This document shows, in pieces, positions 1-64,000 of a DNA stretch of 64,000 bases. The position numbers were made by a program, and so were the translations under genes. The notes beneath the pieces are model-generated. The model was not told the origin of the DNA. It saw only the letters and a program-made list of their open reading frames with translations, and searched no databases. The DNA is from Bacteroidetes bacterium GWF2_38_335 (GTDB lineage: Bacteria; Bacteroidota; Bacteroidia; Bacteroidales; GWF2-38-335). Numbering within the stretch: the first letter of the stretch is position 1; each line of letters opens with the position of its first letter. The stretch spans positions 1 to 64,000 of the forward strand of contig MEOH01000028.1 in the NCBI GenBank assembly GCA_001769535.1, in the 5' to 3' direction.

Positions 1-1837
1 TGGTGTAGAGCTGGTCGCCCGGAATGGCAAAGCGGTAATAAGTATTGGTCAAAAACCGGGCAGGGTTAAGATGTGTCAGCTTCATCTTTTCCTCTTCGGA
101 TAGGGTTTCCTTTAACACGAGATATTCATCATAAGGGTAATAGCCATGAAAATCGTGCGATTTGGTGTTGATCATCACATACTGCGTACCCTGTAATTTG
201 AAGGCCATCAGATAGCCGCACCTGAATTTTGGCTCCGTAAAATTTTCAATGACAACGGGCAGACACGATGGCGTAAAATAAGCTGTAGTTGTGGCGGCAT
301 AATCGGTTGCCAGATTCCCGGTGATGTCGGTGAAATCAACCAGAACCATGTTAAGCTCCGCATCTTCTTCATCTTCGAGCCAGTTTATGATCCATGGCGG
401 ATCGTGGATTTCGTCCCACTGGTATTTCCACAACTCGTCACCTTCGCCGTAATCCATAAGATTTTCGGTTGAACCGGATGAAAGAGAAGGGTAATCTGCA
501 TAGGTATGTTTTAACCTGAAAACCCCATGTCCGAGCTCATGCGCTATGGTGCGCACATCCTGCGAAAAGATAAACCCGAACTGTTTTTTAAAAGGCATGT
601 ATCCCGAAAGGGAAGCGTTGGCGGGGTTCGAAACGAAAAACAGGTAATAAACGTCCTCAGCGTACCCGGGACGACCAATAAATGCCGTGATGACCTCTTT
701 CATCTCCGGGGTGTAGTTAAGCGAGTTATCGGCATCCGTATTGTCAAAAAGATTGTTGGCGTTAAGATCGTAATCAACCGTGAAGCCGGATATGCTGCTT
801 ACCGTGAAACCGGCCACTGCTGTCCGGTAGATATTGTTTAGCTCCCATTCCACCGTTGCTGCAGCCGGCACAGGCGCTTCATTTACCGATACCAGAACCA
901 CCTGCCGCATTTCCTTTTCGTAGGATACAACGTTGGTCATTCCCAGGGTCAGTTCCTTTGCGTTTCCGGGTGCAGACCGGTCGGTATAGATGGCAGTGAG
1001 GGCGGTTTCGTTGTTGTTGCCCGGACCGGTTATCAGCAGTTGTTTGTCCAGTCCGGTATTGATCACCGGCACGTTTTCGCCTGTGCGCACAAGCTGAAAA
1101 AGAACCGAATCGGGGGTAAATCCGGCATAGACCGAATCGGTGTTCGTGGTTATTTTAAATGAGATGTGGTCAGATGTGCCTGTTTCCACAGATTTCCAGG
1201 GGATGAGGTAATCCTTTTTGTTGATTCTTGTTTTTTCGTACTTGCCGGACAGTTCGGGATATTGCAAACTGTCAAACCCGTAGATTTGATTTTGTGCAGG
1301 GAAAAATGAAACGGTCGCCGGAGTGAAAATATTCTGCTCCGGCGGACCAAAAAGCGCATGCAGAGCATCAATGATTGCCTGTGCAAGGGAACGGTCGTGG
1401 CCGGGATCAAGTGCATCATGGAGCATGGAGTTCAGCAGGCCGCTGATTTCTGCAAGGACGGATGACATGTGCTGCAGGTCAGAACTGGGGACCAGTGAAA
1501 CGGAGACAGAGAAGAGGTTTCCTTCGGCGGGAGGAGAAAATTCGGCTGTGAAGATCAGGTAGGGAGGTTGAAAATCTTCGTATTTGTTTTCGGAGAGGAG
1601 GTTGACAAATTCGGCCAATATTCCCGAATCCCTGACAAAAGCCTGTGTATATATGTTAAGTCCGGATGACTGTTTGTATGATTCGATTTCAGAAACAAGC
1701 GCGCTGTCGGTGAGGGACGAATAAATTTCCACAATGTTGCCGGCATTGGTGAAAATGGGCTCCCACACATTAATCTGTGCCCATGTGATATTGAAAAAAC
1801 AAATCAGAAAAAGAGGTATGAGAAAACTTTTTTTCAT
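1..1837 (-). CDS. Secreted zincin-like metallopeptidase protein, partial (3' end outside window)
   Basis: Absent from the ORF track because no stop lies in the window; I translated the reverse strand from the ATG at 1837 and the frame stays open for 612 codons to the edge. It starts with a signal peptide (MKKSFLIPLFLICFF...AQ). At about residue 425-440 is IAHELGHGVFRLKHT, an HExxH zinc motif with a third His, followed about 14 residues later by NLMDY. This HELGH...NLMDY arrangement is familiar from large Bacteroidota proteins with polymorphic-toxin-like architecture, where the peptidase may process or release a C-terminal domain; that role is inference. Residues 30-400 look like beta-rich surface domains. 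The C-terminus, which would hold any toxin or T9SS sorting domain, is missing. It is divergent from the beta-helix gene at 1997. Confidence 0.8.
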   Translation of the reverse strand, partial: MKKSFLIPLFLICFFNITWAQINVWEPIFTNAGNIVEIYSSLTDSALVSEIESYKQSSGLNIYTQAFVRDSGILAEFVNLLSENKYEDFQPPYLIFTAEFSPPAEGNLFSVSVSLVPSSDLQHMSSVLAEISGLLNSMLHDALDPGHDRSLAQAIIDALHALFGPPEQNIFTPATVSFFPAQNQIYGFDSLQYPELSGKYEKTRINKKDYLIPWKSVETGTSDHISFKITTNTDSVYAGFTPDSVLFQLVRTGENVPVINTGLDKQLLITGPGNNNETALTAIYTDRSAPGNAKELTLGMTNVVSYEKEMRQVVLVSVNEAPVPAAATVEWELNNIYRTAVAGFTVSSISGFTVDYDLNANNLFDNTDADNSLNYTPEMKEVITAFIGRPGYAEDVYYLFFVSNPANASLSGYMPFKKQFGFIFSQDVRTIAHELGHGVFRLKHTYADYPSLSSGSTENLMDYGEGDELWKYQWDEIHDPPWIINWLEDEEDAELNMVLVDFTDITGNLATDYAATTTAYFTPSCLPVVIENFTEPKFRCGYLMAFKLQGTQYVMINTKSHDFHGYYPYDEYLVLKETLSEEEKMKLTHLNPARFLTNTYYRFAIPGDQLYT

Positions 1838-1996
1838 GGTTATACTGTTCAAAATAACATCTTATGTAAACAACAAACAATTATAACAAATGTTTTTGAT
1901 ATGTAAATAATGTTTTGATAAATTATTTTCAGGAAATGTTATTTTCAGGCAACCATTACTTAAGAAATCACGTCTTTTTATCAAAACTATTATACT

Positions 1997-3460
1997 ATGA
2001 AAAAGGGACTTTTATTGATTCTTTTCATTTTCTGCTTTACACTTAACCCGTTTTCTCAGGTAATTTTTTTCTCGGGAGATATAAACAGCAATACTTTATG
2101 GGATGCAGATACAGTTAAAATAACGGGAAATGTATCCATAAACAGCGGGGCCACTCTGGCCATTGCACCCGGAACAGTTATTTCTTTACAGGGCTATTAC
2201 CGGATCACTGTTCTGGGAGCTATTATTGCCTGTGGTATTGAAAACGATTCCATAATTTTTACCGTTCAGGACACTTCACTTTGCTATTTGGAAGATACAT
2301 TGGCAGGCGGATGGGATGGTATACATCTTGATTCTGTTTCTGAAACAAATGATTCCAGTATTTTTAAATATTGCGGAATTTATTATGGGAAAAGCTTTAA
2401 CAATGGCGGGGGAATTTATTTAAAATACAATAACAAGGTCCGCTTTGATCATTGTACTTTCTTTCATAATATGTGTCATTGGGATGGTGGAGGAATGGTG
2501 ATTGAATATTCAGACTGTATCATCCGAAATTGTGAATTCTATAAAAATAATGGCCGCGCACACGGGGGTGGTTTATGCTCATATGGTGGGAAACCCGAAT
2601 TCGAAAACAATCTATTTTATATGAATTTTACGTGGGGCTGAGGCGGCGGAATGAGCTGCTACTACAGCTTAAGCAACATAAACGCAAACAGGTTTCATAA
2701 CAATTGGGCAGATATTTGCGGAGGAGGATTTTATGGTTACGGAGGAATTTTTAAGATCACAAACAATTTGGTTACAAACAACGGGAGGCATGCCATTAAA
2801 AACACATTATCGGATTTTTATATGCGAAATAATACCGTTGCATTGAATCAGGGAGCAGCTATTTATGTTGAAGAAGGAGCGTTGTTTAATCTGGCCAACA
2901 ACATTTTCTGGGGGAATGAATATGCGGGAATTGACACGTCTGTTTATACTACCGTGACTTTATTGACCAACAATATCATTGAAAGTTTTCCCGGGGCCGC
3001 TGATCCGCTATTTATAAATCCTACTGTGGGTTTCGGAATCGATTACGATGGTTTGTCGGCCGACTGGACGCTCAATGAATTTTCACCGGCTTTCAACGCG
3101 GGAACACCTGATACAACAGGATTGTTCATTCCAATCACCGACCTCGACGGCCACCAAAGAATTATTGCCGACACCATTGATATGGGTTGTTTTGAGTATG
3201 ATTATGGAATTTCTGTTGACCAGCCGGAAAGCAAAGAAAACCTGATTGTATATCCAAACCCCGCCCGGGATGTTATTTATTTTAATACCCGGGAAATTAT
3301 TGAATCTGTTACAGCAACAGATATTTCGGGCAAGAAATTCCATTTGCGATCAAACAGAAACAGCGCAGACATCCGTTTTTTACCGGCAGGAATTTATGAA
3401 TTGAAAATACGCAATCAGAAAAAGAAATTTACAGAAAAAATAATGTTGATTAAACTGTAG
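1997..3460 (+). pseudogene. T9SS-secreted right-handed beta-helix protein interrupted by in-frame TGA
   Basis: Two track ORFs (1997-2641 and 2651-3460) are one reading frame of 487 codons split only by TGA at 2639-2641; the offset 654 is divisible by three. The N-terminus has a signal peptide (MKKGLLLILFIFCF). The body has repeating GGG(M/L/F) turns and N-rich rungs typical of a parallel beta-helix, and the rung pattern continues across the stop without indel. The C-terminus carries a T9SS sorting domain (YPNPARDVIYF near residue 418, ending KIMLIKL), so the intact product would be a secreted or surface-attached protein. The second half has no signal peptide of its own. Either a recent nonsense mutation, a strain polymorphism or an assembly error. 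A strong terminator follows. Confidence 0.8.
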
Positions 3461-3461
3461 G

Positions 3462-3479
3462 GCCATGCCTCTGCATGGC
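3462..3479. repeat. Small hairpin after the beta-helix gene
   Basis: GCCATGC and GCATGGC pair around a CTCT loop just after the stop codon. No T tract follows, so it is not itself a terminator; it resembles the short palindromic debris seen in other gaps of this window. Confidence 0.4.
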
Positions 3480-3509
3480 TGTGCTTTTAATGACATACCC
3501 AAAACATTA

Positions 3510-3535
3510 AAAAACCCCGGAACCCCGGGGTTTTT
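3510..3535 (+). terminator. Rho-independent terminator
   Basis: An 11-bp perfect stem, AAAAACCCCGG pairing with CCGGGGTTTTT around an AACC loop, ends in a T run. It lies 50 bases after the beta-helix gene. The A-rich 5' arm makes it usable in both directions, so it may also stop reading from the minus strand. Confidence 0.85.
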
Positions 3536-3540
3536 AATTG

Positions 3541-3770
3541 AACCAATAAACATTCTATGAAAATCTGCTACGAAAATCCTTTACGTTTTTATGAATTTTG
3601 TCAAGTTTACCCAACAAAAGTACCATCACATGAAAAAAGATCCGTTACAGAATTTTGTAAAAAAGTTATAGGAGGGAGAAAAAGCCACAGGAAAGCAAAA
3701 AGCCGCCAATACTCAAATTTTTAATCATTCGCGCATTAGCGGCTAACTTAAAAATATTTCAATCAAAAAA
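3541..3770. other. Intergenic stretch with a doubtful 55-codon ORF and a repeat fragment
   Basis: Part of a 310-base gap between the beta-helix gene and tpx. An ATG at 3557 opens a 55-residue basic frame ending at 3724, too short for the track; I recognise no family and see no good start signals, so I do not call it. The stretch AATCATTCGCGCATTAGCGG at 3723-3742 shares its first 15 bases with a repeat after mqnC. Nothing else is visible. Confidence 0.4.
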
Positions 3771-4271
3771 CTAAGCCAAAACTTTCATGGCAGCATTATA
3801 ATCGGGTTCTTCAACAATTTCGGGAACCTGCTGCGAATAAACAACTTTATGGTTTTCATCAAGAATCACAACAGCCCTTGAATGCAGGTGTGCAAGCGGA
3901 CCATCGGCGATTTCAAGACCATAGTTTTTACCAAATTCGCCAGTGGCAAAATCGGAAAGGGTAATTACGTTATTTAAGCCTTCGGCTCCGCAGAATCTTG
4001 CCTGAGCAAAGGGAAGATCGCGTGAAATACAAAGCACTTTTGTGTTTTTCATGTCACCGGCAAGCTTGTTGAACTGACGGACTGATGCAGCGCAAACACC
4101 TGTATCCAGACTTGGGAATATGTTCAGTACCAGTCTCTGTCCTTTAAAATCGGCCAGCGATACAACTGAAAGATCTGATTTTACAAGTCTGAAATCTTTT
4201 GCGTTTTCACCGTTTTTTGGAAGTTCACCTGTGGTGTTGAAGGGATTTCCCTTTAAAGTTATTTTTGCCAT
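3771..4271 (-). CDS. tpx: Thiol peroxidase Tpx
   Basis: A 166-residue atypical 2-Cys peroxiredoxin of usual length. It reduces hydrogen and organic peroxides in the cytoplasm using thioredoxin. The peroxidatic cysteine is in SLDTGVCAASVR (about residue 60) and the resolving cysteine in DLPFAQARFCG (about residue 94), the classic Tpx pair; the C-terminal half keeps the LHSRAVVILDE segment. The ATG at 4271 is supported by an upstream TATATTTG box. It stands alone between a terminator and the convergent-free gap before dedA, and suggests oxygen or peroxide stress defence in an otherwise anaerobic gene set. Confidence 0.95.
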   Translation of the reverse strand: MAKITLKGNPFNTTGELPKNGENAKDFRLVKSDLSVVSLADFKGQRLVLNIFPSLDTGVCAASVRQFNKLAGDMKNTKVLCISRDLPFAQARFCGAEGLNNVITLSDFATGEFGKNYGLEIADGPLAHLHSRAVVILDENHKVVYSQQVPEIVEEPDYNAAMKVLA

Positions 4272-4310
4272 ATTAAATCTGTTTAAGGTTTATTAAAATG
4301 TTTAGCGATA

Positions 4311-4318
4311 CAAATATA
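4311..4318 (-). promoter_or_regulatory. Bacteroidota -7 box for tpx
   Basis: Read on the minus strand the bases are TATATTTG, an exact TAnnTTTG match, about 40 bases before the tpx ATG. I see no clear TTTG at the -33 distance. Confidence 0.45.
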
Positions 4319-4394
4319 TATAAAAAAATCAATTTAAGTACTTAATAGCTTAAATTATTTTAAAATAATTTGTTAAATGTTGAATATTAACATA

Positions 4395-5015
4395 TTAAGA
4401 TTTTTTAGATTTCCTTCTCCTGACAGCTTTAAATACCAGGTATCCCACAAAAAGAACAGCAATGGCGATAAATCCCCAGGTTATTTCCTGCATGTACTCT
4501 TCCCATTTGTCAATGAGATAATAGCTGAGTACGGCAAGAATGGTGTTCCAAATCAAACTTCCAAGCGCAGTAAACAGAATGAAACTTTTCAGGTTCATTT
4601 TGGATAAGCCGGCCGGAATGGATATCAAATGCCTGATTCCCGGCAACAATCTTCCGATAAAAGTTGAGATATTTCCGTTTTTTAGAAAGTAGTTTTCTGC
4701 ATGCTCAACCTTTTGCCTGTTGATGAAAAAGATCCTTGCCAGTTTGCTGTCTGCCAGTCCATATATAATTTTTCTCCCCAGATAGTACGACAGCATATAA
4801 TTAAATAATGCACCGATAACACAACCGACGGTAGAGAAAACAATAATCAGAATCAGGTTTAACTGTCCGGTTACAGCCAGGTAAGCAGCCGGCGGAATAA
4901 CCAGCTCACTGGGAAGCGGGACAAAAGAACTTTCAACCGCCATTAAAACTGTTATTGTGAAATAATTGATGTTGGCAAGGTACCAGTCAATAAAGGGTTG
5001 CAGAAATTCGAGCAT
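4395..5015 (-). CDS. DedA family membrane protein
   Basis: About 206 residues with four or more hydrophobic segments. The N-terminal ESSFVPLPSELVIPPAAYLA and the later GRLLPGIRHLISIPAGLSKM are signature DedA/SNARE-associated motifs. DedA proteins act in the inner membrane and are linked to lipid (undecaprenyl-phosphate or phosphatidylethanolamine) translocation and envelope homeostasis. The track uses a TTG at 5030, but that TTG lies inside a TATCTTTG -7 box, so I take the ATG at 5015 (MLEFLQPFID), which also matches the family's usual start. The C-terminus is basic (RRRKSKKS). Confidence 0.92.
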   Translation of the reverse strand: MLEFLQPFIDWYLANINYFTITVLMAVESSFVPLPSELVIPPAAYLAVTGQLNLILIIVFSTVGCVIGALFNYMLSYYLGRKIIYGLADSKLARIFFINRQKVEHAENYFLKNGNISTFIGRLLPGIRHLISIPAGLSKMNLKSFILFTALGSLIWNTILAVLSYYLIDKWEEYMQEITWGFIAIAVLFVGYLVFKAVRRRKSKKS

Positions 5016-5027
5016 GTTTTTTTCTTG

Positions 5028-5058
5028 CAAAGATAGAAAAATTGGTTTAATAGTGAAA
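5028..5058 (-). promoter_or_regulatory. Promoter of dedA-family gene
   Basis: On the minus strand TATCTTTG (5028-5035) matches the -7 consensus, with TTTC 19 bases upstream in place of TTTG. It overlaps the annotated TTG start, which argues for the ATG at 5015 and a very short leader. Confidence 0.5.
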
Positions 5059-5077
5059 TGTGTGAAAATACATATGC

Positions 5078-5131
5078 AACCACCAACCAGTGGTTGTCAT
5101 TTCGACTGAAGGGAGAAATCTCCAATTATAT
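5078..5131. repeat. Intergenic palindromic repeat fragment
   Basis: CAACCAC...GTGGTTG forms a hairpin, followed by TGTCATTTCGACTGAAGG and AGAAATCTCC, the pattern of a dispersed non-coding repeat common in Bacteroidota genomes. It lies between divergent genes. Confidence 0.5.
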
Positions 5132-5224
5132 CACCGGCAACTAATTATTTTAAATTATACGTCATTTAAAAACCAAATTATTATAAATTTGCGTTGACCA
5201 GCGAAGAATAACATGAGCTTTTAA

Positions 5225-5944
5225 TTGAAAAAAACGGGAATCATATTAATCACAATCCTTCTGCTGCTTTCCGCCGAAAACGCCAGATCGCAATCCCATA
5301 TCCGCACCTTTTTCGATGCCGGCTCAAACAATGTTTCTGATGGTTTGTTTCTTAAATCAACGGTGGCCGGACAATATCAATATCGCAGGATTTTTATTTT
5401 TGCAGCGTCGCGGTTTAACCTGGTTTCAAAAACAGAAAGCGCTTTTTCAGGAGCTGAGCTTCATGTCTCAAAAAAATTCCCTACCAGATATTGCAACTAT
5501 AATATCGATGGCTTTTTATTTCACAACAAACACATTAAAAAAATGTTTGAAAACAAGGCCGGACTCTTAGCTGGAATAGATCTGGTTCACTGGACCATCA
5601 ATTTTGGTATTTCAAAAGGGGTTTCGGGTTTTACCCAAAAAGCAGCCGATGAATATGGGATAACGAGTGGCCGGACGATGACAGAAAAACTTAATTTCAT
5701 TTATCAGTTCAAATACAAGGTCTTTAAAAATGAGGAAAAACTTACTATTTCACTGACAAACAGGGATGTTTTTCTTGTGGAAAAGGAACCCAATCCGCTG
5801 ATCAGTGTGGGCGGGTATTACAAATTGACCGAATACATTAAATGCACCGGAGAATTGTTTTATAAAACGAACGGGACGCTGAATCTGGCAGCAAATTATT
5901 TTGGTTTTTACTTTAGAGCGGGGGTGAAATGGGAACTAAAGTAA
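5225..5944 (+). CDS. Outer-membrane beta-barrel-like protein, unknown function
   Basis: 239 residues starting at a TTG (an upstream ATG is closed by a stop within four codons). It has a clear signal peptide ending SAENARSQ, then alternating aromatic-hydrophobic strands (for example FIFAASRFNLV, FYFRAGVKWEL) and an aromatic-rich end, as in small outer-membrane barrels. I do not recognise a named family. Its 3' end overlaps the next gene, a lipoprotein phosphoesterase, by 16 bases, so the two are probably co-transcribed and translationally coupled. Confidence 0.7.
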   Translation: MKKTGIILITILLLLSAENARSQSHIRTFFDAGSNNVSDGLFLKSTVAGQYQYRRIFIFAASRFNLVSKTESAFSGAELHVSKKFPTRYCNYNIDGFLFHNKHIKKMFENKAGLLAGIDLVHWTINFGISKGVSGFTQKAADEYGITSGRTMTEKLNFIYQFKYKVFKNEEKLTISLTNRDVFLVEKEPNPLISVGGYYKLTEYIKCTGELFYKTNGTLNLAANYFGFYFRAGVKWELK

Positions 5945-6765
5945 TCATCTTTCTTTTGGTATGCATTTCCCTGGTTTCCTGCAAAAAACTCGATCCCAAA
6001 GGTCTGTTTGCCTCCGATGATCCTGCAAACAAAAGGTTTGAGCAGTCTCAGGATTGGAATACCGCCCATCCGGCAGTCGAAATAATCACCGGTTCAGATT
6101 CCTACACCATTTTTGCTTTGGGCGACAGCCATATCGGCGAAACCGCAAGTCTTGATTCATTTCTGACCGAAGCAACAGAGCAAAATATTACAGCAGTGCT
6201 CATGGCAGGCGACCTCACCACAGGCCATGTAGAAGACCAGATGAGATCCAGCGATATTATTAACATGCATGATACTTTGAATATCTTTACCACACCGGGA
6301 AACCACGATCTATTTTTTGACGGGTGGGAAACATTTTTTTCGCTTTTCGGAGCATCTTCATATTATTTTTCGGTAAAAACACCATCCGCCTCCGATCTCT
6401 TTATTTGTCTGGACACAGGCGGAGCCACGCTGGGCAAAGACCAGTTCGAATGGTTAAAAAACCTTCTCGAATCTGAGCGCAATAATTTCAGGCACTGCAT
6501 CATTTTCACCCACATCAATTTCCCGCGATTCAGAACGATCTTCAGCAGTAATCAGGCAGCCGAGGAAATGTATACGTTGTTCGACCTGATGTCAAAGCAC
6601 AAAGTGGATATGGTAATCGGTGCCCACGACCACGAGCGCAACGCAGTGCAGTTTGGCAATACGCTATACGTAACCATGGATGCTTTTAGCAGAGAGGAAG
6701 AAGTTTCGGGATATCTGAAACTTGAGGTCGACAGTGAAAATCTGATTTATTTTTTTGAACAATAA
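5929..6765 (+). CDS. Lipoprotein calcineurin-like metallophosphoesterase
   Basis: 278 residues. The lipobox LVSC near residue 18 predicts lipid anchoring. The full metallophosphoesterase metal set is visible in order: GDSHIG (D-x-H), GDLT, GNHD, FTHIN and GAHDHE, the last a variant of the usual GHxH. The product should be a periplasm- or envelope-facing phosphodiesterase or phosphatase; the substrate cannot be told from sequence. It overlaps the upstream barrel gene by 16 bases and converges on the pRiA4b-like gene with only nine bases between them. Confidence 0.88.
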   Translation: MGTKVIIFLLVCISLVSCKKLDPKGLFASDDPANKRFEQSQDWNTAHPAVEIITGSDSYTIFALGDSHIGETASLDSFLTEATEQNITAVLMAGDLTTGHVEDQMRSSDIINMHDTLNIFTTPGNHDLFFDGWETFFSLFGASSYYFSVKTPSASDLFICLDTGGATLGKDQFEWLKNLLESERNNFRHCIIFTHINFPRFRTIFSSNQAAEEMYTLFDLMSKHKVDMVIGAHDHERNAVQFGNTLYVTMDAFSREEEVSGYLKLEVDSENLIYFFEQ

Positions 6766-6774
6766 TAATTGTAA

Positions 6775-7311
6775 CTAAATATCCTCCGGTTCAGGGGCAT
6801 CCTCAATATTGGTAAAAAGATTGTAATCATCCAGATCTTCATTACTTCGGGTTTCCTCGCCGTAGATGGCATCAAGATCCTGATCAAGAATGTCGTTTAT
6901 AGAAACATCAACCACCATTATTTGTTTGGGAGCTAAACCTTTGGAGAGGACGCATTGGGGATATTTCTTTTTAGGTTCCGGACTGAGAATTTCCTTCAGT
7001 TCGATATAAAAAGCGCGATCTGAAAAGAAATCAAAAACATAGATCAGCCGGTCTTTCACTTTTTTAATTAAATAATCAAGATTCACCTCCGACATAACCA
7101 GAGAATTGCTTTCCATATCCATCATGGTAATTTCCATTCCCTTTTTCCATCCATCCTCAACCAGAAAAAAAGAAGTTATTTGTGTCATATCATAATCGGC
7201 CGATTTTTGAATGGCCTCGTGAAAATCAAGAAAAGAACTGTCTTTTCTGATGTCAATCTCCCTGTAAAACTGGTCTTCATCAGGAGAAACTATTCTGAAT
7301 CTGTATATCAT
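6775..7311 (-). CDS. Plasmid pRiA4b ORF-3-like protein
   Basis: 178 residues. The start MIYRFRIV, an FxxxIxI...FLDFHEAIQ segment and the aspartate/glutamate-rich tail fit the pRiA4b ORF-3-like family (PF07929), a fold first noted on plasmids and IS passengers and frequent as a chromosomal single gene in Bacteroidota. Its biochemical role is unknown. The ATG overlaps the TGA of the upstream acyl-CoA reductase gene by four bases (ATGA), so it is the third member of a tightly coupled operon with pepA. The C-terminal 40 residues are highly acidic. Confidence 0.75.
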   Translation of the reverse strand: MIYRFRIVSPDEDQFYREIDIRKDSSFLDFHEAIQKSADYDMTQITSFFLVEDGWKKGMEITMMDMESNSLVMSEVNLDYLIKKVKDRLIYVFDFFSDRAFYIELKEILSPEPKKKYPQCVLSKGLAPKQIMVVDVSINDILDQDLDAIYGEETRSNEDLDDYNLFTNIEDAPEPEDI

Positions 7312-8321
7312 ATCCGTTCCGATAAAAATTTCATTGTATCCACTCCATCTGCATAATCATCAATTTCAGGCTGTTGGGCTTTTCCGAAACCTATGGCTCC
7401 GGGAATTTTCCCTGAGTTTGAAATCACACACTGCAACCGGTCTTTTATGCTGATGAACGTATCGGCTAAATTACAAATATCTCCGTAATTTTCATAGTAG
7501 AGAACCGAAATCGGGGATGATAAATCACTGCTTTTTTTCAGGAGGATATTTCCTGCATCGTAATACTCTTCACGGTTAAGGAGATATATGGATTTATAAT
7601 AATCAAAATTATTGATGTACTTATTGTGGTCCATCAGATGTTTATATTCTGAAAACGGCTTTTCAAATTGTTTAAAATCATATTTTTCAGGCAGATAAAT
7701 CTTGGATACGTTTCGGCAGCCTTTTCCGAAATACAAAAAGACATCCTTTGCCAGATATTTCAGATCTTCCTCTGTTTCATCTCCGGTCAATACCGCAACC
7801 GAATTTCTGTTTTTACGGATTATGTGCGGATATTTTTTAAAATAATACTCAAAATAATTTGCTGAATTATCGCTGCCCGTTGCAATGATCGCATCGAAAG
7901 TTCCGGGTTTTTCATCGGTAAAGGTTATTTTTTCTGAGAAACCGGGATCAATCTTAATGAGCAGTTCGCTGATTTTTGAAAACAAATAATTGTCCTTATG
8001 TGAGATTTTTCCCAGGAAATTATTTCCCGAAACCAACACGCACATAAAGTCGTGAAATCCCACAAGCGGAATGTTTCCGGCAGTTATAACAGCAATTGTT
8101 TTTGGACGGGATCCGGATTTTTTATGCGGATATCGGGCTGCCCATTCATACAATTTTTTTTTATGGAGCATTTTACTCAGTGATTCCAGGGCAAAAACCG
8201 AAAACTCACGGGTAAACCAGGGATTGAGCATTTCATTTTCCCTGAGATTTTCTTCAGTAGCCAGAGACATCATCTCACGGCCCAGTTTGGCAAACGCCTT
8301 CAGAGTTTTTTCCTGTGTCAT
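7308..8321 (-). CDS. Acyl-CoA reductase, LuxC family
   Basis: 337 residues. LuxC-type enzymes reduce acyl-CoA or acyl groups to aldehydes with NADPH, through an acyl-cysteine intermediate. Visible features are the nucleotide-binding region (ITAGNIPLVGFHD, about residue 78) and GKGCRNVSKIYLP (about residue 200) with the likely catalytic Cys. The C-terminus AIGFGKAQQPEIDDYADGVD is typical of the Bacteroidota branch. It is shorter than the luminescence LuxC proteins. It overlaps pepA upstream and the pRiA4b-like gene downstream by ATGA, implying translational coupling. The physiological substrate is not evident. Confidence 0.85.
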   Translation of the reverse strand: MTQEKTLKAFAKLGREMMSLATEENLRENEMLNPWFTREFSVFALESLSKMLHKKKLYEWAARYPHKKSGSRPKTIAVITAGNIPLVGFHDFMCVLVSGNNFLGKISHKDNYLFSKISELLIKIDPGFSEKITFTDEKPGTFDAIIATGSDNSANYFEYYFKKYPHIIRKNRNSVAVLTGDETEEDLKYLAKDVFLYFGKGCRNVSKIYLPEKYDFKQFEKPFSEYKHLMDHNKYINNFDYYKSIYLLNREEYYDAGNILLKKSSDLSSPISVLYYENYGDICNLADTFISIKDRLQCVISNSGKIPGAIGFGKAQQPEIDDYADGVDTMKFLSERI

Positions 8322-9754
8322 TTTTCGGAAATTTTATTCAGAAACCCTGAGAGAAGTCTCACTCCCACTCCGGTTGCGCCCTTTCCAAGATATGAACCGT
8401 TTGTTTTTTTGAATGCCTGGCCGGCAATATCAATATGAATCCAGGGATAATCGGTAAAATGTTCCAGAAATTTTCCGGCAGTGATCATTCCTGCTGTTTT
8501 TCCGCCCGTATTTTTTATATCGGCAATGGATGATTTGATCATCTCCCCGTACTCATTCCACAAGGGAAATTCAATAAGCCTTTCACGGAATAAATCGCCG
8601 GCCACAGTGAGCTTTTCTTTGATTGTTTTGTTCGCGGTTCCCATAAACGGAATTCCGTGCGGTCCCACCGCCTGGTTCGCCGAGCCGGTAAGCGTGGCAA
8701 TATCAATTACCAGCATGGGTTTGAATCGTTTTGCGTAACTGAGCGCATCGGCCAGGATCATGCGGCCTTCGGCATCGGTATTTAGCACTTCAACGGTTGT
8801 TCCGTCGTGCATGGTGACCACATCGCCGGGAACGACGGCATTTTCGCCCGGGCGGTTATCGGTGGCCGGAATCAGGGCAACCACCCACAGGGGCATTTTC
8901 GATCTTGCCAGAGCAAAAATTGTTCCGGTTACCGCAGCAGCTCCGGCCATATCTGATTTCATGTAATCCATGGAGTCAGTGGGTTTCAGACTTAATCCGC
9001 CGGTATCAAAAACAACACCCTTTCCCACCAGGACAACAGGGTTTTTGTTCACTGCGTTTTTTGCTTTCCATTCAATGGTTGTAAAAGTAGGGGGATCAAT
9101 ACTTCCCCGGTTAATGGCAAGCAGTCCGCCCATCTTTAATGACTCAATCTTTTTATGATCGAAAATTTCAACAGAAAAACCGGAGCGCGGAGCAAGTTTG
9201 TCAATTTCCTGAGATAGTTTTTGCGCAGTGAGGTATGACAAGGGTTCGTTTGTGAGGTCGCGGGCAATGGCTATTCCTTCCATGATATTCCCAAAAAACT
9301 CAAAATCTTTTTTCGATATTTTTTTATCCAGCAGACCCGCTTCGGTCAGGGAATTTTTCTTTTTTTCAGATTTAGAGAAATATTTCAGAAACTGATAATT
9401 TGATAAAACCATTCCTTCGGCAAAAGCCAGGGTAATATCTTTTTCCCGGGTTTCATTTTTAATGACAACCGATTTCAAAGCTTTTTTATTTGCGTGGCCA
9501 ACAATTTTCCCGGCCGCATCGCGTGCTTTTTCAAGTGTTGCTCCCGGATCCTCTTTCTTCAGCTCCCCTGCAGGCACCACATACACGTATCTTTTATACT
9601 GATTGATAATGACAACATCATCCTTTTTTATTCTTTCTTTGATATAATCGGATTCTCTTTTTGAAAAAATAATTTTATCGGGAATGAATTTTTTTCCTGC
9701 AAGAATGATCAGATTGTCTTTTTCTTTAATGGTATTTACAAGGGTCAGTTTCAT
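8318..9754 (-). CDS. pepA: Leucyl aminopeptidase (M17 family)
   Basis: 478 residues with the M17 two-domain layout. The catalytic domain shows VGKGVVFDTGGLSLKP (metal and catalytic Lys region, about residue 242), SDMAGAAAV, and NTDAEGRMILADALSYA (about residue 325), all diagnostic. It removes N-terminal residues from peptides in the cytoplasm as a hexameric dinuclear metal enzyme. It is first in the operon with the LuxC-like and pRiA4b-like genes. It is divergent from mqnC, and the 107-base gap holds mqnC's -7 box. The N-terminal domain is diverged, as usual for the family. Confidence 0.95.
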   Translation of the reverse strand: MKLTLVNTIKEKDNLIILAGKKFIPDKIIFSKRESDYIKERIKKDDVVIINQYKRYVYVVPAGELKKEDPGATLEKARDAAGKIVGHANKKALKSVVIKNETREKDITLAFAEGMVLSNYQFLKYFSKSEKKKNSLTEAGLLDKKISKKDFEFFGNIMEGIAIARDLTNEPLSYLTAQKLSQEIDKLAPRSGFSVEIFDHKKIESLKMGGLLAINRGSIDPPTFTTIEWKAKNAVNKNPVVLVGKGVVFDTGGLSLKPTDSMDYMKSDMAGAAAVTGTIFALARSKMPLWVVALIPATDNRPGENAVVPGDVVTMHDGTTVEVLNTDAEGRMILADALSYAKRFKPMLVIDIATLTGSANQAVGPHGIPFMGTANKTIKEKLTVAGDLFRERLIEFPLWNEYGEMIKSSIADIKNTGGKTAGMITAGKFLEHFTDYPWIHIDIAGQAFKKTNGSYLGKGATGVGVRLLSGFLNKISEK

Positions 9755-9827
9755 TTTTTCAGTTTTAAATTGAAATAAATATCTGCAAATAAAACAAGGT
9801 TTTTTAAATAATCCAGTGTAAAGTTAA

Positions 9828-9835
9828 TAATTTTG
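9828..9835 (+). promoter_or_regulatory. -7 box for mqnC
   Basis: TAATTTTG, an exact TAnnTTTG match, 26 bases before the TTG start of mqnC. No clear -33 TTTG is present. Confidence 0.4.
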
Positions 9836-9861
9836 TGGCGGATATTATTTGAAAAACGCAG

Positions 9862-10959
9862 TTGGATAAAATCGGGAAAATATTAGAAAAAGTTTTACAT
9901 CAGGAATTTCCTGACAAAGAAGAAGGACTAATTCTTTTCAGGCAGGCCTCTTTATCAGAGCTTATTCATTGTGCGTGGGAACTCAGAAAAAAGATAAAAA
10001 ACGACGACAAAAAGGTCAGCTGGATCATCGACCGCAATGTCAACATCACCAATGTGTGCTGCTCACAGTGTAAGTTTTGCAATTTTTACCGCAAGCCCGG
10101 AGATGAAAACGCCTACATTACAACCATCGAACAATACAAAGAGAAGATCAGCGAATTAAAAAAACTCGGTGGTAATCAGCTTTTATTGCAGGGCGGATTG
10201 CATCCACGGCTCGGACTTTCTTTCTATGCCGATCTTTTCAGTGAGTTGAAAAAAATTGAACCCGGATTGAAACTTCATGCGCTGGGTCCACCTGAAATTC
10301 ATCATCTGTCGCGATTGGAAAAAATACCGGTGAGCAAAATTCTTGAAAGACTGGCAGATGCAGGTTTGGACAGTTTGCCGGGTGCCGGAGCCGAAATTCT
10401 CAGCGACCGTGTCAGGAAAATTATTTCCCCTGTCAAATGTACCACCCAACAATGGCTTGATGTGATGCGTGAAGCCCACAAAATAAATCTGGTTACCTCG
10501 GCCACAATGATGTTTGGCCATGTTGAAACAGATGAAGAAATTTTGGATCACCTTTTGGCGTTGAGACAGGTGCAAAGTGAAAAACCCGCTTCGTCCAAAG
10601 GATTTATTTCGTTCACTCCCTGGCCCTATCAGGAAAAGGGAACCGATCTGCAAAAGCAGGGAATGCTGGCAAAAAACACAGATGCTGCTTATTATGTCAG
10701 ACTGATCGCATTGAGCAGAATCATGCTTCAGAATGTAGAAAATATTCAGGCCTCATGGCTCACCGTTGGAAAAGACACGGCACAGGTATGTCTTCACGCC
10801 GGAGCCAATGATTTCGGGTCAATTATGATTGAGGAAAATGTTGTTTCTTCGGCCGGAGCTTCATATAAATTTGATGCAGAAGGAATTCAGAAAGCAATTA
10901 TTGAGGCAGGGTTTGAGCCGGTATTGAGGGATCAGGGGTATAATTTTTTAAGCCGCTAA
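9862..10959 (+). CDS. mqnC: Cyclic dehypoxanthinyl futalosine synthase MqnC
   Basis: 365 residues, radical SAM. CCSQCKFC at about residue 68 gives the CxxxCxxC cluster. SLPGAGAEILSDRVR (near residue 175) and MFGHVET (near 216) follow the MqnC pattern rather than the related aminofutalosine synthase MqnE. The enzyme performs the spiro-cyclisation step of the futalosine menaquinone route. The start is a TTG; no better ATG lies upstream in frame. Other mqn genes are not in the window. The final codons run into a dispersed repeat whose AGCCGCTAAC supplies the stop. Confidence 0.9.
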   Translation: MDKIGKILEKVLHQEFPDKEEGLILFRQASLSELIHCAWELRKKIKNDDKKVSWIIDRNVNITNVCCSQCKFCNFYRKPGDENAYITTIEQYKEKISELKKLGGNQLLLQGGLHPRLGLSFYADLFSELKKIEPGLKLHALGPPEIHHLSRLEKIPVSKILERLADAGLDSLPGAGAEILSDRVRKIISPVKCTTQQWLDVMREAHKINLVTSATMMFGHVETDEEILDHLLALRQVQSEKPASSKGFISFTPWPYQEKGTDLQKQGMLAKNTDAAYYVRLIALSRIMLQNVENIQASWLTVGKDTAQVCLHAGANDFGSIMIEENVVSSAGASYKFDAEGIQKAIIEAGFEPVLRDQGYNFLSR

Positions 10960-11008
10960 CTTAGCGAAGCGATCTCTCGCAGCGAAGCAAGAAATGCGCG
11001 AATGATTG
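10949..11008. repeat. Dispersed repeat overlapping the mqnC stop
   Basis: Contains AGCGAAGC repeated in direct orientation and, read on the minus strand, AATCATTCGCGCATT, which also occurs at 3723-3737. The mqnC stop codon lies within it, so the element appears to have inserted at or replaced the gene end. Confidence 0.5.
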
Positions 11009-11039
11009 TAAAAAAAGAAAAAATAATAAGAAAAGTTCA

Positions 11040-12038
11040 TTACCAAATAATCACCGCCCCCCCCCACGAATAGCCCACGCCAAAACCGCACAAAAGCAAT
11101 TTATCCCCTGATTTTATTTTGTTTTCATCATGTAGGTTTTTCAATGCAATCGGAATGGTTGAGGAAACAGTATTTCCGGTATCAAGAAGGTTGTTGTAGA
11201 ATTTATCCTCGGGAAGATCCATTTTTTTCATGAGATAGCCCAGCATGTATTTGTTGGCCTGGTGAAGAATAAAATGATCAATCAGGCTTTTTTCTGTTTT
11301 GTTTTTCCGTAGTACATTTTCTATCACAACCGGAACCGAGTCAATGGTAAAGTTGAAAATTTCGGGTCCGTTCATATACAGGTTATTGTCTGTGCGGATG
11401 TTTCCCGAATCATCGGTAATAATTGGTGCGTTTGGCGTGCAGGGATTTCTGAAGCAGCCGTTGGGAACAATGAGGTTGTTCATGCCTGAGCCGTCGGTAC
11501 CAAGATCAAATTCAAGGATGTGTTCTTTATCTGAATATTCAATTATTGTTGCAGAAGCAGCGTCGCCAAAAATACTGCGGTTGCTGATATCGCCCGGATG
11601 CATGTGCCTGCTGTATGTCTCGCTCATAATGAGCAGCACCGAACGGGCAATTCCGGCTGCAATTAATCCCTTCACAATGGCCAGTCCGTACACATATCCC
11701 GAACAGCCCAGATTGAAATCAAACGCACCGCATGTTTTTTTCAGGCCAAGTTTATCCTGCAGAATACAAGCTGAGGTTGGTAAAAAATAATCCGGACTTT
11801 GGGTACAGAGCATGACAAAATCAATTTTTGACCGGTCATAGTCTTTCAGGATTTTTTCTCCGGCTTTCAGCGCAAGATCGAGGGCGGTTTCATTTTCTGC
11901 GACAATATGTCTTTTCCGGATGCCCAGTTTTTTTTCTATTTTGCCGGCACTCCATTCGGGATGCATACGCCCGATGTCTTCGTTGGTAAGGACATTTTCG
12001 GGTAGATAATATTCAATGCTGTGAATTTTGCAGCCCAT
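11040..12038 (-). CDS. 3-oxoacyl-ACP synthase III family protein (KAS III)
   Basis: 332 residues. The triad is visible: Cys in DFNLGCSGYVYGL (about 113), His in FILHQANKYML (about 257) and Asn in DTGNTVSSTIP (about 287). KAS III enzymes condense an acyl-CoA with malonyl-ACP. It is not beside the acpP-fabF cluster at 35-36.5 kb, so it may be the cell's FabH or a specialised paralogue. The penultimate codons are a run of nine G (GYSWGGAVIIW), a potential slippage tract that would change only the last residues. It lies 71 bases downstream of the muramidase-like gene. Confidence 0.9.
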   Translation of the reverse strand: MGCKIHSIEYYLPENVLTNEDIGRMHPEWSAGKIEKKLGIRKRHIVAENETALDLALKAGEKILKDYDRSKIDFVMLCTQSPDYFLPTSACILQDKLGLKKTCGAFDFNLGCSGYVYGLAIVKGLIAAGIARSVLLIMSETYSRHMHPGDISNRSIFGDAASATIIEYSDKEHILEFDLGTDGSGMNNLIVPNGCFRNPCTPNAPIITDDSGNIRTDNNLYMNGPEIFNFTIDSVPVVIENVLRKNKTEKSLIDHFILHQANKYMLGYLMKKMDLPEDKFYNNLLDTGNTVSSTIPIALKNLHDENKIKSGDKLLLCGFGVGYSWGGAVIIW

Positions 12039-12109
12039 ATTGATTTAAATTTCGGAATAAAGGTACGTATTTTGAAAAATATAACAAATGTCAATTTATA
12101 CTGCCAGGG

Positions 12110-12799
12110 TTATTTGAGCTGTTCAAACTGTTTCATAAGCGAAAGGCCTCTGTCCACATAATCGGGATCGAAGGTGCGTGACTTTCCGTTCGAAGGAAAC
12201 GGATCTCCGGTGTTATGCATGTGAAAAGCATCTCTATACCGGCCTTTTCTGAGGTATGACCCGTAAGTAAGGTCAATCCATTTAATACCCCAGTAAAGAG
12301 AATTATCGCCCCGGATGTCAACCACATAAATTCCAAGAATGACACATTTATAGCCCATAAGTTGAAAAGGACCCCAGGATGTGGCCAGGTTTTTTAATCC
12401 GTCGTCATTAACATTTTTTACAGTAGTCATTTTCAGATTTTCCATCTTGGAAATTTTCCCGTCGCGAAGTTTTTTAAGTCTTTTAAAAACATGCCTTTCA
12501 AATCTTGTGCCGGGCGGTTTCATACCCGAACATTCAAGAGCCACAAGGGCTTTTAGGTATGCGGCGGGCAGACCAAATTCGCCGGCCAGCCGGTCAATTT
12601 CCTTTCCATAATTGTGTTCGGTCCGGTTAATGAGGGATTCGTGGTTGTAGTTTTTTTCTGTTTCGGGGACTGTTTTTTTTATCCCAAAAAGAAAGTCCCT
12701 GTTGTCATAAACAACAAATACAAGGACAATGGTAAGAAGTATAAAAAGGACCTTGCGATCGGTATGACTAAAATATTTGGTTTTCTTCTTTTTTGCCAT
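12110..12799 (-). CDS. Membrane-anchored N-acetylmuramidase-like protein
   Basis: 229 residues from the ATG at 12799 (MAKKKKTKYF); the track's longer start at 12868 adds an unlike N-terminus. A single transmembrane segment (VLFILLTIVLVFVVY) follows a basic cytoplasmic tail. The outer domain has ALVALECSG with a candidate catalytic Glu, then RFERHVFKRL and ATSWGPFQLMGYK, resembling the N-acetylmuramidase (PF11860) and lytic transglycosylase fold. It probably cuts or remodels peptidoglycan from the inner membrane's outer face. Family assignment is by motif resemblance only. Confidence 0.7.
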   Translation of the reverse strand: MAKKKKTKYFSHTDRKVLFILLTIVLVFVVYDNRDFLFGIKKTVPETEKNYNHESLINRTEHNYGKEIDRLAGEFGLPAAYLKALVALECSGMKPPGTRFERHVFKRLKKLRDGKISKMENLKMTTVKNVNDDGLKNLATSWGPFQLMGYKCVILGIYVVDIRGDNSLYWGIKWIDLTYGSYLRKGRYRDAFHMHNTGDPFPSNGKSRTFDPDYVDRGLSLMKQFEQLK

Positions 12800-12854
12800 G
12801 AGGCCGTTTTTGTAAATGCGGGATAAAAATAAATAATTTTTTGGTTTTAATGTT

Positions 12855-12870
12855 CCGGTGCTCTGCACCT
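12855..12870. repeat. Solo copy of the MITE terminal palindrome
   Basis: CCGGTGCTCTGCACCT repeats the end sequence of the element at 12905, standing 35 bases outside it. It may be the footprint of a second or earlier insertion. Confidence 0.55.
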
Positions 12871-12904
12871 TTGTATGTTGTGTACGCTATTAGCTATATA
12901 TCTG

Positions 12905-13154
12905 GCGGTGCTCTGCACCTAAATTGCTATAAACAGTAAAATCTCAGATACAAAAAAAAGAGGCAGCGCTCATAGCCGTCAGGTTTATTTTGCAACAAAA
13001 TGATTATCAAGCTATAACAAGGAGATCCTTCACTGTGTTCGGGATGACAGTTCGTATTATGTGTTGGGTGTGGAGGTTGAGGAAGGCCAGCCTTCCTCAA
13101 CCTCCACACCCCTCTTATTCCAAAATGAACCTGACAGCTAGGTGCAGCGCACCG
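12905..13154. mobile_element. MITE-like non-autonomous element with terminal inverted repeats
   Basis: The 250-base element begins CGGTGCTCTGCACCT and ends AGGTGCAGCGCACCG, 15-base inverted ends with one mismatch. Inside, positions 13066-13111 form a perfect 22-bp hairpin with a two-base loop (GGGTGTGGAGGTTGAGGAAG... arm). The interior also has AGGAGATCCTTCACTGTG..., a common repeat whose spurious translation gives HPEHSEGS. No transposase is encoded. Together with the solo copy it fills most of the 452 bases between the muramidase gene and rnr. Confidence 0.7.
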
Positions 13155-13223
13155 AAACATAAATAATAACCAATTCCTTTCAAACAAAATTTTTCATATC
13201 CCAAAAAATAAATATATTGTAAG

Positions 13224-13231
13224 TACTTTTG
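13224..13231 (+). promoter_or_regulatory. -7 box for rnr
   Basis: TACTTTTG matches TAnnTTTG, 20 bases before the rnr ATG. No clear -33 element, perhaps because the MITE lies just upstream. Confidence 0.45.
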
Positions 13232-13251
13232 TATAATTATAAAATACAATT

Positions 13252-15390
13252 ATGGGCGCAAAGAAAAACAAAAACAAATACAGGGAAACAACCGGACAAG
13301 ACATGATGGATATGATTTATGGCGTGTTTTCATCTAGTCCGGGAAAATCATTTAACTACAAACAAATTTCTTCAAAACTGAATATAACCGATCCGGCCCT
13401 CAGGCAGATGATCACCAAAATACTCAATGTGCTGGTCGGTCAAGGCCGCTTGGTTGAAATTTATACCGGTAAATACAAGCTTAAAGATATGGTGGGATTC
13501 ATCACCGGAGTTGTTGAACTCACTTCAAAAGGATACGGGTTTGTGAAAACGGATGATATGGATGAGGATGTGTTTATTTCACAGGCAAACCTAAAACATG
13601 CGCTCAACGGCGATAAGGTGAAGGTGTACCTGTATGCCCGAAAAAAGGCATTTCATATTGAGGGCGAAGTGACTGAAATACTCGAAAGAGCCGAGCAGAT
13701 TTTTGTCGGAACCATCGAAGTATCAAAGACTTTTGCTTTTCTGGTTATGGAATCGAAAAAAATGCCTTACGATATTTTTATTCCGCTCGATAAACTCAAA
13801 GGCGCCAAAAACGGACAAAAAGCCATTGTCAAAATTACCGACTGGCCCCAAAAAGCCCGCAATCCCTTTGGTGAGGTTACCGAAGTTCTTGGCTATGCCG
13901 GAAACAACGAAACTGAAATGCACGCAATTCTGGCTGAATTTAATCTTCCCAATAAATTTCCCCAGGAAGTGTTGGATGCTGCTGAAAAAATAAAATCAAA
14001 AATCACCCAAACCGATGAGATGAAACGCCGTGATTTCAGAAAAATTACCACTTTCACCATCGATCCCGTTGATGCAAAAGATTTTGACGATGCCCTTTCT
14101 CTCCAAAAACTCGAAAACGGTCATTGGGAAGTGGGTGTGCACATTGCCGATGTTACCCATTATGTTGACGAAGGAACTGAATTGGACGTGGAAGCCCTTG
14201 AACGCGCCACATCCGTTTATCTGGTCGACAGGGTCGTGCCCATGTTGCCCGAAAAACTGTCGAATTTTATCTGTTCATTAAGACCTGATGAGGAAAAACT
14301 TTGTTTCTCTGCTGTTTTTGAAATGGACGAAAATGCCAATATACTTGAAGAATGGTTTGGTAAAACCATCATCAAATCATGCCGCAGATTTTCTTACGAA
14401 GAAGCTCAGGAAATCATTGAAACAGGAAAAGGTGATTTGGCTGATGAGCTGATGGTTCTCGATAAACTGGCAAAAAAACTTCGTGCCGATAGATTTAAAT
14501 CCGGCGCCATTGCCTTCGACCGTGTTGAGGTGAAATTCTATCTGGATGAAGATTCCAAACCAACCGGAATATTTTTCAAGGAATCAAAAGACTCCAATAA
14601 ACTTATTGAGGAATTCATGCTTCTGGCTAACAAAAAAGTGGCCTTATTTATCGGGAAAACAAAAGGAGCCAAAAAGACTTTTGTGTACCGTATCCACGAT
14701 GAACCCAATCAGGAAAAAGTTAGGTCATTCTCCAATTTTATTAAACGTTTTGGGTATAAACTGAACACCAAATCAAAAATTCAGACCGCCCATTCCATGA
14801 ACCAATTGCTGGTAGAGGTGGCCGGAACCAAAGAGAAAAACATCATAGAGACACTGGCCGTAAGAACAATGGCCAAAGCCGAATATTCAACAAAAAATAT
14901 CGGGCATTACGGATTGGCGTTTTCACATTATACCCATTTTACCTCGCCCATACGCCGGTATCCCGACATGCTTGTTCACCGCTTGCTTCATGAATACCTG
15001 AAAGGCGGACAGTCGGCCGATGTAAAACAGTACGAAAAAATGTGTACCCACTCATCGGAGATGGAAAAAAGAGCCGAAGAAGCCGAGCGCGCTTCCATTA
15101 AATATAAACAGGTTGAATTTCTGAAAGACCGGATCGGCGAGCAGTTCGATGGGGTGATTTCAGGAGTTGCCGAATGGGGTGTTTATGTCGAAATAACTGA
15201 AAATAAGTGCGAGGGACTGATTCCCTTGCGCGACATGACCGATGATTTCTATATTTTTGATGAGGATGAATATTGCATCTACGGCAAACACACAGGAAAA
15301 AGGTTTCAGCTTGGCGAAGAAGTAAAAATTGAGATTGTAAAGGCTAACCTTGCAAAAAAACAGCTGAACTTTAAACTGGTTGAAGATTAG
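13252..15390 (+). CDS. rnr: Ribonuclease R
   Basis: 712 residues, typical length. It has an N-terminal winged-helix (about 20-80), cold-shock/S1-like domains (about 85-230), the RNB catalytic domain with the metal-binding TIDPVDAKDFDDALSL (about 270-285) and HFTSPIRRYPDMLVHR (about 565), and a C-terminal S1 domain (about 630-710). The enzyme is a processive 3'-5' exoribonuclease that degrades structured RNA. It overlaps the convergent outer-membrane gene by four bases. Its promoter region abuts a MITE-like element. Confidence 0.96.
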   Translation: MGAKKNKNKYRETTGQDMMDMIYGVFSSSPGKSFNYKQISSKLNITDPALRQMITKILNVLVGQGRLVEIYTGKYKLKDMVGFITGVVELTSKGYGFVKTDDMDEDVFISQANLKHALNGDKVKVYLYARKKAFHIEGEVTEILERAEQIFVGTIEVSKTFAFLVMESKKMPYDIFIPLDKLKGAKNGQKAIVKITDWPQKARNPFGEVTEVLGYAGNNETEMHAILAEFNLPNKFPQEVLDAAEKIKSKITQTDEMKRRDFRKITTFTIDPVDAKDFDDALSLQKLENGHWEVGVHIADVTHYVDEGTELDVEALERATSVYLVDRVVPMLPEKLSNFICSLRPDEEKLCFSAVFEMDENANILEEWFGKTIIKSCRRFSYEEAQEIIETGKGDLADELMVLDKLAKKLRADRFKSGAIAFDRVEVKFYLDEDSKPTGIFFKESKDSNKLIEEFMLLANKKVALFIGKTKGAKKTFVYRIHDEPNQEKVRSFSNFIKRFGYKLNTKSKIQTAHSMNQLLVEVAGTKEKNIIETLAVRTMAKAEYSTKNIGHYGLAFSHYTHFTSPIRRYPDMLVHRLLHEYLKGGQSADVKQYEKMCTHSSEMEKRAEEAERASIKYKQVEFLKDRIGEQFDGVISGVAEWGVYVEITENKCEGLIPLRDMTDDFYIFDEDEYCIYGKHTGKRFQLGEEVKIEIVKANLAKKQLNFKLVED

Positions 15391-16037
15391 TTTCCTGTTG
15401 GTTCTTCGGCAGGAACTTCATCTTCATTGGGAGCATTAAAATATCCAAATTTGAACGTGATCTGCACACTCAGATCACTGAAATTATCATCCGTGAAATC
15501 TATTTCAGAGATGCCGGATACTTTTCGGTAATAAACACCAGCGGTAATTTTCAAAAAAGAAGCAATGCTGTACTCAATGTCTAAACCCGGAGTAATCACA
15601 TAAATATTATCAAGTTTCTGGATATACCCCAATTCGTTGGCAATGGTAACATTCCCCCATCCCAGCATCAGAGTAATGCAAGGATGGACTTTTTTCTTGT
15701 TCATAAAAACATATCCTGCCCACAGACCACCATTGGCAAAACCCAGATAATTTCCTGCATAAACAGATGAATCAATCTCAAGTTTATTGCTATTGCCCAT
15801 TCCATATCCACCGAAAAACAGATTGTCATTAAAGAGAATACCGCCGCCGCCGCCCATCATAAAGGAAAAGTCACCATTTATTTTAGTGAAATTAATCAAT
15901 GGACCCCCGAACCCCGAAATTTTCGCATTTCCCTGAAACAACAGATTATCTTCTTCATATAAAGTGTCGTTTTCTTCCTGGGCATAGGAAAGCTGAAAAA
16001 AAGGAATAATAAGTAAAAATAGAAATAAACGCTTCAT
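15387..16037 (-). CDS. Outer-membrane beta-barrel-like protein, unknown function
   Basis: 216 residues from the ATG at 16037 (MKRLFLFLLIIPFFQLSYAQ), a textbook signal peptide; the track's extension to 16130 would bury it. The mature protein has glycine- and aromatic-rich strands (FSFMMGGGGGILF, GGLWAGYVFM) and ends with FKFGYFNAP plus a soluble acidic tail (EDEVPAEEPTGN). It resembles small barrel proteins of Bacteroidota, without a named family that I can assign. Convergent with rnr. Confidence 0.7.
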   Translation of the reverse strand: MKRLFLFLLIIPFFQLSYAQEENDTLYEEDNLLFQGNAKISGFGGPLINFTKINGDFSFMMGGGGGILFNDNLFFGGYGMGNSNKLEIDSSVYAGNYLGFANGGLWAGYVFMNKKKVHPCITLMLGWGNVTIANELGYIQKLDNIYVITPGLDIEYSIASFLKITAGVYYRKVSGISEIDFTDDNFSDLSVQITFKFGYFNAPNEDEVPAEEPTGN

Positions 16038-16257
16038 TTTATTACGGTAAAAGAATTTATTGTTTATACGAAAGATTAAAAAAAAGTTGCAATAATTTAA
16101 ACTCTTTGACGAAAGGAGCCGAATTAACATTGGTTCTATGGTCGGGGAAATCGAAAAGTTGTGCTTTGAAATTAATATTTTTCTTTAATTTTAACCTTAG
16201 CAAGATTGGACAAGTTGCCATGATTTCTTCATATTATTTTTGCTTAAAATTATTCAG

Positions 16258-17136
16258 ATGGACAACAAAAGTTTAACCGAAAAAGATTATAGGGAACGCG
16301 TAAACAATGTTCTGGTTTTCATCAATAAAAATCTTGGTGAAAAGCTTGATCTCAATATTCTGGCTTCGGTTTCAAATTTTTCACCCTTTCATTTTCACAG
16401 AATAGTGAGGGCATTTATTAATGAGCCATTGGGAACCTACATCATCCGGCTGAGGGTTGAAATGGCAGCAGGATTGATCGAAAACACCGACCTGAGCATC
16501 ACTGATATATGCTTTAAGGTTGGGTATGATTCACTCAGCTCATTTAATAAAGCGTTCAAAAAAAGGTTTGACATTTCTCCTTCTGAATACCGGGAAAACA
16601 AAAACGCAAAACTGAATTATATGAAAGAAAACGACATGGAAGCGCAGATCAACCTGCTGAATTTTAAATTAAAGCCCAAAGTGAAGGATTATAAAAACAA
16701 AAAAGCCGTATATATCCAGTCTTTTGGCGATTATTCCGGTCCGGCTACCGGCGAATCCTGGAATAAAATCTTCGAGTTTGTTAAGAAAAACCGGCTTTTT
16801 CATTGGAAAACAGAGTGCTTCGGAATCAGTCTCGACAACCCCGACATCACCGAAACCGACAAATGCCGATATATGGCTTGTGTCACAGTAAGCAAAGAGG
16901 TTAAGCCCGACGGCGAAGTGGGGGTGACAAATATTGAAGGGGGAAGGTTCGCGGTATTCAGATATCGGGGTCCATACTCCAACCTCAATCTGGTTTATGC
17001 TGCAATTATAAGAAGGTGGTTGCCGCAAAGCGGATATGACCTCAGGGAACAGCCGCTAATGGAAAAATATCTGAACAACCCGGCTAAAACCAAGCCCGAG
17101 AGATTGCTCACCGAAATTTATGTTCCTGTTCAATAA
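16258..17136 (+). CDS. AraC family regulator with GyrI-like effector domain
   Basis: 292 residues from the ATG at 16258 (the track uses a TTG six codons upstream). Residues 10-115 are an AraC helix-turn-helix pair: FSPFHFHRIVRAF and ITDICFKVGYDSLSSFNKAFKKRFDISPSEYR. Residues 150-290 are a GyrI-like/Rob-type small-molecule-binding domain (SFGDYSGPATGESWNKI, RYRGPYSNL, IYVPVQ). It likely activates genes for response to amphipathic compounds or antimicrobials. The next gene, 29 bases downstream, is a free-standing GyrI-like protein, a probable target or partner. Confidence 0.9.
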   Translation: MDNKSLTEKDYRERVNNVLVFINKNLGEKLDLNILASVSNFSPFHFHRIVRAFINEPLGTYIIRLRVEMAAGLIENTDLSITDICFKVGYDSLSSFNKAFKKRFDISPSEYRENKNAKLNYMKENDMEAQINLLNFKLKPKVKDYKNKKAVYIQSFGDYSGPATGESWNKIFEFVKKNRLFHWKTECFGISLDNPDITETDKCRYMACVTVSKEVKPDGEVGVTNIEGGRFAVFRYRGPYSNLNLVYAAIIRRWLPQSGYDLREQPLMEKYLNNPAKTKPERLLTEIYVPVQ

Positions 17137-17165
17137 AGTATTCAAAACCTTAAATAAATAGTCAA

Positions 17166-17804
17166 ATGGAAAAAATTGATTTCAAAAAAAAGTATAAGAA
17201 TCTGTTTAGCGCTTCGGCAAAAAAAATAACCATTGAAAACGTACCCGAACTCAACTTTTTAGTTTACAGGGGAAAAGGTCATCCCGAAAACAATCCTGAA
17301 TATGGACACGCCATGGAATGTTTGTTCAGCGTTGCCTATACCCTGAAATTTATGCTGAAGTTTGATGAGAAAATACAGCCGAAAGGGTATGCCGATTATT
17401 CGGTCACTCCGGTCGAAACCCTCTGGTATGGGGAAAATGATCATTTTGATGTGAATAAACCCGAATCATGGTTGTGGGATTGTATGATCCTGACTCCGGC
17501 ATTTATTGATGCGAAACTTATTGAAAAGGCCAAAGAAGAAATCATTAAAAAGAAAAAGGCTAAAAAGGAAATAGTTCCACCACTTGAAAAGCTGAGATTC
17601 GAAAAATTTCATGAGAAAAAAGTGGTACAAACCCTTCATATCGGTCCGTATGGTGAAGTGGGAGAAATCTATCAGAAACTGGAAGAATTCATAGATAAAA
17701 ACAATCTCAAATGCCATGGAAAAGCCCATGAAATTTACCTCAACAACCCTTGCCGCACGGCACCGGAAAAACTGAAGACGATTGTGCGGCTGCCCGTTTT
17801 GTAG
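17166..17804 (+). CDS. GyrI-like domain-containing protein
   Basis: 212 residues. It keeps the GyrI-like landmarks FLVYRGKGHP, a tryptophan-rich core (WLWDCMIL), HIGPYGEVGEIYQKLEEF and IYLNNP..KLKTIVRLPV. Such proteins bind hydrophobic cations or act on cyclopropanated compounds; the substrate here is unknown. A lysine-rich insert (KKKKAKKE) lies mid-protein. It follows the AraC/GyrI regulator in the same direction, suggesting one regulated unit, and is followed by a strong hairpin terminator. Confidence 0.85.
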   Translation: MEKIDFKKKYKNLFSASAKKITIENVPELNFLVYRGKGHPENNPEYGHAMECLFSVAYTLKFMLKFDEKIQPKGYADYSVTPVETLWYGENDHFDVNKPESWLWDCMILTPAFIDAKLIEKAKEEIIKKKKAKKEIVPPLEKLRFEKFHEKKVVQTLHIGPYGEVGEIYQKLEEFIDKNNLKCHGKAHEIYLNNPCRTAPEKLKTIVRLPVL

Positions 17805-17823
17805 AAGATTGGTTGGGACATTT

Positions 17824-17886
17824 GCAAACACATTATACCGAAAAGCCCGCTCGGTTTTGAGCAGGCTTTTTTGGTTGGTTTTATTC
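17824..17886 (+). terminator. Terminator, copy A of a direct repeat
   Basis: AGCCCGCTC pairs with GAGCAGGCT (one mismatch) around GGTTTT, followed by TTTTTT. It ends the GyrI gene. The same roughly 60 bases recur at 18083-18142. Confidence 0.75.
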
Positions 17887-17899
17887 TTTGGTGGTCCCC

Positions 17900-18056
17900 T
17901 ATACCGAAAAGCCCATTGGGCCCAACGTCCTTGCGAGGAGCGAGAAAAAGCATTATAGTTTACAAATAAGTTTTTGCGACGAAGCAATCCCCCAATAGTG
18001 CCCATGGGCTCCATCAGGAGATTGCTTCGTTCCTCGCAATGACCCGGTTCTATTTG
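17900..18056. mobile_element. Decayed inverted-repeat element between duplicated terminators
   Basis: TTGCGAGGA and ACGAAGCAATC on the left are mirrored by GATTGCTTCGT and TCCTCGCAA on the right, the pattern of the widespread non-coding CGTCATTGCGAGGAGCGA-type repeat. The left arm carries an AT-rich insertion. TATACCGAAAAGCCC before it repeats the start of the terminator copy A, so the region was built by duplication. No coding sequence; it fills most of the 409-base gap before the lipoprotein gene. Confidence 0.55.
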
Positions 18057-18082
18057 AATTCTTCGACGCCCCGCATCCCTGT

Positions 18083-18142
18083 CAAACACATTATATTAAA
18101 GCCCGCTCGGTTTTGAGCAGGCTTTTTTGGTTGTTTTTATTA
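18083..18142. repeat. Copy B of the terminator direct repeat
   Basis: AAAGCCCGCTCGGTTTTGAG and the following bases match copy A at 17824 almost base for base. Its T run is on the plus strand, so for the minus-strand lipoprotein gene it is at best a weak terminator. Confidence 0.7.
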
Positions 18143-18213
18143 TTGCCGTTCCCTATTCACCGCTCCAAGTTACAACTTCTATTACGACCAGAGGGAGTAT
18201 ACTTGAAGCTGTT

Positions 18214-18972
18214 TTAGGGTTTTGTTGGAACATTTTGGGGTTCAGAGTCAACAAAATCACTAATAACTAAAGTGGAATCAATAAGAACACTTTTTTTAAA
18301 ATAATTTGCTTTAAAGATTTGATTTTTTTGAATATACAGCACACAAGAATCATATGGTTTATTCTCAATACCAGTATACCATTCTTCTCCAGTAAAATAA
18401 TTCTCTTGAAAATAACCTACTTTATTATCAACTATCCATTTACCAGTTTTTCTATTAAAAATATCATAATTATTTATTTCACTTTGATTAGGGGTAAACT
18501 CTGTAAAAATTTTAGAGAAGTAAATCTCTTTTTCATCAATTAAAGCATATAATACAACCAAATACTTGTCTGTTAATTTTTTAACAAAAATACTACCATT
18601 CATTTGCGTATTTATTTTTGGAGTTTCAATATTCCCTTTAGTAAAATATTTTAAATTAAAATTATTTAAGCTAGTGTTTTTTATATTAATTATAGAGTCA
18701 CAACATGAAATTTGAAACATTAACTCCTCTATATAGGAGGAATTTGGCGTACCGTAATCATAATTGTAAATATAATGAAAAACAATGTTATTCCCTACTT
18801 CTCTTTGTTTAATTGAATCCTTTGAAATTGAACAGTTCTTGTAAAAATAATACTTACCTGAACCAATTTTAGGTTCATCTTCAAGGTTTTTTTCAATATT
18901 TGAGTTTTTTCCTGAACAAGATATTAGGACAGGTAATAGAATAACTAATATTTTTTTAAAATAACTATACAT
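18214..18972 (-). CDS. Lipoprotein, candidate immunity protein for the RHS-tip toxin
   Basis: 252 residues with signal and lipobox (LPVLISCSG), so it should be lipid-anchored in the envelope. I recognise no family. It starts nine bases after the stop of the RHS-tip gene, same strand, in the place where immunity genes follow polymorphic toxins. The sequence is strikingly AT-rich and rich in Asn, Lys and Ile compared with its neighbours, a sign of transfer. An immunity role is inference from position and localisation; an envelope-anchored immunity protein would fit a toxin acting in the periplasm. Alternatively an unrelated lipoprotein. Confidence 0.6.
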   Translation of the reverse strand: MYSYFKKILVILLPVLISCSGKNSNIEKNLEDEPKIGSGKYYFYKNCSISKDSIKQREVGNNIVFHYIYNYDYGTPNSSYIEELMFQISCCDSIINIKNTSLNNFNLKYFTKGNIETPKINTQMNGSIFVKKLTDKYLVVLYALIDEKEIYFSKIFTEFTPNQSEINNYDIFNRKTGKWIVDNKVGYFQENYFTGEEWYTGIENKPYDSCVLYIQKNQIFKANYFKKSVLIDSTLVISDFVDSEPQNVPTKP

Positions 18973-18981
18973 TTCAATAAC

Positions 18982-19920
18982 TTATTGTATTTTACTTTTT
19001 TTCTTATGCTCCTCATATTTTTTTATAGCTGCATCTATTACTTTTAACGTTTTTCCAGCTGGACTATTTTTTGGAATATCTTCAATTGGTGGTGATTTAC
19101 CACTATTAATGGCATCAAAATACTCGTTGAAAAATTTAAGGTTTTCATAAAAATTAAAATAATCAATATGGTCTTTATTTGGCTCCGTTTCTTTTTTCCC
19201 TGCTAGCTCTCTCATTAAATGTGCTTCAATTTCATGGAAAAATGTGGCAGTCGATTCTCTTAAGCCTTGCTTTATTCTATTCATGCTAATTGCAACCATG
19301 AAAATTGTTTGTCCATTTTCATATGTTTCCATTATTTCATCCTCAGTCATACCCGACATTTTAATAAGATTATCATTTTTGTGCAAAATTTCCATCTCAT
19401 CTTCAGTTTTATACTTTTTATCTCTTAATTCCCTTGATTGTTGCACATAATTATGCAATGACTCAACAGTAATACCATTTGCATTTCCTTTATACTCACC
19501 TTTATAAAAAGTTGTGAAAAGAACTATTTGCGTACTTTCTTTTTCTTTTTTAGAAATTTCATCAATCTTTGATTTTAATGTTTCACTATTTTCAACAACT
19601 GTACGAATAGAATAACCCCAATGAAGAAACCTAAAGGAATAGATTAATTTCTCTAATCCTTCTAATTCAACAAATGCAATAGTACTGTTCTCACTAAACG
19701 CATAAGGCGAGTTCCAAGGATACTTTGCCGCCAACGGGTCAACAGCAAAGAACCGTCCAATCCTATTATCAGAGATTCTGTATTTGAAAAACGAGTGGCT
19801 TCCAGTCTGCCCAGCAATTTCATTTTCAGCTTCCTGGCCTTGAAATCCGAATCCGTACCCTCTCGCGTAAAACTGAGTGTTTTCAAAGGTTTCAGAAAAT
19901 TGAGGGGTTAAATTTTGCAT
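18982..19920 (-). CDS. Orphan RHS-repeat C-terminal tip with unidentified toxin-like domain
   Basis: 312 residues. Residues 20-85 are the hyperconserved RHS core end (FGFQGQEAENEIAG, GRFFAVDPLAAKYPWNSPYA, VELEGLE), which in full RHS/YD-repeat proteins precedes a variable toxin domain. Here the rest of the RHS shell is absent: an in-frame stop lies seven codons upstream of the ATG. Residues 86-312 are a domain I cannot name; it holds FFHEIEAHLM (HExxxH) and a later DHIDYF, which could bind metal. It looks like a displaced toxin cassette, either silent, a recombination donor, or expressed as a free tip. Followed at nine bases by the candidate immunity lipoprotein. Confidence 0.8.
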   Translation of the reverse strand: MQNLTPQFSETFENTQFYARGYGFGFQGQEAENEIAGQTGSHSFFKYRISDNRIGRFFAVDPLAAKYPWNSPYAFSENSTIAFVELEGLEKLIYSFRFLHWGYSIRTVVENSETLKSKIDEISKKEKESTQIVLFTTFYKGEYKGNANGITVESLHNYVQQSRELRDKKYKTEDEMEILHKNDNLIKMSGMTEDEIMETYENGQTIFMVAISMNRIKQGLRESTATFFHEIEAHLMRELAGKKETEPNKDHIDYFNFYENLKFFNEYFDAINSGKSPPIEDIPKNSPAGKTLKVIDAAIKKYEEHKKKSKIQ

Positions 19921-19948
19921 GGATATCAGGATCTGCTTTCAGTGGAAT

Positions 19949-20110
19949 TTATACTTCCCTTGCTTTAACTTTTACTATTTTTCCGTTTCTTGAAAATATC
20001 AGTATGCCATCATTTTGCTTTTTTGAGTTAACAAGTTTTTCGAAGGCCTTTTCAATACCTAACAGAATTTTTTCCCTAAGATTGTTTGTATCAATTTTTT
20101 CTTTTTCCAT
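19949..20110 (-). CDS. Small protein of 53 residues, unknown function
   Basis: Too short for the track; read by me from the ATG at 20110 (MEKEKIDTNNL) to TAA at 19949. An amphipathic helix rich in Lys/Glu is followed by a hydrophobic beta hairpin (GILIFSRNGKIVKVKA). This layout is like short orphan proteins often found near Bacteroidota toxin or mobile loci. It sits between the RelE/ParE toxin gene (59 bases upstream) and the RHS tip (28 bases downstream), all on one strand, so a single transcript is possible. Confidence 0.55.
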   Translation of the reverse strand: MEKEKIDTNNLREKILLGIEKAFEKLVNSKKQNDGILIFSRNGKIVKVKAREV

Positions 20111-20169
20111 TTGCTTGTTCTGTTCATTTTGTTTTTTTAGAATGATAAAATCTTCTGAAAAACTATTTG

Positions 20170-20478
20170 TTAGTATTCTTTCGGCTCCCTGCTTGTATGT
20201 CTGACCCTTAAAATATATATTCTCTCAGTTGTGATTTTATAAGCTATTCTGTAACTGTATATAATAAAGGATCGGTATGAGCCATCATTATTTGTTTTAA
20301 GTTTATCAGGTTCAAAAATCCAAGGATCTTTAGCAAGTTTTTTTGCTGTTAACAATATAGTGTCTTTTACCTTTTTTGCTCCCTGAGGCGATTCTTCTTT
20401 TACATAATTGAAAATATCCATTAATTGTCCAGCTGCCTGAACATCCCAAACAACTGTATATTTCCTCGTTTTTACCAT
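20170..20478 (-). CDS. RelE/ParE family toxin
   Basis: 102 residues, the usual size. The pattern TVVWDVQAAGQLMDIFNYVKEESPQGAKKVKDTI, then YRSFIIYSYRIAYKI and a final ILRVRHTSREP, fits the RelE/ParE fold; the conserved C-terminal R..HTSR segment is present. Members either cut ribosome-bound mRNA or block DNA gyrase; the ParE-like group is likelier here but not proven. It overlaps the antitoxin gene by seven bases, the normal antitoxin-first order. Confidence 0.85.
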   Translation of the reverse strand: MVKTRKYTVVWDVQAAGQLMDIFNYVKEESPQGAKKVKDTILLTAKKLAKDPWIFEPDKLKTNNDGSYRSFIIYSYRIAYKITTERIYILRVRHTSREPKEY

Positions 20479-20690
20479 TTAGCGGTTGCTTTTTCAAGGT
20501 CTTCCTGAGAAATGAATTCACCTTTCTCAATCCTCTCTTCAGCTTGCTTCAGTTCTTTATTATATCGGGCAACACTTATTCTTTCTGCATTGATAAATGA
20601 TTTTATCATACTCAGAACAGATTCTTTTTGTGACCTGTTCAGCATCCTCAGGTATATACTAAGTTCCTTCTCTATTGTGTGGCTTTCCAT
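20472..20690 (-). CDS. Antitoxin of RelE/ParE-type pair
   Basis: 72 residues, mostly helical. The C-terminal half (RYNKELKQAEERIEKGEFISQEDLEKATAKW) matches the toxin-wrapping region of short Bacteroidota antitoxins in this family; the N-terminal half (EKELSIYLRMLNRSQKESVLSMI) is a helical segment without an obvious DNA-binding motif. It precedes the toxin and overlaps it by seven bases. Autoregulation is expected for the family but no operator stands out upstream. Confidence 0.75.
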   Translation of the reverse strand: MESHTIEKELSIYLRMLNRSQKESVLSMIKSFINAERISVARYNKELKQAEERIEKGEFISQEDLEKATAKW

Positions 20691-20759
20691 GGCTTAACAT
20701 TTTTGTTATATATACAAATATAGGAAATTTTTAGTTACATTTAATTCTTATATGTTTTA

Positions 20760-20950
20760 AAGTTGGTTGTCGCAACATAGGTTTTTCCAGTGGTGGCGTG
20801 GAATCTAGTGGCCACCAAAAGTTCATGTCAGATGTCAGACGCCATCCCGTATAGCCATCGGGAGTTTGACCCTCGTAAATATTTTTATTACCACTTTATA
20901 AAGTTCATTACTGCCGCCAGTTGGCGGATAAACTTCTCGTCCTGATATTC
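20760..20950. repeat. Non-coding stretch with palindromic debris
   Basis: CATCCCGTATAGCCATCGGGAG is nearly palindromic, and GCCGCCAGTTGGCGG forms a second stem. No ORF. It lies between the antitoxin gene and tRNA-Gln and looks like decayed intergenic repeats. Confidence 0.4.
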
Positions 20951-20953
20951 AAC

Positions 20954-20976
20954 AAAAAAACCTCCGAAGAGGTTTT
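20954..20976 (-). terminator. Terminator of tRNA-Gln
   Basis: On the minus strand AACCTC and GAGGTT pair around a four-base loop (TTCG) and run into seven T, directly after the tRNA 3' end. Confidence 0.85.
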
Positions 20977-20981
20977 CTTTG

Positions 20982-21053
20982 TTGACCCATCAAGACTCGA
21001 ACTTGAAACGACAGAACCAAAATCTGCTGTGTTGCCAATTACACCATGGGTCA
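20982..21053 (-). tRNA. tRNA-Gln (UUG)
   Basis: The minus strand folds into a full cloverleaf: acceptor TGACCCA/TGGGTCA, D arm with AATTGGCA loop, anticodon stem GCAGA/TCTGT with loop TTTTGGT placing TTG as anticodon, variable loop CGTT, and T arm TCAAG-TTCGAGT-CTTGA. Discriminator base is A; CCA is not encoded. The toxin islet lies immediately downstream, but I found no second copy of the tRNA end as an att site. Confidence 0.95.
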
Positions 21054-21196
21054 ATCTTTAAATGAACATTTTTTCAAATGCCCTGCAAAATTATAAAAAA
21101 TATGGTAGCTGCCAAATTTTTTTTACCCTGTTATGCTTATTTCATTGTTTTATTGCATTTATTCCCATAAACCTATCCACTCCTAGCTCCTGACTC

Positions 21197-21415
21197 ATAA
21201 TCCATTTCCGCCGGAACAGAATTTATGGTTCTTTATAGCTTTTTGGCCGGCGGTCTGTTTCTCGACCATTCAACCCCGGCTTTCAAGCCGGGGCTGAATT
21301 GATCTGGCCTTGCAGGCCGTATGCTTTATAGAATTTAATTGTTTAATCAAAACTTCCGGTTTTTTTACTTTCTCAACCCATCACCCATAATTCATAACCC
21401 TGACATCAATGCCTT
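21197..21415. repeat. Intergenic module, copy A
   Basis: Shares in the same order with copy B: CCATTTCCGCCGGA, GGCCGGCGG, a CCCCGGCTTTCAAGCCGGGG hairpin followed by GCTGAATT, a GGCCTTGCAGGCC palindrome, then CAACCCATCACCCATAA. The two make a degenerate direct repeat of about 220 bases. With copy B it fills most of the gap before the DUF2723 gene. Confidence 0.65.
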
Positions 21416-21660
21416 CTCATCCATTTCCGCCGGAAAATTACCTCTTTGTTTTAATGAGTTCATGGCCGGCGGGTTTGACCACGATCTTCCCACCCCGGCT
21501 TGAAAGCCGGGGCTGAATTAAGGCGGCCCTACAGGCCTATGCACAAAAAACTTCTAACTTTCTAACCCATAACCTATAACCCATAACCTATAACCCATAA
21601 CCTATAACCCATCACTCATAACCCATAACCCATAATTCATAACTCATAACTTTTTCCTAT
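21416..21660. repeat. Intergenic module, copy B, with 14-base tandem repeats
   Basis: Second copy of the module (CCATTTCCGCCGGA, CCCCGGCTTGAAAGCCGGGG). It ends in a tandem array of AACCCATAACCTAT, about three exact units from 21563 plus degenerate ones to 21650. Unit size and lack of spacers exclude CRISPR. No coding content. Confidence 0.7.
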
Positions 21661-21686
21661 CTTCGCTCCCAAATTTTATTTTTTGT

Positions 21687-24600
21687 ATGAAAGAGTATAA
21701 ACTGATCAACAATATTGCCGGCTGGATTGCCTTTCTTATTGCCGCTGTTACCTATCTGCTTACCATGGAGCCCACTGCAAGTTTCTGGGATTGTGGCGAG
21801 TTTATTGCCACTGCTTATAAACTTGAGGTTGGTCATCCTCCCGGAGCACCCCTGTTTATGCTTCTTGGAAGATTTTTCTCGCTTTTCACATCCGACCCCG
21901 AAAGCGTGGCTATGATGATCAATGCCTTATCGGCCCTGGCAAGCGCCTTTACTATTCTTTTTCTTTTCTGGACCATTACCCACCTTGCCCGCAAAATGAT
22001 TGTCAAAATAGGTGAGGAAATGGATATGGCTAAAATGATTTCGGTTATTGGTGCCGGAATGGTTGGTGCCCTGGCCTATACTTTTTCAGATACTTTCTGG
22101 TTTTCGGCGGTTGAGGGTGAAGTGTATGCTCTTTCTTCGCTGTTTACCGCTGTTGTTTTCTGGGCGATACTCAAATGGGAAAATGTGGCCGACGAACCAC
22201 ATGCCGACCGCTGGATAATTTTTATTGCTTATCTCATGGGACTTTCCATTGGCGTCCACCTGCTTAACCTCCTCGCCATTCCGGCCATAGTTTTCGTTTA
22301 CTATTTCAGAAAATATAAACCCGATGTTAAAGGGATCATCATTACTTCTGTTTTGGGAATTGTAATCCTTGGTCTGGTTCAATATGGAATTGTTCAGGGT
22401 CTGGTTAAGGTTGCCGCACAGTTTGAGCTGATTTTTGTGAACGACTTCGGACTTCCTTTTTATTCAGGTGTCTTTGGATTTCTTATTTTGCTTATTGCTT
22501 CGCTGGGCTTCGGTATGTATTTTACCCAATTTAAAAACAAGCCCATTCTAAATGTGATTTTTTTCAGCATTGCCTCAATATTGCTGGGTATTCCTTTCTT
22601 TTCGGGCAGCACCGCAGTGAGCGTTATAGCCGTTTTGCTAACCATTGCCGGAGCTTACCTGCTGGCAAATAAACAAAAACTGCTGAATACAATTTTATTG
22701 GTGTTTACGGTGATTTTACTGGGATATTCTACTTTTGCCACCATTGTCATCAGGTCACTGGCAAATCCGCCCATGGACGAAAACAACCCCGAGAATATTT
22801 TCTCTCTGCTCGATTATCTTAACCGCGAGCAGTATGGCGACCGTCCATTATTCTACGGACAATATTATTCTGCTGCTGTTATAGGCACCGAAGAGGGTTC
22901 ACCAAAATATTATCCCGACCCTGAAACCGGAAAATATAAACTGTATTCCCATAAAATAGAAGTGGAATATTCACCGGAACTGCAAACCATTTTCCCCCGT
23001 ATGTACGACAACGATCCTTCGCACATCAAAGAATATGAAAAATGGGGCGGCGTAAAAGGAAGAAAAGTGATGGCCACCGTGGTGAGCCGTGATCCTGAAA
23101 CAGGTGAAAGAACGCTGGTTCAGAAAATGGTTGTGAAACCTACATTTCTCGAAAATCTGCAGTATTTTTTCAAATACCAGGTTGGGCATATGTACCTGCG
23201 CTATTTTATGTGGAATTTTGCAGGACGACAGAATGACATCCAGGGACATGGCGGGTTTTTTAACGGCAACTGGATTTCGGGCATTCCTGCTCTTGATGCC
23301 GGACGGACAGGTCCCACAGCAAGCATGACCGAGGAAATGAAAAACAATCCCGGAAGAAATGTGTACTATTTGTTGCCGCTAATTCTTGGCCTCATCGGAT
23401 TTTTTGTTCATTTCAACCTGCACAACAAGGATGCAGTAATTGTTTCATTATTGTTTTTCTTTACGGGAATAGCCATTGTAATTTACCTTAACCAGTATCC
23501 CCTACAGCCCCGGGAACGTGATTATGCCTTTGCGGGATCGTTTTATGCCTTTACCATCTGGATCGGATTGGGCATAATTTCACTGTTTAACCTTGCCCGA
23601 AAATATATTTCTCCGAAAACAGGGGCAATTGCTTCTACTGTGATTGGCTTGCTGATGGCTCCGGTTATCATGGCCGTTCAAAACTGGGACGACCACGACC
23701 GCTCGGGAAGATATACTGCCCGAGATTTTGCAAAAAACTATCTCGATTCCTGCGAACCCAATGCCGTTATTTTTACCAATGGCGACAACGACACTTTCCC
23801 GCTCTGGTATGTTCAGGAAGTTGAGGGTTACCGCACCGATGTCAGGGTAATCAATCTCAGTCTGCTGAACACCGACTGGTATATTGACCAGATGAAAAGG
23901 GCAGCCTACGACTCCGAAGCCGTGCCTTTTGGCCTTACTCACGACCAATACCGGCAAGGCGGATCGCGCGACTATGTTTATATGGTTGGTGAAGAAGCAA
24001 AATATCTTTTCCTGGATGAAAAATATCTGGCCAATCCCAAACAAAAGGAAATTTACAAGGGAATTTTTGAGCTGATGATGGCTGTGATTAAATCTTCAGA
24101 TATCCCAACCGCTTTTCCGAAAGATTATGCTGAGTTGATAAAAGGACACGAAAACATTCTGCCCTCCCAACTTGCCGATTTTGTAAAGAGACTGACACAG
24201 CAGGAAAATGCCACAAAATACAAAATTGACCAGGCGCAGATCAATGAAGTGCAATCAATGCTCAACCAGCTTATCGAAAGCATAGCCGGCGATTTTCTGC
24301 CCCTTGACGTGGCCATGAGGTTTGTTCGTGATGACAGCCCGCAATCGGCTATCGAAGGACAAAAATACATACCCTCGCGCAAACTTTGCATCCCCGTTGA
24401 TAAGGAAAAGGTTTTGAAAAACGGAACCGTATCCCCCGAATATAAAGACAAAATTGTTGACCGCATTGAATTTGAAATCCCCGAAAGCGGCATCAACAAA
24501 AACTTCCTGATGATTCTCGACCTCCTGGCCAACAACAACTGGGACCGTCCCGTGTATTTTGCCGTGACCATCGGAAGGGAAAATTTCCTTTACCTTGATG

Positions 24601-25589
24601 AATATCTGCAGCTTGAGGGGCTTGCCTACAGACTGGTTCCGGTAAAATCAGATCTCGAATATAAAGACATGCGCGACAATACCGTTGGTTTTGTCAACAC
24701 CAAAATCATGTACCAGAACCTCATGGAAAATTTCCAGTGGGGAAGGATGAACGAGCCTGATGTATATCTTGATGAGCAAAATATCAGAATGCTGTATAAT
24801 CTTAAAAACAAGTTTTCGCGCCTTGCCGACGAGCTGATCCTTGAAGACAAAAACGACCTCGCCGTTAAAGTCCTCGACCGTTGCAACGAACTCATTCCCA
24901 ACGAAAGGGTTCCGTATAACCTTTATAATATTGCAATTGTGAAAGGGTATTATCTGGCAGGAGAATACGAAAAAGCACGAAAACACCTGAAAATTCTGGA
25001 AGAAAATCTCAATCAGGAGCTGGAATATTACGGAACATTCGACAGTGAAGATTTTAAGTCTATTGAAGACAGAATCCTGGGAGCACAGGACAATCTTTCT
25101 TTGGCAAACGGTCTGTGGTATCTCCTTGGCGATAAAAAGCCCGAAGGAGTGAAAATGCCTGCAGGGTTTAAAAAGGAAGACATGTATAAGAAGATAATGC
25201 AATACTATAAACTCTCATTCCGCGAAAAAATGGTGTTTATTAATCACCTTGAGCTGGCGGCAGCTTACAGAGAGATGATTACAGGATTCACAGAAGATGT
25301 TCGCTCAAAACTTGGATTTGGAAACAGCGAACTCTTTGAGTGGTTTCTGAATGCCCCCGAGGAAAAACTGCTGATGCTCAGGAACACACTCGAGAAACAA
25401 CTTGACGATAAAAACAAAAAGGAATTTCTTGAATTTATCGATCGTTTCGTTTTATACAACAGAACAAAAGCCGATAAGGAAAAACTTGCAAAACTTGACA
25501 ATATTGCACTGTTCGAATGGATTGTTTCTTTCTCGGATTATGAAATGATGCTGACAACAGGATTTATTAGAGCGGATATCAATTTGTAA
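21687..25589 (+). CDS. DUF2723 multi-pass membrane glycosyltransferase-like protein
   Basis: 1300 residues. The N-terminus has [32 protein letters not shown] (read in two parts, residues 24-56), the DUF2723 (PF11028) hallmark with an acidic residue in the first loop as in GT-C enzymes. About a dozen membrane segments run to residue 650, followed by a large soluble region with helical repeats near the end. The eukaryotic relative TMEM260 is a protein O-mannosyltransferase, so a role in glycosylating envelope or secreted proteins is plausible but inferred. Followed after two bases by a polysaccharide deacetylase gene. Confidence 0.88.
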   Translation: [1300 protein letters not shown]

Positions 25590-25591
25590 TT

Positions 25592-26257
25592 ATGTGGATA
25601 AAGTCGTTTAAAGTCATAGAAAAACTGTATCCCAGCGCCCACTGGCATTTTCCGGTGGACGATGGCCGTACTTTTTTGACTTTTGATGACGGTCCGCATC
25701 CTTCAATAACCCCCTGGGTACTTGATAAACTTGATGAGTTCAATGCCCGGGCAACATTTTTCTGTCTGGGGAAAAATGTGGAAAAATATCCTGAAATATA
25801 CAGGGAAATAATCGCGCGGGGTCACCGAACCGGCAACCATACCTTTAATCATAAAAACGGATGGAAAACAGCCAACAAAGATTACTATGAAGATATTCGC
25901 AAGGCAGCCGGAGTAATTGATTCAGACCTGTTCAGACCCCCTTATGGCAAAATCAGAAGTTCGCAGCTTTACGCCCTGAAAAAGGAATATTGTATTGTGA
26001 TGTGGACCTTGCTGAGTATGGATTTTGATAAAAAAATCAGTCCGCAGCAATGCTTAAAAAATGTAACCGGATACATGACCAAGGGAGCAGTAGTTGTTTT
26101 TCATGATTCTGAAAAAGCCGAGAAAAACATGAAATATGCCCTTGAAGGCACTCTTGTTAAACTGGCCGAAGCAAAAATGTCATCAGAATCAATTCCCGTG
26201 AAAAAACAAGAACAGGCACAATCTTTGCAATTGAATCAACCAATAATAAACGGATAA
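25592..26257 (+). CDS. Polysaccharide deacetylase (CE4 / NodB domain)
   Basis: 221 residues. NodB motifs appear in order: TFDDGPHPS (metal Asp pair), RTGNHTFNHKNGW (H-x3-H metal site), FRPPYGKIR, and VVVFHDSEKA. The enzyme removes N- or O-acetyl groups from a polysaccharide such as peptidoglycan or a surface glycan. No signal peptide is visible, so it may act in the cytoplasm or leave by another route. It is two bases after the DUF2723 gene and eleven before the TonB-like gene, an operon. Confidence 0.92.
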   Translation: MWIKSFKVIEKLYPSAHWHFPVDDGRTFLTFDDGPHPSITPWVLDKLDEFNARATFFCLGKNVEKYPEIYREIIARGHRTGNHTFNHKNGWKTANKDYYEDIRKAAGVIDSDLFRPPYGKIRSSQLYALKKEYCIVMWTLLSMDFDKKISPQQCLKNVTGYMTKGAVVVFHDSEKAEKNMKYALEGTLVKLAEAKMSSESIPVKKQEQAQSLQLNQPIING

Positions 26258-26268
26258 AATTTACAGAA

Positions 26269-26667
26269 ATGAAAATATTGTTTTCAGTCATACTCATTGG
26301 CCTGGCATCTCTGGCTTTTTCGCAGGATACCGTAAAGTACATCAACAAAGAAGTTCTTGTTGATCGGGAGCCGGCTTATCCGGCTGGTGAAATGGCCCTG
26401 TATTCATTCATTTACCAAAACCTCAGATTTCCCGATGCCGCAAAAAAACAAACCATTGATGTGGAAGTTTCAGTGAGTTGGGAAGTGCTGACCGATGGCA
26501 GTGTAGGCAATGTACAGTTTTTAAGAAAAGCAGGTTATGGAATTGACGAAGAGATAGAAAAACTCATCCGATCACAAAAATTTCTTCCCTGTATCCAGGA
26601 AGGCAAAATTGTAAAAATGACCATGATGATGAATCTGCCTGTACAGCGGCGCGCAGATACTAATTAG
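26269..26667 (+). CDS. TonB C-terminal-domain-like periplasmic protein
   Basis: 132 residues with a signal peptide (MKILFSVILIGLASLAFSQ). The mature part reads like a TonB C-terminal domain: YPAGEMALYSFIYQNLRFPDAAKK, VSVSWEVLTDGSVGNVQFLRKAGYGIDEEIEKLI, and a final KMTMMMNLPV. It lacks the N-terminal membrane anchor and proline linker of true TonB, so it is a free periplasmic domain, common in Bacteroidota. Third gene of the DUF2723 operon; converges on the next gene with a four-base overlap. Confidence 0.75.
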   Translation: MKILFSVILIGLASLAFSQDTVKYINKEVLVDREPAYPAGEMALYSFIYQNLRFPDAAKKQTIDVEVSVSWEVLTDGSVGNVQFLRKAGYGIDEEIEKLIRSQKFLPCIQEGKIVKMTMMMNLPVQRRADTN

Positions 26668-27194
26668 TGATGGTGTTTATTTCGATTAAGTATAAAAAAC
26701 ATTGCAGCTTCAGCGGCAGGAAGCATAGAATTAAAATTGTCATATTGCCCGTATCCAATCATTAAATCAAAACTCAGGTTTGGTGAAGCAAATAATTTGA
26801 AATCAACACCCAGCCCGGAATTCCATTTGGTTGTTTCTCTGACTTCCTGATAATAATAATTTGTCTCATAATTCCTGTAAATAGCACTGTTTGCAAAGTA
26901 AAGATTTAACTCGAAAGTTTTACTGCTGGCCGATGAAATTTTGTAAAACAAAGTCAGTCCGTTACTCACGGTAACATCCCTTCCGTCCCTCATAACCAGC
27001 GGGACACAGTTTATTTGAATGCCAAAATTTTTTATGAGGCAGCGGTAAGAAAACCCCATGCCGGTTGTTGTTCCAACGGCAAATCCCAGTTCATGCCTTA
27101 ATTTACTTTTTTTAACAGAATCTGCATCGTGATTTTGTGCGTAAATGGCATTGACGACAAATACTATTGATAAAAACAGAATGATTTTTTTCAT
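26664..27194 (-). CDS. Outer-membrane beta-barrel-like protein, unknown function
   Basis: 176 residues with a signal peptide (MKKIILFLSIVFVVNAIYAQ). Alternating strands such as LGFAVGTTTGMGFSYRC and FELNLYFANSAIY suggest an eight-stranded barrel; the C-terminus is HHH-rich (NRNKHHH). No family recognised with certainty. It is convergent with the TonB-like gene, overlapping by four bases. Confidence 0.65.
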   Translation of the reverse strand: MKKIILFLSIVFVVNAIYAQNHDADSVKKSKLRHELGFAVGTTTGMGFSYRCLIKNFGIQINCVPLVMRDGRDVTVSNGLTLFYKISSASSKTFELNLYFANSAIYRNYETNYYYQEVRETTKWNSGLGVDFKLFASPNLSFDLMIGYGQYDNFNSMLPAAEAAMFFILNRNKHHH

Positions 27195-27224
27195 GACACA
27201 TAAAATATATGCAATGATAAATAA

Positions 27225-27505
27225 AAATCAAAGCAACACCAAAAACTGAATAAAAAAATTTCGGCAAGAATAATGAAATAGCTTCTACGAATTCATTTGC
27301 GAAGGCAAAAGAGAATGAACTACCACGTTGCAAGCAAACGGGGTATCAACTTAGGCTTTATTACATATCCGCCCCAAGGGGCGAGGAACCGAGTTTACGA
27401 GCTCGGCGAAGCCAATAAAACCTTAGAGATCCCTCGGCTTCCCTCGGGATCAGTTCGACTAAATAATTTCAGTTCACTATCGTTCCTGAAATTATAGTCT
27501 CATTG
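27225..27505. repeat. Non-coding gap with palindromic repeats
   Basis: The 313-base gap before trpS holds CGCCCC/GGGGCG, CCGAG/CTCGG and GATCCC/GGGATC stems in succession, and the sequence GCAAGCAAACGGGGTATCAA familiar from dispersed Bacteroidota repeats. The 66-residue plus-strand ORF here is a translation of these repeats. No gene called. Confidence 0.5.
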
Positions 27506-27507
27506 AC

Positions 27508-28497
27508 TTAAAAGCTTCTGAACCCAATAACTTCCCTGACTTCCTTCAGTGTTTTGGATGCCGATGCCCGGGCTTTTTCAGCACCCTGACGGGCTACCTT
27601 ACCCAAAAAATTATTGTCGGCGGTATATTCCAGAATTTTTTCCCTGATGGGCGAAGTATATTTGATAATATCTTCGGCAAGCTGTTTTTTCAGATCGCCG
27701 TATCTGACTTCACAACTGTTGTATTTGTCTTCGAAATAACTTACGGTGTCAGGTGTTGATACCACCTTAAGTAAGGCATAAAGATTTTCAACTGCCTCGG
27801 GTTTTTTGCTGTTTTTTTCTGTTGGTCCGGCATCCGTTACGGCCCGCATAACCTTTTTTCTGATGGCTTCGGGTTCATCGGCCAGATTGATGGCGTTGCC
27901 CTCAGATTTTCCCATTTTTCCGCTTCCGTCGAGTCCCGGAATTTTAATCAGGTCATTTCCAAAATTAAATGGTTTGGGCTCGGGGAAAATTTCAGCTTTA
28001 TACATATTATTAAAACGCCTGGCAAATTTTCGGGCCATTTCCACATGTTGTTCCTGGTCTTTTCCCACAGGAACATGGTGCGCTTTGTGAATGATGATAT
28101 CGGCTGCCTGCAAAACGGGATAGGTTAGCAAACCTGCATTCACATTGTCGGGTTGTTTTCTCACTTTGTCCTTGAAGGTAGTGGTCCTTTCAAGCTCCCC
28201 CACATAGGCATTCATGCTGAGCAAAAGATACAATTCGGGGATTTCGGGAATGTCGCTCTGAATATAAATAGTGGAAATATCTGGGTCAATGCCGGCGGCC
28301 AGATATTCGGCCAGAACGGTTTTAATATTTCCATGCAGATTTTCCGGATTTGGATGTGTGGTAAGCGAGTGCCAGTCTGCAATAAAAAAGAAGCAATTAT
28401 AATCGTGCTGCATTTTCACAAAGTTTCTGAGCGCGCCAAAGTAATTTCCAAGGTGAAGGTTGCCGGTTGGTCTTATTCCGCTTAATACTGTTTCCAT
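27508..28497 (-). CDS. trpS: Tryptophanyl-tRNA synthetase
   Basis: 329 residues, normal bacterial length. Class I signatures are visible: TGNLHLGNY (HIGH-type, residues 11-19) and KMGKSEGNAI (KMSKS-type, about residue 194), with the HHVPVGKDQEQHVEM segment between them. It charges tRNA-Trp in the cytoplasm. Divergent from the MacB-like permease gene, with 143 bases between them. Confidence 0.96.
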   Translation of the reverse strand: METVLSGIRPTGNLHLGNYFGALRNFVKMQHDYNCFFFIADWHSLTTHPNPENLHGNIKTVLAEYLAAGIDPDISTIYIQSDIPEIPELYLLLSMNAYVGELERTTTFKDKVRKQPDNVNAGLLTYPVLQAADIIIHKAHHVPVGKDQEQHVEMARKFARRFNNMYKAEIFPEPKPFNFGNDLIKIPGLDGSGKMGKSEGNAINLADEPEAIRKKVMRAVTDAGPTEKNSKKPEAVENLYALLKVVSTPDTVSYFEDKYNSCEVRYGDLKKQLAEDIIKYTSPIREKILEYTADNNFLGKVARQGAEKARASASKTLKEVREVIGFRSF

Positions 28498-28588
28498 TTC
28501 GTTTTATTTTGTATGCAAATTTAACAAAGATGCTGGAAAGATTGTGTTATTGCATGTGGATTTTTAATACTCTTGTTTAAGCTTGTAT

Positions 28589-28620
28589 TTTGAAAAATCC
28601 CATTAATTAGACTATTTTTG
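28589..28620 (+). promoter_or_regulatory. Promoter of the ABC operon
   Basis: TTTG (28589-28592), a 20-base spacer, then TATTTTTG (28613-28620): the full Bacteroidota TTTG-N19-21-TAnnTTTG arrangement, 20 bases before the permease ATG. Confidence 0.65.
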
Positions 28621-28640
28621 CCATATTAAATAAAAACTCA

Positions 28641-29891
28641 ATGCGGTTTTTTGTCCTTTTTTCAGAGAATGTGGTTATTGCCATCCGGTCAATCCGGTCA
28701 AATTTAACACGCGCCATACTCACCATACTCATCATTGCTTTTGGTATTATGGCGCTGGTTGGAATTCTTACTGCCATCGACTCCATCAAAGGATCCATAT
28801 CCGACCAGTTCACGAATATGGGCGCCAACACCTTTACCATTAAAAGCAAGGATGGTTTTGCACACGGACCAAGAAAAAGAGGCAAGCGCAGCAACAATCT
28901 CAAAACAATAACATACAAGGAAGCGGCACGGTTTAAGCAAGAATTTAATTTTCCTGCAATAGTTTCGGTTTACACCCAGGCCTCAAATCAGGGGACCCTT
29001 AAATTTAAATCAGAAAAAACAAATCCAAATATTCCTGTTTTTGGAATTGATGAGAATTATTTACAAACCTCGGGTTTTGAAATTGAAAAGGGCCGGAATT
29101 TTACGCAGGAAGAAATTCGCATGAACCGCAATTATGCCATTATCGGTAGCCAGCTTGTGAAAACACTTTTCAAAAACAATGAGGATCCTTTGGATAAAAT
29201 TGTTTCAATTGGCAACGGAAAATACAAAATCATAGGTGTTTTAAAGGAAAAGGGATCGAGTCTGAGTTCAAATTCTGACATGATTTGCCTATTGCCCCTG
29301 ACCAATGTGCGCATGTATTTTGCCCGTGAGGAAATGGCTTATGAGATTGCGGTAATGCCCGGAGAAAGCATTTCCTTAGATGTTGCCACCGGCGAGGCCG
29401 AAGGTTTATTCAGGAAAATAAGAAAACTTACCTTGCGCGACCTCAACAACTTCGAGATTCAAAAAAGCGACAGTCTGGTGAGCATGTTTCTCGAAAACAT
29501 CCAGTATGTGACTATCGCAGCAACGATTATCGGAATCATAACTTTACTGGGGGCGGCAATCGGATTGATGAACATTATGCTTGTGGCTGTATCGGAGCGT
29601 ACCCGCGAAATAGGCACGCGCAAAGCCATCGGCGCTACTTCGGCAGATATCAGACAACAATTCCTGTTTGAAACAATTATAATCGGACAACTCGGGGGTG
29701 CACTTGGAATTATCCTCGGAATTTTCATGGGCAACATTGTTTCGATGTTGACGGGCGGACCATTTATCATTCCATGGCTGTGGATTTTCTTCGGCGTATT
29801 CCTGTGCCTGGTCGTTAGTCTGGCCTCCGGAATGATTCCGGCCATGAAAGCCAGTAAACTTGATCCAATTATTGCTTTAAGATATGAGTAG
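28641..29891 (+). CDS. MacB-like ABC transporter permease
   Basis: 416 residues. One N-terminal membrane helix (LTRAILTILIIAFGIMALVGI), a periplasmic MacB_PCD-like domain (about 50-250), and three C-terminal helices with the FtsX/MacB signature VAVSERTREIGTRKAIGAT. Such permeases work as mechanotransmitters for lipoprotein, toxin or antibiotic export. It carries no ATPase domain. The next gene, an ABC ATPase, starts eight bases before its stop, so the ATPase is probably shared or borrowed by this permease. Confidence 0.88.
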   Translation: MRFFVLFSENVVIAIRSIRSNLTRAILTILIIAFGIMALVGILTAIDSIKGSISDQFTNMGANTFTIKSKDGFAHGPRKRGKRSNNLKTITYKEAARFKQEFNFPAIVSVYTQASNQGTLKFKSEKTNPNIPVFGIDENYLQTSGFEIEKGRNFTQEEIRMNRNYAIIGSQLVKTLFKNNEDPLDKIVSIGNGKYKIIGVLKEKGSSLSSNSDMICLLPLTNVRMYFAREEMAYEIAVMPGESISLDVATGEAEGLFRKIRKLTLRDLNNFEIQKSDSLVSMFLENIQYVTIAATIIGIITLLGAAIGLMNIMLVAVSERTREIGTRKAIGATSADIRQQFLFETIIIGQLGGALGIILGIFMGNIVSMLTGGPFIIPWLWIFFGVFLCLVVSLASGMIPAMKASKLDPIIALRYE

Positions 29892-30504
29892 TATTCTGGA
29901 GATAAAAAATCTGTACCTTAAAGCAGGCGAAAAAGAATTATGTTCTGATTTCAGTCTTTCACTAAAAAAAGGAGACAAAGCAGTTGTTGAGGGATCTTCG
30001 GGTACCGGAAAAAGCACACTGATACACACCATCCTTGGATTTTTTCCTGATTATAAAGGATCCATCAGATTTATGGACAAGGAATTATCTCCCGAAACAG
30101 TCCATTTTTTCAGGACAGGTATTGCATGGATGCCTCAGCAAATAACCTTCAGGGGAAAAGTATTGGGGTTTTTTGAAAAGACATTCGACTTTCATGTAAA
30201 CAGGCATCTGAGGCCCACAGAAAAGGAAATCAGCGATTATATTGGTCTTTTCAAACTGGATAAAGACACGCCCGATAAAAAATTCGAGCAAATATCAGGC
30301 GGAGAAAAGCAACGGGTGATATTAATGGTCGTACTTCTCCTCAAACGCCCACTGCTGTTACTTGACGAACCTGTTTCCTCACTCGATGAAGAAAATAAAA
30401 CCGTGGTAACGGATGTGATACTTGGGAACCCTGCTTTAACTGTGCTTTCGGCATCCCACGATAAAACATGGAACAGCCGGTGCACCATTAACAAGCCATT
30501 TTGA
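29884..30504 (+). CDS. ABC transporter ATP-binding protein
   Basis: 206 residues, a bare nucleotide-binding domain. Walker A GSSGTGKST (about 38-46), Q-loop WMPQQITF, signature ISGGEKQRV and Walker B LLLLDEPVSSLD are intact, with an H-loop His in SASHDK. Short size and the FetB-like neighbour suggest a FetA-type ATPase, although MacB-type is also possible from the left neighbour. It overlaps both flanking genes (ATGAGTAG upstream, ATGA downstream), so all three are translated together. Confidence 0.9.
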   Translation: MSSILEIKNLYLKAGEKELCSDFSLSLKKGDKAVVEGSSGTGKSTLIHTILGFFPDYKGSIRFMDKELSPETVHFFRTGIAWMPQQITFRGKVLGFFEKTFDFHVNRHLRPTEKEISDYIGLFKLDKDTPDKKFEQISGGEKQRVILMVVLLLKRPLLLLDEPVSSLDEENKTVVTDVILGNPALTVLSASHDKTWNSRCTINKPF

Positions 30505-31307
30505 TGAACACAACAGCCGACATATTATGGATTGATCTGCTCATTGGGCAAACCATGCTGATTGTGCCATTGATTATTTTCTGGTATTATAAAACCGGAC
30601 TGATTCTGGATACATTAATTGCCACCGTCAGGATGTCGGTTCAGCTTTTTCTGGTGGGAGTTTACCTGAAATATGTTTTTGAATGGAACAATCCATGGAT
30701 CAATTCGGCCTGGGTGATGATCATGGTGATTGTGGCCTCACTTTCAATTTCAGACAGAACAAAATTGAAACACCGGTTTTTCTTTATTCCCAATTTCATA
30801 GGCGTGTTTATTTCACTTTTGGTGGTAGATGCCTTTTTGCTCGGCTATATCATTCAGCTCGATAATGTTTTCGATGCCAGATATTATATTCCGATAACCG
30901 GAATGATTCTCGGCAATTCCCTGCAGAACAACATCATAAGTCTGAACACCTTTTATAAAACATTGAAAGACAATCTACCCGAATATCATTTTGCTTTGGC
31001 GGGCGGGGCAAAAAAATCAGAAGCATTATTTCCTTACATGCGCGAGGCACTGATCAATTCATTCAATCCAACTATAGCCAGAATGGCCGTTATTGGTTTA
31101 ATTGCCCTTCCGGGCACCATGACAGGCCAAATTATCGGGGGCAGCAGTCCCGAAATGGCCATCAAATATCAGATCATGTTGATGATTGCCATTTTCAGCT
31201 CATCGGTGATTTCTGTTTTTTTATCGATATGGGTTTCCATGAAAATTGTTTTTGACAGGTATCAGAATCTGAATCTTGGGATTTTCAGGGAAAAGAGAAA
31301 AAAATGA
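30501..31307 (+). CDS. fetB: UPF0014/FetB-like membrane permease
   Basis: 268 residues with about seven hydrophobic helices. TVRMSVQLFLVGVYLKYVF, GMILGNSLQNN and IALPGTMTGQIIGG are UPF0014 landmarks. In E. coli FetAB is an ABC exporter linked to iron homeostasis and peroxide resistance. ATGA overlap with the ATPase gene supports a FetAB pair. Export substrate in this organism is unknown. Confidence 0.82.
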   Translation: MMNTTADILWIDLLIGQTMLIVPLIIFWYYKTGLILDTLIATVRMSVQLFLVGVYLKYVFEWNNPWINSAWVMIMVIVASLSISDRTKLKHRFFFIPNFIGVFISLLVVDAFLLGYIIQLDNVFDARYYIPITGMILGNSLQNNIISLNTFYKTLKDNLPEYHFALAGGAKKSEALFPYMREALINSFNPTIARMAVIGLIALPGTMTGQIIGGSSPEMAIKYQIMLMIAIFSSSVISVFLSIWVSMKIVFDRYQNLNLGIFREKRKK

Positions 31308-31337
31308 GTCCATAAAAAAACCCATTTAAAAAAGGGG

Positions 31338-31430
31338 AATAATGAACAAGGAACATCGATATTCGATTTTAGAAGTTTAAAGTTCATAAATCTAAATTCG
31401 GTGTTCCTTGTTCTTAAATCAAAATCATTT
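31338..31430. repeat. Dispersed inverted repeat, copy 1
   Basis: GAACAAGGAACATCGA on the left mirrors TCGGTGTTCCTTGTTC on the right. The right half with its flank (TTCATAAATC...TCTTAAATCAAAA) recurs at 58317. Lies between the FetB gene and the gapA 3' end. Confidence 0.65.
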
Positions 31431-31485
31431 TTATGGCTAAGCCATTATTAAATAGCCATCTTTTTAGAAGGTAGGTTTTTGGTCT

Positions 31486-32493
31486 TTATAAAAAAAGTTT
31501 TGGAATCAGATCCACAACCCTGCATGAATATCCCCATTCATTGTCATACCACGACATAACTTTAACAGTTTTTCCAATAACCATTGTGCTGAGTGCATCG
31601 AAAATTGATGAGTGGGTGTTGTGGATAATATCAACAGAAACTATAGGGTCTTCGGTGTATTCGAGAATGCCTTTCATGGGACCTTCGGCAGCTTTTTTCA
31701 TGGCAGCATTGATTTGTTCGATGGTGGCTTCGGTTTTAAGATTTGCCACAAAGTCAACCAGTGAGCCGGTGGGGGTTGGAACGCGGACGGCTACACCGTC
31801 GAGTTTTCCTTTAAGCTCGGGAATTACTTTTCCAACAGCTTTAGCGGCGCCGGTGGTTGTGGGTATCTGAGAAACAGCACATGATCTGGCTCTGCGTAAA
31901 TCTTTATGAGGAGAGTCAAGAATCATCTGGTCGTTGGTGTAAGCGTGAATGGTGGTCATGAAACCGTTTTCAATGCCAAAATTATCATTCAGGACTTTTA
32001 CCACAGGAGCCAGGCAGTTTGTTGTGCAGCTTGCGTTTGAAACACACTTGTCTTCGGGTTTCAGGTCGGCATCGTTAACGCCCAAAACAATCATTCTGTC
32101 AATGGCATCTTTCGAAGGAACGGTAAGAATAACTTTTTTGGCACCTGTTTTCAGGTGGTCGCCGTAGCCTCCCTTTTCACTTTCCCTGCTAACAAATTTT
32201 CCGGTAGATTCAATTACAACATCAGGAGTTATTTCCCATGGGATGCCTGCCGGACTTTTTTCGGCGCTCACTTTAATCTTTTTTCCGTTTACAATAAGGT
32301 ATTCCTTTTCAACAGCAACGGTGCCGTTGAATTTTCCCTGAGTCGAATCATATTTCAGCAAATGGGCCAGAGTAGCTGTGTCGGTAAGGTCATTAATCCC
32401 AACTATTTCAATATCGTTTCTGTCGAGGGCAATTTTGAAAACGTTCCTTCCGATACGTCCAAAACCATTGATGGCAACTTTTATTTTTGACAT
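31486..32493 (-). CDS. gapA: Glyceraldehyde-3-phosphate dehydrogenase
   Basis: 335 residues. NAD-binding start INGFGRIGRNVFK, catalytic SNASCTTNCLAP (Cys near 153), the conserved TPTGSLVDFV and WYDNEWGYSCRVVDL are all present. It catalyses the oxidative phosphorylation step of glycolysis and its reverse. It has its own good promoter, so it is separate from the M42 peptidase gene 122 bases upstream. Confidence 0.97.
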   Translation of the reverse strand: MSKIKVAINGFGRIGRNVFKIALDRNDIEIVGINDLTDTATLAHLLKYDSTQGKFNGTVAVEKEYLIVNGKKIKVSAEKSPAGIPWEITPDVVIESTGKFVSRESEKGGYGDHLKTGAKKVILTVPSKDAIDRMIVLGVNDADLKPEDKCVSNASCTTNCLAPVVKVLNDNFGIENGFMTTIHAYTNDQMILDSPHKDLRRARSCAVSQIPTTTGAAKAVGKVIPELKGKLDGVAVRVPTPTGSLVDFVANLKTEATIEQINAAMKKAAEGPMKGILEYTEDPIVSVDIIHNTHSSIFDALSTMVIGKTVKVMSWYDNEWGYSCRVVDLIPKLFL

Positions 32494-32528
32494 GTCTTTA
32501 CTTTAAAATGTTAATAAAAATAAGAGAT

Positions 32529-32560
32529 CAAAATTAACCATTAATTGATTAATGTGCAAA
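32529..32560 (-). promoter_or_regulatory. Promoter of gapA
   Basis: On the minus strand TTTG, a 20-base spacer, then TAATTTTG, a perfect match to the Bacteroidota consensus, 35 bases before the ATG. The cleanest promoter in the window. Confidence 0.75.
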
Positions 32561-32615
32561 TGATATTAGTCATAATAAAACAGAATGGTTTTCGTGAGAC
32601 GCCCGTGGTGAGTCT

Positions 32616-33668
32616 TTAACTGAAATCCCAATTGTGCTTATCAATATCCGTCAGACAGGCTTTCATCAGCTTAATACATTCCAGCACATCTTCTTCGTGA
32701 ACCGATTCGATAACCTGATGGATGTGTCGGGTAGGAACAGAAACTGCGCCGGCAATGGATCCACTTTTGGTCATGCGTTGTATGTTTGCTGTATCGGTGC
32801 CTCCGGCGGGCAATATTTCGGGCTGCCATTTGATTTTATTTTTATCGGCTGTCTTTTTCATGAACTCAACCATTCGGTAATCGGCAATGGCAGAAGAGTC
32901 CATAATTTTTATGGCTGCTCCGCTTCCAAGCTTGGTAACGGTTTCGTGGGGAGAGCTTCCCGGAACATCAAAAGCAATGGTGGTATCGATGGCAAAGCCA
33001 AAATCAGGTTGAATTTCCTGTGCTGCCACTTGTGCTCCGCGAATGCCAACCTCTTCCTGAACAGTAAAAACAGCGTACAGGTCATAGGGCAATTTTTTTC
33101 CTTTAAGCTCCTTGAGTGTTTCGATCAGAATAAAAACAGAAATCCTGTTATCCAGAGATTTTCCATTAATACAATGACCCATTTTAATCATTTCCCTTTC
33201 GCGGGTAACCGGATTTCCCGGCTCAATATATTTAACCACTTCTTCTTTAGTCATTCCCAAATCAATAAAGAAATCGGTAAGTTCGATGCTTTTCTTTTTT
33301 TCATCTGCTTTCATCAGATGCACCGGCTTGGAGCCCATCACGCCAACAAAGTCTTTTTTCCCATGAACAATTACCCGTTGAGCGGTAAGGGTTTTGGGGT
33401 CGAATCCGCCCAGGGGATGAAACCTTAAAAAGCCGTTGTCATCAATATGATTCACAATGAAGCCAATTTCGTCCATATGTGCAGCAACCATAACTTTTTT
33501 TGCCTTACTGCCTTTTTTAAATGCGGTAACATTGCCCAGATTGTCAATGCTGATTTTATCGACAAGCGGAGTAACTTCCTTAATGACCAGATTTCTTATT
33601 TGATTTTCAAACCCAGGGGCTCCGGGTGTTTCACTAATTTTTTTTAAAAGATTGAAATTCAGCTTCAT
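32616..33668 (-). CDS. M42 family metallopeptidase
   Basis: 350 residues. Metal ligands in order: VAAHMDEIG, GKSLDNR, VFTVQEEVGIRG (catalytic Glu and ligand), AIDTT, and a C-terminal VPTRHIHQ. M42 enzymes are cobalt/zinc aminopeptidases forming dodecameric shells that trim peptides; some were once annotated as endoglucanases. The start is three bases after the IPExxxVDY gene's stop, so they are co-transcribed with rnc and fabF. Confidence 0.92.
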   Translation of the reverse strand: MKLNFNLLKKISETPGAPGFENQIRNLVIKEVTPLVDKISIDNLGNVTAFKKGSKAKKVMVAAHMDEIGFIVNHIDDNGFLRFHPLGGFDPKTLTAQRVIVHGKKDFVGVMGSKPVHLMKADEKKKSIELTDFFIDLGMTKEEVVKYIEPGNPVTREREMIKMGHCINGKSLDNRISVFILIETLKELKGKKLPYDLYAVFTVQEEVGIRGAQVAAQEIQPDFGFAIDTTIAFDVPGSSPHETVTKLGSGAAIKIMDSSAIADYRMVEFMKKTADKNKIKWQPEILPAGGTDTANIQRMTKSGSIAGAVSVPTRHIHQVIESVHEEDVLECIKLMKACLTDIDKHNWDFS

Positions 33669-33671
33669 ATT

Positions 33672-34157
33672 TTAAAATATTAATTTCTGTTTGGATTTCA
33701 GGGATTCCACCTCAATGGAAAAAACAGTAAGCACCGTATTTACCTTTTTCAGGGAAGACATCAGGTTGTTTAGCTCATTTTCGGACAGGATGCCGTTGGT
33801 TTGAAGAAAAAAGTCCATATTCTTATATTCTTCAATAAGATAGCCGTTTTCGCAACGGTTTGAAACAAATCTCATGGAACGGTGAGCGGCATCAGCAGGG
33901 TACTCAAACACAGAAAACACTTGTGGTTCGCTGAATTTAGGATTGGAAATTTCAAGATCATTTCCTTTCACAAAACGGAAACTCATGGCTGTGTTGATCA
34001 GGTAAACCAATCGGTAATCCTTTTCGTGAGAAGAAATTCCTATTAAACTGAAATCATATTCAGGGTTAAATGTGAGCTTTACGTTTTTTTTATCCACAGA
34101 AAACAGTTTTTTCTTTACCGAAAGATAAGGATTTTTTTGAAGTTTTGGTTGTCTCAA
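33672..34157 (-). CDS. IPExxxVDY family protein
   Basis: 161 residues. The segment YLIEEYKNMDFFLQ matches, in degenerate form, the IPExxxVDY motif naming this family. It is a Bacteroidota-specific protein of unknown function almost always found beside rnc and fabF, as here. The start YLSVKKKLFSVDKK lies within a predicted alpha/beta fold. It sits between rnc (66 bases upstream) and the M42 peptidase (3 bases downstream). Confidence 0.8.
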   Translation of the reverse strand: MRQPKLQKNPYLSVKKKLFSVDKKNVKLTFNPEYDFSLIGISSHEKDYRLVYLINTAMSFRFVKGNDLEISNPKFSEPQVFSVFEYPADAAHRSMRFVSNRCENGYLIEEYKNMDFFLQTNGILSENELNNLMSSLKKVNTVLTVFSIEVESLKSKQKLIF

Positions 34158-34223
34158 AAGGGCTTTTTGGTATCAGCTCCCTGAAAAAAAATATCAACAG
34201 ACCTAATTAATAGACAGATTCCA

Positions 34224-34937
34224 TTAAAGCCCTTCATCCTCAATTTTTCGGAGGGCTTCGCCGGCAGCCACCTGTTCGGCATTTTTCTTGGAGTCGCCGT
34301 ATCCTTCGCCATAAACAGTTTCATCTATCACTACCGAAGATTTAAATCCGGTAAGCAGGCCCTCATTGTTGTCTTCAGTTTTGAAGCAAACAGGTTTTTT
34401 GTGTTTTTGTCCCCACTCTATGATGCGGCTTTTGTGGTTTGACTCGGTATAGATCAGTTCGTCCAGATTAACGAGTGGTTCAATAATTTTAGAAATAATA
34501 AATTTTTCGGCTTTGTTGTATCCAAGGTCAAGATACACTGCGCCAACAAAGGCCTCGAAAGCATCTCCGTATATTTGGGTAGCCGGATTTTTGGTCATGT
34601 TGGATACTATAAAGCGGTCGAGGTTCAGTTTTAGGGCAATATCATTTGTAAACTCGCGGTTAACGATTTTCGATCGCATTTTAGTAAGAAAACCCTCGTC
34701 CTTATCGGTATAGCGTGAATATAAAAACTTACCGATAACGGCACCAAGAATGGCGTCGCCGAGAAATTCGAGTCTTTCGTTGTTGATTCGGTGGCCTGAC
34801 TGGTCTTTTTGAGTAGCCGACCGGTGAATAAATGCGGTTTTATACAGGTTTATATTTCTGGGATAATAACCTGTTACAGCTTTAAGGTCCAGATAAAATT
34901 TCTTGTTGGCTTTAAAAAGAAATCTTAATGGAGTCAA
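34224..34937 (-). CDS. rnc: Ribonuclease III
   Basis: 237 residues. The RNase III signature NERLEFLGDAILGAVI (about 55-70) carries the acidic catalytic residues, and DAFEAFVGAVYLDLGY the second acidic set. Residues 165-235 are a double-stranded-RNA-binding domain (KSRIIEWGQKHKKP...KKNAEQVAAGEAL). It cuts structured RNA such as rRNA precursors. It is 12 bases after fabF. A long stem upstream in the same operon is a possible substrate. Confidence 0.95.
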   Translation of the reverse strand: MTPLRFLFKANKKFYLDLKAVTGYYPRNINLYKTAFIHRSATQKDQSGHRINNERLEFLGDAILGAVIGKFLYSRYTDKDEGFLTKMRSKIVNREFTNDIALKLNLDRFIVSNMTKNPATQIYGDAFEAFVGAVYLDLGYNKAEKFIISKIIEPLVNLDELIYTESNHKSRIIEWGQKHKKPVCFKTEDNNEGLLTGFKSSVVIDETVYGEGYGDSKKNAEQVAAGEALRKIEDEGL

Positions 34938-34949
34938 AACAACGGATTT

Positions 34950-36197
34950 TTACAGTTGTTTGAAAATAACTGATGCATTGTGACCTCCAAAACCGAATGT
35001 ATTGCTGAGCGCAGCCCTGATTGTTCTTTCCTGTGCTTTATGCAGGGTAAGGTTCAGTTTAGGATCAATATCCGGATCAACCTCATGATGGTTGATGGTT
35101 GGAGGAACAAGTCCATGTTTCATGGCAAGTATCGAAACAATGGCTTCAACAGCTCCTGCGGCACCCAAGAGGTGGCCGTGCATTGATTTAGACGAGCTGA
35201 TATTTAATTTGTAAGCATGTTCACCGAAAACTGCCTGAACGGCTTTAGGCTCAGCGATGTCTCCCAGAGGAGTTGAAGTGCCGTGAACATTGATATAGTC
35301 AATATCTTCGGGACGCATGCCGGCATCATCCAGAGCATTAAACATGACGTTTCTTGCGCCGTGGCCGTCGGGATGTGGAGCGGTAATGTGGTGTGCATCG
35401 GCCGATAAACCTGCGCCGGCTACTTCACAATAGATGCGTGCGCCGCGGGCTTTGGCGTGTTCGTATTCTTCGAGGATCAGGGCACCGCCGCCTTCGCCGA
35501 TTACAAAGCCATCGCGGGTTTTGCAGAACGGACGGGAAGCTGTAGCAAAATCTTCATTTCTTGTTGAAAGTGCCTGAAGGGCGTTAAATCCGCCAACGCC
35601 TGTTTCATTAACAGCTGCTTCTGAGCCGCCTGTTACAAAAATATCAGCTTTACCTAATCTTATATAATTGTAAGCATCAATGATGGCATTTGTAGATGAA
35701 GCGCAAGCTGAAACGGTGGCAAAGTTTGGTCCACGGAAATTATATTTCATGGAAATATGACCGGCAGCTATATCAGAGATCATTTTAGGGATAAAGAACG
35801 GGCTGAACCTTGGGGTTCCGTCACCCTGAACATATGTTTTTACCTCTTCGAGGAAAGTTTCCAGTCCGCCGATACCCGAAGCCCAAATAACTCCGGCCTT
35901 GTCGTGGTTAATGGTTTCAAGGTTAAGTCCGCTGTCCTTTAAAGCCTCTTCAGCAGCCACCATGGCATACTGTGCGTAAAGGTCCATTTTGCGTGCTTCC
36001 TTGCGGTCCATATGGTCCTGTACATTGAAATTTTTAACTTCGCAGGCAAATTTTGTTTTAAATTTGGAAGCGTCGAAATGAGTAATCATATTACATCCGC
36101 TGACGCCGTTTTTAAGGCCTTCCCAAAATTCAGGTATGGTATTACCAAGAGGTGTTATTGCTCCCAGTCCTGTTACAACTACTCTTTTAAGTTCCAT
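34950..36197 (-). CDS. fabF: 3-oxoacyl-ACP synthase II (FabF)
   Basis: 415 residues from the ATG at 36197 (MELKRVVVTGLG); the track's TTG start three codons earlier is unlikely. Catalytic Cys in VSACASSTNAI (about 165), His in NVHGTSTPLGD and HGHLLGAAGAVEAI. It elongates fatty acids by condensing acyl-ACP with malonyl-ACP. Follows acpP with 133 bases between, which hold a large nested hairpin. Confidence 0.96.
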   Translation of the reverse strand: MELKRVVVTGLGAITPLGNTIPEFWEGLKNGVSGCNMITHFDASKFKTKFACEVKNFNVQDHMDRKEARKMDLYAQYAMVAAEEALKDSGLNLETINHDKAGVIWASGIGGLETFLEEVKTYVQGDGTPRFSPFFIPKMISDIAAGHISMKYNFRGPNFATVSACASSTNAIIDAYNYIRLGKADIFVTGGSEAAVNETGVGGFNALQALSTRNEDFATASRPFCKTRDGFVIGEGGGALILEEYEHAKARGARIYCEVAGAGLSADAHHITAPHPDGHGARNVMFNALDDAGMRPEDIDYINVHGTSTPLGDIAEPKAVQAVFGEHAYKLNISSSKSMHGHLLGAAGAVEAIVSILAMKHGLVPPTINHHEVDPDIDPKLNLTLHKAQERTIRAALSNTFGFGGHNASVIFKQL

Positions 36198-36237
36198 AAA
36201 TAACAATTTAAATCAAAATTTGAAATTAAAGCTTTTT

Positions 36238-36310
36238 AACTGAACAGGAAAACGTCAGATACTGGTTTGAATTGCTCAACCAGTTAAAAAATGACGTTTT
36301 CCTGTCAGTT
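36238..36310 (-). promoter_or_regulatory. Nested long hairpin between acpP and fabF
   Basis: The outer arms ACAGGAAAACGTCA and TGACGTTTTCCTGT pair perfectly over 14 bp and extend five more past a bulged A (AACTG/CAGTT). An inner stem ACTGGTT/AACCAGT (7 bp) lies inside. No T tract, so not a simple terminator. It could adjust fabF expression relative to acpP, act as an RNase III site, or be a small inserted element. Confidence 0.7.
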
Positions 36311-36330
36311 TTCTGTTTAGTAGTATCTAC

Positions 36331-36567
36331 TTACTTAGTGTTATTTTCAATGTATGAAATAGCGTCTCCTACAGTTCCGATGTTTTCGGCCTGATCGTCG
36401 GGAATTGCAATGTTGAATTCTTTTTCAAATTCCATGATCAGCTCAACTGTATCCAAAGAATCAGCACCTAAATCATTGGTGAAACTTGCTTCAGGTGTAA
36501 CTTCGTTTTCATCAACGCCTAATTTGTCAACGATAATTGCTTTTACTCTTGATGAAATGTCAGACAT
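36331..36567 (-). CDS. acpP: Acyl carrier protein
   Basis: 78 residues, acidic. [19 protein letters not shown] contains the phosphopantetheine-bearing Ser (about 38). It carries growing acyl chains for FabF and the other fatty-acid enzymes. It begins the acpP-fabF-rnc cluster, the conserved Bacteroidota order. The large hairpin after its stop could separate its high expression from that of the downstream genes. Confidence 0.97.
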
Positions 36568-36759
36568 AATTTTTAATTTTTTAGTTAATATTCAATAATT
36601 CGAAAATTTAAGAGTGCAAAGAAATAGATTTCTCGCTAATAAATCAAAAAAAAACAGAACTTTTTTGACTAATTTCAGTTTTTGGGGTTTGATTAACAAT
36701 GTTTTAATTGAAAATAGTATCTTTAGCGCGCCGATATTGACTGACAGGAGGTTTTTAAC

Positions 36760-37326
36760 ATGAAAAAAATTGTAATATTTGCTTCAGGATCAGGGACTAA
36801 CGCTGAAAACATAGCGAAGCACTTCCTGAATACCATTGACACCCGTGTAACCCTTATCCTGTCTAATAAGCAGGATGCCTATGTTTTTGAACGGGCAAAA
36901 AAACTTAGCATTCCGGCTGTATATTTTGAAAAACATGACTTTTATCAGTCCGATAAAGTTATCAACATCATCAGGAAAGAAGATCCTTCTCTAATCGTCC
37001 TGGCCGGTTTTCTCTGGCTCATACCGTCGGAGCTGATCAGGAGTTTTGAGGGACGCATTATTAATATACATCCCGCTCTGCTGCCAAAATACGGAGGAAA
37101 AGGAATGTACGGAGATGCTGTACACCGCGCCGTGGTTGAAAACGGAGAAAAAGAAACCGGTATTACAATCCATTTTGTTAATGAAGTATACGACGAAGGG
37201 AAAATTATTTTTCAGGCAAAATGCTTGGTTCACCCCTCCGACACACCCGAAATTGTGGCGCAGAAAGTGCATGAGCTGGAATATGAGCACTTTCCGAGGG
37301 TTATTGAGGGTTTGCTGAAAGGATAA
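36760..37326 (+). CDS. purN: Phosphoribosylglycinamide formyltransferase PurN
   Basis: 188 residues. ASGSGTNAENI is the phosphate-binding start; LAGFLWLIPSELI, INIHPALLPKYGGKGMYG and the catalytic GITIHFVNEVYDEGKII segment are diagnostic. It transfers the formyl group from 10-formyl-THF to GAR in purine synthesis. It has an AGGAGG-like sequence (ACAGGAGGTTTTTAACATG), one of few Shine-Dalgarno-like sites here. Divergent from acpP. Confidence 0.95.
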   Translation: MKKIVIFASGSGTNAENIAKHFLNTIDTRVTLILSNKQDAYVFERAKKLSIPAVYFEKHDFYQSDKVINIIRKEDPSLIVLAGFLWLIPSELIRSFEGRIINIHPALLPKYGGKGMYGDAVHRAVVENGEKETGITIHFVNEVYDEGKIIFQAKCLVHPSDTPEIVAQKVHELEYEHFPRVIEGLLKG

Positions 37327-37334
37327 TTATTTTC

Positions 37335-37398
37335 ATCCGCAAAATTCACATGAATTTTGCGGATTGACCAGAAGAATTCATTGGAATTTTGCGGTTTG
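37335..37398. repeat. 64-bp direct repeat, left copy, flanking the DUF4143 ATPase gene
   Basis: Begins ATCCGCAAAA, has two further AATTTTGCGG units, and ends GCGGTTTG. It aligns without gaps to 38591-38654. Each copy has an inverted CCGCAAAA/TTTTGCGG pair plus a third unit in direct orientation. Confidence 0.85.
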
Positions 37399-37448
37399 CC
37401 ATTAAACAGGACTTATAAAAACATGTTTATTAATAAATTAAGCTTGTA

Positions 37449-38573
37449 TCAGGAGGAAATAAATGATTCGTAATTGTCCCTTGAAATAACACTGGTGGTT
37501 TTTGGCTTGTATTTTTCAACAAACGAGTCGGGAAAACGATATTTTGAGGTGGTTTTCCATTTTATTTCATAAGCATCCAGGCTGGAGCCGTTTTGCTCTA
37601 CCAGATCTATTTCCTGTCTGTTGTGGTTTCTCCAGAAATAAATTTTTGTGTTTATCTTTTCATTATTTAGAAATTTAACCCTTTCGCTTATAATGTAGTT
37701 TTCCCAAAGCTGACCAATATCATTGCGCAGGTCAGGTTTGTTAAAATTATTAATCAGGGTATTTCTGACACCGTTATCAAAAAAAAATATTTTCCTGAGA
37801 TTTTTTAGCTCGTTCCTGGGGTTGCTGCTGTAGGGAGAAACCCTGAAAAGGACAAAGCTTTGTTCAAGCAGGTCGATGTATCGCTCAACAGTTTCATGAT
37901 TTAGTCCGGTCAGGTTGCTCAGTTCATTATAGGAAACCAATTGTCCTGTTTGAAAGGCAAGCGCCTGAATCAAACGTACCATTTTATCGGACTTTTTTAT
38001 TTTATTGTTTGAAAAGATATCCTTGAACAGATAGGAATCAACAATTTCTGAAAGAACAGCGGTTTCATTGCCCGGATTGGATATCACCTCGGGGTATGAA
38101 CCGAAAATCAAACGGCTTTCCAGGGCGTTTAATTCATCAAACAATCCAAGATGGTTTTTTAGTTCATTAAAGGATAAGGGAAAAAGAGTAAAAACCGTTT
38201 TTCTTCCTGTTAATGGTTCGTTGATTTTATTGGCCAGATCAAAGGAGGATGATCCAGTTGCAATAATTTTAACCGGTAATTCATCCAAAAGGATTTTTAA
38301 TTTAATGCCAATATTATCAATACGCTGGGCTTCATCAACAATCAATAGATCTTTATCTGCAAGAGTCCGTTTATACCTTTCCAGTGAAGTATGGTTAAAA
38401 AATTGCTGGCCTTCAAAGGTATCGGCATTGATCCAAAGCACCTTTTGATTTTCCTCAATGAGATGTTTCAGCAATGTGGTTTTTCCCGTTTGCCTTGCTC
38501 CATAAAGGATAAGCGCTTTTCGTGAGCCAAGGTTGTTCCGCAGTAAATGTGAAAGGTGCCGTGGTATTTTCAT
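37449..38573 (-). CDS. AAA ATPase with DUF4143
   Basis: 374 residues from the ATG at 38573 (MKIPRHLSHLL). Walker A GARQTGKTTLL (about 25-35), Walker B LLIVDEAQRI, then a winged helix-like region (VSYNELSNLTGLNHETVERYIDLLE) and a C-terminal DUF4143/PD-(D/E)XK-like part (YFWRNHNRQEIDLVEQNG...AYEIKWK). Such proteins are mobile-feeling, widely scattered, and of unknown job; the E-I-D...E-x-K pattern suggests a nuclease-like core. It lies between two 64-bp direct repeats, which also provide its upstream region. Confidence 0.88.
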   Translation of the reverse strand: MKIPRHLSHLLRNNLGSRKALILYGARQTGKTTLLKHLIEENQKVLWINADTFEGQQFFNHTSLERYKRTLADKDLLIVDEAQRIDNIGIKLKILLDELPVKIIATGSSSFDLANKINEPLTGRKTVFTLFPLSFNELKNHLGLFDELNALESRLIFGSYPEVISNPGNETAVLSEIVDSYLFKDIFSNNKIKKSDKMVRLIQALAFQTGQLVSYNELSNLTGLNHETVERYIDLLEQSFVLFRVSPYSSNPRNELKNLRKIFFFDNGVRNTLINNFNKPDLRNDIGQLWENYIISERVKFLNNEKINTKIYFWRNHNRQEIDLVEQNGSSLDAYEIKWKTTSKYRFPDSFVEKYKPKTTSVISRDNYESFISS

Positions 38574-38590
38574 ATCAATTTGCAATTTCT

Positions 38591-38654
38591 ATCCGCAAAA
38601 ATAATATAAATTTTGCGGTTTGACCATAAATATTCATAAGAATTTTGCGGTTTG
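38591..38654. repeat. 64-bp direct repeat, right copy, upstream of the ATPase gene
   Basis: Gapless match in the same orientation to 37335-37398. On the gene's strand it reads as two TCAAACCGCAAAATT units about 30 bases apart and one inverted unit, ending 17 bases before the ATG, so it could be an operator. Confidence 0.85.
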
Positions 38655-38690
38655 AAATTTATTTAGCATGATTTAACGCCTTAAGGATAT

Positions 38691-41165
38691 TTATTCAATT
38701 GTTTCGCCTCGGATGGTTTTTTCCCATAATCCAGGACAGTAATATTTTTTGATGTAGGCATCCCCGGGAACAATTTCGAGGTTTTTCACGAAATATATTT
38801 TTTCAAGTGCCCCTAGAGAACCGTCAAAATAGCCCTGAGGATTCATTATAACATAGTTAGCAGAATCCAGGAATGTAATTGAGATGATTTCTTTATTTGG
38901 AGTAATTTCATTTATAGCAGAGGAAAACTCTTGTAGTTTTTGTTTTGAATTAATCATTGTAAATAATATATTGTTTTTCAAATAGGACCAATCCAAATAA
39001 AAGGAATTTTTAAACTGGTCAATTGTATCACAATTAAATAAGTTCATGATTGTTTTCTGCTCATCAAAATATGAATAAATCAAAAAGTTGTCATTGAAAT
39101 TTTCTAATTCAAAATCATTATAATCGTTTAAAAAACTACAAGTCTTAGTTATTTCTCCATTAGATAAATCTATTTTTGAAATTTCAATTTTATCATAAAA
39201 ATTATTCAGGCAAAACGCATATTTTGAATCATTTGAAAACTCTATATCGTCGAAAGCATTGAAATGATAAATTTCTGAAAGGGTTTTGCAATCCCAAATA
39301 GAAGTTCCTCCGCGTAAGTCCGAAATAGTGGCAAAGTATTTCCCGTCCTGACTGAAAGAGACCATTTTAATTCCATAATGACAATTGAAAGGTACTTCTC
39401 CGGAGTCCAAATCATAAATAGCCGTGCCTCCATCTAAGTGCCTGACTAATATCATATTACTTTTTGGAAAAAAATTATATTCACACCTGTGTCCCAAACT
39501 CCTTACACAACCCGGTTTAAAATATTGAGTGACAAATTTGAGCTTCCCTGTTTGAGCATCCCAAATTCGGATTATCGGGTCAAAGGAATTGGAAACTATG
39601 CTTTTATCATCGGGACTAAATTGAACATCCCAGGTTTCTGAATTATGACCTTCCATTATATTAATCAGTTTTCCGGTTGCAGATTCAAAAACCCTTATTT
39701 TTTTGTCCAGAGATCCTGTTACAATGTACTTTCCATCATGACTGTAACTTGCGGAATTTCCTTCTATAACTAGAAGTTGTTTGCCTGTATGATAATCAAA
39801 AACCCTCGTGTTGTTTTGTGCGATTAAAACTTTTATACTATCAGGACTATAGGACAATGAGTAAAAATAAAACCCATCATTAATAATTGAGTCAAGGTTT
39901 CGGCCTGATGAGGATTCAATCAGAATAGAGCTTTTATTTGTTTTAATAGAAATGTATTTGCTGTCGGGACTGTATTCAATTTTTTCAATTGAACTTTTTA
40001 ATTTTACTGAATAGTCCATCATTCCATTAGTAAGATTCCATGATGCAATTGTACCAGTGCAAGGATTAAACGAAATTAGTTGTTTGCCATCGGGCCTCAT
40101 AGCTCCAAAATAAGGACAAAAACATGTGTCTGAATATAAATCAAATACCTTTTTCCCGGTTAAGGTTTCATATATTTTTATTGTGTCATAAGGCATATGT
40201 TGATTATAAACAGGAGTTTCCTGTAGTGGAATAACATATTTGCAATCTGGACTAAAATGGCAGCTATTAGCATATAAACCAAATATATTTTCAAGAGCAC
40301 ATATTTTTTTCCCGCTTTGGCCATCCCATATTTCACAATCCGGGTTATTAAGCAAGGTCATTTCTATACCCTTTTCAACAAGAGTTCTTTCAGAATTTAA
40401 ATCAATAGATGAGGTAAAAATAAACTGGCCATTTGGGCTAAAACATGTATAATTGAGCCAACTAAAAGTTTTATTAATTGAAAAAAGTTTTTTTCCGCTT
40501 AATGTTTCACGGATTATAACTTTTTTGTTACGTAAATGGGCATCAATAATTCTTTTGTTATCAACATTTAATTCAGTCGGAAATGTGTAATATTTCCTTT
40601 TTTGAGTTCCTTTTTCTGCATGCAAAATTCTTGATATATAATTATTGGATTGTGCTACAAGATATTTTCCGTTTTCAATGGAAGATATAGAAATAATATC
40701 CTTTTGGCTTTTCCTTATCCTATGGATCAATCTTCCTGTTTGTACATCCCAGATATAAGTTATATTATCAGCATAAGCAACAATGAATTTATTATTCTGA
40801 ATAAATTGCGGATCGAATGCTTCTTCAGGATAATTTTTCAGTTTCGATAATATTGAACCTTTATATGTATCCCAAATAATGGCATTATTATAGGACACTG
40901 ATATAATATATTTTCCGTCAGGACTGAAATCAGCATATTGGACTATTGATTTATTTCCAATAAGTGTATTCAATAGTTTCAATGTTTTACAATCCCAAAT
41001 TTTAATTGTAAAATCATTTGAAGCAGTAATAAGGTATTTATTATCAGGGCTAAAAGAAATAAAGTTAATATTGTCTTTATGCCCAGTCGACACAACCAGT
41101 TCAGCATCCTGAGAATGATTAATAAGCCATGAAATAATAACTAATATTGTCAAATATATTTTCAT
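38691..41165 (-). CDS. Secreted WD40-repeat protein
   Basis: About 824 residues from the ATG at 41165 (MKIYLTILVIISWLI), a signal peptide. At least ten WD40-type blades are visible by their FSPDxKY...IWD pattern, probably two beta-propellers. The C-terminus (MNPQGYFDGSLGALEKIYFV...YYCPGLWEKTIRGE) matches the linker that in relatives leads into a caspase-like C14 peptidase domain, but the gene stops there. It is AT-rich. Probably a protein-interaction scaffold in the envelope. Confidence 0.82.
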   Translation of the reverse strand: MKIYLTILVIISWLINHSQDAELVVSTGHKDNINFISFSPDNKYLITASNDFTIKIWDCKTLKLLNTLIGNKSIVQYADFSPDGKYIISVSYNNAIIWDTYKGSILSKLKNYPEEAFDPQFIQNNKFIVAYADNITYIWDVQTGRLIHRIRKSQKDIISISSIENGKYLVAQSNNYISRILHAEKGTQKRKYYTFPTELNVDNKRIIDAHLRNKKVIIRETLSGKKLFSINKTFSWLNYTCFSPNGQFIFTSSIDLNSERTLVEKGIEMTLLNNPDCEIWDGQSGKKICALENIFGLYANSCHFSPDCKYVIPLQETPVYNQHMPYDTIKIYETLTGKKVFDLYSDTCFCPYFGAMRPDGKQLISFNPCTGTIASWNLTNGMMDYSVKLKSSIEKIEYSPDSKYISIKTNKSSILIESSSGRNLDSIINDGFYFYSLSYSPDSIKVLIAQNNTRVFDYHTGKQLLVIEGNSASYSHDGKYIVTGSLDKKIRVFESATGKLINIMEGHNSETWDVQFSPDDKSIVSNSFDPIIRIWDAQTGKLKFVTQYFKPGCVRSLGHRCEYNFFPKSNMILVRHLDGGTAIYDLDSGEVPFNCHYGIKMVSFSQDGKYFATISDLRGGTSIWDCKTLSEIYHFNAFDDIEFSNDSKYAFCLNNFYDKIEISKIDLSNGEITKTCSFLNDYNDFELENFNDNFLIYSYFDEQKTIMNLFNCDTIDQFKNSFYLDWSYLKNNILFTMINSKQKLQEFSSAINEITPNKEIISITFLDSANYVIMNPQGYFDGSLGALEKIYFVKNLEIVPGDAYIKKYYCPGLWEKTIRGETIE

Positions 41166-41279
41166 CAGGATGATCAATAATTTTTATTTAAAAATAGGGT
41201 ATTTTATTATTTTTTCCCATAATTATTTTAAAATATTTCGATTAATGGACATTCATTTATGGAATAATCTTAATGCAAC

Positions 41280-41340
41280 AAATACTGCTGATGTTTTGCA
41301 GGAGAGGCAAGTTATGCGTCTCTGCTGCAATTTGTTCATA
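41280..41340. repeat. Decayed palindromic repeat
   Basis: GCAGGAGAGGCA and TGCGTCTCTGCTGC pair imperfectly. This resembles the AGAGACGCA-type intergenic repeats of Bacteroidota. The remaining 250-base gap before the OmpA gene shows nothing else but a TATTTTTG box at 41393-41400. Confidence 0.4.
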
Positions 41341-41427
41341 ATTTTGTTGGTAATTAACAAATACCTGACTTAATCCCCTTTTGTTTTCGTGTTATTTTTG
41401 GGAGTTGCAACTTAAATACTTACAAAA

Positions 41428-42438
41428 ATGTACAGAAAATTAAAGTACTTTATCGGATTGCTCTTTTTGGGCGCCTTTTTGTTTTCATGCGTTCCTGCCC
41501 GTCAGTTTCAGGATCTTAAGGATAAAAACCAGAAATGTGAGGAAGAAAGGGATTTGCTGAAAGCCGAAAATCAATCGCTGGCGGTTAAGGTGAAGGAGCT
41601 GGAATCGGAAAATGCCATGATCAAAAAACAGCTCGTTGGTTTGTTGAATGACACCACGGTAATGGGCGTTTCATTGCGCACAATTAAATTGCAGTACAAC
41701 GACATCGATGAACTCAATAAAAAACTTCTTGAGAAGCAAAAAGAACTTTTGAAAGGCAATCAGGCCGAGCAGAGAAAACTGCTTGAGGAACTGGAAGCGT
41801 TGAGACTGAATCTTCAGAAGCAGGAAGATGACCTGAGAAAACTTGAAAAAGATCTCATGGAAAAGCAAAAAAGCATCACCGATGCCGAAAATGAACTGGA
41901 AGCCAAAAACAAAAGACTGGCCGAACTGGAAAGAAAGCTTACGTATAATGATTCAATTGTAAGATCTCTTAAGGATAAGGTTTCCAAAGCTCTGACAGGA
42001 TTCGAAGGACAGGGTCTCACCGTGGAACAGAAAAACGGAAAGGTATATGTTTCTCTTGATGAAAAATTACTCTTTAAATCAGGAAAATGGGATGTGGATC
42101 CCAAAGGACAAAAAGCACTGGAAAACCTTGCCGATGTGCTTGCTAAAAACGAAGACATCAACATCATGATCGAAGGCCATACCGATGATGTGCCTTACGG
42201 CGGTACCGGTAATGTTACCGACAATTGGGATTTATCGGCCAAACGTGCCACCGCTATTGTGAAAATATTATTAAAGAATACCCAGATTGATGCCAGGCGA
42301 CTCACAGCTGCTGGTCGGGGCGAATTTGTACCCGTAGATCCCTCTAAAACAACAGAGGCACGCGCCAAAAACCGCCGCACCGAAATCATCCTCACACCCA
42401 AACTCGACGAGCTGTTTAATATTCTGAATTCCAATTAA
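41428..42438 (+). CDS. OmpA family lipoprotein with coiled coil
   Basis: 336 residues. Lipobox FLFSCVPA near residue 20. Residues 30-190 are a long heptad-repeat coiled coil rich in Glu, Lys and Leu. Residues 215-330 are an OmpA domain that binds peptidoglycan (DEKLLFKSGKWDVDPKG, IMIEGHTDDVPYGG, NWDLSAKRATAIV, GRGEFVPVDPSKTTEARAKNRRTEI in parts). It tethers the outer membrane to the wall. Its last 18 codons and terminator are found again, mutated, at 44019-44126. Confidence 0.92.
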   Translation: MYRKLKYFIGLLFLGAFLFSCVPARQFQDLKDKNQKCEEERDLLKAENQSLAVKVKELESENAMIKKQLVGLLNDTTVMGVSLRTIKLQYNDIDELNKKLLEKQKELLKGNQAEQRKLLEELEALRLNLQKQEDDLRKLEKDLMEKQKSITDAENELEAKNKRLAELERKLTYNDSIVRSLKDKVSKALTGFEGQGLTVEQKNGKVYVSLDEKLLFKSGKWDVDPKGQKALENLADVLAKNEDINIMIEGHTDDVPYGGTGNVTDNWDLSAKRATAIVKILLKNTQIDARRLTAAGRGEFVPVDPSKTTEARAKNRRTEIILTPKLDELFNILNSN

Positions 42439-42460
42439 ACGTTATATATGCCATTTTTTG

Positions 42461-42491
42461 AAAAAAGCAGGATTTTTTTCCCTGCTTTTTT
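42461..42491 (+). terminator. Terminator of the OmpA gene
   Basis: AAAAAAGCAGG and CCTGCTTTTTT form an 11-bp stem with T run. The same terminator is duplicated at 44097. Confidence 0.85.
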
Positions 42492-42555
42492 TATGGATTT
42501 TTTTTAATTTTGTCCCTAAGGAGAGAGAATAGTTTTAACTTAAAATAGCATTTCT

Positions 42556-43980
42556 ATGAGAACAATTTTTTATTTTATTTTTTTGTCCTTTATTGGGACT
42601 TCAGTTTTTTCCCAGCAAAAAACAATAGTATCAGGTAAAATAAACAATCCAAAAACAAAGGAAATTACAGTTGAATATATGGACCATCATAAAATGGATT
42701 CAAAAATTGAAAAGACCAAACTTGAAAAAGACAATTCATTTTATCTGGAGTTTCAGCTTTTGAACCCTGTTGATGCCTATTTTAGTAACGGAGAGGTTAC
42801 ACAAATGGCTATTTGTCCCGGGGACAGTTTGTACATTACAATTGATGCAAACTATTTTGATGAAACAGTTTGTTATTCAGGCAAAGGTTCAGTGAAAAAC
42901 ATCTATCTGGCGCAACATTTTTTGCTTTTTAAAGATTCGGATTCAACCAAAAAAATTGAAAAGCCTGATAGATTTGACTTGCCTCCCTGTGAATTTCTAT
43001 CACACGTTAAAAAAATCAGTAAAAAAGAACTGGAACATCTGAAAGAGTTTTTTTCTAAACACCCTGGCAATGAGGAATTTGTTAAACAGCGCACTAAGGA
43101 TATACTTTATAATTCATATGACCTGTTAATTTTTCATTTTTTAGAAAATAATGGAAACAAGGGGCTTACCATGTTACCGCCTGAATATCAATGCATAATT
43201 AATTGCCTTGACAGTTTAGATTTAAAAAATACTCCTGAAGTAATAAGCCTGGATTATAAAAGATTAATTAGTAATTATATCTACTTTTTTAAAAATTACA
43301 CTTTTAATAACCCTGAGATGCCTTGGCAAGAAAAATGTTTTTTTCTTGCCAAACAATACCTGAGCGAGGCAAACCTTGATTATTTTATGTATTCACATAT
43401 GTTAGAGTACCTAAAGGCCGGGACAGTTGATCAGATGAAAAACCTTTATGATGATTTTTTGAATACTTGTAAAAATCAGGATTATATCATTAGTATTTCA
43501 GATATTTATAATAAGTACCTGGATCATGCAAAAAATCCAAAGTTGCCCGAAAATGCTGTGGTATATCAGCAAAACGATAAAAAAACCAAAGGACTTACAT
43601 TGGAAAAACTTGTTGAGCAGCACAAAGGAAAGGTGGTCTATATTGATTTTTGGGCCTCATGGTGTTCACCCTGTATTCAAATGATGGAACCAGCTGCCAC
43701 TTTGCACGAAAAATATAAATATAAAGATATTGTGTTTATTTATTGTTCAACCGACAGAGATGAAAGGGCCTGGCTTGCATCCATATCGGCAAAAAAGCCG
43801 GAGGGAATTCATTATCGCATTAACACCGATACTGATGAAGCATTTTATAAGCAGTTTCAAATAAAAGGAATACCCCATTTTGCATTAATTGGAAAAGATG
43901 GCAAAGTTCAATTTATTGAAGCAAAAAGACCAATAGATCCTGAAGTGGAGGACCAATTTAATTTATTGCTTTCAAAATAG
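42556..43980 (+). CDS. TlpA-like thioredoxin-domain protein
   Basis: 474 residues. Signal peptide ending SVFSQ; residues 22-110 form a beta domain like DUF4369 (VSGKINNPKTKEITVEYMD); 110-340 are helical; 345-474 are a thioredoxin-like domain with the active site FWASWCSPCIQMMEP and the cis-Pro segment KGIPHFALIGKDG. It should act in the periplasm as a thiol-disulfide oxidoreductase, perhaps reducing cytochrome maturation or secreted proteins. It is the intact member of a tandem pair with 44152-45636. Confidence 0.88.
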   Translation: MRTIFYFIFLSFIGTSVFSQQKTIVSGKINNPKTKEITVEYMDHHKMDSKIEKTKLEKDNSFYLEFQLLNPVDAYFSNGEVTQMAICPGDSLYITIDANYFDETVCYSGKGSVKNIYLAQHFLLFKDSDSTKKIEKPDRFDLPPCEFLSHVKKISKKELEHLKEFFSKHPGNEEFVKQRTKDILYNSYDLLIFHFLENNGNKGLTMLPPEYQCIINCLDSLDLKNTPEVISLDYKRLISNYIYFFKNYTFNNPEMPWQEKCFFLAKQYLSEANLDYFMYSHMLEYLKAGTVDQMKNLYDDFLNTCKNQDYIISISDIYNKYLDHAKNPKLPENAVVYQQNDKKTKGLTLEKLVEQHKGKVVYIDFWASWCSPCIQMMEPAATLHEKYKYKDIVFIYCSTDRDERAWLASISAKKPEGIHYRINTDTDEAFYKQFQIKGIPHFALIGKDGKVQFIEAKRPIDPEVEDQFNLLLSK

Positions 43981-44018
43981 AGAATTGAATTTATAGTGAA
44001 AAAAAGGTGTCGAGTAGC

Positions 44019-44075
44019 GAAATCATCCTAGTACCCAAACTCGACGAGCGGTTCAATTTTTTGAATACCAATTAA
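44019..44075 (+). pseudogene. Duplicated remnant of the OmpA gene 3' end
   Basis: Reads EIILVPKLDERFNFLNTN then TAA, against EIILTPKLDELFNILNSN then TAA at the true ompA-family gene end. It lies between the two TlpA-like genes and is followed by a copy of the same terminator, so it marks the breakpoint of a tandem duplication. Confidence 0.85.
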
Positions 44076-44096
44076 CGTCATAAATGCCATTTTTTG

Positions 44097-44126
44097 AAAA
44101 AAGCAGGGTGAATATCCTGCTTTTTT
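44097..44126 (+). terminator. Duplicated terminator
   Basis: AAAAAAGCAGG and CCTGCTTTTTT with a seven- to eight-base loop, a copy of the one at 42461. It lies just upstream of the second TlpA-like gene and may now serve the first. Confidence 0.8.
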
Positions 44127-44151
44127 TTATTTTTGTAAAAACGCTATAGCT

Positions 44152-45636
44152 ATGGTGAGAATATTTACAATTATGCTGCTTGTATGTTGTTATTTTTTTG
44201 GTCTTTCACAAACACGCACTGTAATATCAGGTAAAATTAATAAACCTGAATCTGAGGAATTAATTCTGGTTTATGATTATGTTGGTCCTTTTACTGCAAA
44301 AAAGATGGAGTATAAAATTGATTCTGTCGGCAAATTCAAATATATATTCGATCTTTTTTATCCGGTAGATGCAGGGTTAAGTTCAGAAAACAATGAAGTC
44401 GCTTTTTTTTATCTATACCCGGGCGATAGTTTAGTAATTGATATTGTTACCGATTCGGTTTCAGCTGCCAGCAAATACCCAAATTATTCTTTTACAACCC
44501 CACCATATGAAAACAGGAAATTAAATTATAAGGGCAAAGGCTCAGAATTAAATAATTATCTGGAGAATAAGGCAAATTTAGATCCTTCAATAATAAACGA
44601 GGATGTATTTAATGCTTACGTGAATAATTATGCCTCTTTTTATAAGCTTCTGATTGATGATGTTGAAAAACAGATCAATCAGTTAAAAGGGATTATAAAA
44701 AACAGCGGAAATTCAGATAAAAAAATTCTGAAAGACATGAGAGATATTTTTGAAATAGAAGCAGGTATAAAAATGATACAATTTTTGAATAATATTGATT
44801 CAACATCATTATATGAGAAAGGAAAAAATGAAAAATATCGTCAATTCTACAATTATTTTGACAGCATAATTATTGATGACATAAATGTTTTTCATATGAC
44901 ACCTGATTACCCTGCATTTTTAGAGTATTATTTATGGCAAATTAAAGCCGAAACAAAAGAGGAGCCAAAAGATATTTTTTTTAAGACCAATTATATTTCT
45001 GATATTAATAAAATCATTAGTTTTTTAAAAGGAAAAAACAGGGATTATTATATGTTTTTTTATTTATTTAATAAAATGAATGCTGGTAATATTCTTGATA
45101 TTGATCCTGCATATAGAAAATTCAATGCAACCTGCTCAAATCAAACATATATTGCGCGATTGGAAAAAAAGAGGGAGGAATGCATGAAACATGTTAATGA
45201 TCCTAAATTTGTCAATAAACCTGTGATTTTTTCAAAGTTAAATAACAATTCAGATACTTTAACTCTTAAAGACATATTGGCTAAGTGTGAAGGACGGGTT
45301 TCTATATTAATCTTTTATTCTCCTGAGAGTTATAATTCATTTTATTTTAGATATACATTAAATGAATTGGAAAAATTATATGGCGACGAAGGCGATCCAA
45401 TAATGATTTATTGTGCAATTGTATCCAACGAAAAACAATGATTGGGTTTTATCTCGCAAAATAAAATGAAAAATCTTCATTATATGGTAAAGAGCAACTC
45501 CGACAGCATATATTTTAACGACCTGAAATTTAATGATATACCCAGGTTTGTTTTGATTGATAAAAAAGGTGAAATATATAATCCCTCTTTTGAGGGGGTT
45601 TATGAGGGTATAGAAAAGCTATTAAAAATGAAATAG
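44152..45636 (+). pseudogene. Second TlpA-like paralogue, interrupted by in-frame TGA and lacking the CxxC site
   Basis: The track ORFs 44152-45441 and 45442-45636 are one frame of 494 codons with TGA at 45439-45441. Signal peptide and DUF4369-like start (TRTVISGKINKPESEELIL) match the intact paralogue. In the thioredoxin domain the site is FYSPESYNSF, with no cysteines. The stop falls in NEKQ-stop-LGFIS, exactly where the paralogue has DERAWLASIS, so the ancestral codon was probably TGG for Trp. The cis-Pro region NDIPRFVLIDKKG survives after the stop. A decaying duplicate, or a catalytically dead domain with a recent nonsense change. Confidence 0.85.
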
Positions 45637-45735
45637 ATATTTGCAGACAATAAATAATTTAAGGTTGTTTTTATTATATCCTTTGAACCTTTTCCCTACA
45701 TCTTTGTTTAGAATGAAACTAAATAATGATATATT

Positions 45736-45945
45736 ATGAATAAAAATATGGGAAATGCCGACAGAATAATCAGGATACTGATTGCTGCGGTAATCGCAAT
45801 ACTGTTTTTTACAGAAACTGTTACAGGTATTTTGGGAATTGTTCTTCTTGTTATGGCCGGAGTATTTTTGCTGGTTTCACTCATCGGAGCTTGCCCCTTG
45901 TATTTACCTTTCGGAATAAGGACCTTTAATTCGAAAAAAGGCTAA
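45736..45945 (+). CDS. DUF2892 family small membrane protein
   Basis: 69 residues. MGNADRIIRILIAAVIAIL followed by a second hydrophobic helix and GACPLYLPFGIRT is the DUF2892 (YgaP-like inner membrane) pattern. The family is membrane-embedded and often linked with sulfur or rhodanese genes; no such partner here. An internal Met at residue 5 is an alternative start. Fourteen bases before the next gene, probably one transcript. Confidence 0.85.
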   Translation: MNKNMGNADRIIRILIAAVIAILFFTETVTGILGIVLLVMAGVFLLVSLIGACPLYLPFGIRTFNSKKG

Positions 45946-45959
45946 TTAATCCGGTTACA

Positions 45960-46592
45960 ATGAAAACCCTGATTTTTTCAATAGCCATCGTGCTGATGTC
46001 TTTTAAATTTGCGCCATCACAAACAGTGATGTGCTCAAATTTTTGTGTTACTGATGTACAGTTTCAGGATACGGGAGTTCTTACCATTACAATTCAGTTT
46101 AACGGAACAGGCTCCGAATTTATTAATTATCCGTATGTCTCTTCGGTTCTGGATGCCGGTGGAAATGTAATTGCCACAGGAAGCATGTTTTATTTCGGGC
46201 AGATTGTGAATACTTCACAGGATTATGAAGCCACAACCTCGCTCACGCCCCCTTTTCCTGAAAACTTCGACGGCACAATTGTGTTTAATTATGACACTGT
46301 TTTCTGCCTGCTTCCTTTTTCCTGCCTCACACAGGTTCAGGAAAATTTTGCGGTCGAAAAAACGCCTCTTCGTTTGCTTTCAAATCCGGTTGCTGATAAG
46401 CTGATAATGGTCAATTACAATAATACCAGTGCCACTGAATTTATCATTTATGAAAGTTCCGGAAGACAGGCAAAAGCAGGAAAAATCAAATCAGGACAAA
46501 ATGAAATTAATGTTGGAGATCTGAAAAACGGAATATATTTTTTGACTTTGCCGGATTCCGATTTTCTGACAGTGAAATTCTTGAAAATTTAA
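45960..46592 (+). CDS. Small T9SS-secreted protein with C-terminal sorting domain
   Basis: 210 residues: signal peptide (MKTLIFSIAIVLMSFKFAPSQ), a beta-sandwich with several cysteines (CSNFCVTDVQF, CLLPFSCL), and a C-terminal T9SS sorting domain (LRLLSNPVADKLIMVNYNN...LKNGIYFLTLPD...VKFLKI). It is exported across the outer membrane by T9SS. Function of the sandwich domain unknown. Co-directional with DUF2892 and the lipoprotein gene. Confidence 0.82.
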   Translation: MKTLIFSIAIVLMSFKFAPSQTVMCSNFCVTDVQFQDTGVLTITIQFNGTGSEFINYPYVSSVLDAGGNVIATGSMFYFGQIVNTSQDYEATTSLTPPFPENFDGTIVFNYDTVFCLLPFSCLTQVQENFAVEKTPLRLLSNPVADKLIMVNYNNTSATEFIIYESSGRQAKAGKIKSGQNEINVGDLKNGIYFLTLPDSDFLTVKFLKI

Positions 46593-46602
46593 AACAAAAA
46601 AA

Positions 46603-47019
46603 ATGAAAAAGTTATTATTAATATTGCCGGTATTGGCCATTATTTTGGCCAGCTGCAGCAGCGACGACGATTCTGTTACTCCATCAGAAGCCACATCAAC
46701 CCTAACATCCGACCAGTGGAGAATTTCCTATTACTGGGACAAGGATAAGGATGAAACATCCGACTACAGCGGATATGTATTCACTTTTAACGATGATGGC
46801 AGTTTAACCGCTGTTAAAGGATCGGTAACTGTGTCAGGTTCCTGGTCGGTATACTCATCCGACGGATATACAAAGCTGGATATTGATTTTGGCACGGCCG
46901 AGCCATTGTCGGAGTTCAATGACGACTGGAAGATTCTGGAACAAACATCAGCCGAAATTAAGCTTGAAGATCAGAGCGGGTCAGGGGGCACAGAAACCCT
47001 GCACTTTGTTAAAATCTGA
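46603..47019 (+). CDS. Small lipoprotein, lipocalin-like
   Basis: 138 residues with lipobox (IILASCSSDDD). The mature part has the WRISYYWDKDKDETSDYSGY...FTFNDDGSLTAV...GSWSVYSSDGY pattern of small lipocalin-like Bacteroidota lipoproteins. Probably outer-membrane anchored; ligand unknown. Ten bases after the T9SS protein gene; followed by a clear terminator. Confidence 0.75.
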   Translation: MKKLLLILPVLAIILASCSSDDDSVTPSEATSTLTSDQWRISYYWDKDKDETSDYSGYVFTFNDDGSLTAVKGSVTVSGSWSVYSSDGYTKLDIDFGTAEPLSEFNDDWKILEQTSAEIKLEDQSGSGGTETLHFVKI

Positions 47020-47037
47020 TTTATAAAAGTATTATAG

Positions 47038-47081
47038 ATTATGCCTCTTCCCGATAAAAAGGGGATGTGGCATAATTTTTT
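47038..47081 (+). terminator. Terminator after the lipoprotein gene
   Basis: ATTATGCC and GGCATAAT pair, with TTCCC/GGGGA inside, then TTTTTT. Ends the 45.7-47.0 kb unit. Confidence 0.75.
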
Positions 47082-47253
47082 GTTCGTGCTTGTTTCATCA
47101 GAAAGGTTATGCAAAGAACATGTAATGAAAAAGTTTTCAGGGAAAACAATCAAGCCCTTTTTTAATCCTTTCAAATAAAGCTTTTTAATATCTGTCAAAA
47201 AGAAGCAATAAATCAGCGAAAACAGTTTATATTCGCTTTCCTTAAACTGAAAA

Positions 47254-49398
47254 ATGAGGTTGTTGCTTCTTAATATATTGGTGCTTGGTGCATTTTATCT
47301 TCTTTCTGCTCAGAAGGGTTCAGATGATAAAAGGATCAGTGGTATTGCCGAAAAAATTGATTTTTATATCTCCATGGCCGATGCTTCGCTTAATGAAGAG
47401 CCCGAAAAGACTTATAAATATGCCAATAAAGCCCTGATGCTTGCAAAAAATATGGGCCTGAACAAGCAGCACGCCGAAGCGTTGCAGATGCTTGGCAGAT
47501 ATTATGATTTGTCGGGCAAATACCATAAAGCCCTCGAAAAATATAAACTTGCCGAGAAAATTATCATTGATTTCAGCATTACCGAAAAAATCTCATCCAT
47601 AAGCAATGATATTGCCATTTCCTATGAAAGTCTGGGCGATTATAACGAAAGTCTGGTCTACTATTTCAGAGCATTAAACAGTGTTGAAAAATCTGACTAC
47701 CGATATTCACATATACTTTCAAACATTGCCGGGGTTTATACCATTCTTAAGGAATATGATCTGGCTGCCGAATATTATGAATTTGCCCTTGAAGAAGCAA
47801 AAAAGACCAAGGATAAAAGGCGGATTTCTATTGCACTGAACAACATCGGAATGATTTCTAACCTTATGGGTTTCAACAATGTTGCGCTGCTGTATTTTAA
47901 AGATGCCATTAAAACAGCCCGAGAATCAAAGGATCTTGCCCAGATTTCGAGCGTTTTGGCCAACATGGGTATGGCTTATCTCAATATAGAAGATTTTCAA
48001 AAGGCAGAGGAATGTTTTGTTGAATGTCTGGATATCGACAGCAGCCGCAATTACCGCGGTGGTATTGCCTATGATTACATGAACCTGGGAAAGCTGGAAT
48101 ATCTCAAAAAAAATTACAGTAAGGCGCTCTATTTCTTCGACAAATCATTAAAAATTGCAATTGACATCAATACCAAATCACTGCAGCAGGAAAACTATGA
48201 TTTTTTATCGAGAACCTACAGCAAACAAAATGATTTTAAAAAAGCCTACGATTATCATATTTTATACTCGGCCATAAACGACACCATCATCAGCGCCGAA
48301 AAAAACAGGAAAATTGCCGAGTTGCAGGTCAGCTATGATTTCAAGCAAAAGGACAATGAACTTCAGCAGCTTAATGAAAAGGAAGAATATTCAAGGGAGG
48401 TTATTACCAAGCAAAGGCAATTCATTCACCTGGTGTTTGGTGCATCTATTGTACTGCTTCTGGTAATTGTTTTGTTTGTTTGGCAATATTTTCAAAAAAA
48501 GCGAACCAACCGCAAGCTTTCTGAACAAAACAATCAGATTGAAAAACAGCATGAAGAGTTGAATACACAAAACGAAAAACTGTCGGTTTTATATGAAGAA
48601 CTGAAGGAGTACAATAAAAATATCACCGACAGCATCGTGTATTCAAAGCGCATTCAGAAAGCCATCCTTCCCAATCAGGAAAGATTCCAGAGGATTTTTC
48701 CCGAATCTTTTGTTTTTTATAAACCCAAGGATATTGTGAGCGGTGACTTTTACTGGGTTGAGGAAACAGAAGACAAGATTTTGCTTGCGGCTGTTGACTG
48801 TACCGGACATGGCGTTCCCGGGGCAATCATGTCGGCATTGTGTTTTTCGGTACTCAACCATATATTGAAAACAAGCTATAACAACCTTGAACCGGATGAA
48901 ATTCTCCGTCGTGCCCATTTTTCACTTAATAATGTGCTTAATCAGGAATATGGCAACAGCAATTATTCCGATTCCATGGATATTGCTCTTTGTGTAATAA
49001 TACCTTCCGAAAACCGACTGCTGTTTTCAGGAGCCAATCGTCCGCTTTTCTACATCCATCAGGAAGAACTTTTTGTTGTAAACGGAAACAAACTGTCGGT
49101 GGGAGGAAAAGCAGATCTGTTTAATGGTGATTATGAAACCCGTGAGATAAAATACAAAAACGGTGATTTGATTTACCTCTTCAGTGACGGATATGCCGAT
49201 CAGTTTGGTGGTCTCAATCATATTGAAAGATCCGGGGGCGGAAAGAAATTTACCACCGGACGCTTTAAGGAGTTTATCCTGAAAAACCATAATAACGACA
49301 TGAACATCCAAAAGGAAATCTTCATCCACACTTTTGAAAACTGGAAAGGGGACAATGAACAGGTGGATGATGTTTTGGTATTGGGAATCAGGTTATAA
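47254..49398 (+). CDS. TPR-containing SpoIIE/PP2C-type phosphatase
   Basis: 714 residues. Signal peptide; TPR repeats from about 50 to 340 (for example YLNIEDFQKAEECF, YDYMNLGKLEYLKKNYSKAL); a membrane helix (LVFGASIVLLLVIVLFVWQYF, about 390-410); a coiled coil; then a SpoIIE-type phosphatase with KPKDIVSGDFYW, AAVDCTGHGVPGAIMSAL and LFSDGYADQFGG acidic metal sites. It likely senses an envelope signal through periplasmic TPRs and dephosphorylates an anti-sigma antagonist or similar. No partner switch genes are adjacent. Confidence 0.92.
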   Translation: MRLLLLNILVLGAFYLLSAQKGSDDKRISGIAEKIDFYISMADASLNEEPEKTYKYANKALMLAKNMGLNKQHAEALQMLGRYYDLSGKYHKALEKYKLAEKIIIDFSITEKISSISNDIAISYESLGDYNESLVYYFRALNSVEKSDYRYSHILSNIAGVYTILKEYDLAAEYYEFALEEAKKTKDKRRISIALNNIGMISNLMGFNNVALLYFKDAIKTARESKDLAQISSVLANMGMAYLNIEDFQKAEECFVECLDIDSSRNYRGGIAYDYMNLGKLEYLKKNYSKALYFFDKSLKIAIDINTKSLQQENYDFLSRTYSKQNDFKKAYDYHILYSAINDTIISAEKNRKIAELQVSYDFKQKDNELQQLNEKEEYSREVITKQRQFIHLVFGASIVLLLVIVLFVWQYFQKKRTNRKLSEQNNQIEKQHEELNTQNEKLSVLYEELKEYNKNITDSIVYSKRIQKAILPNQERFQRIFPESFVFYKPKDIVSGDFYWVEETEDKILLAAVDCTGHGVPGAIMSALCFSVLNHILKTSYNNLEPDEILRRAHFSLNNVLNQEYGNSNYSDSMDIALCVIIPSENRLLFSGANRPLFYIHQEELFVVNGNKLSVGGKADLFNGDYETREIKYKNGDLIYLFSDGYADQFGGLNHIERSGGGKKFTTGRFKEFILKNHNNDMNIQKEIFIHTFENWKGDNEQVDDVLVLGIRL

Positions 49399-49512
49399 AA
49401 CAATAAAAACAATGTTGTTGTTACTGAAGATGCTGGAGAATAGCTTAAAAACAACCCTCGGTTACAAAATGATTTTTTATATTTGGTTACTAATTTGATA
49501 AATCATTGTAAT

Positions 49513-50040
49513 ATGACCTGTAAAAAGAAAAACCTCATTAAAATTTTATTGCTGTCAGCAATCCTCTCTATATTCTTTGTTGCTGGCTGCGATGAAGAAC
49601 AAAAGGACGATCAAAATATATCAGGCGAAGAAAAGCCGTTGCTTTCCGAAAAGCTGGATATTTTTACCGGTTCATGGGAATCAAAGGAATTTGATGCGGT
49701 GTTTACCGAAACATGGAATAAAAATCCCGACGGATCGCTATCCGGAGCAGGGGTATCAATTTATAACGACACTGTGGTTTTTACCGAAACACTTTCATTC
49801 AGGCTTATCAGAGATACCACCTATTATGTGGTTAATATTCCCGATCAGAATGAAGGAAAAGATGTGATGTTCCGAATGACAAAATGCGAAGACAGTCTGT
49901 TTGTTTTTGAAAACCGTGCACATGACTATCCCCAGGTGATCACTTACAAATTTTTCAAGAAAGACAGTGCCAGGGTAACCCTCGAGGGATCCCTCGAAGT
50001 GGACAAATCAGAGTTATTAATGAAAAGGGTAAAAAGATGA
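49513..50040 (+). CDS. Lipoprotein of DUF6265-like family
   Basis: 175 residues from the ATG at 49513 (MTCKKKNLIKILLL); the track's earlier start adds a non-signal stretch. Lipobox FVAGCDE. The domain has FTGSWESKEFDAVFTETWNK (read in part), and FENRAHDYPQVITYKF, typical of this lipocalin-like group. Function unknown. Its stop overlaps folK's start by four bases (ATGA). Confidence 0.75.
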   Translation: MTCKKKNLIKILLLSAILSIFFVAGCDEEQKDDQNISGEEKPLLSEKLDIFTGSWESKEFDAVFTETWNKNPDGSLSGAGVSIYNDTVVFTETLSFRLIRDTTYYVVNIPDQNEGKDVMFRMTKCEDSLFVFENRAHDYPQVITYKFFKKDSARVTLEGSLEVDKSELLMKRVKR

Positions 50041-50534
50041 ACAAAGTATATTTGCTTCTGGGAACAAACCTTGGCGAAAAGGAAAATAATATCGATAAAG
50101 CCTGCGAAGGAATTGAAAACGAAATCGGTTTGATTTATGATCTTTCACCGATTTATGAAACCGAGCCCCATGGATTTAAACATGAAAGTAATTTTCTAAA
50201 CAGGGTGGTGTGCATACGCACTTGCTTTTCGGCAGATGAGGTTCTTGAGAAAATTCTGGCTATCGAACTTAAAATGGGAAGAACGCGAACAGGCGGTGAT
50301 TACCAGGCCAGAGTTATTGACATTGACATTTTGTTTTTCGGGGATCAGATTATTGAAAAGCCGGGACTGATTGTTCCGCATCCCAGACTGCAAGACAGAA
50401 AATTTGTGTTGATTCCATTAAATGAAATTGCTTCAGATTTGATTCATCCCACGCTGAAAAAAAGCGTGTCAGAACTTCTTGAAAAATGCTATGATGAAGG
50501 AATGGTTAAAAAATATCAGTCTACCAAAGAGTAA
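50037..50534 (+). CDS. folK: HPPK, 6-hydroxymethyl-7,8-dihydropterin pyrophosphokinase
   Basis: 165 residues. YLLLGTNLGEKENNI start, ETEPHGFKHESNFLNRV, and the catalytic block RTRTGGDYQARVIDIDILFFG with IVPHPRLQDRKFVLIPL are the HPPK signature. It transfers pyrophosphate from ATP in folate synthesis. Coupled by ATGA to the lipoprotein gene, and its end overlaps the convergent membrane-protein gene by 14 bases. Confidence 0.96.
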   Translation: MNKVYLLLGTNLGEKENNIDKACEGIENEIGLIYDLSPIYETEPHGFKHESNFLNRVVCIRTCFSADEVLEKILAIELKMGRTRTGGDYQARVIDIDILFFGDQIIEKPGLIVPHPRLQDRKFVLIPLNEIASDLIHPTLKKSVSELLEKCYDEGMVKKYQSTKE

Positions 50535-51012
50535 AATACTCGTAATAACCATCAAGTGAGGTGATTATATAACTTAAAACGATTGACCAAACCAACACAA
50601 AAGAAACAAGCATAATCAGTGTTTTTCTTGAGTTATTGAAAAATCTTACCGCAATAAAGGTTCCAACCGGAATAGAAATAATTATGGGAGTAAAAAGGGC
50701 CAGACCAAACAAGCCATAATTTCTTTTGAGTTTGATAACCCTTCTAAATCTTTTATAATTCACTTTTTTTGGCTCACGAACCCTGATTTTTTCTTTTCTT
50801 AATCCGGTGCTATTAAGAAAAAGTTTCCATAAACGCATAAATGGTTTGGTTAGATAGGCAAAGAAAAAAACTCCGGCAATGCCCCCAGTTGAAGTTGTAA
50901 ATAAAATCTCATGAAAATTTAATCTGAGCGATATTGCCGCAAACGGAAAGGCAAAAGCAAATTTTACAGTGCTAAGCAAAAAAACCAGCGTAAGATCAAT
51001 TAAATACTCCAT
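50521..51012 (-). CDS. Small multi-pass membrane protein, unknown function
   Basis: 163 residues with about three to four hydrophobic stretches (FLLSTVKFAFAFPFAAI, LFGLALFTPIIISIPVGTFIAVRFF, LIMLVSFVLVWSIVLSYII). A basic central loop (KEKIRVREPKKVNYKRFRRVIKLKR) should face the cytoplasm. The FTPIIISIPVGTF part is like the small-multidrug-export/DedA-like group, but I do not assign it. Three bases after upp, same strand, so co-transcribed. Confidence 0.7.
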   Translation of the reverse strand: MEYLIDLTLVFLLSTVKFAFAFPFAAISLRLNFHEILFTTSTGGIAGVFFFAYLTKPFMRLWKLFLNSTGLRKEKIRVREPKKVNYKRFRRVIKLKRNYGLFGLALFTPIIISIPVGTFIAVRFFNNSRKTLIMLVSFVLVWSIVLSYIITSLDGYYEYFTLW

Positions 51013-51015
51013 TTA

Positions 51016-51666
51016 TTATTCTTTTTTGCCAAAAGCAAGATCTCCGGCATCACCCAGTCCGGGCACAATATACGACTTAACAGTAAGTTCCTCATCAACA
51101 GCTCCGGTCCAGATGGTCACATTATTATAAGGAAGGTTTTTTTCAACACAGTCAATACCTTCGGTGCAGGCAATGGTGGTTACAATATGGATGTGTCTTG
51201 GTTTTCCCTTTTCGAGTAATGCTTTGCAGGCAAGAACCATGGAAGTACCGGTCGCCAGCATGGGATCTGATATGATGATGACTTTATCGTCGGTTGAGGG
51301 ACAGGAAATGTATTCAACCTTTATATCGAAAGAGCCGTCTTTTTCATATTTGCGGTATGCAGATATAAAAGCATTTTCAGCCCGATCGAAAAAATTGAGC
51401 AATCCCTGGTGAAGAGGCAGTCCGGCCCGCAAAATAGTAGCAAGCAAAACGGTATCGTCAAAAACTGATGCATTGGCAATTCCAAGAGGGGTTTGCACCT
51501 CGACATTTTTATACCTCAGTTCCTTGCTCACCTCATATGCAAAAATTTCACCCGTTTTTTCAAGGTTTTTCCTGAAACGCATACTATCCTGCTGGATTAT
51601 TTCGTCGCGTATTTCAGCAATAATGTTGCTGAGGAGAGAATTCTGGAGACCAAGATTTTTTACCAT
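51016..51666 (-). CDS. upp: Uracil phosphoribosyltransferase
   Basis: 216 residues. PRPP-binding loop IISDPMLATGTSMVLACKAL (about 132-150) and the uracil-binding end IVPGLGDAGDLAFG are diagnostic. It salvages uracil to UMP. A near-consensus promoter lies 65 bases upstream; the following gene encodes a membrane protein. Confidence 0.95.
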   Translation of the reverse strand: MVKNLGLQNSLLSNIIAEIRDEIIQQDSMRFRKNLEKTGEIFAYEVSKELRYKNVEVQTPLGIANASVFDDTVLLATILRAGLPLHQGLLNFFDRAENAFISAYRKYEKDGSFDIKVEYISCPSTDDKVIIISDPMLATGTSMVLACKALLEKGKPRHIHIVTTIACTEGIDCVEKNLPYNNVTIWTGAVDEELTVKSYIVPGLGDAGDLAFGKKE

Positions 51667-51731
51667 GTTGCTTCTTCTGTTTGGTTTTTTTGTCCGGAAA
51701 ATTAAAACCTGTATTCGTTTGTAAAAACAAA

Positions 51732-51760
51732 CAAATATAGTTAAAATATCTGTTTGACAA
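51732..51760 (-). promoter_or_regulatory. Promoter of upp
   Basis: On the minus strand TTG, an 18-base spacer, then TATATTTG; the -7 box is exact and the -33 lacks one T. Confidence 0.5.
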
Positions 51761-51891
51761 TTATCCTTATATGCGAATAAAGTTATAAAAAAGTCTGTTT
51801 TTCAAAGCCCCTTCCTAATCACAATACTGTTTACTTGCTTTTTAATATTTTTTTTAGTATCTTTTCATCCTTAACCATCTGATAAATAGTT

Positions 51892-54165
51892 TTGGAAAAG
51901 AAAGCAGTTGTAAAAAACAGGAAAGAAAGCCTGAAAATTTTAAGTATTGCTTCAGGTACGATTATTAACTCATCAAAGGATATTGTCTTGCTCATCGACT
52001 GTAAGGGAAATATTCTGGAGGTGAACAAATCAGCCATGAAATTTCTGAAGCTAAAAGACCAAAGCGACAGACCCTGGGTTTTTTATGGTTGCCTGAATAA
52101 AAGCAGCAAAAGTTTTTTCAAAAAAAATGTTGACCATTCAATTAAATCGGGCAAACAACTTAAGGTTGAATATGCCGATAACAACAAATATTTTGAAGTA
52201 AGTATATATCCTGTAAAGGTAAAAAACAATCCAGCTTGCGCAGCAATTTATATTTCTGACATATCCAAAAGAAAAAAAATGGAATTGCTTCTCAATGAAA
52301 GTGAAGCCCATTACCGCAAGCTGTATATGGAAACGCCGAGCCCCTATCACAGTCTGGATAAAAACGCAAACATCATCACTGTAAATCCCGCATGGGAAAA
52401 GTTCCTGGGGTATAAAAAGTCTGAGGTTTTAGGAAAATTTTTCGGTGATCTTGTTGATATTCCCGTATCATTGTTTAAAAGGAATTTCGCTAAATTTAAG
52501 GAAAAAGGAGAAGTCAGCAACCTTGAATACCGGTTGATCAGAAAAGACGGAACTATTGTTCATGCTTTGTTTACAGGAATTGTTAAATACCACAAAAACG
52601 GCAAATTCAGTCACACCCATTGTGTAATGAGTGACATCACCGACAGGGCAAATATGGCCAGAGAAAGAATCAGGCTGCAGCAGGCAATCACACAAAGCCA
52701 TTCCCCTGTAGTAATTACCGACATTGAAGGAAACATTGAATTTGTCAATCCCGCTTTTACACGAATTACCGGCTATTCATTCAATGAAGTTAAGGGCAGG
52801 AACCCCCGGATTTTAAAAACTGAACTTTACGATCAGGCTTTTTATAAAAAACTCTGGGAAACAATTCTTTCGGGTCAAACCTGGAAGTGTGAATTTTTCA
52901 ACAGAAAGAAAAACGGGGAAAAATACTGGGAACTTGCTTCTATTTCGCCGGTGTATGACCAGAAAAAAAACCTTATAAACTTCATCAAGGTGTCGGAGGA
53001 TATCACCCGGATCAAAGAAATTGAACAGCAGTTAAGGGAGGAAAAACAAAAAGCCGAACAGGCAAACCTGTTGAAAAGTACTTTTTTGGCCAACATGAGC
53101 CATGAGATTCGCACACCAATGAACGGAATTGTTGGATTTTCAGAATTACTGGCACGGCCAAATCTTTCTAAAGAGCAGAAGGATAAGTTTGTCAAGGTAA
53201 TCAATGACAACTGCAATTCACTGCTTAATCTAATTGACGACATCATCGACATTTCAAAAATTGAAGCAAATCAACTAAATGTCAATCCTGTTTCAGCAGA
53301 AATTTTACCGTTGATGCGAGAGCTGGCCGTACTGTTTGAAAAGATTTTGGCCGACAAACATAAAAATCATGTGAAATTTATTACTGAAATTCCTGATGAC
53401 TTTGAAAATCTTCATATAGTAACCGATCCGGTACGATTAAAACAGATTTTTACAAACCTCATTGGAAATTCAGTAAAATTTACCTCTGCGGGGTATATAA
53501 AAATCGGTGTTGAAAGAAATGCCGGACAGCTTGCTTTCTTTGTTGAGGATACAGGCATTGGAATTTCGGCAAACAAGCAAAAACTCATTTTTGAAGAGTT
53601 TGCCCAGGCCGATAAATTTATTTCACAGAAATTTGGGGGAACGGGATTGGGTTTGTCTATAAGTCGCGGATTGATTAAAAACCTCGGAGGGAATATCAGT
53701 GTTGAATCTTCGGAGGGCCAGGGATCGCGGTTTGTTTTCACCATTCCTGATATAACTCCGGACAACCCCGGTGTTGAAAAGCTTCTTGCACAGGTAAATA
53801 TTTTGGGACTTAAGGAAAAAAACATCCTGATCGTTGACCCCGACGAAGTCAATTATCTGTTTTTGAAATATGCTTTTGGAGAGACCGGTTTTGAAATAAC
53901 CAGAGTGGGTGGCGTACTTTCGGTTTATAGGAAAATTGACACTCAACGGTATGATGCGGTTATTATCAGCGGTGAATTGCCCGATAATCTTATTGAGCTG
54001 GGTAATATCATAAAAAAGCAAAATCCGGGAGCACGAATTTTCGTAATGTCAGAGCAAAAACCAGCTAACCTTTCAATAAAATTCAGAGGAGTTAATGTTG
54101 CAGCATATCTTAAAAAACCGCTCGACACAAAAGAAATTTCTCGTTTTGTGAAGGAGCTTGGTTGA
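51892..54165 (+). CDS. PAS-containing hybrid-like sensor histidine kinase with degenerate receiver
   Basis: 757 residues, TTG start. Three PAS domains (about 25-130, 140-255, 262-380), HisKA with FLANMSHEIRTPMNGIVGF (His near 404), HATPase with NLIGNSVKFTSAGY, EDTGIGIS and GGTGLGLSISRG (about 500-620), then a receiver-like domain (about 642-757). No membrane helix, so it is a cytoplasmic sensor. In the receiver the phosphoacceptor Asp is replaced: DAVIISGELPD has Ser where D...MP normally sits, though KKP (the conserved Lys) remains. The output partner is not adjacent. Confidence 0.93.
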   Translation: MEKKAVVKNRKESLKILSIASGTIINSSKDIVLLIDCKGNILEVNKSAMKFLKLKDQSDRPWVFYGCLNKSSKSFFKKNVDHSIKSGKQLKVEYADNNKYFEVSIYPVKVKNNPACAAIYISDISKRKKMELLLNESEAHYRKLYMETPSPYHSLDKNANIITVNPAWEKFLGYKKSEVLGKFFGDLVDIPVSLFKRNFAKFKEKGEVSNLEYRLIRKDGTIVHALFTGIVKYHKNGKFSHTHCVMSDITDRANMARERIRLQQAITQSHSPVVITDIEGNIEFVNPAFTRITGYSFNEVKGRNPRILKTELYDQAFYKKLWETILSGQTWKCEFFNRKKNGEKYWELASISPVYDQKKNLINFIKVSEDITRIKEIEQQLREEKQKAEQANLLKSTFLANMSHEIRTPMNGIVGFSELLARPNLSKEQKDKFVKVINDNCNSLLNLIDDIIDISKIEANQLNVNPVSAEILPLMRELAVLFEKILADKHKNHVKFITEIPDDFENLHIVTDPVRLKQIFTNLIGNSVKFTSAGYIKIGVERNAGQLAFFVEDTGIGISANKQKLIFEEFAQADKFISQKFGGTGLGLSISRGLIKNLGGNISVESSEGQGSRFVFTIPDITPDNPGVEKLLAQVNILGLKEKNILIVDPDEVNYLFLKYAFGETGFEITRVGGVLSVYRKIDTQRYDAVIISGELPDNLIELGNIIKKQNPGARIFVMSEQKPANLSIKFRGVNVAAYLKKPLDTKEISRFVKELG

Positions 54166-54184
54166 TAAATAGGGTGCTCAAAAA

Positions 54185-56086
54185 TTAATACGCCCTTTGG
54201 TTTTTCCCCTCAATATAATTGATGAATGCCGTGTTCACTACCTTGTTGCCACCCGGAGTAGGATAATCTCCGGTGAAATACCAGTCGCCTAAATCATTCG
54301 GACAAGCTGCATGCAAGTCTTCAATGGATTGAAAAACAATATTAACCTCAGCTTTGATATCATCAGGAGTAAGCAAGTCGGCAATTTTTTTGGAAATCTG
54401 CTCTGCGGTAAATGGCTTGTAGATTCCCTTTACGTAATTTACAATGTCTTCTTTCGGAAGATTTTCCTGCGCTTTGCACTTTTTATAAACTTCTGCCAAT
54501 ATCTTTTGCTGACCTGTTTCTTTGAGCAAATGAATGGCTGCCTCAAAAGCAATGAAATCACCAAGCTTGGCCATGTCAATGCCGTAACAGTCTGGATACC
54601 TGATCTGGGGCGCCGATGAAACAATCACTATTTTTTTCGGACCCAAACGGTCAAGTATTTTTAAAATGCTTTGCTTAAGGGTTGTTCCGCGAACTATGCT
54701 GTCGTCAATTACCACCAGATTGTCTGTTCCTTTTCTGACCGTTCCGTAGGTTACATCATATACGTGAGCAACCATGTCGTCGCGGGCAGCATCTTCGGTG
54801 ATGAAAGTACGGAGCTTGGCATCTTTAATGGCAATTTTTTCAACCCTCGGACTGAAATGAAGAATTTCAACCAGCTCCTTATCTGTCATCTTTCCGTTTT
54901 TTTGACGGATCTGCTCTTTCTTTCTTTCACTCACATATAAGTCCAAACCCTTGATCATGCCGTAAAAAGCCGATTCGGCTGTGTTGGGAATATAGGAGAA
55001 AACTGAATTGTCAAAATCGTAATCAATGGCTTTCAGGATAGACGGAACAAGGTTTTCACCAAGTTTCTTTCTTTCCCTGTAGATGTCCTGATCGCTGCCC
55101 CTTGAAAAATAAATCCTTTCGAAGGAACAGGATTTTCTTTCCTGAGGAACACGAATCATTTTTTCTTCATAGGTTCCGTCTTTTTTAATAACCAGCGCAC
55201 TACCCGGTTGCAGTTCCTTAACATTTTCGGCCGGAACATTCATTACGGTTTGAATCACTGCTCTTTCTGACGCCACAACAATCATTTCATTGTTTGCATA
55301 CCATGAGGCAGGACGGATTCCCCAAGGGTCGCGGGCAACAAAAGCATCTCCGTGACCAATTAATCCGGCTACCGCATAACCACCATCCCAGTTTTTGCTT
55401 GATTCCTGAATTATTTTCGCAATATTTATCTCGCTGGAGATGAGCTGTGAAATATCTTTGTTTTGTACTCCGTTGTTTTTGAAATTTCTGAACAGCCGTT
55501 GATTTTCTTCATCGAGAAAAAGTCCGACCATTTCAAGAATGGTAACGGTATCTGAAAAATCTTTGGGATGCTGGCCATAATCAATCAGCCCCTGAAACAG
55601 TTCATCCACATTGGTGAGGTTAAAGTTACCGGCCATCACCAGGTTTCTTGATCGCCAGTTGTTAACCCGCATCACCGGATGAACGTAATCAATATTGTTT
55701 TTTCCAAAAGTACCGTAACGCAAATGTCCCAGATATAGTTCTCCGGCAAAAGGCAGATTCTCCTTAGCAAAAACCGGATCCTTAAGCAATTCGGGATTTA
55801 AATCTTCGTATTTTTCATAATTGGCCCTTATTTGCTGAAAGACATCTTTAATTGGGGTGGCGTGATTTGATCTTACACGGTTGATGTATTGCTTTCCCGG
55901 GTGCATGTCGAATTTCACGCAAACAGCTCCGGCGCCATCCTGACCGCGGTTATGCTGTTTTTCCATGAGCAGGTACAGCTTGTTGAGGCCGTACATCCAG
56001 GAGCCATATTTAAGTTGAAAATGTTCTAAAGGTTTGAGCAGCCGTATCATGGCTATCCCGCATTCGTGTTTTAAGTTGTCACTCAT
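54185..56086 (-). CDS. purF: Amidophosphoribosyltransferase, long Bacteroidota form
   Basis: 633 residues from the ATG at 56086 (MSDNLKHECGIAMI), which puts the likely nucleophile Cys at position 9; the track's TTG start is five codons earlier. Glutaminase signals NRGQDGAGAV and GHLRYGTFG, ARDPWGIRP, and the PRPP loop VVIDDSIVRGTTLKQS are visible. It makes phosphoribosylamine from PRPP and glutamine. It is longer than the E. coli-type enzyme (about 500) because of an N-terminal insert and a C-terminal extension. Cysteine is not removed by a visible propeptide. Confidence 0.88.
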   Translation of the reverse strand: MSDNLKHECGIAMIRLLKPLEHFQLKYGSWMYGLNKLYLLMEKQHNRGQDGAGAVCVKFDMHPGKQYINRVRSNHATPIKDVFQQIRANYEKYEDLNPELLKDPVFAKENLPFAGELYLGHLRYGTFGKNNIDYVHPVMRVNNWRSRNLVMAGNFNLTNVDELFQGLIDYGQHPKDFSDTVTILEMVGLFLDEENQRLFRNFKNNGVQNKDISQLISSEINIAKIIQESSKNWDGGYAVAGLIGHGDAFVARDPWGIRPASWYANNEMIVVASERAVIQTVMNVPAENVKELQPGSALVIKKDGTYEEKMIRVPQERKSCSFERIYFSRGSDQDIYRERKKLGENLVPSILKAIDYDFDNSVFSYIPNTAESAFYGMIKGLDLYVSERKKEQIRQKNGKMTDKELVEILHFSPRVEKIAIKDAKLRTFITEDAARDDMVAHVYDVTYGTVRKGTDNLVVIDDSIVRGTTLKQSILKILDRLGPKKIVIVSSAPQIRYPDCYGIDMAKLGDFIAFEAAIHLLKETGQQKILAEVYKKCKAQENLPKEDIVNYVKGIYKPFTAEQISKKIADLLTPDDIKAEVNIVFQSIEDLHAACPNDLGDWYFTGDYPTPGGNKVVNTAFINYIEGKNQRAY

Positions 56087-56279
56087 TTTTTGAAGGATCA
56101 AATAAATTGATTCGCAAAGTTAATTATTAAAAGCAGAAGAAAAATCAGTGATTCACTTAAATTCTAACAATTATTGAACAGGGGTAAAACATTCTGGCGA
56201 TTAACGATCTGAAGAGGAAAGATTTTACAAAACGCCCTAAAGGAACACAAGCATCAACACAGGGCAGCGCCCTGTGAAA

Positions 56280-56482
56280 AAACCAGTCATGAACATCGGG
56301 CTGAAAGCCCAACTCTATTCAGCCCGGGGCTGTGCCTCCGCTAAAGCTTCAGCGACACGCGGAACGCCCCGGGTATGAATGAGCAAAAAGATTGCGCCCT
56401 GAAAGGCATGCCTTTCAGGGCGCCGGAATATCCTCCGATTTTTTAACCCAAGGCGCTGCCTTGGGCTGAATTGAGCCGCCCT
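56280..56482. repeat. Cluster of palindromic repeats
   Basis: Contains a perfect 30-base palindrome at 56394-56423 (GCGCCCTGAAAGGC and its mirror), the stem CCCAAGGC/GCCTTGGG at 56447-56465, and GGGCTGAATT twice. The same GGGCTGAATT plus GGCC-type hairpin theme occurs at 21275 and 21490. No coding content; part of the 660-base gap upstream of the 56750 gene. Confidence 0.65.
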
Positions 56483-56483
56483 T

Positions 56484-56594
56484 TCAGGGCTTTTTAATAA
56501 CCAACCTATCAACCACCACCCTTTTTGCGCCGGTTATTTTAACAAGATACATTCCGTTTAATAATGAAGAAATGTCTATTTCGTATTTCACCCA
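56484..56594 (-). pseudogene. Remnant of a T9SS C-terminal sorting domain
   Basis: The minus strand reads VKYEIDISSLLNGMYLVKIT then a basic tail ending VIKKP and TGA, the end of a T9SS sorting domain. A stop codon lies two codons upstream and no start or body exists, so only the 3' tip of a former cargo gene is left beside the palindromic cluster. Confidence 0.65.
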
Positions 56595-56749
56595 TTAAAC
56601 GGATATGCTATGAAAGATACTCGCGATAATAAACAAAAGGAATTTGAGTTTTAAGTCCGGCAGACAACAATAATTCTTTAGCCCTTTTTTCCGTAATTTT
56701 TTAAATTATTTTTATCTTTACATTATTACCAGCAATTCATTATTTACAA

Positions 56750-58168
56750 ATGAGAGAAGTAATTATTTTAATATTTTCAGTATTAATTTTTGCAAGTGGC
56801 TATGGCCAAACCGAACCCTTTGCCAAAATTCCGGGACTTCCGTTTAAAACCATTTTAAAAATAAACGCGGTTTCAGACGATGATGGAAATGTTTGTGTCT
56901 ATTATGTTACTAATGAGAAATATCATTATGCATTAATTGATAAAAAAGGAACCCTTCTGAAAATCAACAAATATCATGAATTTGAAGGATGTAACTTCAT
57001 GGGGGTAATTTCCAGTGATACAAGTTTTCTGATTTTTTACAACAATTATAATGAGCGATTTGGAAGCATTAAGCAATTGGTAATGAGTAAAATCGATGGG
57101 ACGATTAAAGAAAACGAAATTAAAATATTTGCTGAAAAGGACGAGAAATTGATCACATCATTTGCTGCAAAAAACGAACTTTTTATTTTATCAGTCAGAA
57201 AAAAAAGTGAGAAACTGATGATCAGTAAAATTTCTGCTGGATCTGAAATTTTAAATCATGAAATTATTCTTCCAAATAATGAACTCTATTTTAGTTTTTT
57301 AAATTCAAGTCTGAAGTTTTTTGAAGAACCATATGATTACTCTTTATATAATGCTCATTATACGGATAAGATTTATCTTTCTGAAACAAAAATCACTTTT
57401 ATTTTTGAAGGGGATTGTATTGATGAAGATTTACAATCCGACTGTTCTGAAATTTTGGAGTTAGACAGAAATACTTTTAATGTTGAATATAAAAGAATCA
57501 AACCAAAAATTTTTTATGACGCTGAAAAATCCAATTCCATTTTGTACCATGATTATCTATTTAAAATAAGACTTGCTTCTAAAAATTTAATCTTATCTGT
57601 TTACGATTTCAAATCCCTGAACTTGATAAAAGAACATTCCCTGACTTCAAAAGATAGCTTTTTGTTTGCTGATAATGAAATTTATCGCGGGACATTGTTT
57701 GACAATAAACTCATTAAAAACAAAAATAATACGGCTGAAAAACCTATTCGTTCATTAGCGGGGTGTTATCCCCTAATATTGGCAAGAGAGGTTGAAAACT
57801 CGAAAATAAAACTGATTATTGGAGATCTTATACCTGAATCAAACAATGCCCCAAGTAATTTTAACACTTTTTCACCAGCTTTTCCGATGGTAGGTTACTC
57901 CGTTTTATTTTCCACCAATCTTTTATCCAATTATTCAGGTTCTCCAACTGAAAAGGGGATTTTTTTTGAAACAACATTAGCCTTAAATAGTTTTGAGAAA
58001 ACAGAAAAATCACCTGAAAACATTAACCTTTTATATGACCTGTCGGGATTACTCAATGTGACTGATTTTGACAAATTAAAAAAGGATTTATTTTTACGTC
58101 CAGATGGTTTGTACGTAGCTCTTATGGATATAAACGATAAGACAATAAAAATATATAGGATAAAATAA
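56750..58168 (+). CDS. Secreted protein of unknown function
   Basis: 472 residues with a signal peptide (MREVIILIFSVLIFASGYGQ). The rest is beta-rich with no motif that I recognise; repeated segments like KINAVSDDDGNVCVYYV and ISKISAGSEILNHEI suggest a beta-propeller-like sensor fold. AT-rich, rich in Asn, Lys and Leu. No T9SS domain or lipobox. Flanked by repeats on both sides, so it may be an accessory gene. Confidence 0.65.
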   Translation: MREVIILIFSVLIFASGYGQTEPFAKIPGLPFKTILKINAVSDDDGNVCVYYVTNEKYHYALIDKKGTLLKINKYHEFEGCNFMGVISSDTSFLIFYNNYNERFGSIKQLVMSKIDGTIKENEIKIFAEKDEKLITSFAAKNELFILSVRKKSEKLMISKISAGSEILNHEIILPNNELYFSFLNSSLKFFEEPYDYSLYNAHYTDKIYLSETKITFIFEGDCIDEDLQSDCSEILELDRNTFNVEYKRIKPKIFYDAEKSNSILYHDYLFKIRLASKNLILSVYDFKSLNLIKEHSLTSKDSFLFADNEIYRGTLFDNKLIKNKNNTAEKPIRSLAGCYPLILAREVENSKIKLIIGDLIPESNNAPSNFNTFSPAFPMVGYSVLFSTNLLSNYSGSPTEKGIFFETTLALNSFEKTEKSPENINLLYDLSGLLNVTDFDKLKKDLFLRPDGLYVALMDINDKTIKIYRIK

Positions 58169-58316
58169 GTGTGATTTTTTTCGACTCTTCATCCGCCCAA
58201 CTGAGTACAAGAATCAATACAGGGCTAAACTGACGGATCAAACCAAGCTGTTTAAACTAATTTGAATAACGGTTTTTGTTTTATTAAAGCTCTTACTTAA
58301 TACTTAAATTATTATA

Positions 58317-58395
58317 AATAAACTTCATAAATCGAATATCGGTGTTCCTTGCTCTTAAATCAAAAAAACACCGAACAAGGAACACCGATTTATTA
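58317..58395. repeat. Dispersed inverted repeat, copy 2
   Basis: TATCGGTGTTCCTTGCTCTT on the left and GAACAAGGAACACCGA on the right. Matches copy 1 at 31338, but the halves are in swapped order, as if cut from a longer tandem array. Fills most of the 321-base gap with the terminator. Confidence 0.65.
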
Positions 58396-58436
58396 TTTAC
58401 GAAGTTTGTTTACTAATGATATACAAAAGGACTTAT

Positions 58437-58467
58437 AAAAAAAGCCGCAGCAACGCTGCGGCTTTTT
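58437..58467 (-). terminator. Bidirectional terminator
   Basis: GCCGCAGC and GCTGCGGC pair around a three-base loop with A and T runs on the two sides. It ends the aldehyde oxidoreductase gene on the minus strand and could also stop the plus-strand gene. Confidence 0.9.
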
Positions 58468-58489
58468 CATTAGCTATCATAAAGTATTC

Positions 58490-60256
58490 TTATAATCCAA
58501 ATTCCGTCATGGTTTTTTCAGTGGGCATTCCTTCTTTGTCCCACCCCCTGATGGCAAAAACCTTCTGGATGATTTCCTCGAATTCCTTGCGGTCAATTTT
58601 CTTTCCGCGTTTGAATCCGGCCAGTGATTCTTCATTGAAAAATCTTCCGGGCAGGGTGTCGTCCTTGTGTGTTCTGCCATTGCGCATGTTATAGCGGCGT
58701 GACAGATGGGCAATTTTTCTTCCCAGTTTCATCAGACTGGCGGAGGTGTGGTTGTATCCGGTCATGGAGTTAAGCACTTCTGAAAGGGCTTCAAGGTTAA
58801 GGGGAACAAAATCACAAACAACCAGTGAATTTCTGGCGTTGGTGCCGTCGATTCCGTCAACAACGGTGTTGGGAATGTCTTCTTCCTTAAACTCGGGACC
58901 CATTTCCTGTTCGGCAATCCACAGTCTGGTGTGTGATGCGAAATCTGCTGCAACCATAGCAACGCCCATGGTGAGTGCGCCTTTGGGATTGATGCCCGAA
59001 AGCTCCATTCCCGAAATGCTCATGGCAATGTCTTCGCTTCCTTTTCCAATTTTCTGAGCAGCAACTCTGGTTCCGTCGGTAAACAGTTCGCCAATGCCTT
59101 CGCGTTTGGCCATTTTGATGATCAGTTCGCGCTCGGCTTTGTCGTTGCCCCAAGAAAGATCTAATCCGTCGGTACTGTCAAGCAGTCCCTTTTCATTGCA
59201 TTCCATGGCAAAAGCAATAACCGAACCTGCGCTGATGGTGTCAAAACCAAGATCGTTGCACATTTCGTTTGCCCAGGCAATGGCTTTGATGTCATAAATT
59301 TCGCAGCTCGATCCGAGGAAAGCGGCTGTTTCGTATTCGGGACCTTCAATTTCGTGGCCGTCCCATCTTGCCCATTTTGAGCAGCGGATGGCACAGTTGA
59401 AACACGAGGTGTCTTTCCAGTTCAGTGTTTCGCGGGTGGTTTCGGAGCTGATTTTTTCAAAATGTTCGGTAACCACTTCCCTGAAATTATGTACAGGCAA
59501 CATTTCATTCTGCTGACCGCCACGGATACATTTCATGGTTCCTTTAATTCTTCTGAACTTAACACCTGCATGGTCAAGAATGGCCATGGTGTGTTTTTTA
59601 ATTACCTCATCGTAGAGTTTTTCATCCGGAACATTAATTTTTGTTTCTCCGTCGCAAACTATGGCTTTCAGCATTTTTGAGCCCATTACGGCACCCACGC
59701 CGCCACGACCAAAGTTCCTGTGTTTATCCACTCCGATGCATGACATTTTTGAGAGGTTTTCTCCGGCAATACCAATTGCAGCAACGCGCGGATCGTTACC
59801 TTTATGTTTTGCTATCAGCTCATCATTGGTGTGGAAAATTCCTTTGCCCCAGAGTTTAGAGGCATCCAGAATTTCAACTTTTTTATCTGTAAGGTATAGA
59901 TAAACCGGGTTTTTTGATTTTCCGGTGATGATCATATAATCAAAACCTGCTCTTTTCAAAGCCGGACCAAAATTTCCACCACAATGGGAATCGTGCATGG
60001 CGTTGGTTAGCGGCGCTTTTGTAACAAGAGTGGTTCTTCCGCTGGTCTGCATTTTTGTTCCGGTAAAAGGACCATTTACAAAAATCAAAGGGTTTTCGGG
60101 ACCGAAAGCATCTGGTTTCGGGGCAAGCTTTTCAAGAAGGGCAAAACCAAGTCCTTTTCCACCGATATATTCTTTTACAAGAGCTTTATCGGTTTCTTTG
60201 ATTTCGTGTTTGCCTGTAGACAAATCAATATAGATACATTTTCCTGTGTATGACAT
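58490..60256 (-). CDS. Aldehyde ferredoxin oxidoreductase family protein (tungsten/molybdopterin)
   Basis: 588 residues. N-terminal YIGGKGLGFALLEKLAPK; cofactor-binding GGNFGPALKRAGFDYMIITGKS and GRGGVGAVMGSKMLKAI; cluster cysteines CFNCAIRC (about 290) with a fourth in VVCDFVP (about 481). The enzyme oxidises aldehydes to acids or the reverse with ferredoxin, an oxygen-sensitive reaction typical of anaerobes. Substrate cannot be told. It is alone between terminators, downstream of homoserine dehydrogenase. Confidence 0.92.
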   Translation of the reverse strand: MSYTGKCIYIDLSTGKHEIKETDKALVKEYIGGKGLGFALLEKLAPKPDAFGPENPLIFVNGPFTGTKMQTSGRTTLVTKAPLTNAMHDSHCGGNFGPALKRAGFDYMIITGKSKNPVYLYLTDKKVEILDASKLWGKGIFHTNDELIAKHKGNDPRVAAIGIAGENLSKMSCIGVDKHRNFGRGGVGAVMGSKMLKAIVCDGETKINVPDEKLYDEVIKKHTMAILDHAGVKFRRIKGTMKCIRGGQQNEMLPVHNFREVVTEHFEKISSETTRETLNWKDTSCFNCAIRCSKWARWDGHEIEGPEYETAAFLGSSCEIYDIKAIAWANEMCNDLGFDTISAGSVIAFAMECNEKGLLDSTDGLDLSWGNDKAERELIIKMAKREGIGELFTDGTRVAAQKIGKGSEDIAMSISGMELSGINPKGALTMGVAMVAADFASHTRLWIAEQEMGPEFKEEDIPNTVVDGIDGTNARNSLVVCDFVPLNLEALSEVLNSMTGYNHTSASLMKLGRKIAHLSRRYNMRNGRTHKDDTLPGRFFNEESLAGFKRGKKIDRKEFEEIIQKVFAIRGWDKEGMPTEKTMTEFGL

Positions 60257-60300
60257 ACTTACTTATGTTAGGTCAATAATTTTAAGATCATTTTTAAAAT

Positions 60301-60337
60301 GTAGCTGATAAAATTGATATGACATTTTATCAGCTAC
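60301..60337 (-). terminator. Perfect 14-bp hairpin between hom and the aldehyde oxidoreductase gene
   Basis: GTAGCTGATAAAAT and ATTTTATCAGCTAC around a nine-base loop, with A/T-rich flanks. Most likely a terminator for hom; a second, weaker stem (CTTAC/GTAAG) lies at 60352-60378. Confidence 0.55.
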
Positions 60338-60382
60338 CATTTTTTCAAGGGCTTACAGAAATTTCGATTTATGTAAGTCCGA

Positions 60383-61411
60383 CTATTTTTTGCAAGCTTT
60401 TGAAATGGCAATCATGTCAGTTAAAATGGCATATCCTGTCTGGATTTTTCCTGCACCCGGACCAACCATGGTAACGTCGCCAAGCATGTCGGTGGTGAAA
60501 GTGAGTGCATTTGTTGCGCCCATTACGCCTGCAAGCGGATGAGTTAAAGGCACTTTCTCAGGACCTACTGAACCAACAACGGTTCCGTCTGCTTTCTTTT
60601 CAACACAGCCGATGAGTTTCCATCTGGCGTTTTCTTTCTTTGCTTTGGCGATGTCGTCCAAAGAAATTTTGGTGATGCCTTTACATTTTACATCAGCAAT
60701 TTTCAGATTGGCACCCATCACAATATTGGCAAGGATGGTCACTTTACCTCTTGCATCATGTCCTTCAACGTCGCCTGTTGGATCAGCTTCGGCGTAACCA
60801 AGATCCTGAGCAATTTTCAGAACTTTGTCATAAGCCATTCCTTTTTCCATTTCGGTGAGCATGTAGTTGGTAGTTCCGTTGAGGATACCGCGAATTTTGG
60901 TGATTTCGCAACCTGCGAGCGGACCTTCGGTGAGGTTGATGATCGGAGTACCGGCAACTACAGTACCTTCAATTTTAAACTCAACACCATTTTTCTTTGC
61001 AAGTTTTGCAAGTTCCTGGTATTTGAGAGCAGCCGGACCTTTATTGCTGGTCACAACATGTTTTTTGGTTGATAATGCAGCTTTGCAATGATCGATGGCA
61101 GGGCCTCCGGTTTTCAGATCAGTGAAGGTAAGTTCACAAACCACGTTGGCGTTACATTTTTTAATCAGAGTAACGTTGTCCATTTTTACCACATCTTTGG
61201 TAAATTTCTTTTTGTTTTTGGCCTGATCGAGCATTTTTTTAAGATCAAGACCTTTGGCATTGTAGCAATTGCCATAAACAAAGTCGGCAACGGCAACCAC
61301 TTCGGCAGAATAGCCGTATTTCTTTTTTAAATAATCTTTTTTGGAAAGAAGGATTTCACAAATTCCTTGTCCTACTGTTCCGAAACCAATGATAGCTAAT
61401 TTCTGTTTCAT
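60383..61411 (-). CDS. hom: Homoserine dehydrogenase (short form, no ACT domain)
   Basis: 342 residues. Nucleotide-binding IIGFGTVGQGICE, HVVTSNKGPAAL, IRGILNGTTNYMLTEM and EADPTGDVEGHDARGKV are the family landmarks, the last two the catalytic region. It reduces aspartate semialdehyde to homoserine. It lacks the C-terminal ACT regulatory domain of the usual 430-residue enzyme, so it is probably not feedback-controlled by threonine in the standard way. Downstream of the Cys/Met PLP enzyme gene, which may use its product after acylation. Confidence 0.9.
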   Translation of the reverse strand: MKQKLAIIGFGTVGQGICEILLSKKDYLKKKYGYSAEVVAVADFVYGNCYNAKGLDLKKMLDQAKNKKKFTKDVVKMDNVTLIKKCNANVVCELTFTDLKTGGPAIDHCKAALSTKKHVVTSNKGPAALKYQELAKLAKKNGVEFKIEGTVVAGTPIINLTEGPLAGCEITKIRGILNGTTNYMLTEMEKGMAYDKVLKIAQDLGYAEADPTGDVEGHDARGKVTILANIVMGANLKIADVKCKGITKISLDDIAKAKKENARWKLIGCVEKKADGTVVGSVGPEKVPLTHPLAGVMGATNALTFTTDMLGDVTMVGPGAGKIQTGYAILTDMIAISKACKK

Positions 61412-61431
61412 ACTTTTTTCTTTTTTTAAAC

Positions 61432-61548
61432 GGTTTAAGAAAACGCCAACTACTGCGTTATTATAAAATTATTTTTTCCTTCATTTACTTGAGTAAACTG
61501 CGGAAAAATAATTTTATAATGCCTTGTATTTGACGTTTTCTTAAAACC
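61432..61548 (-). promoter_or_regulatory. Large imperfect inverted repeat upstream of hom
   Basis: Arms of about 45 bases: GGTTTAAGAAAACGCCAACT... on the left, mirrored by ...TTTGACGTTTTCTTAAAACC on the right, with the core TTATAAAATTATTTTT shared, and an inner hairpin TTTACT/AGTAAA. It lies between the PLP enzyme stop and hom start. It could be a regulatory RNA structure, an insertion, or a terminator-like block. Confidence 0.6.
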
Positions 61549-61583
61549 TGCATTTATTTACATTTTATTTTAATAACTAATAA

Positions 61584-63050
61584 TTATTTTCTAAGTCGGG
61601 CAGATGATGCGCCGCCGGCAGAATATTCAGGAGCGGTAAATTTAACTTTTTTACCGTCAAGAACTGAAAGGGCCTGTGTCAAATCGGCGATAATATCGTC
61701 GGGGTGTTCACCACCAACACATAATCTGATCAGATTTGCAGGAATATCTGCTGTTTTACGGGCTTCTTCACCCTGCTGCTGATGAGTTGAGATAGATGGA
61801 ATTGTTGCAACAGATTTGATTCTTCCCAAATCGGTAGCACGCCATATTCTTTCCATGGCATCAAAAACAAGTCTCGCATTTTTCGCTCCGCCTTTTATTC
61901 TGAAAGACATCAGGTGGCCATAGCGGTTGACTTTTTTCTTGTACATTTCATCAAATTCTGAATCAACAAGAACCAGATATTTATTTGCAAGTTTATGTAG
62001 CGGATGAGATTCCAGACCAAGATAATCAACCTGTTCGATGTGTTTGTGCTTTTCAAGGAATTTGGCAATTTTCATAGTGGTGCGGCTCATCATATCAATT
62101 TTTGACCTTAAAGTACGGATGTCATTGATGGTGAGGATGGCGTTAATGGGAGAAATGTTTGGTCCGTTATCCCTGTTAGGCAATGCTTTGATGTAAAAAC
62201 CAAAGTTGGCTTTTAAAGGCTCATTGTCAATTTTCAGATGGCTCAGATTGTTTCGGGCAATTACTGCTCCGGATATTCCAAAACCGCTTGATGTCAGGGT
62301 TTTTGTAACAGACTGGATTACGATATCTGCGCCCCATGCTAATGGACGGAGAAGAGCCGGTGTTGCAACGGTATTGTCAATGATTAAAGGGATTTTGAAT
62401 TTATTGGCAAGCTTGGCAACTTTTTCCAGATCAAAAAATGCTTGTCCGGGGTTGCTGGGCATTTCGCCATAAAGGAACCGTGTGTTTTTGTCAATGAGTT
62501 TTTCCCAGTCTTTAATATCATTAGATTTAACTACTTTTCTCCACTCAATATTTTTCTCCTGATCTTTTCTTACTGCGAACTGCTGGAAAGTACCACCATA
62601 AACCTGGCAGGTAGCCACGAAATTCATTTTTTCGTTTGGTTTCTTTGGGTCGACAGTAAGAAAAGGATCGCAAGCAGCGGCTATTGCGGCCATTCCGGAT
62701 GAAGTAGCACAACAAGTGGCGGTATATTTTGTTCCGTAAGTTTCGAGCATGGCCAGTACGCCTTCAAGATAATACATACTTGGATTAGCAATACGTGAAT
62801 AGCACCAGGTAGGTATTTGATAGCTCAAAGCAGCTTCCATTTCGTCTGAATCACGGTATGCCTGTGATGATGACATATAAATAGGTTCAATAATAGCTCC
62901 CTGATTGAAATCAAGAGCTTCCTGCATGGAATATACCCCATGAACAGCGATGGTATCAAACCGACACTGTTTCATTTTCTTCTGATAGTCGGCATGCCAT
63001 TTCATGGCCCGCTTTCCTGCTTCAACGTAGTAATTGACTCCTTTTGACAT
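61584..63050 (-). CDS. Cys/Met metabolism PLP-dependent enzyme
   Basis: 488 residues. PLP-enzyme fold of the gamma-family: SRIANPSMYYLEGVLAMLE, ATSSGMAAIAAA, and the Schiff-base Lys in SVTKTLTSSGFG (about 247), with a C-terminal RLCVGGEHPDDIIADL. It should be an O-acylhomoserine sulfhydrylase, cystathionine gamma-synthase/lyase or methionine gamma-lyase; the specific activity cannot be set from sequence. The hom gene follows on the same strand, which favours methionine synthesis. It is longer than the usual 390-430, with an N-terminal extension. Confidence 0.9.
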   Translation of the reverse strand: MSKGVNYYVEAGKRAMKWHADYQKKMKQCRFDTIAVHGVYSMQEALDFNQGAIIEPIYMSSSQAYRDSDEMEAALSYQIPTWCYSRIANPSMYYLEGVLAMLETYGTKYTATCCATSSGMAAIAAACDPFLTVDPKKPNEKMNFVATCQVYGGTFQQFAVRKDQEKNIEWRKVVKSNDIKDWEKLIDKNTRFLYGEMPSNPGQAFFDLEKVAKLANKFKIPLIIDNTVATPALLRPLAWGADIVIQSVTKTLTSSGFGISGAVIARNNLSHLKIDNEPLKANFGFYIKALPNRDNGPNISPINAILTINDIRTLRSKIDMMSRTTMKIAKFLEKHKHIEQVDYLGLESHPLHKLANKYLVLVDSEFDEMYKKKVNRYGHLMSFRIKGGAKNARLVFDAMERIWRATDLGRIKSVATIPSISTHQQQGEEARKTADIPANLIRLCVGGEHPDDIIADLTQALSVLDGKKVKFTAPEYSAGGASSARLRK

Positions 63051-63341
63051 ATTCGTTTTTTTAGGGTTTTACAAAAAGTTATTTTTACGAATATAAGTAA
63101 ATCCGTGCAAGAAAATTATATTACATAGCAGTTTTTAAAAAATAACGATGGTTTGCTTTTAATGTGACAGCAAATATGGCAAATTATCTTAAATATGAAA
63201 GTAAACGCAATGAATTTTATCTGATTTCTTTCAATTTGTCAGCTACAGTCAAAAAAATATTATTTTTTAAAAAGCAGAATTTATTAAGCGTTCGATATGA
63301 TTTTCAGGACATAACGGGATTCTGGTGTTTAGAACCATGCA

Positions 63342-64000
63342 TTATTTAAAAACCTCCCTTAATATATCAAGGGAATGCAATCCGGTAAAGCCGGGCAAAT
63401 GAATTTTGTAATAAGTAAGGATGTCTTCGAGAATTGTTGCCCTTTGTTGGTTAGTCAACTGCAAATCATTGAGTTTGTTATAAGGAAGAGTCATGCAGTT
63501 GTTGAAATAACCGGCACTGTGGTTCAAGGCTGAAAATCCGTGTACGGGGGCGTGATCAGAAAACTTTCCTTCTATAAAATCAAGATATTCCTGCGGGGAA
63601 GAAGTCCTCACCGGGCCAAACCCCAAATAGCGCGTAAGTTTTATTAAAAATGCCAGATGAAAATCGGCAATATTTTTTTCCAGAACATCAAAATAAGTCA
63701 TACCTGTTTTTATGAAATCAAAGAGATCAATATCCTGAGATTCTTCCTGCAATGATTTTCCAAGCATTTCGGATAAAAAGAGGGTGGTTGTGTTTTTTTT
63801 GATGTTAAAAGGAATGTCAGAATACGGAGTATCAATATGAACTTCTCTGATTCTCTGAAGCTCCCGTCCCTGCTTTACATCTGCTTCGATGTTCAAAATA
63901 AACATTGGCTGAAAAAATGCTGCTTTAATTGCTGATTTTCTGTTTTTTGACAGTGTAACAAAAAATGATTGCCGTCCCAGTTCTCGGGTATACATCTGCA
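63342..64000 (-). CDS. recO: DNA repair protein RecO, partial (5' end outside window)
   Basis: The track starts at an internal Met (MYTRELGRQSFFV), but the frame is open to the edge (one more codon, CAG) and RecO normally has about 20-25 residues before this point, so the true start lies beyond 64000. Visible: ELGRQSFFVTLSKN OB-fold start, FLSEMLGKSLQEE, AFLIKLTRYLGFGP, and a C-terminal LDILREVFK. RecO loads RecA on SSB-coated DNA. The zinc-type cysteines of some RecO are absent. Confidence 0.9.
   Translation of the reverse strand, partial: QMYTRELGRQSFFVTLSKNRKSAIKAAFFQPMFILNIEADVKQGRELQRIREVHIDTPYSDIPFNIKKNTTTLFLSEMLGKSLQEESQDIDLFDFIKTGMTYFDVLEKNIADFHLAFLIKLTRYLGFGPVRTSSPQEYLDFIEGKFSDHAPVHGFSALNHSAGYFNNCMTLPYNKLNDLQLTNQQRATILEDILTYYKIHLPGFTGLHSLDILREVFK

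What the first reader, a model, noticed from the sequence alone, without database searches (positions are those of the whole stretch)
18214..19920. Orphan RHS tip with a candidate lipoprotein immunity partner
The RHS core end (GRFFAVDPLAAKYPW) fused to a 225-residue unknown domain, without the RHS shell, sits nine bases before an AT-rich lipoprotein gene. Displaced tip plus immunity cassettes are known for polymorphic toxins as a store for tip swapping (established for Rhs and CDI systems). The unknown domain and the envelope-anchored partner could be a new toxin/immunity pair acting in the periplasm.
Basis: partly seen in the sequence, partly recalled or inferred. Interest (0 to 1): 0.75.

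Follow-up and report, generated by a model that had tools for sequence, protein, structure and literature searches.

The report
Orphan Rhs tip with lipoprotein partner
A bacterium carries a spare, shell-less warhead of an Rhs-type toxin, probably a zinc protease-like domain from a family not yet catalogued, next to a membrane-anchored protein that probably protects the cell from it; relatives in two other bacteria have the same layout.

Summary
ORF 18982-19920 (-) is an Rhs core end plus a ~225-residue tip; nine bases on is a 252-aa lipoprotein gene. The tip matches nothing in Pfam, NCBIfam, PADLOC or PDB, and nothing credible in PHROGs.

Two true tip relatives were found. One, on Aureibacter plasmid pAT2, is both the tip of a full-length Rhs and an orphan copy. 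All share HExxxH-L plus a downstream D-H, so a zinc-peptidase-like tip is likely but unproven. Each is followed within 40 bp by a signal-peptide or lipoprotein gene, yet the three partners are unrelated by sequence.

The genome holds two full-length Rhs genes and three other orphan tips. One full-length locus shares the core (84% DNA) and the sequence after its partner gene (82%), so cassette exchange is possible; the 3' element also occurs away from Rhs genes.

The orphan-cassette reading is well supported; periplasmic toxin/immunity is a good but untested inference. The lipoprotein has a tip-less paralog with distant secreted relatives in housekeeping neighbourhoods. Verdict: a new tip family in a known architecture.

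The parts
19657..19920 (-). Orphan start (MQNLTPQFSETFENTQFYARG) plus C-terminal end of the Rhs core (residues 1-88)
   Evidence: TIGR03696 match residues 22-89; 80-83% aa identity to C27 full-length and C10 orphan; DNA aligned; the stretch from 5 bases before the ATG is shared (85%, 83 bp) with another orphan at C27:359960
18982..19656 (-). Tip domain (residues ~89-312), candidate zinc-peptidase-like toxin
   Evidence: No Pfam/NCBIfam/PDB/PADLOC match, no credible PHROG match; homologs in A. tunicatorum pAT2 (blastp E 1e-9) and G1002 (E 2e-22)
19219..19236 (-). HEIEAH (HExxxH) motif, residues 229-234
   Evidence: H, E, H and the following L invariant in the three homologs
19168..19173 (-). 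D-H pair, residues 250-251, candidate third metal ligand
   Evidence: Invariant in the three homologs
18214..18972 (-). Lipoprotein, candidate immunity partner (252 aa)
   Evidence: 9 bases after the tip gene; lipobox-like LISC at residues 16-19; paralog at G000:C22:1710-2462 (blastp E 6e-16)
18916..18927 (-). Lipobox LISC, residues 16-19
   Evidence: Sequence; by inspection, not experimentally tested
18066..18241 (-). 3' flank shared with the C27 full-length Rhs locus and the C10 orphan; also a dispersed intergenic element
   Evidence: 82% over 152 bp to the sequence after the partner gene of the full-length Rhs; also near the C10 orphan, and at C24 and (part) C16 without Rhs

Best explanation
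This is an orphan Rhs C-terminal tip with its immunity gene, of the kind left by C-terminal displacement. The tip is a zinc-peptidase-like toxin of an uncatalogued family (HExxxH plus a downstream Asp-His). It would be deployed only when recombination puts it on a full-length, Sec-exported Rhs shell; the C27 full-length locus shares both flanks. Once delivered it would act in the envelope of the neighbouring cell, and the lipoprotein would block it there. Shown: anatomy, relation to full-length Rhs, homologs in two other bacteria, motif conservation, exported neighbours. Inferred: metal binding, peptidase activity, toxicity, immunity, site of action, reactivation by recombination.
For: (1) Core 80-83% identical to a full-length Rhs and another orphan in the genome. 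(2) Six Rhs-core loci in the genome: two full-length (2950 and 2588 aa, N-termini resembling Sec signals) and four orphans. (3) Pairwise blastp of the tips: window-G1002 E 2e-22, window-pAT2 1e-9, pAT2-G1002 2e-10. (4) On pAT2 the same tip is on a full-length Rhs and, 8 kb on, on an orphan with the same partner protein WP_309943303. (5) G1002 has five orphan Rhs tips in tandem, the relative among them. (6) H, E, H and D-H are invariant across the three homologs at 22-31% identity. (7) 14 of 17 inspected Rhs-tip neighbours look exported by a crude hydropathy rule, against 37% of background ORFs; three other tips with classical HExxH (G1002 t1, t2; G001 L039) also have exported neighbours. (8) Both cassette ends align with the C27 full-length locus, with identical runs of 26 and 25 bp.
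Against: The partners of the three homologous tips are unrelated by sequence, so no single immunity family travels with the tip. The lipoprotein has a tip-less paralog, with distant relatives without Rhs. The 3' flank element also occurs away from Rhs genes. HExxxH is an unusual spacing, and AlphaFold2 without an alignment gave pLDDT 49, so the fold is undetermined. The export statistic uses an ad hoc rule and hand-picked neighbours. No toxicity data exist.
Confidence: 0.6

Rival explanations
1. The tip is an inert displaced remnant, and the lipoprotein alone is kept under selection as defence against relatives that carry this toxin.
For: The orphan has no secretion part; orphan tips with immunity genes are proposed as a defensive strategy in bee gut bacteria (PMC8125069); a tip-less paralog of the lipoprotein exists.
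Against: The tip frame is intact, keeps its HExxxH motif and begins with an ATG whose surroundings are shared with another orphan, so it is not visibly decaying. In S. alvi many orphans are transcribed and toxic (PMC5727410).
Confidence: 0.2
2. The tip is a toxin but not a metallopeptidase: the conserved H, E, H and DH serve another chemistry (for example a nuclease or another hydrolase).
For: No fold could be assigned, and only three sequences define the motif.
Against: H-E-x3-H followed by a conserved leucine, in a predicted helix after a strand, resembles zincin active sites (low-confidence model); HExxxH is a proven zinc site in dipeptidyl peptidase III (PMC3268031); exported partners argue against a cytoplasmic nuclease.
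Confidence: 0.25
3. The lipoprotein is an ordinary envelope protein that happens to lie downstream, unrelated to the tip's activity.
For: Its paralog C22 links to a ~175-aa secreted protein beside nth and acetyltransferase genes, and to MORN_2 proteins, with no Rhs in the 3-kb stretches read; the three partners share no sequence.
Against: Nine-base spacing, same strand, AT-rich like the tip, and an exported gene in the same place after both homologous tips and after most other tips.
Confidence: 0.15

Closest known systems
Orphan Rhs tip/immunity modules formed by C-terminal displacement (Jackson 2009; Koskiniemi 2014; Snodgrassella alvi arrays, PMC5727410)
   Same: Short Rhs core end plus variable tip plus downstream small gene, in a genome that also has full-length Rhs with the same core
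   Different: Here the orphan is not in an array directly behind a full-length gene but alone on another contig, in a genome whose Rhs shells have Sec-like signals; the partner is a lipoprotein
Tox-MPTase 1-5 and Tox-HopH1 metallopeptidase toxins (Zhang et al. 2012, PMC3482391)
   Same: Putative metallopeptidase tips on Rhs shells, some in Bacteroidetes
   Different: Those carry HExxH and are listed without immunity proteins; this one has HExxxH and an exported neighbour, and no Pfam match
Imm65, lipoprotein immunity of Tox-JAB-1 (PMC3482391)
   Same: Immunity protein with an N-terminal lipobox; described there as the only apparent lipoprotein in that collection
   Different: Our lipoprotein has no significant Pfam match and is paired with a different tip
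Dipeptidyl peptidase III (M49)
   Same: HExxxH zinc motif
   Different: Only the motif is compared; no sequence match, third ligand not established here, and not a toxin

Membership tests
Rhs orphan toxin/immunity cassette | Rhs core end in front of a variable tip | tested here: met
   TIGR03696 match; 80-83% identity to other cores
Rhs orphan toxin/immunity cassette | No Rhs shell on the gene, while full-length genes with the same core exist in the genome | tested here: met
   318-codon open frame; full-length genes at C27 and C1
Rhs orphan toxin/immunity cassette | The tip also found on full-length Rhs proteins | tested here: met
   A. tunicatorum WP_309943305
Rhs orphan toxin/immunity cassette | Cognate immunity gene directly downstream | tested here: inconclusive
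   A same-strand exported gene is there, but protection is untested and no partner family is shared
Rhs orphan toxin/immunity cassette | Tip is toxic | not testable with these tools
   Needs expression
Tox-MPTase 1-5 / classical zincin toxins | HExxH motif | tested here: not met
   The motif is HExxxH in all three homologs
Tox-MPTase 1-5 / classical zincin toxins | Match to a catalogued toxin peptidase model | tested here: not met
   No Pfam or NCBIfam match to the tip
Zinc metallopeptidase with HExxxH | Zincin-type fold and third ligand | tested here: inconclusive
   pLDDT 49, no informative fold match
Bacterial lipoprotein | Signal sequence ending in a lipobox cysteine | tested here: met
   MYSYFKKILVILLPVLISC, LISC at 16-19; by inspection only

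The most novel reading that the evidence does not exclude
A new family of periplasm-acting Rhs toxins built on an HExxxH zinc site, whose immunity proteins have been recruited independently from unrelated envelope proteins; in this genome the partner derives from a secreted protein family of the host, possibly mimicking the toxin's own target.
Probability: 0.15. Interest if true: 0.65.

Novelty: new member of a known kind. Interest (0 to 1): 0.42.

Why it matters
Metallopeptidase tips of Rhs proteins were listed without immunity proteins in the main survey (PMC3482391). If these exported partners neutralise them, it explains how cells that secrete Rhs proteases into the envelope survive, and gives a testable rule: peptidase tips go with periplasmic or lipoprotein partners. 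The tip is also a new, apparently rare family with an unusual zinc-like motif.

Tried and rejected
Scans of genome contigs (two) and viral contigs (two) with the tip or its alignments found no relatives. Weak genome hits at E 1e-3 to 1e-2 were inspected where the frame could be read (a Tc-toxin-like protein in L021; a thioredoxin-like protein, an acyltransferase-like protein, an epimerase-like protein and others) and taken as chance; for some of them one search printed no convincing matching frame, so they are set aside rather than disproved. Structural comparison of the poor tip model gave only unrelated top rows (Arp2/3, ribosomal proteins) and is not used. I considered the 3' flank as a specific recombination site and rejected that: it also occurs downstream of genes with no Rhs nearby. 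I considered the lipoprotein as a conserved partner of the tip family and rejected it: the three partners are dissimilar.

Full report
OBSERVATION. The window's minus strand carries ORF 18982-19920 (312 aa) and, 9 bases after its stop, ORF 18214-18972 (252 aa). Residues 22-89 of the first match the Rhs-associated core model TIGR03696 (E 1.8e-5, 25.2 bits, under its curated cut-off of 32.5). Homology settles it: 83% identity over the core to an orphan on contig C10, and 80% to a 2950-aa Rhs on C27 of the same genome. The frame is open for only 318 codons in all, so there is no hidden shell upstream. The tip, residues ~89-312, matches nothing in Pfam, NCBIfam, PDB or PADLOC and only insignificantly in PHROGs. 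GC falls stepwise from core (42%) to tip (29%) to lipoprotein (25%). The second protein begins MYSYFKKILVILLPVLISC, a lipoprotein signal by inspection.

SAME GENOME. The window is contig C28 of a 5.27-Mb, 29-contig genome. It has six Rhs-core loci. Two are full-length: a 2950-aa gene on C27 and a 2588-aa gene on C1, both starting with a Sec-like signal (by inspection). The others are orphans: this one, a 260-aa one on C10, and 329- and 333-aa ones on C27. The C10 orphan and the two C27 orphans lie beside genes with signal-like N-termini, in one case on the opposite strand. The full-length C27 gene is followed 30 bp on by a 220-aa lipoprotein-like gene. The leader MQNLTPQFSETFENTQFYARG is shared from 5 bases before the ATG with the orphan at C27:359960 (85% over 83 bp), so the two orphans share a start and not only a core.

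SWAP POTENTIAL. The core DNA is 84% identical over 170 bp to the C27 full-length gene, and the sequence after the lipoprotein is 82% identical over about 152 bp to the sequence after that gene's partner. The longest identical runs are 26 and 25 bp. Exchange of tip plus partner by recombination on both sides is therefore possible, not shown. The 3' element is also found downstream of genes at C24 and, in part, C16, where no Rhs lies in the 9-14 kb examined, so it is at least partly a dispersed intergenic repeat.

HOMOLOGS OF THE TIP. Searches by single sequence or profile over roughly 1,100 related genomes at most (the samples overlap) and 72,556 plasmids gave two true relatives. The first is Aureibacter tunicatorum plasmid pAT2: a full-length Rhs (7,173-bp gene) carries the tip, followed 39 bp on by a 194-aa protein with a signal peptide-like start; about 8 kb downstream the tip recurs as a short Rhs gene with the same partner accession, WP_309943303, and repeated recombinase genes, followed by further Rhs-type cassettes. 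The second is genome G1002, where five short Rhs tips lie in tandem, the fourth being the relative, followed 2 bp on by a 178-aa lipoprotein-like gene. Pairwise blastp without the core gives window-G1002 29% identity, E 2e-22, and pAT2-G1002 E 2e-10. Window-pAT2 gives 24%, E 1e-9; that alignment includes the last six or so residues of the core.

MOTIF. In the three-way alignment the invariant residues include H229, E230, H234, L235, E246, D250 and H251 (window numbering). HExxxH is unusual: the catalogued Rhs metallopeptidase toxins have HExxH (PMC3482391), but HExxxH is a true zinc site in dipeptidyl peptidase III (PMC3268031). I take a zinc-peptidase-like activity as the likeliest function. 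No fold supports it: AlphaFold2 without an alignment gave pLDDT 49 and its matches are uninformative.

PARTNER. All three homologous tips have a same-strand exported gene within 40 bp. These partners are not detectably related: window versus G1002 and pAT2 versus G1002 by blastp, and the pAT2 partner gave no hit to the window lipoprotein. Across 17 Rhs-tip neighbours that I picked by hand in four genomes or records, 14 pass a crude export rule against 37% of background ORFs (binomial p about 2e-4). The rule is mine, was not calibrated, and the set includes one opposite-strand gene and membrane proteins, so the figure is indicative only. One failure, G1002 tip 5, has a signal-like stretch further in. 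Three tips with a classical HExxH (G1002 tips 1 and 2, one G001 tip) also have exported neighbours.

The window lipoprotein has a paralog at C22:1710-2462 (30%, E 6e-16) that is not beside an Rhs gene in the 14 kb read, although it lies near a contig end. The paralog, not the lipoprotein itself, links significantly to a ~175-aa secreted protein found beside nth and acetyltransferase genes, and to MORN_2 proteins. A search of 295 genomes of the order with the lipoprotein alone found only the paralog and weak hits.

INTERPRETATION. The displaced-tip reading is well supported and follows the C-terminal displacement model known from enterobacteria and Snodgrassella (PMC5727410, PMC8125069). Lipoprotein immunity is known but rare: Zhang et al. 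call Imm65 the only one in their collection, and note that immunity proteins of surface-acting L,D-peptidase toxins are partly secreted or membrane proteins. So an exported partner for an envelope-acting peptidase fits established logic. What is new is the tip family with its HExxxH signature and the exported partners beside peptidase-like tips, which that survey lists without immunity proteins. Toxicity, immunity and site of action remain inferences.

Noticed in passing
window 20170-20690 (-): A ParE-type toxin gene (PF05016, E 3e-12) with a 72-aa likely antitoxin lies 250 bp upstream of the tip. Of eight ParE matches in this genome and its one held congener, three lie within about 1.5 kb of an Rhs core piece (window; G001 C164; G001 C140), and other small toxin-antitoxin-like pairs sit by Rhs pieces at C10 and G001 C169.
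   Followed up: partly
L042 3646-6706 (G001 C169): An Rhs core fragment and a toxin-antitoxin-like pair lie between an intact carbon-nitrogen hydrolase-like gene and a repeated piece of that gene's start, as if an insertion had duplicated part of its target (by eye).
   Followed up: no
L056 15504-29065 (pAT2): A block of HTH regulator, CHC2 zinc finger protein and two tyrosine recombinases is repeated after each copy of the tip-plus-partner pair, suggesting mobile-element duplication of the cassette.
   Followed up: no
L034 7200-7871 (C10): The partner of the C10 orphan tip is a MORN_2 repeat protein with a signal-like N-terminus (PF07661 E 1.4e-11); the window lipoprotein's paralog also shows a distant MORN_2 link.
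   Followed up: partly
window 17825-18144: A hairpin-like repeat (AAAGCCCGCTCGGTTTTGAGCAGGCTTTTTTGG) occurs twice here and at several other places in the genome.
   Followed up: partly
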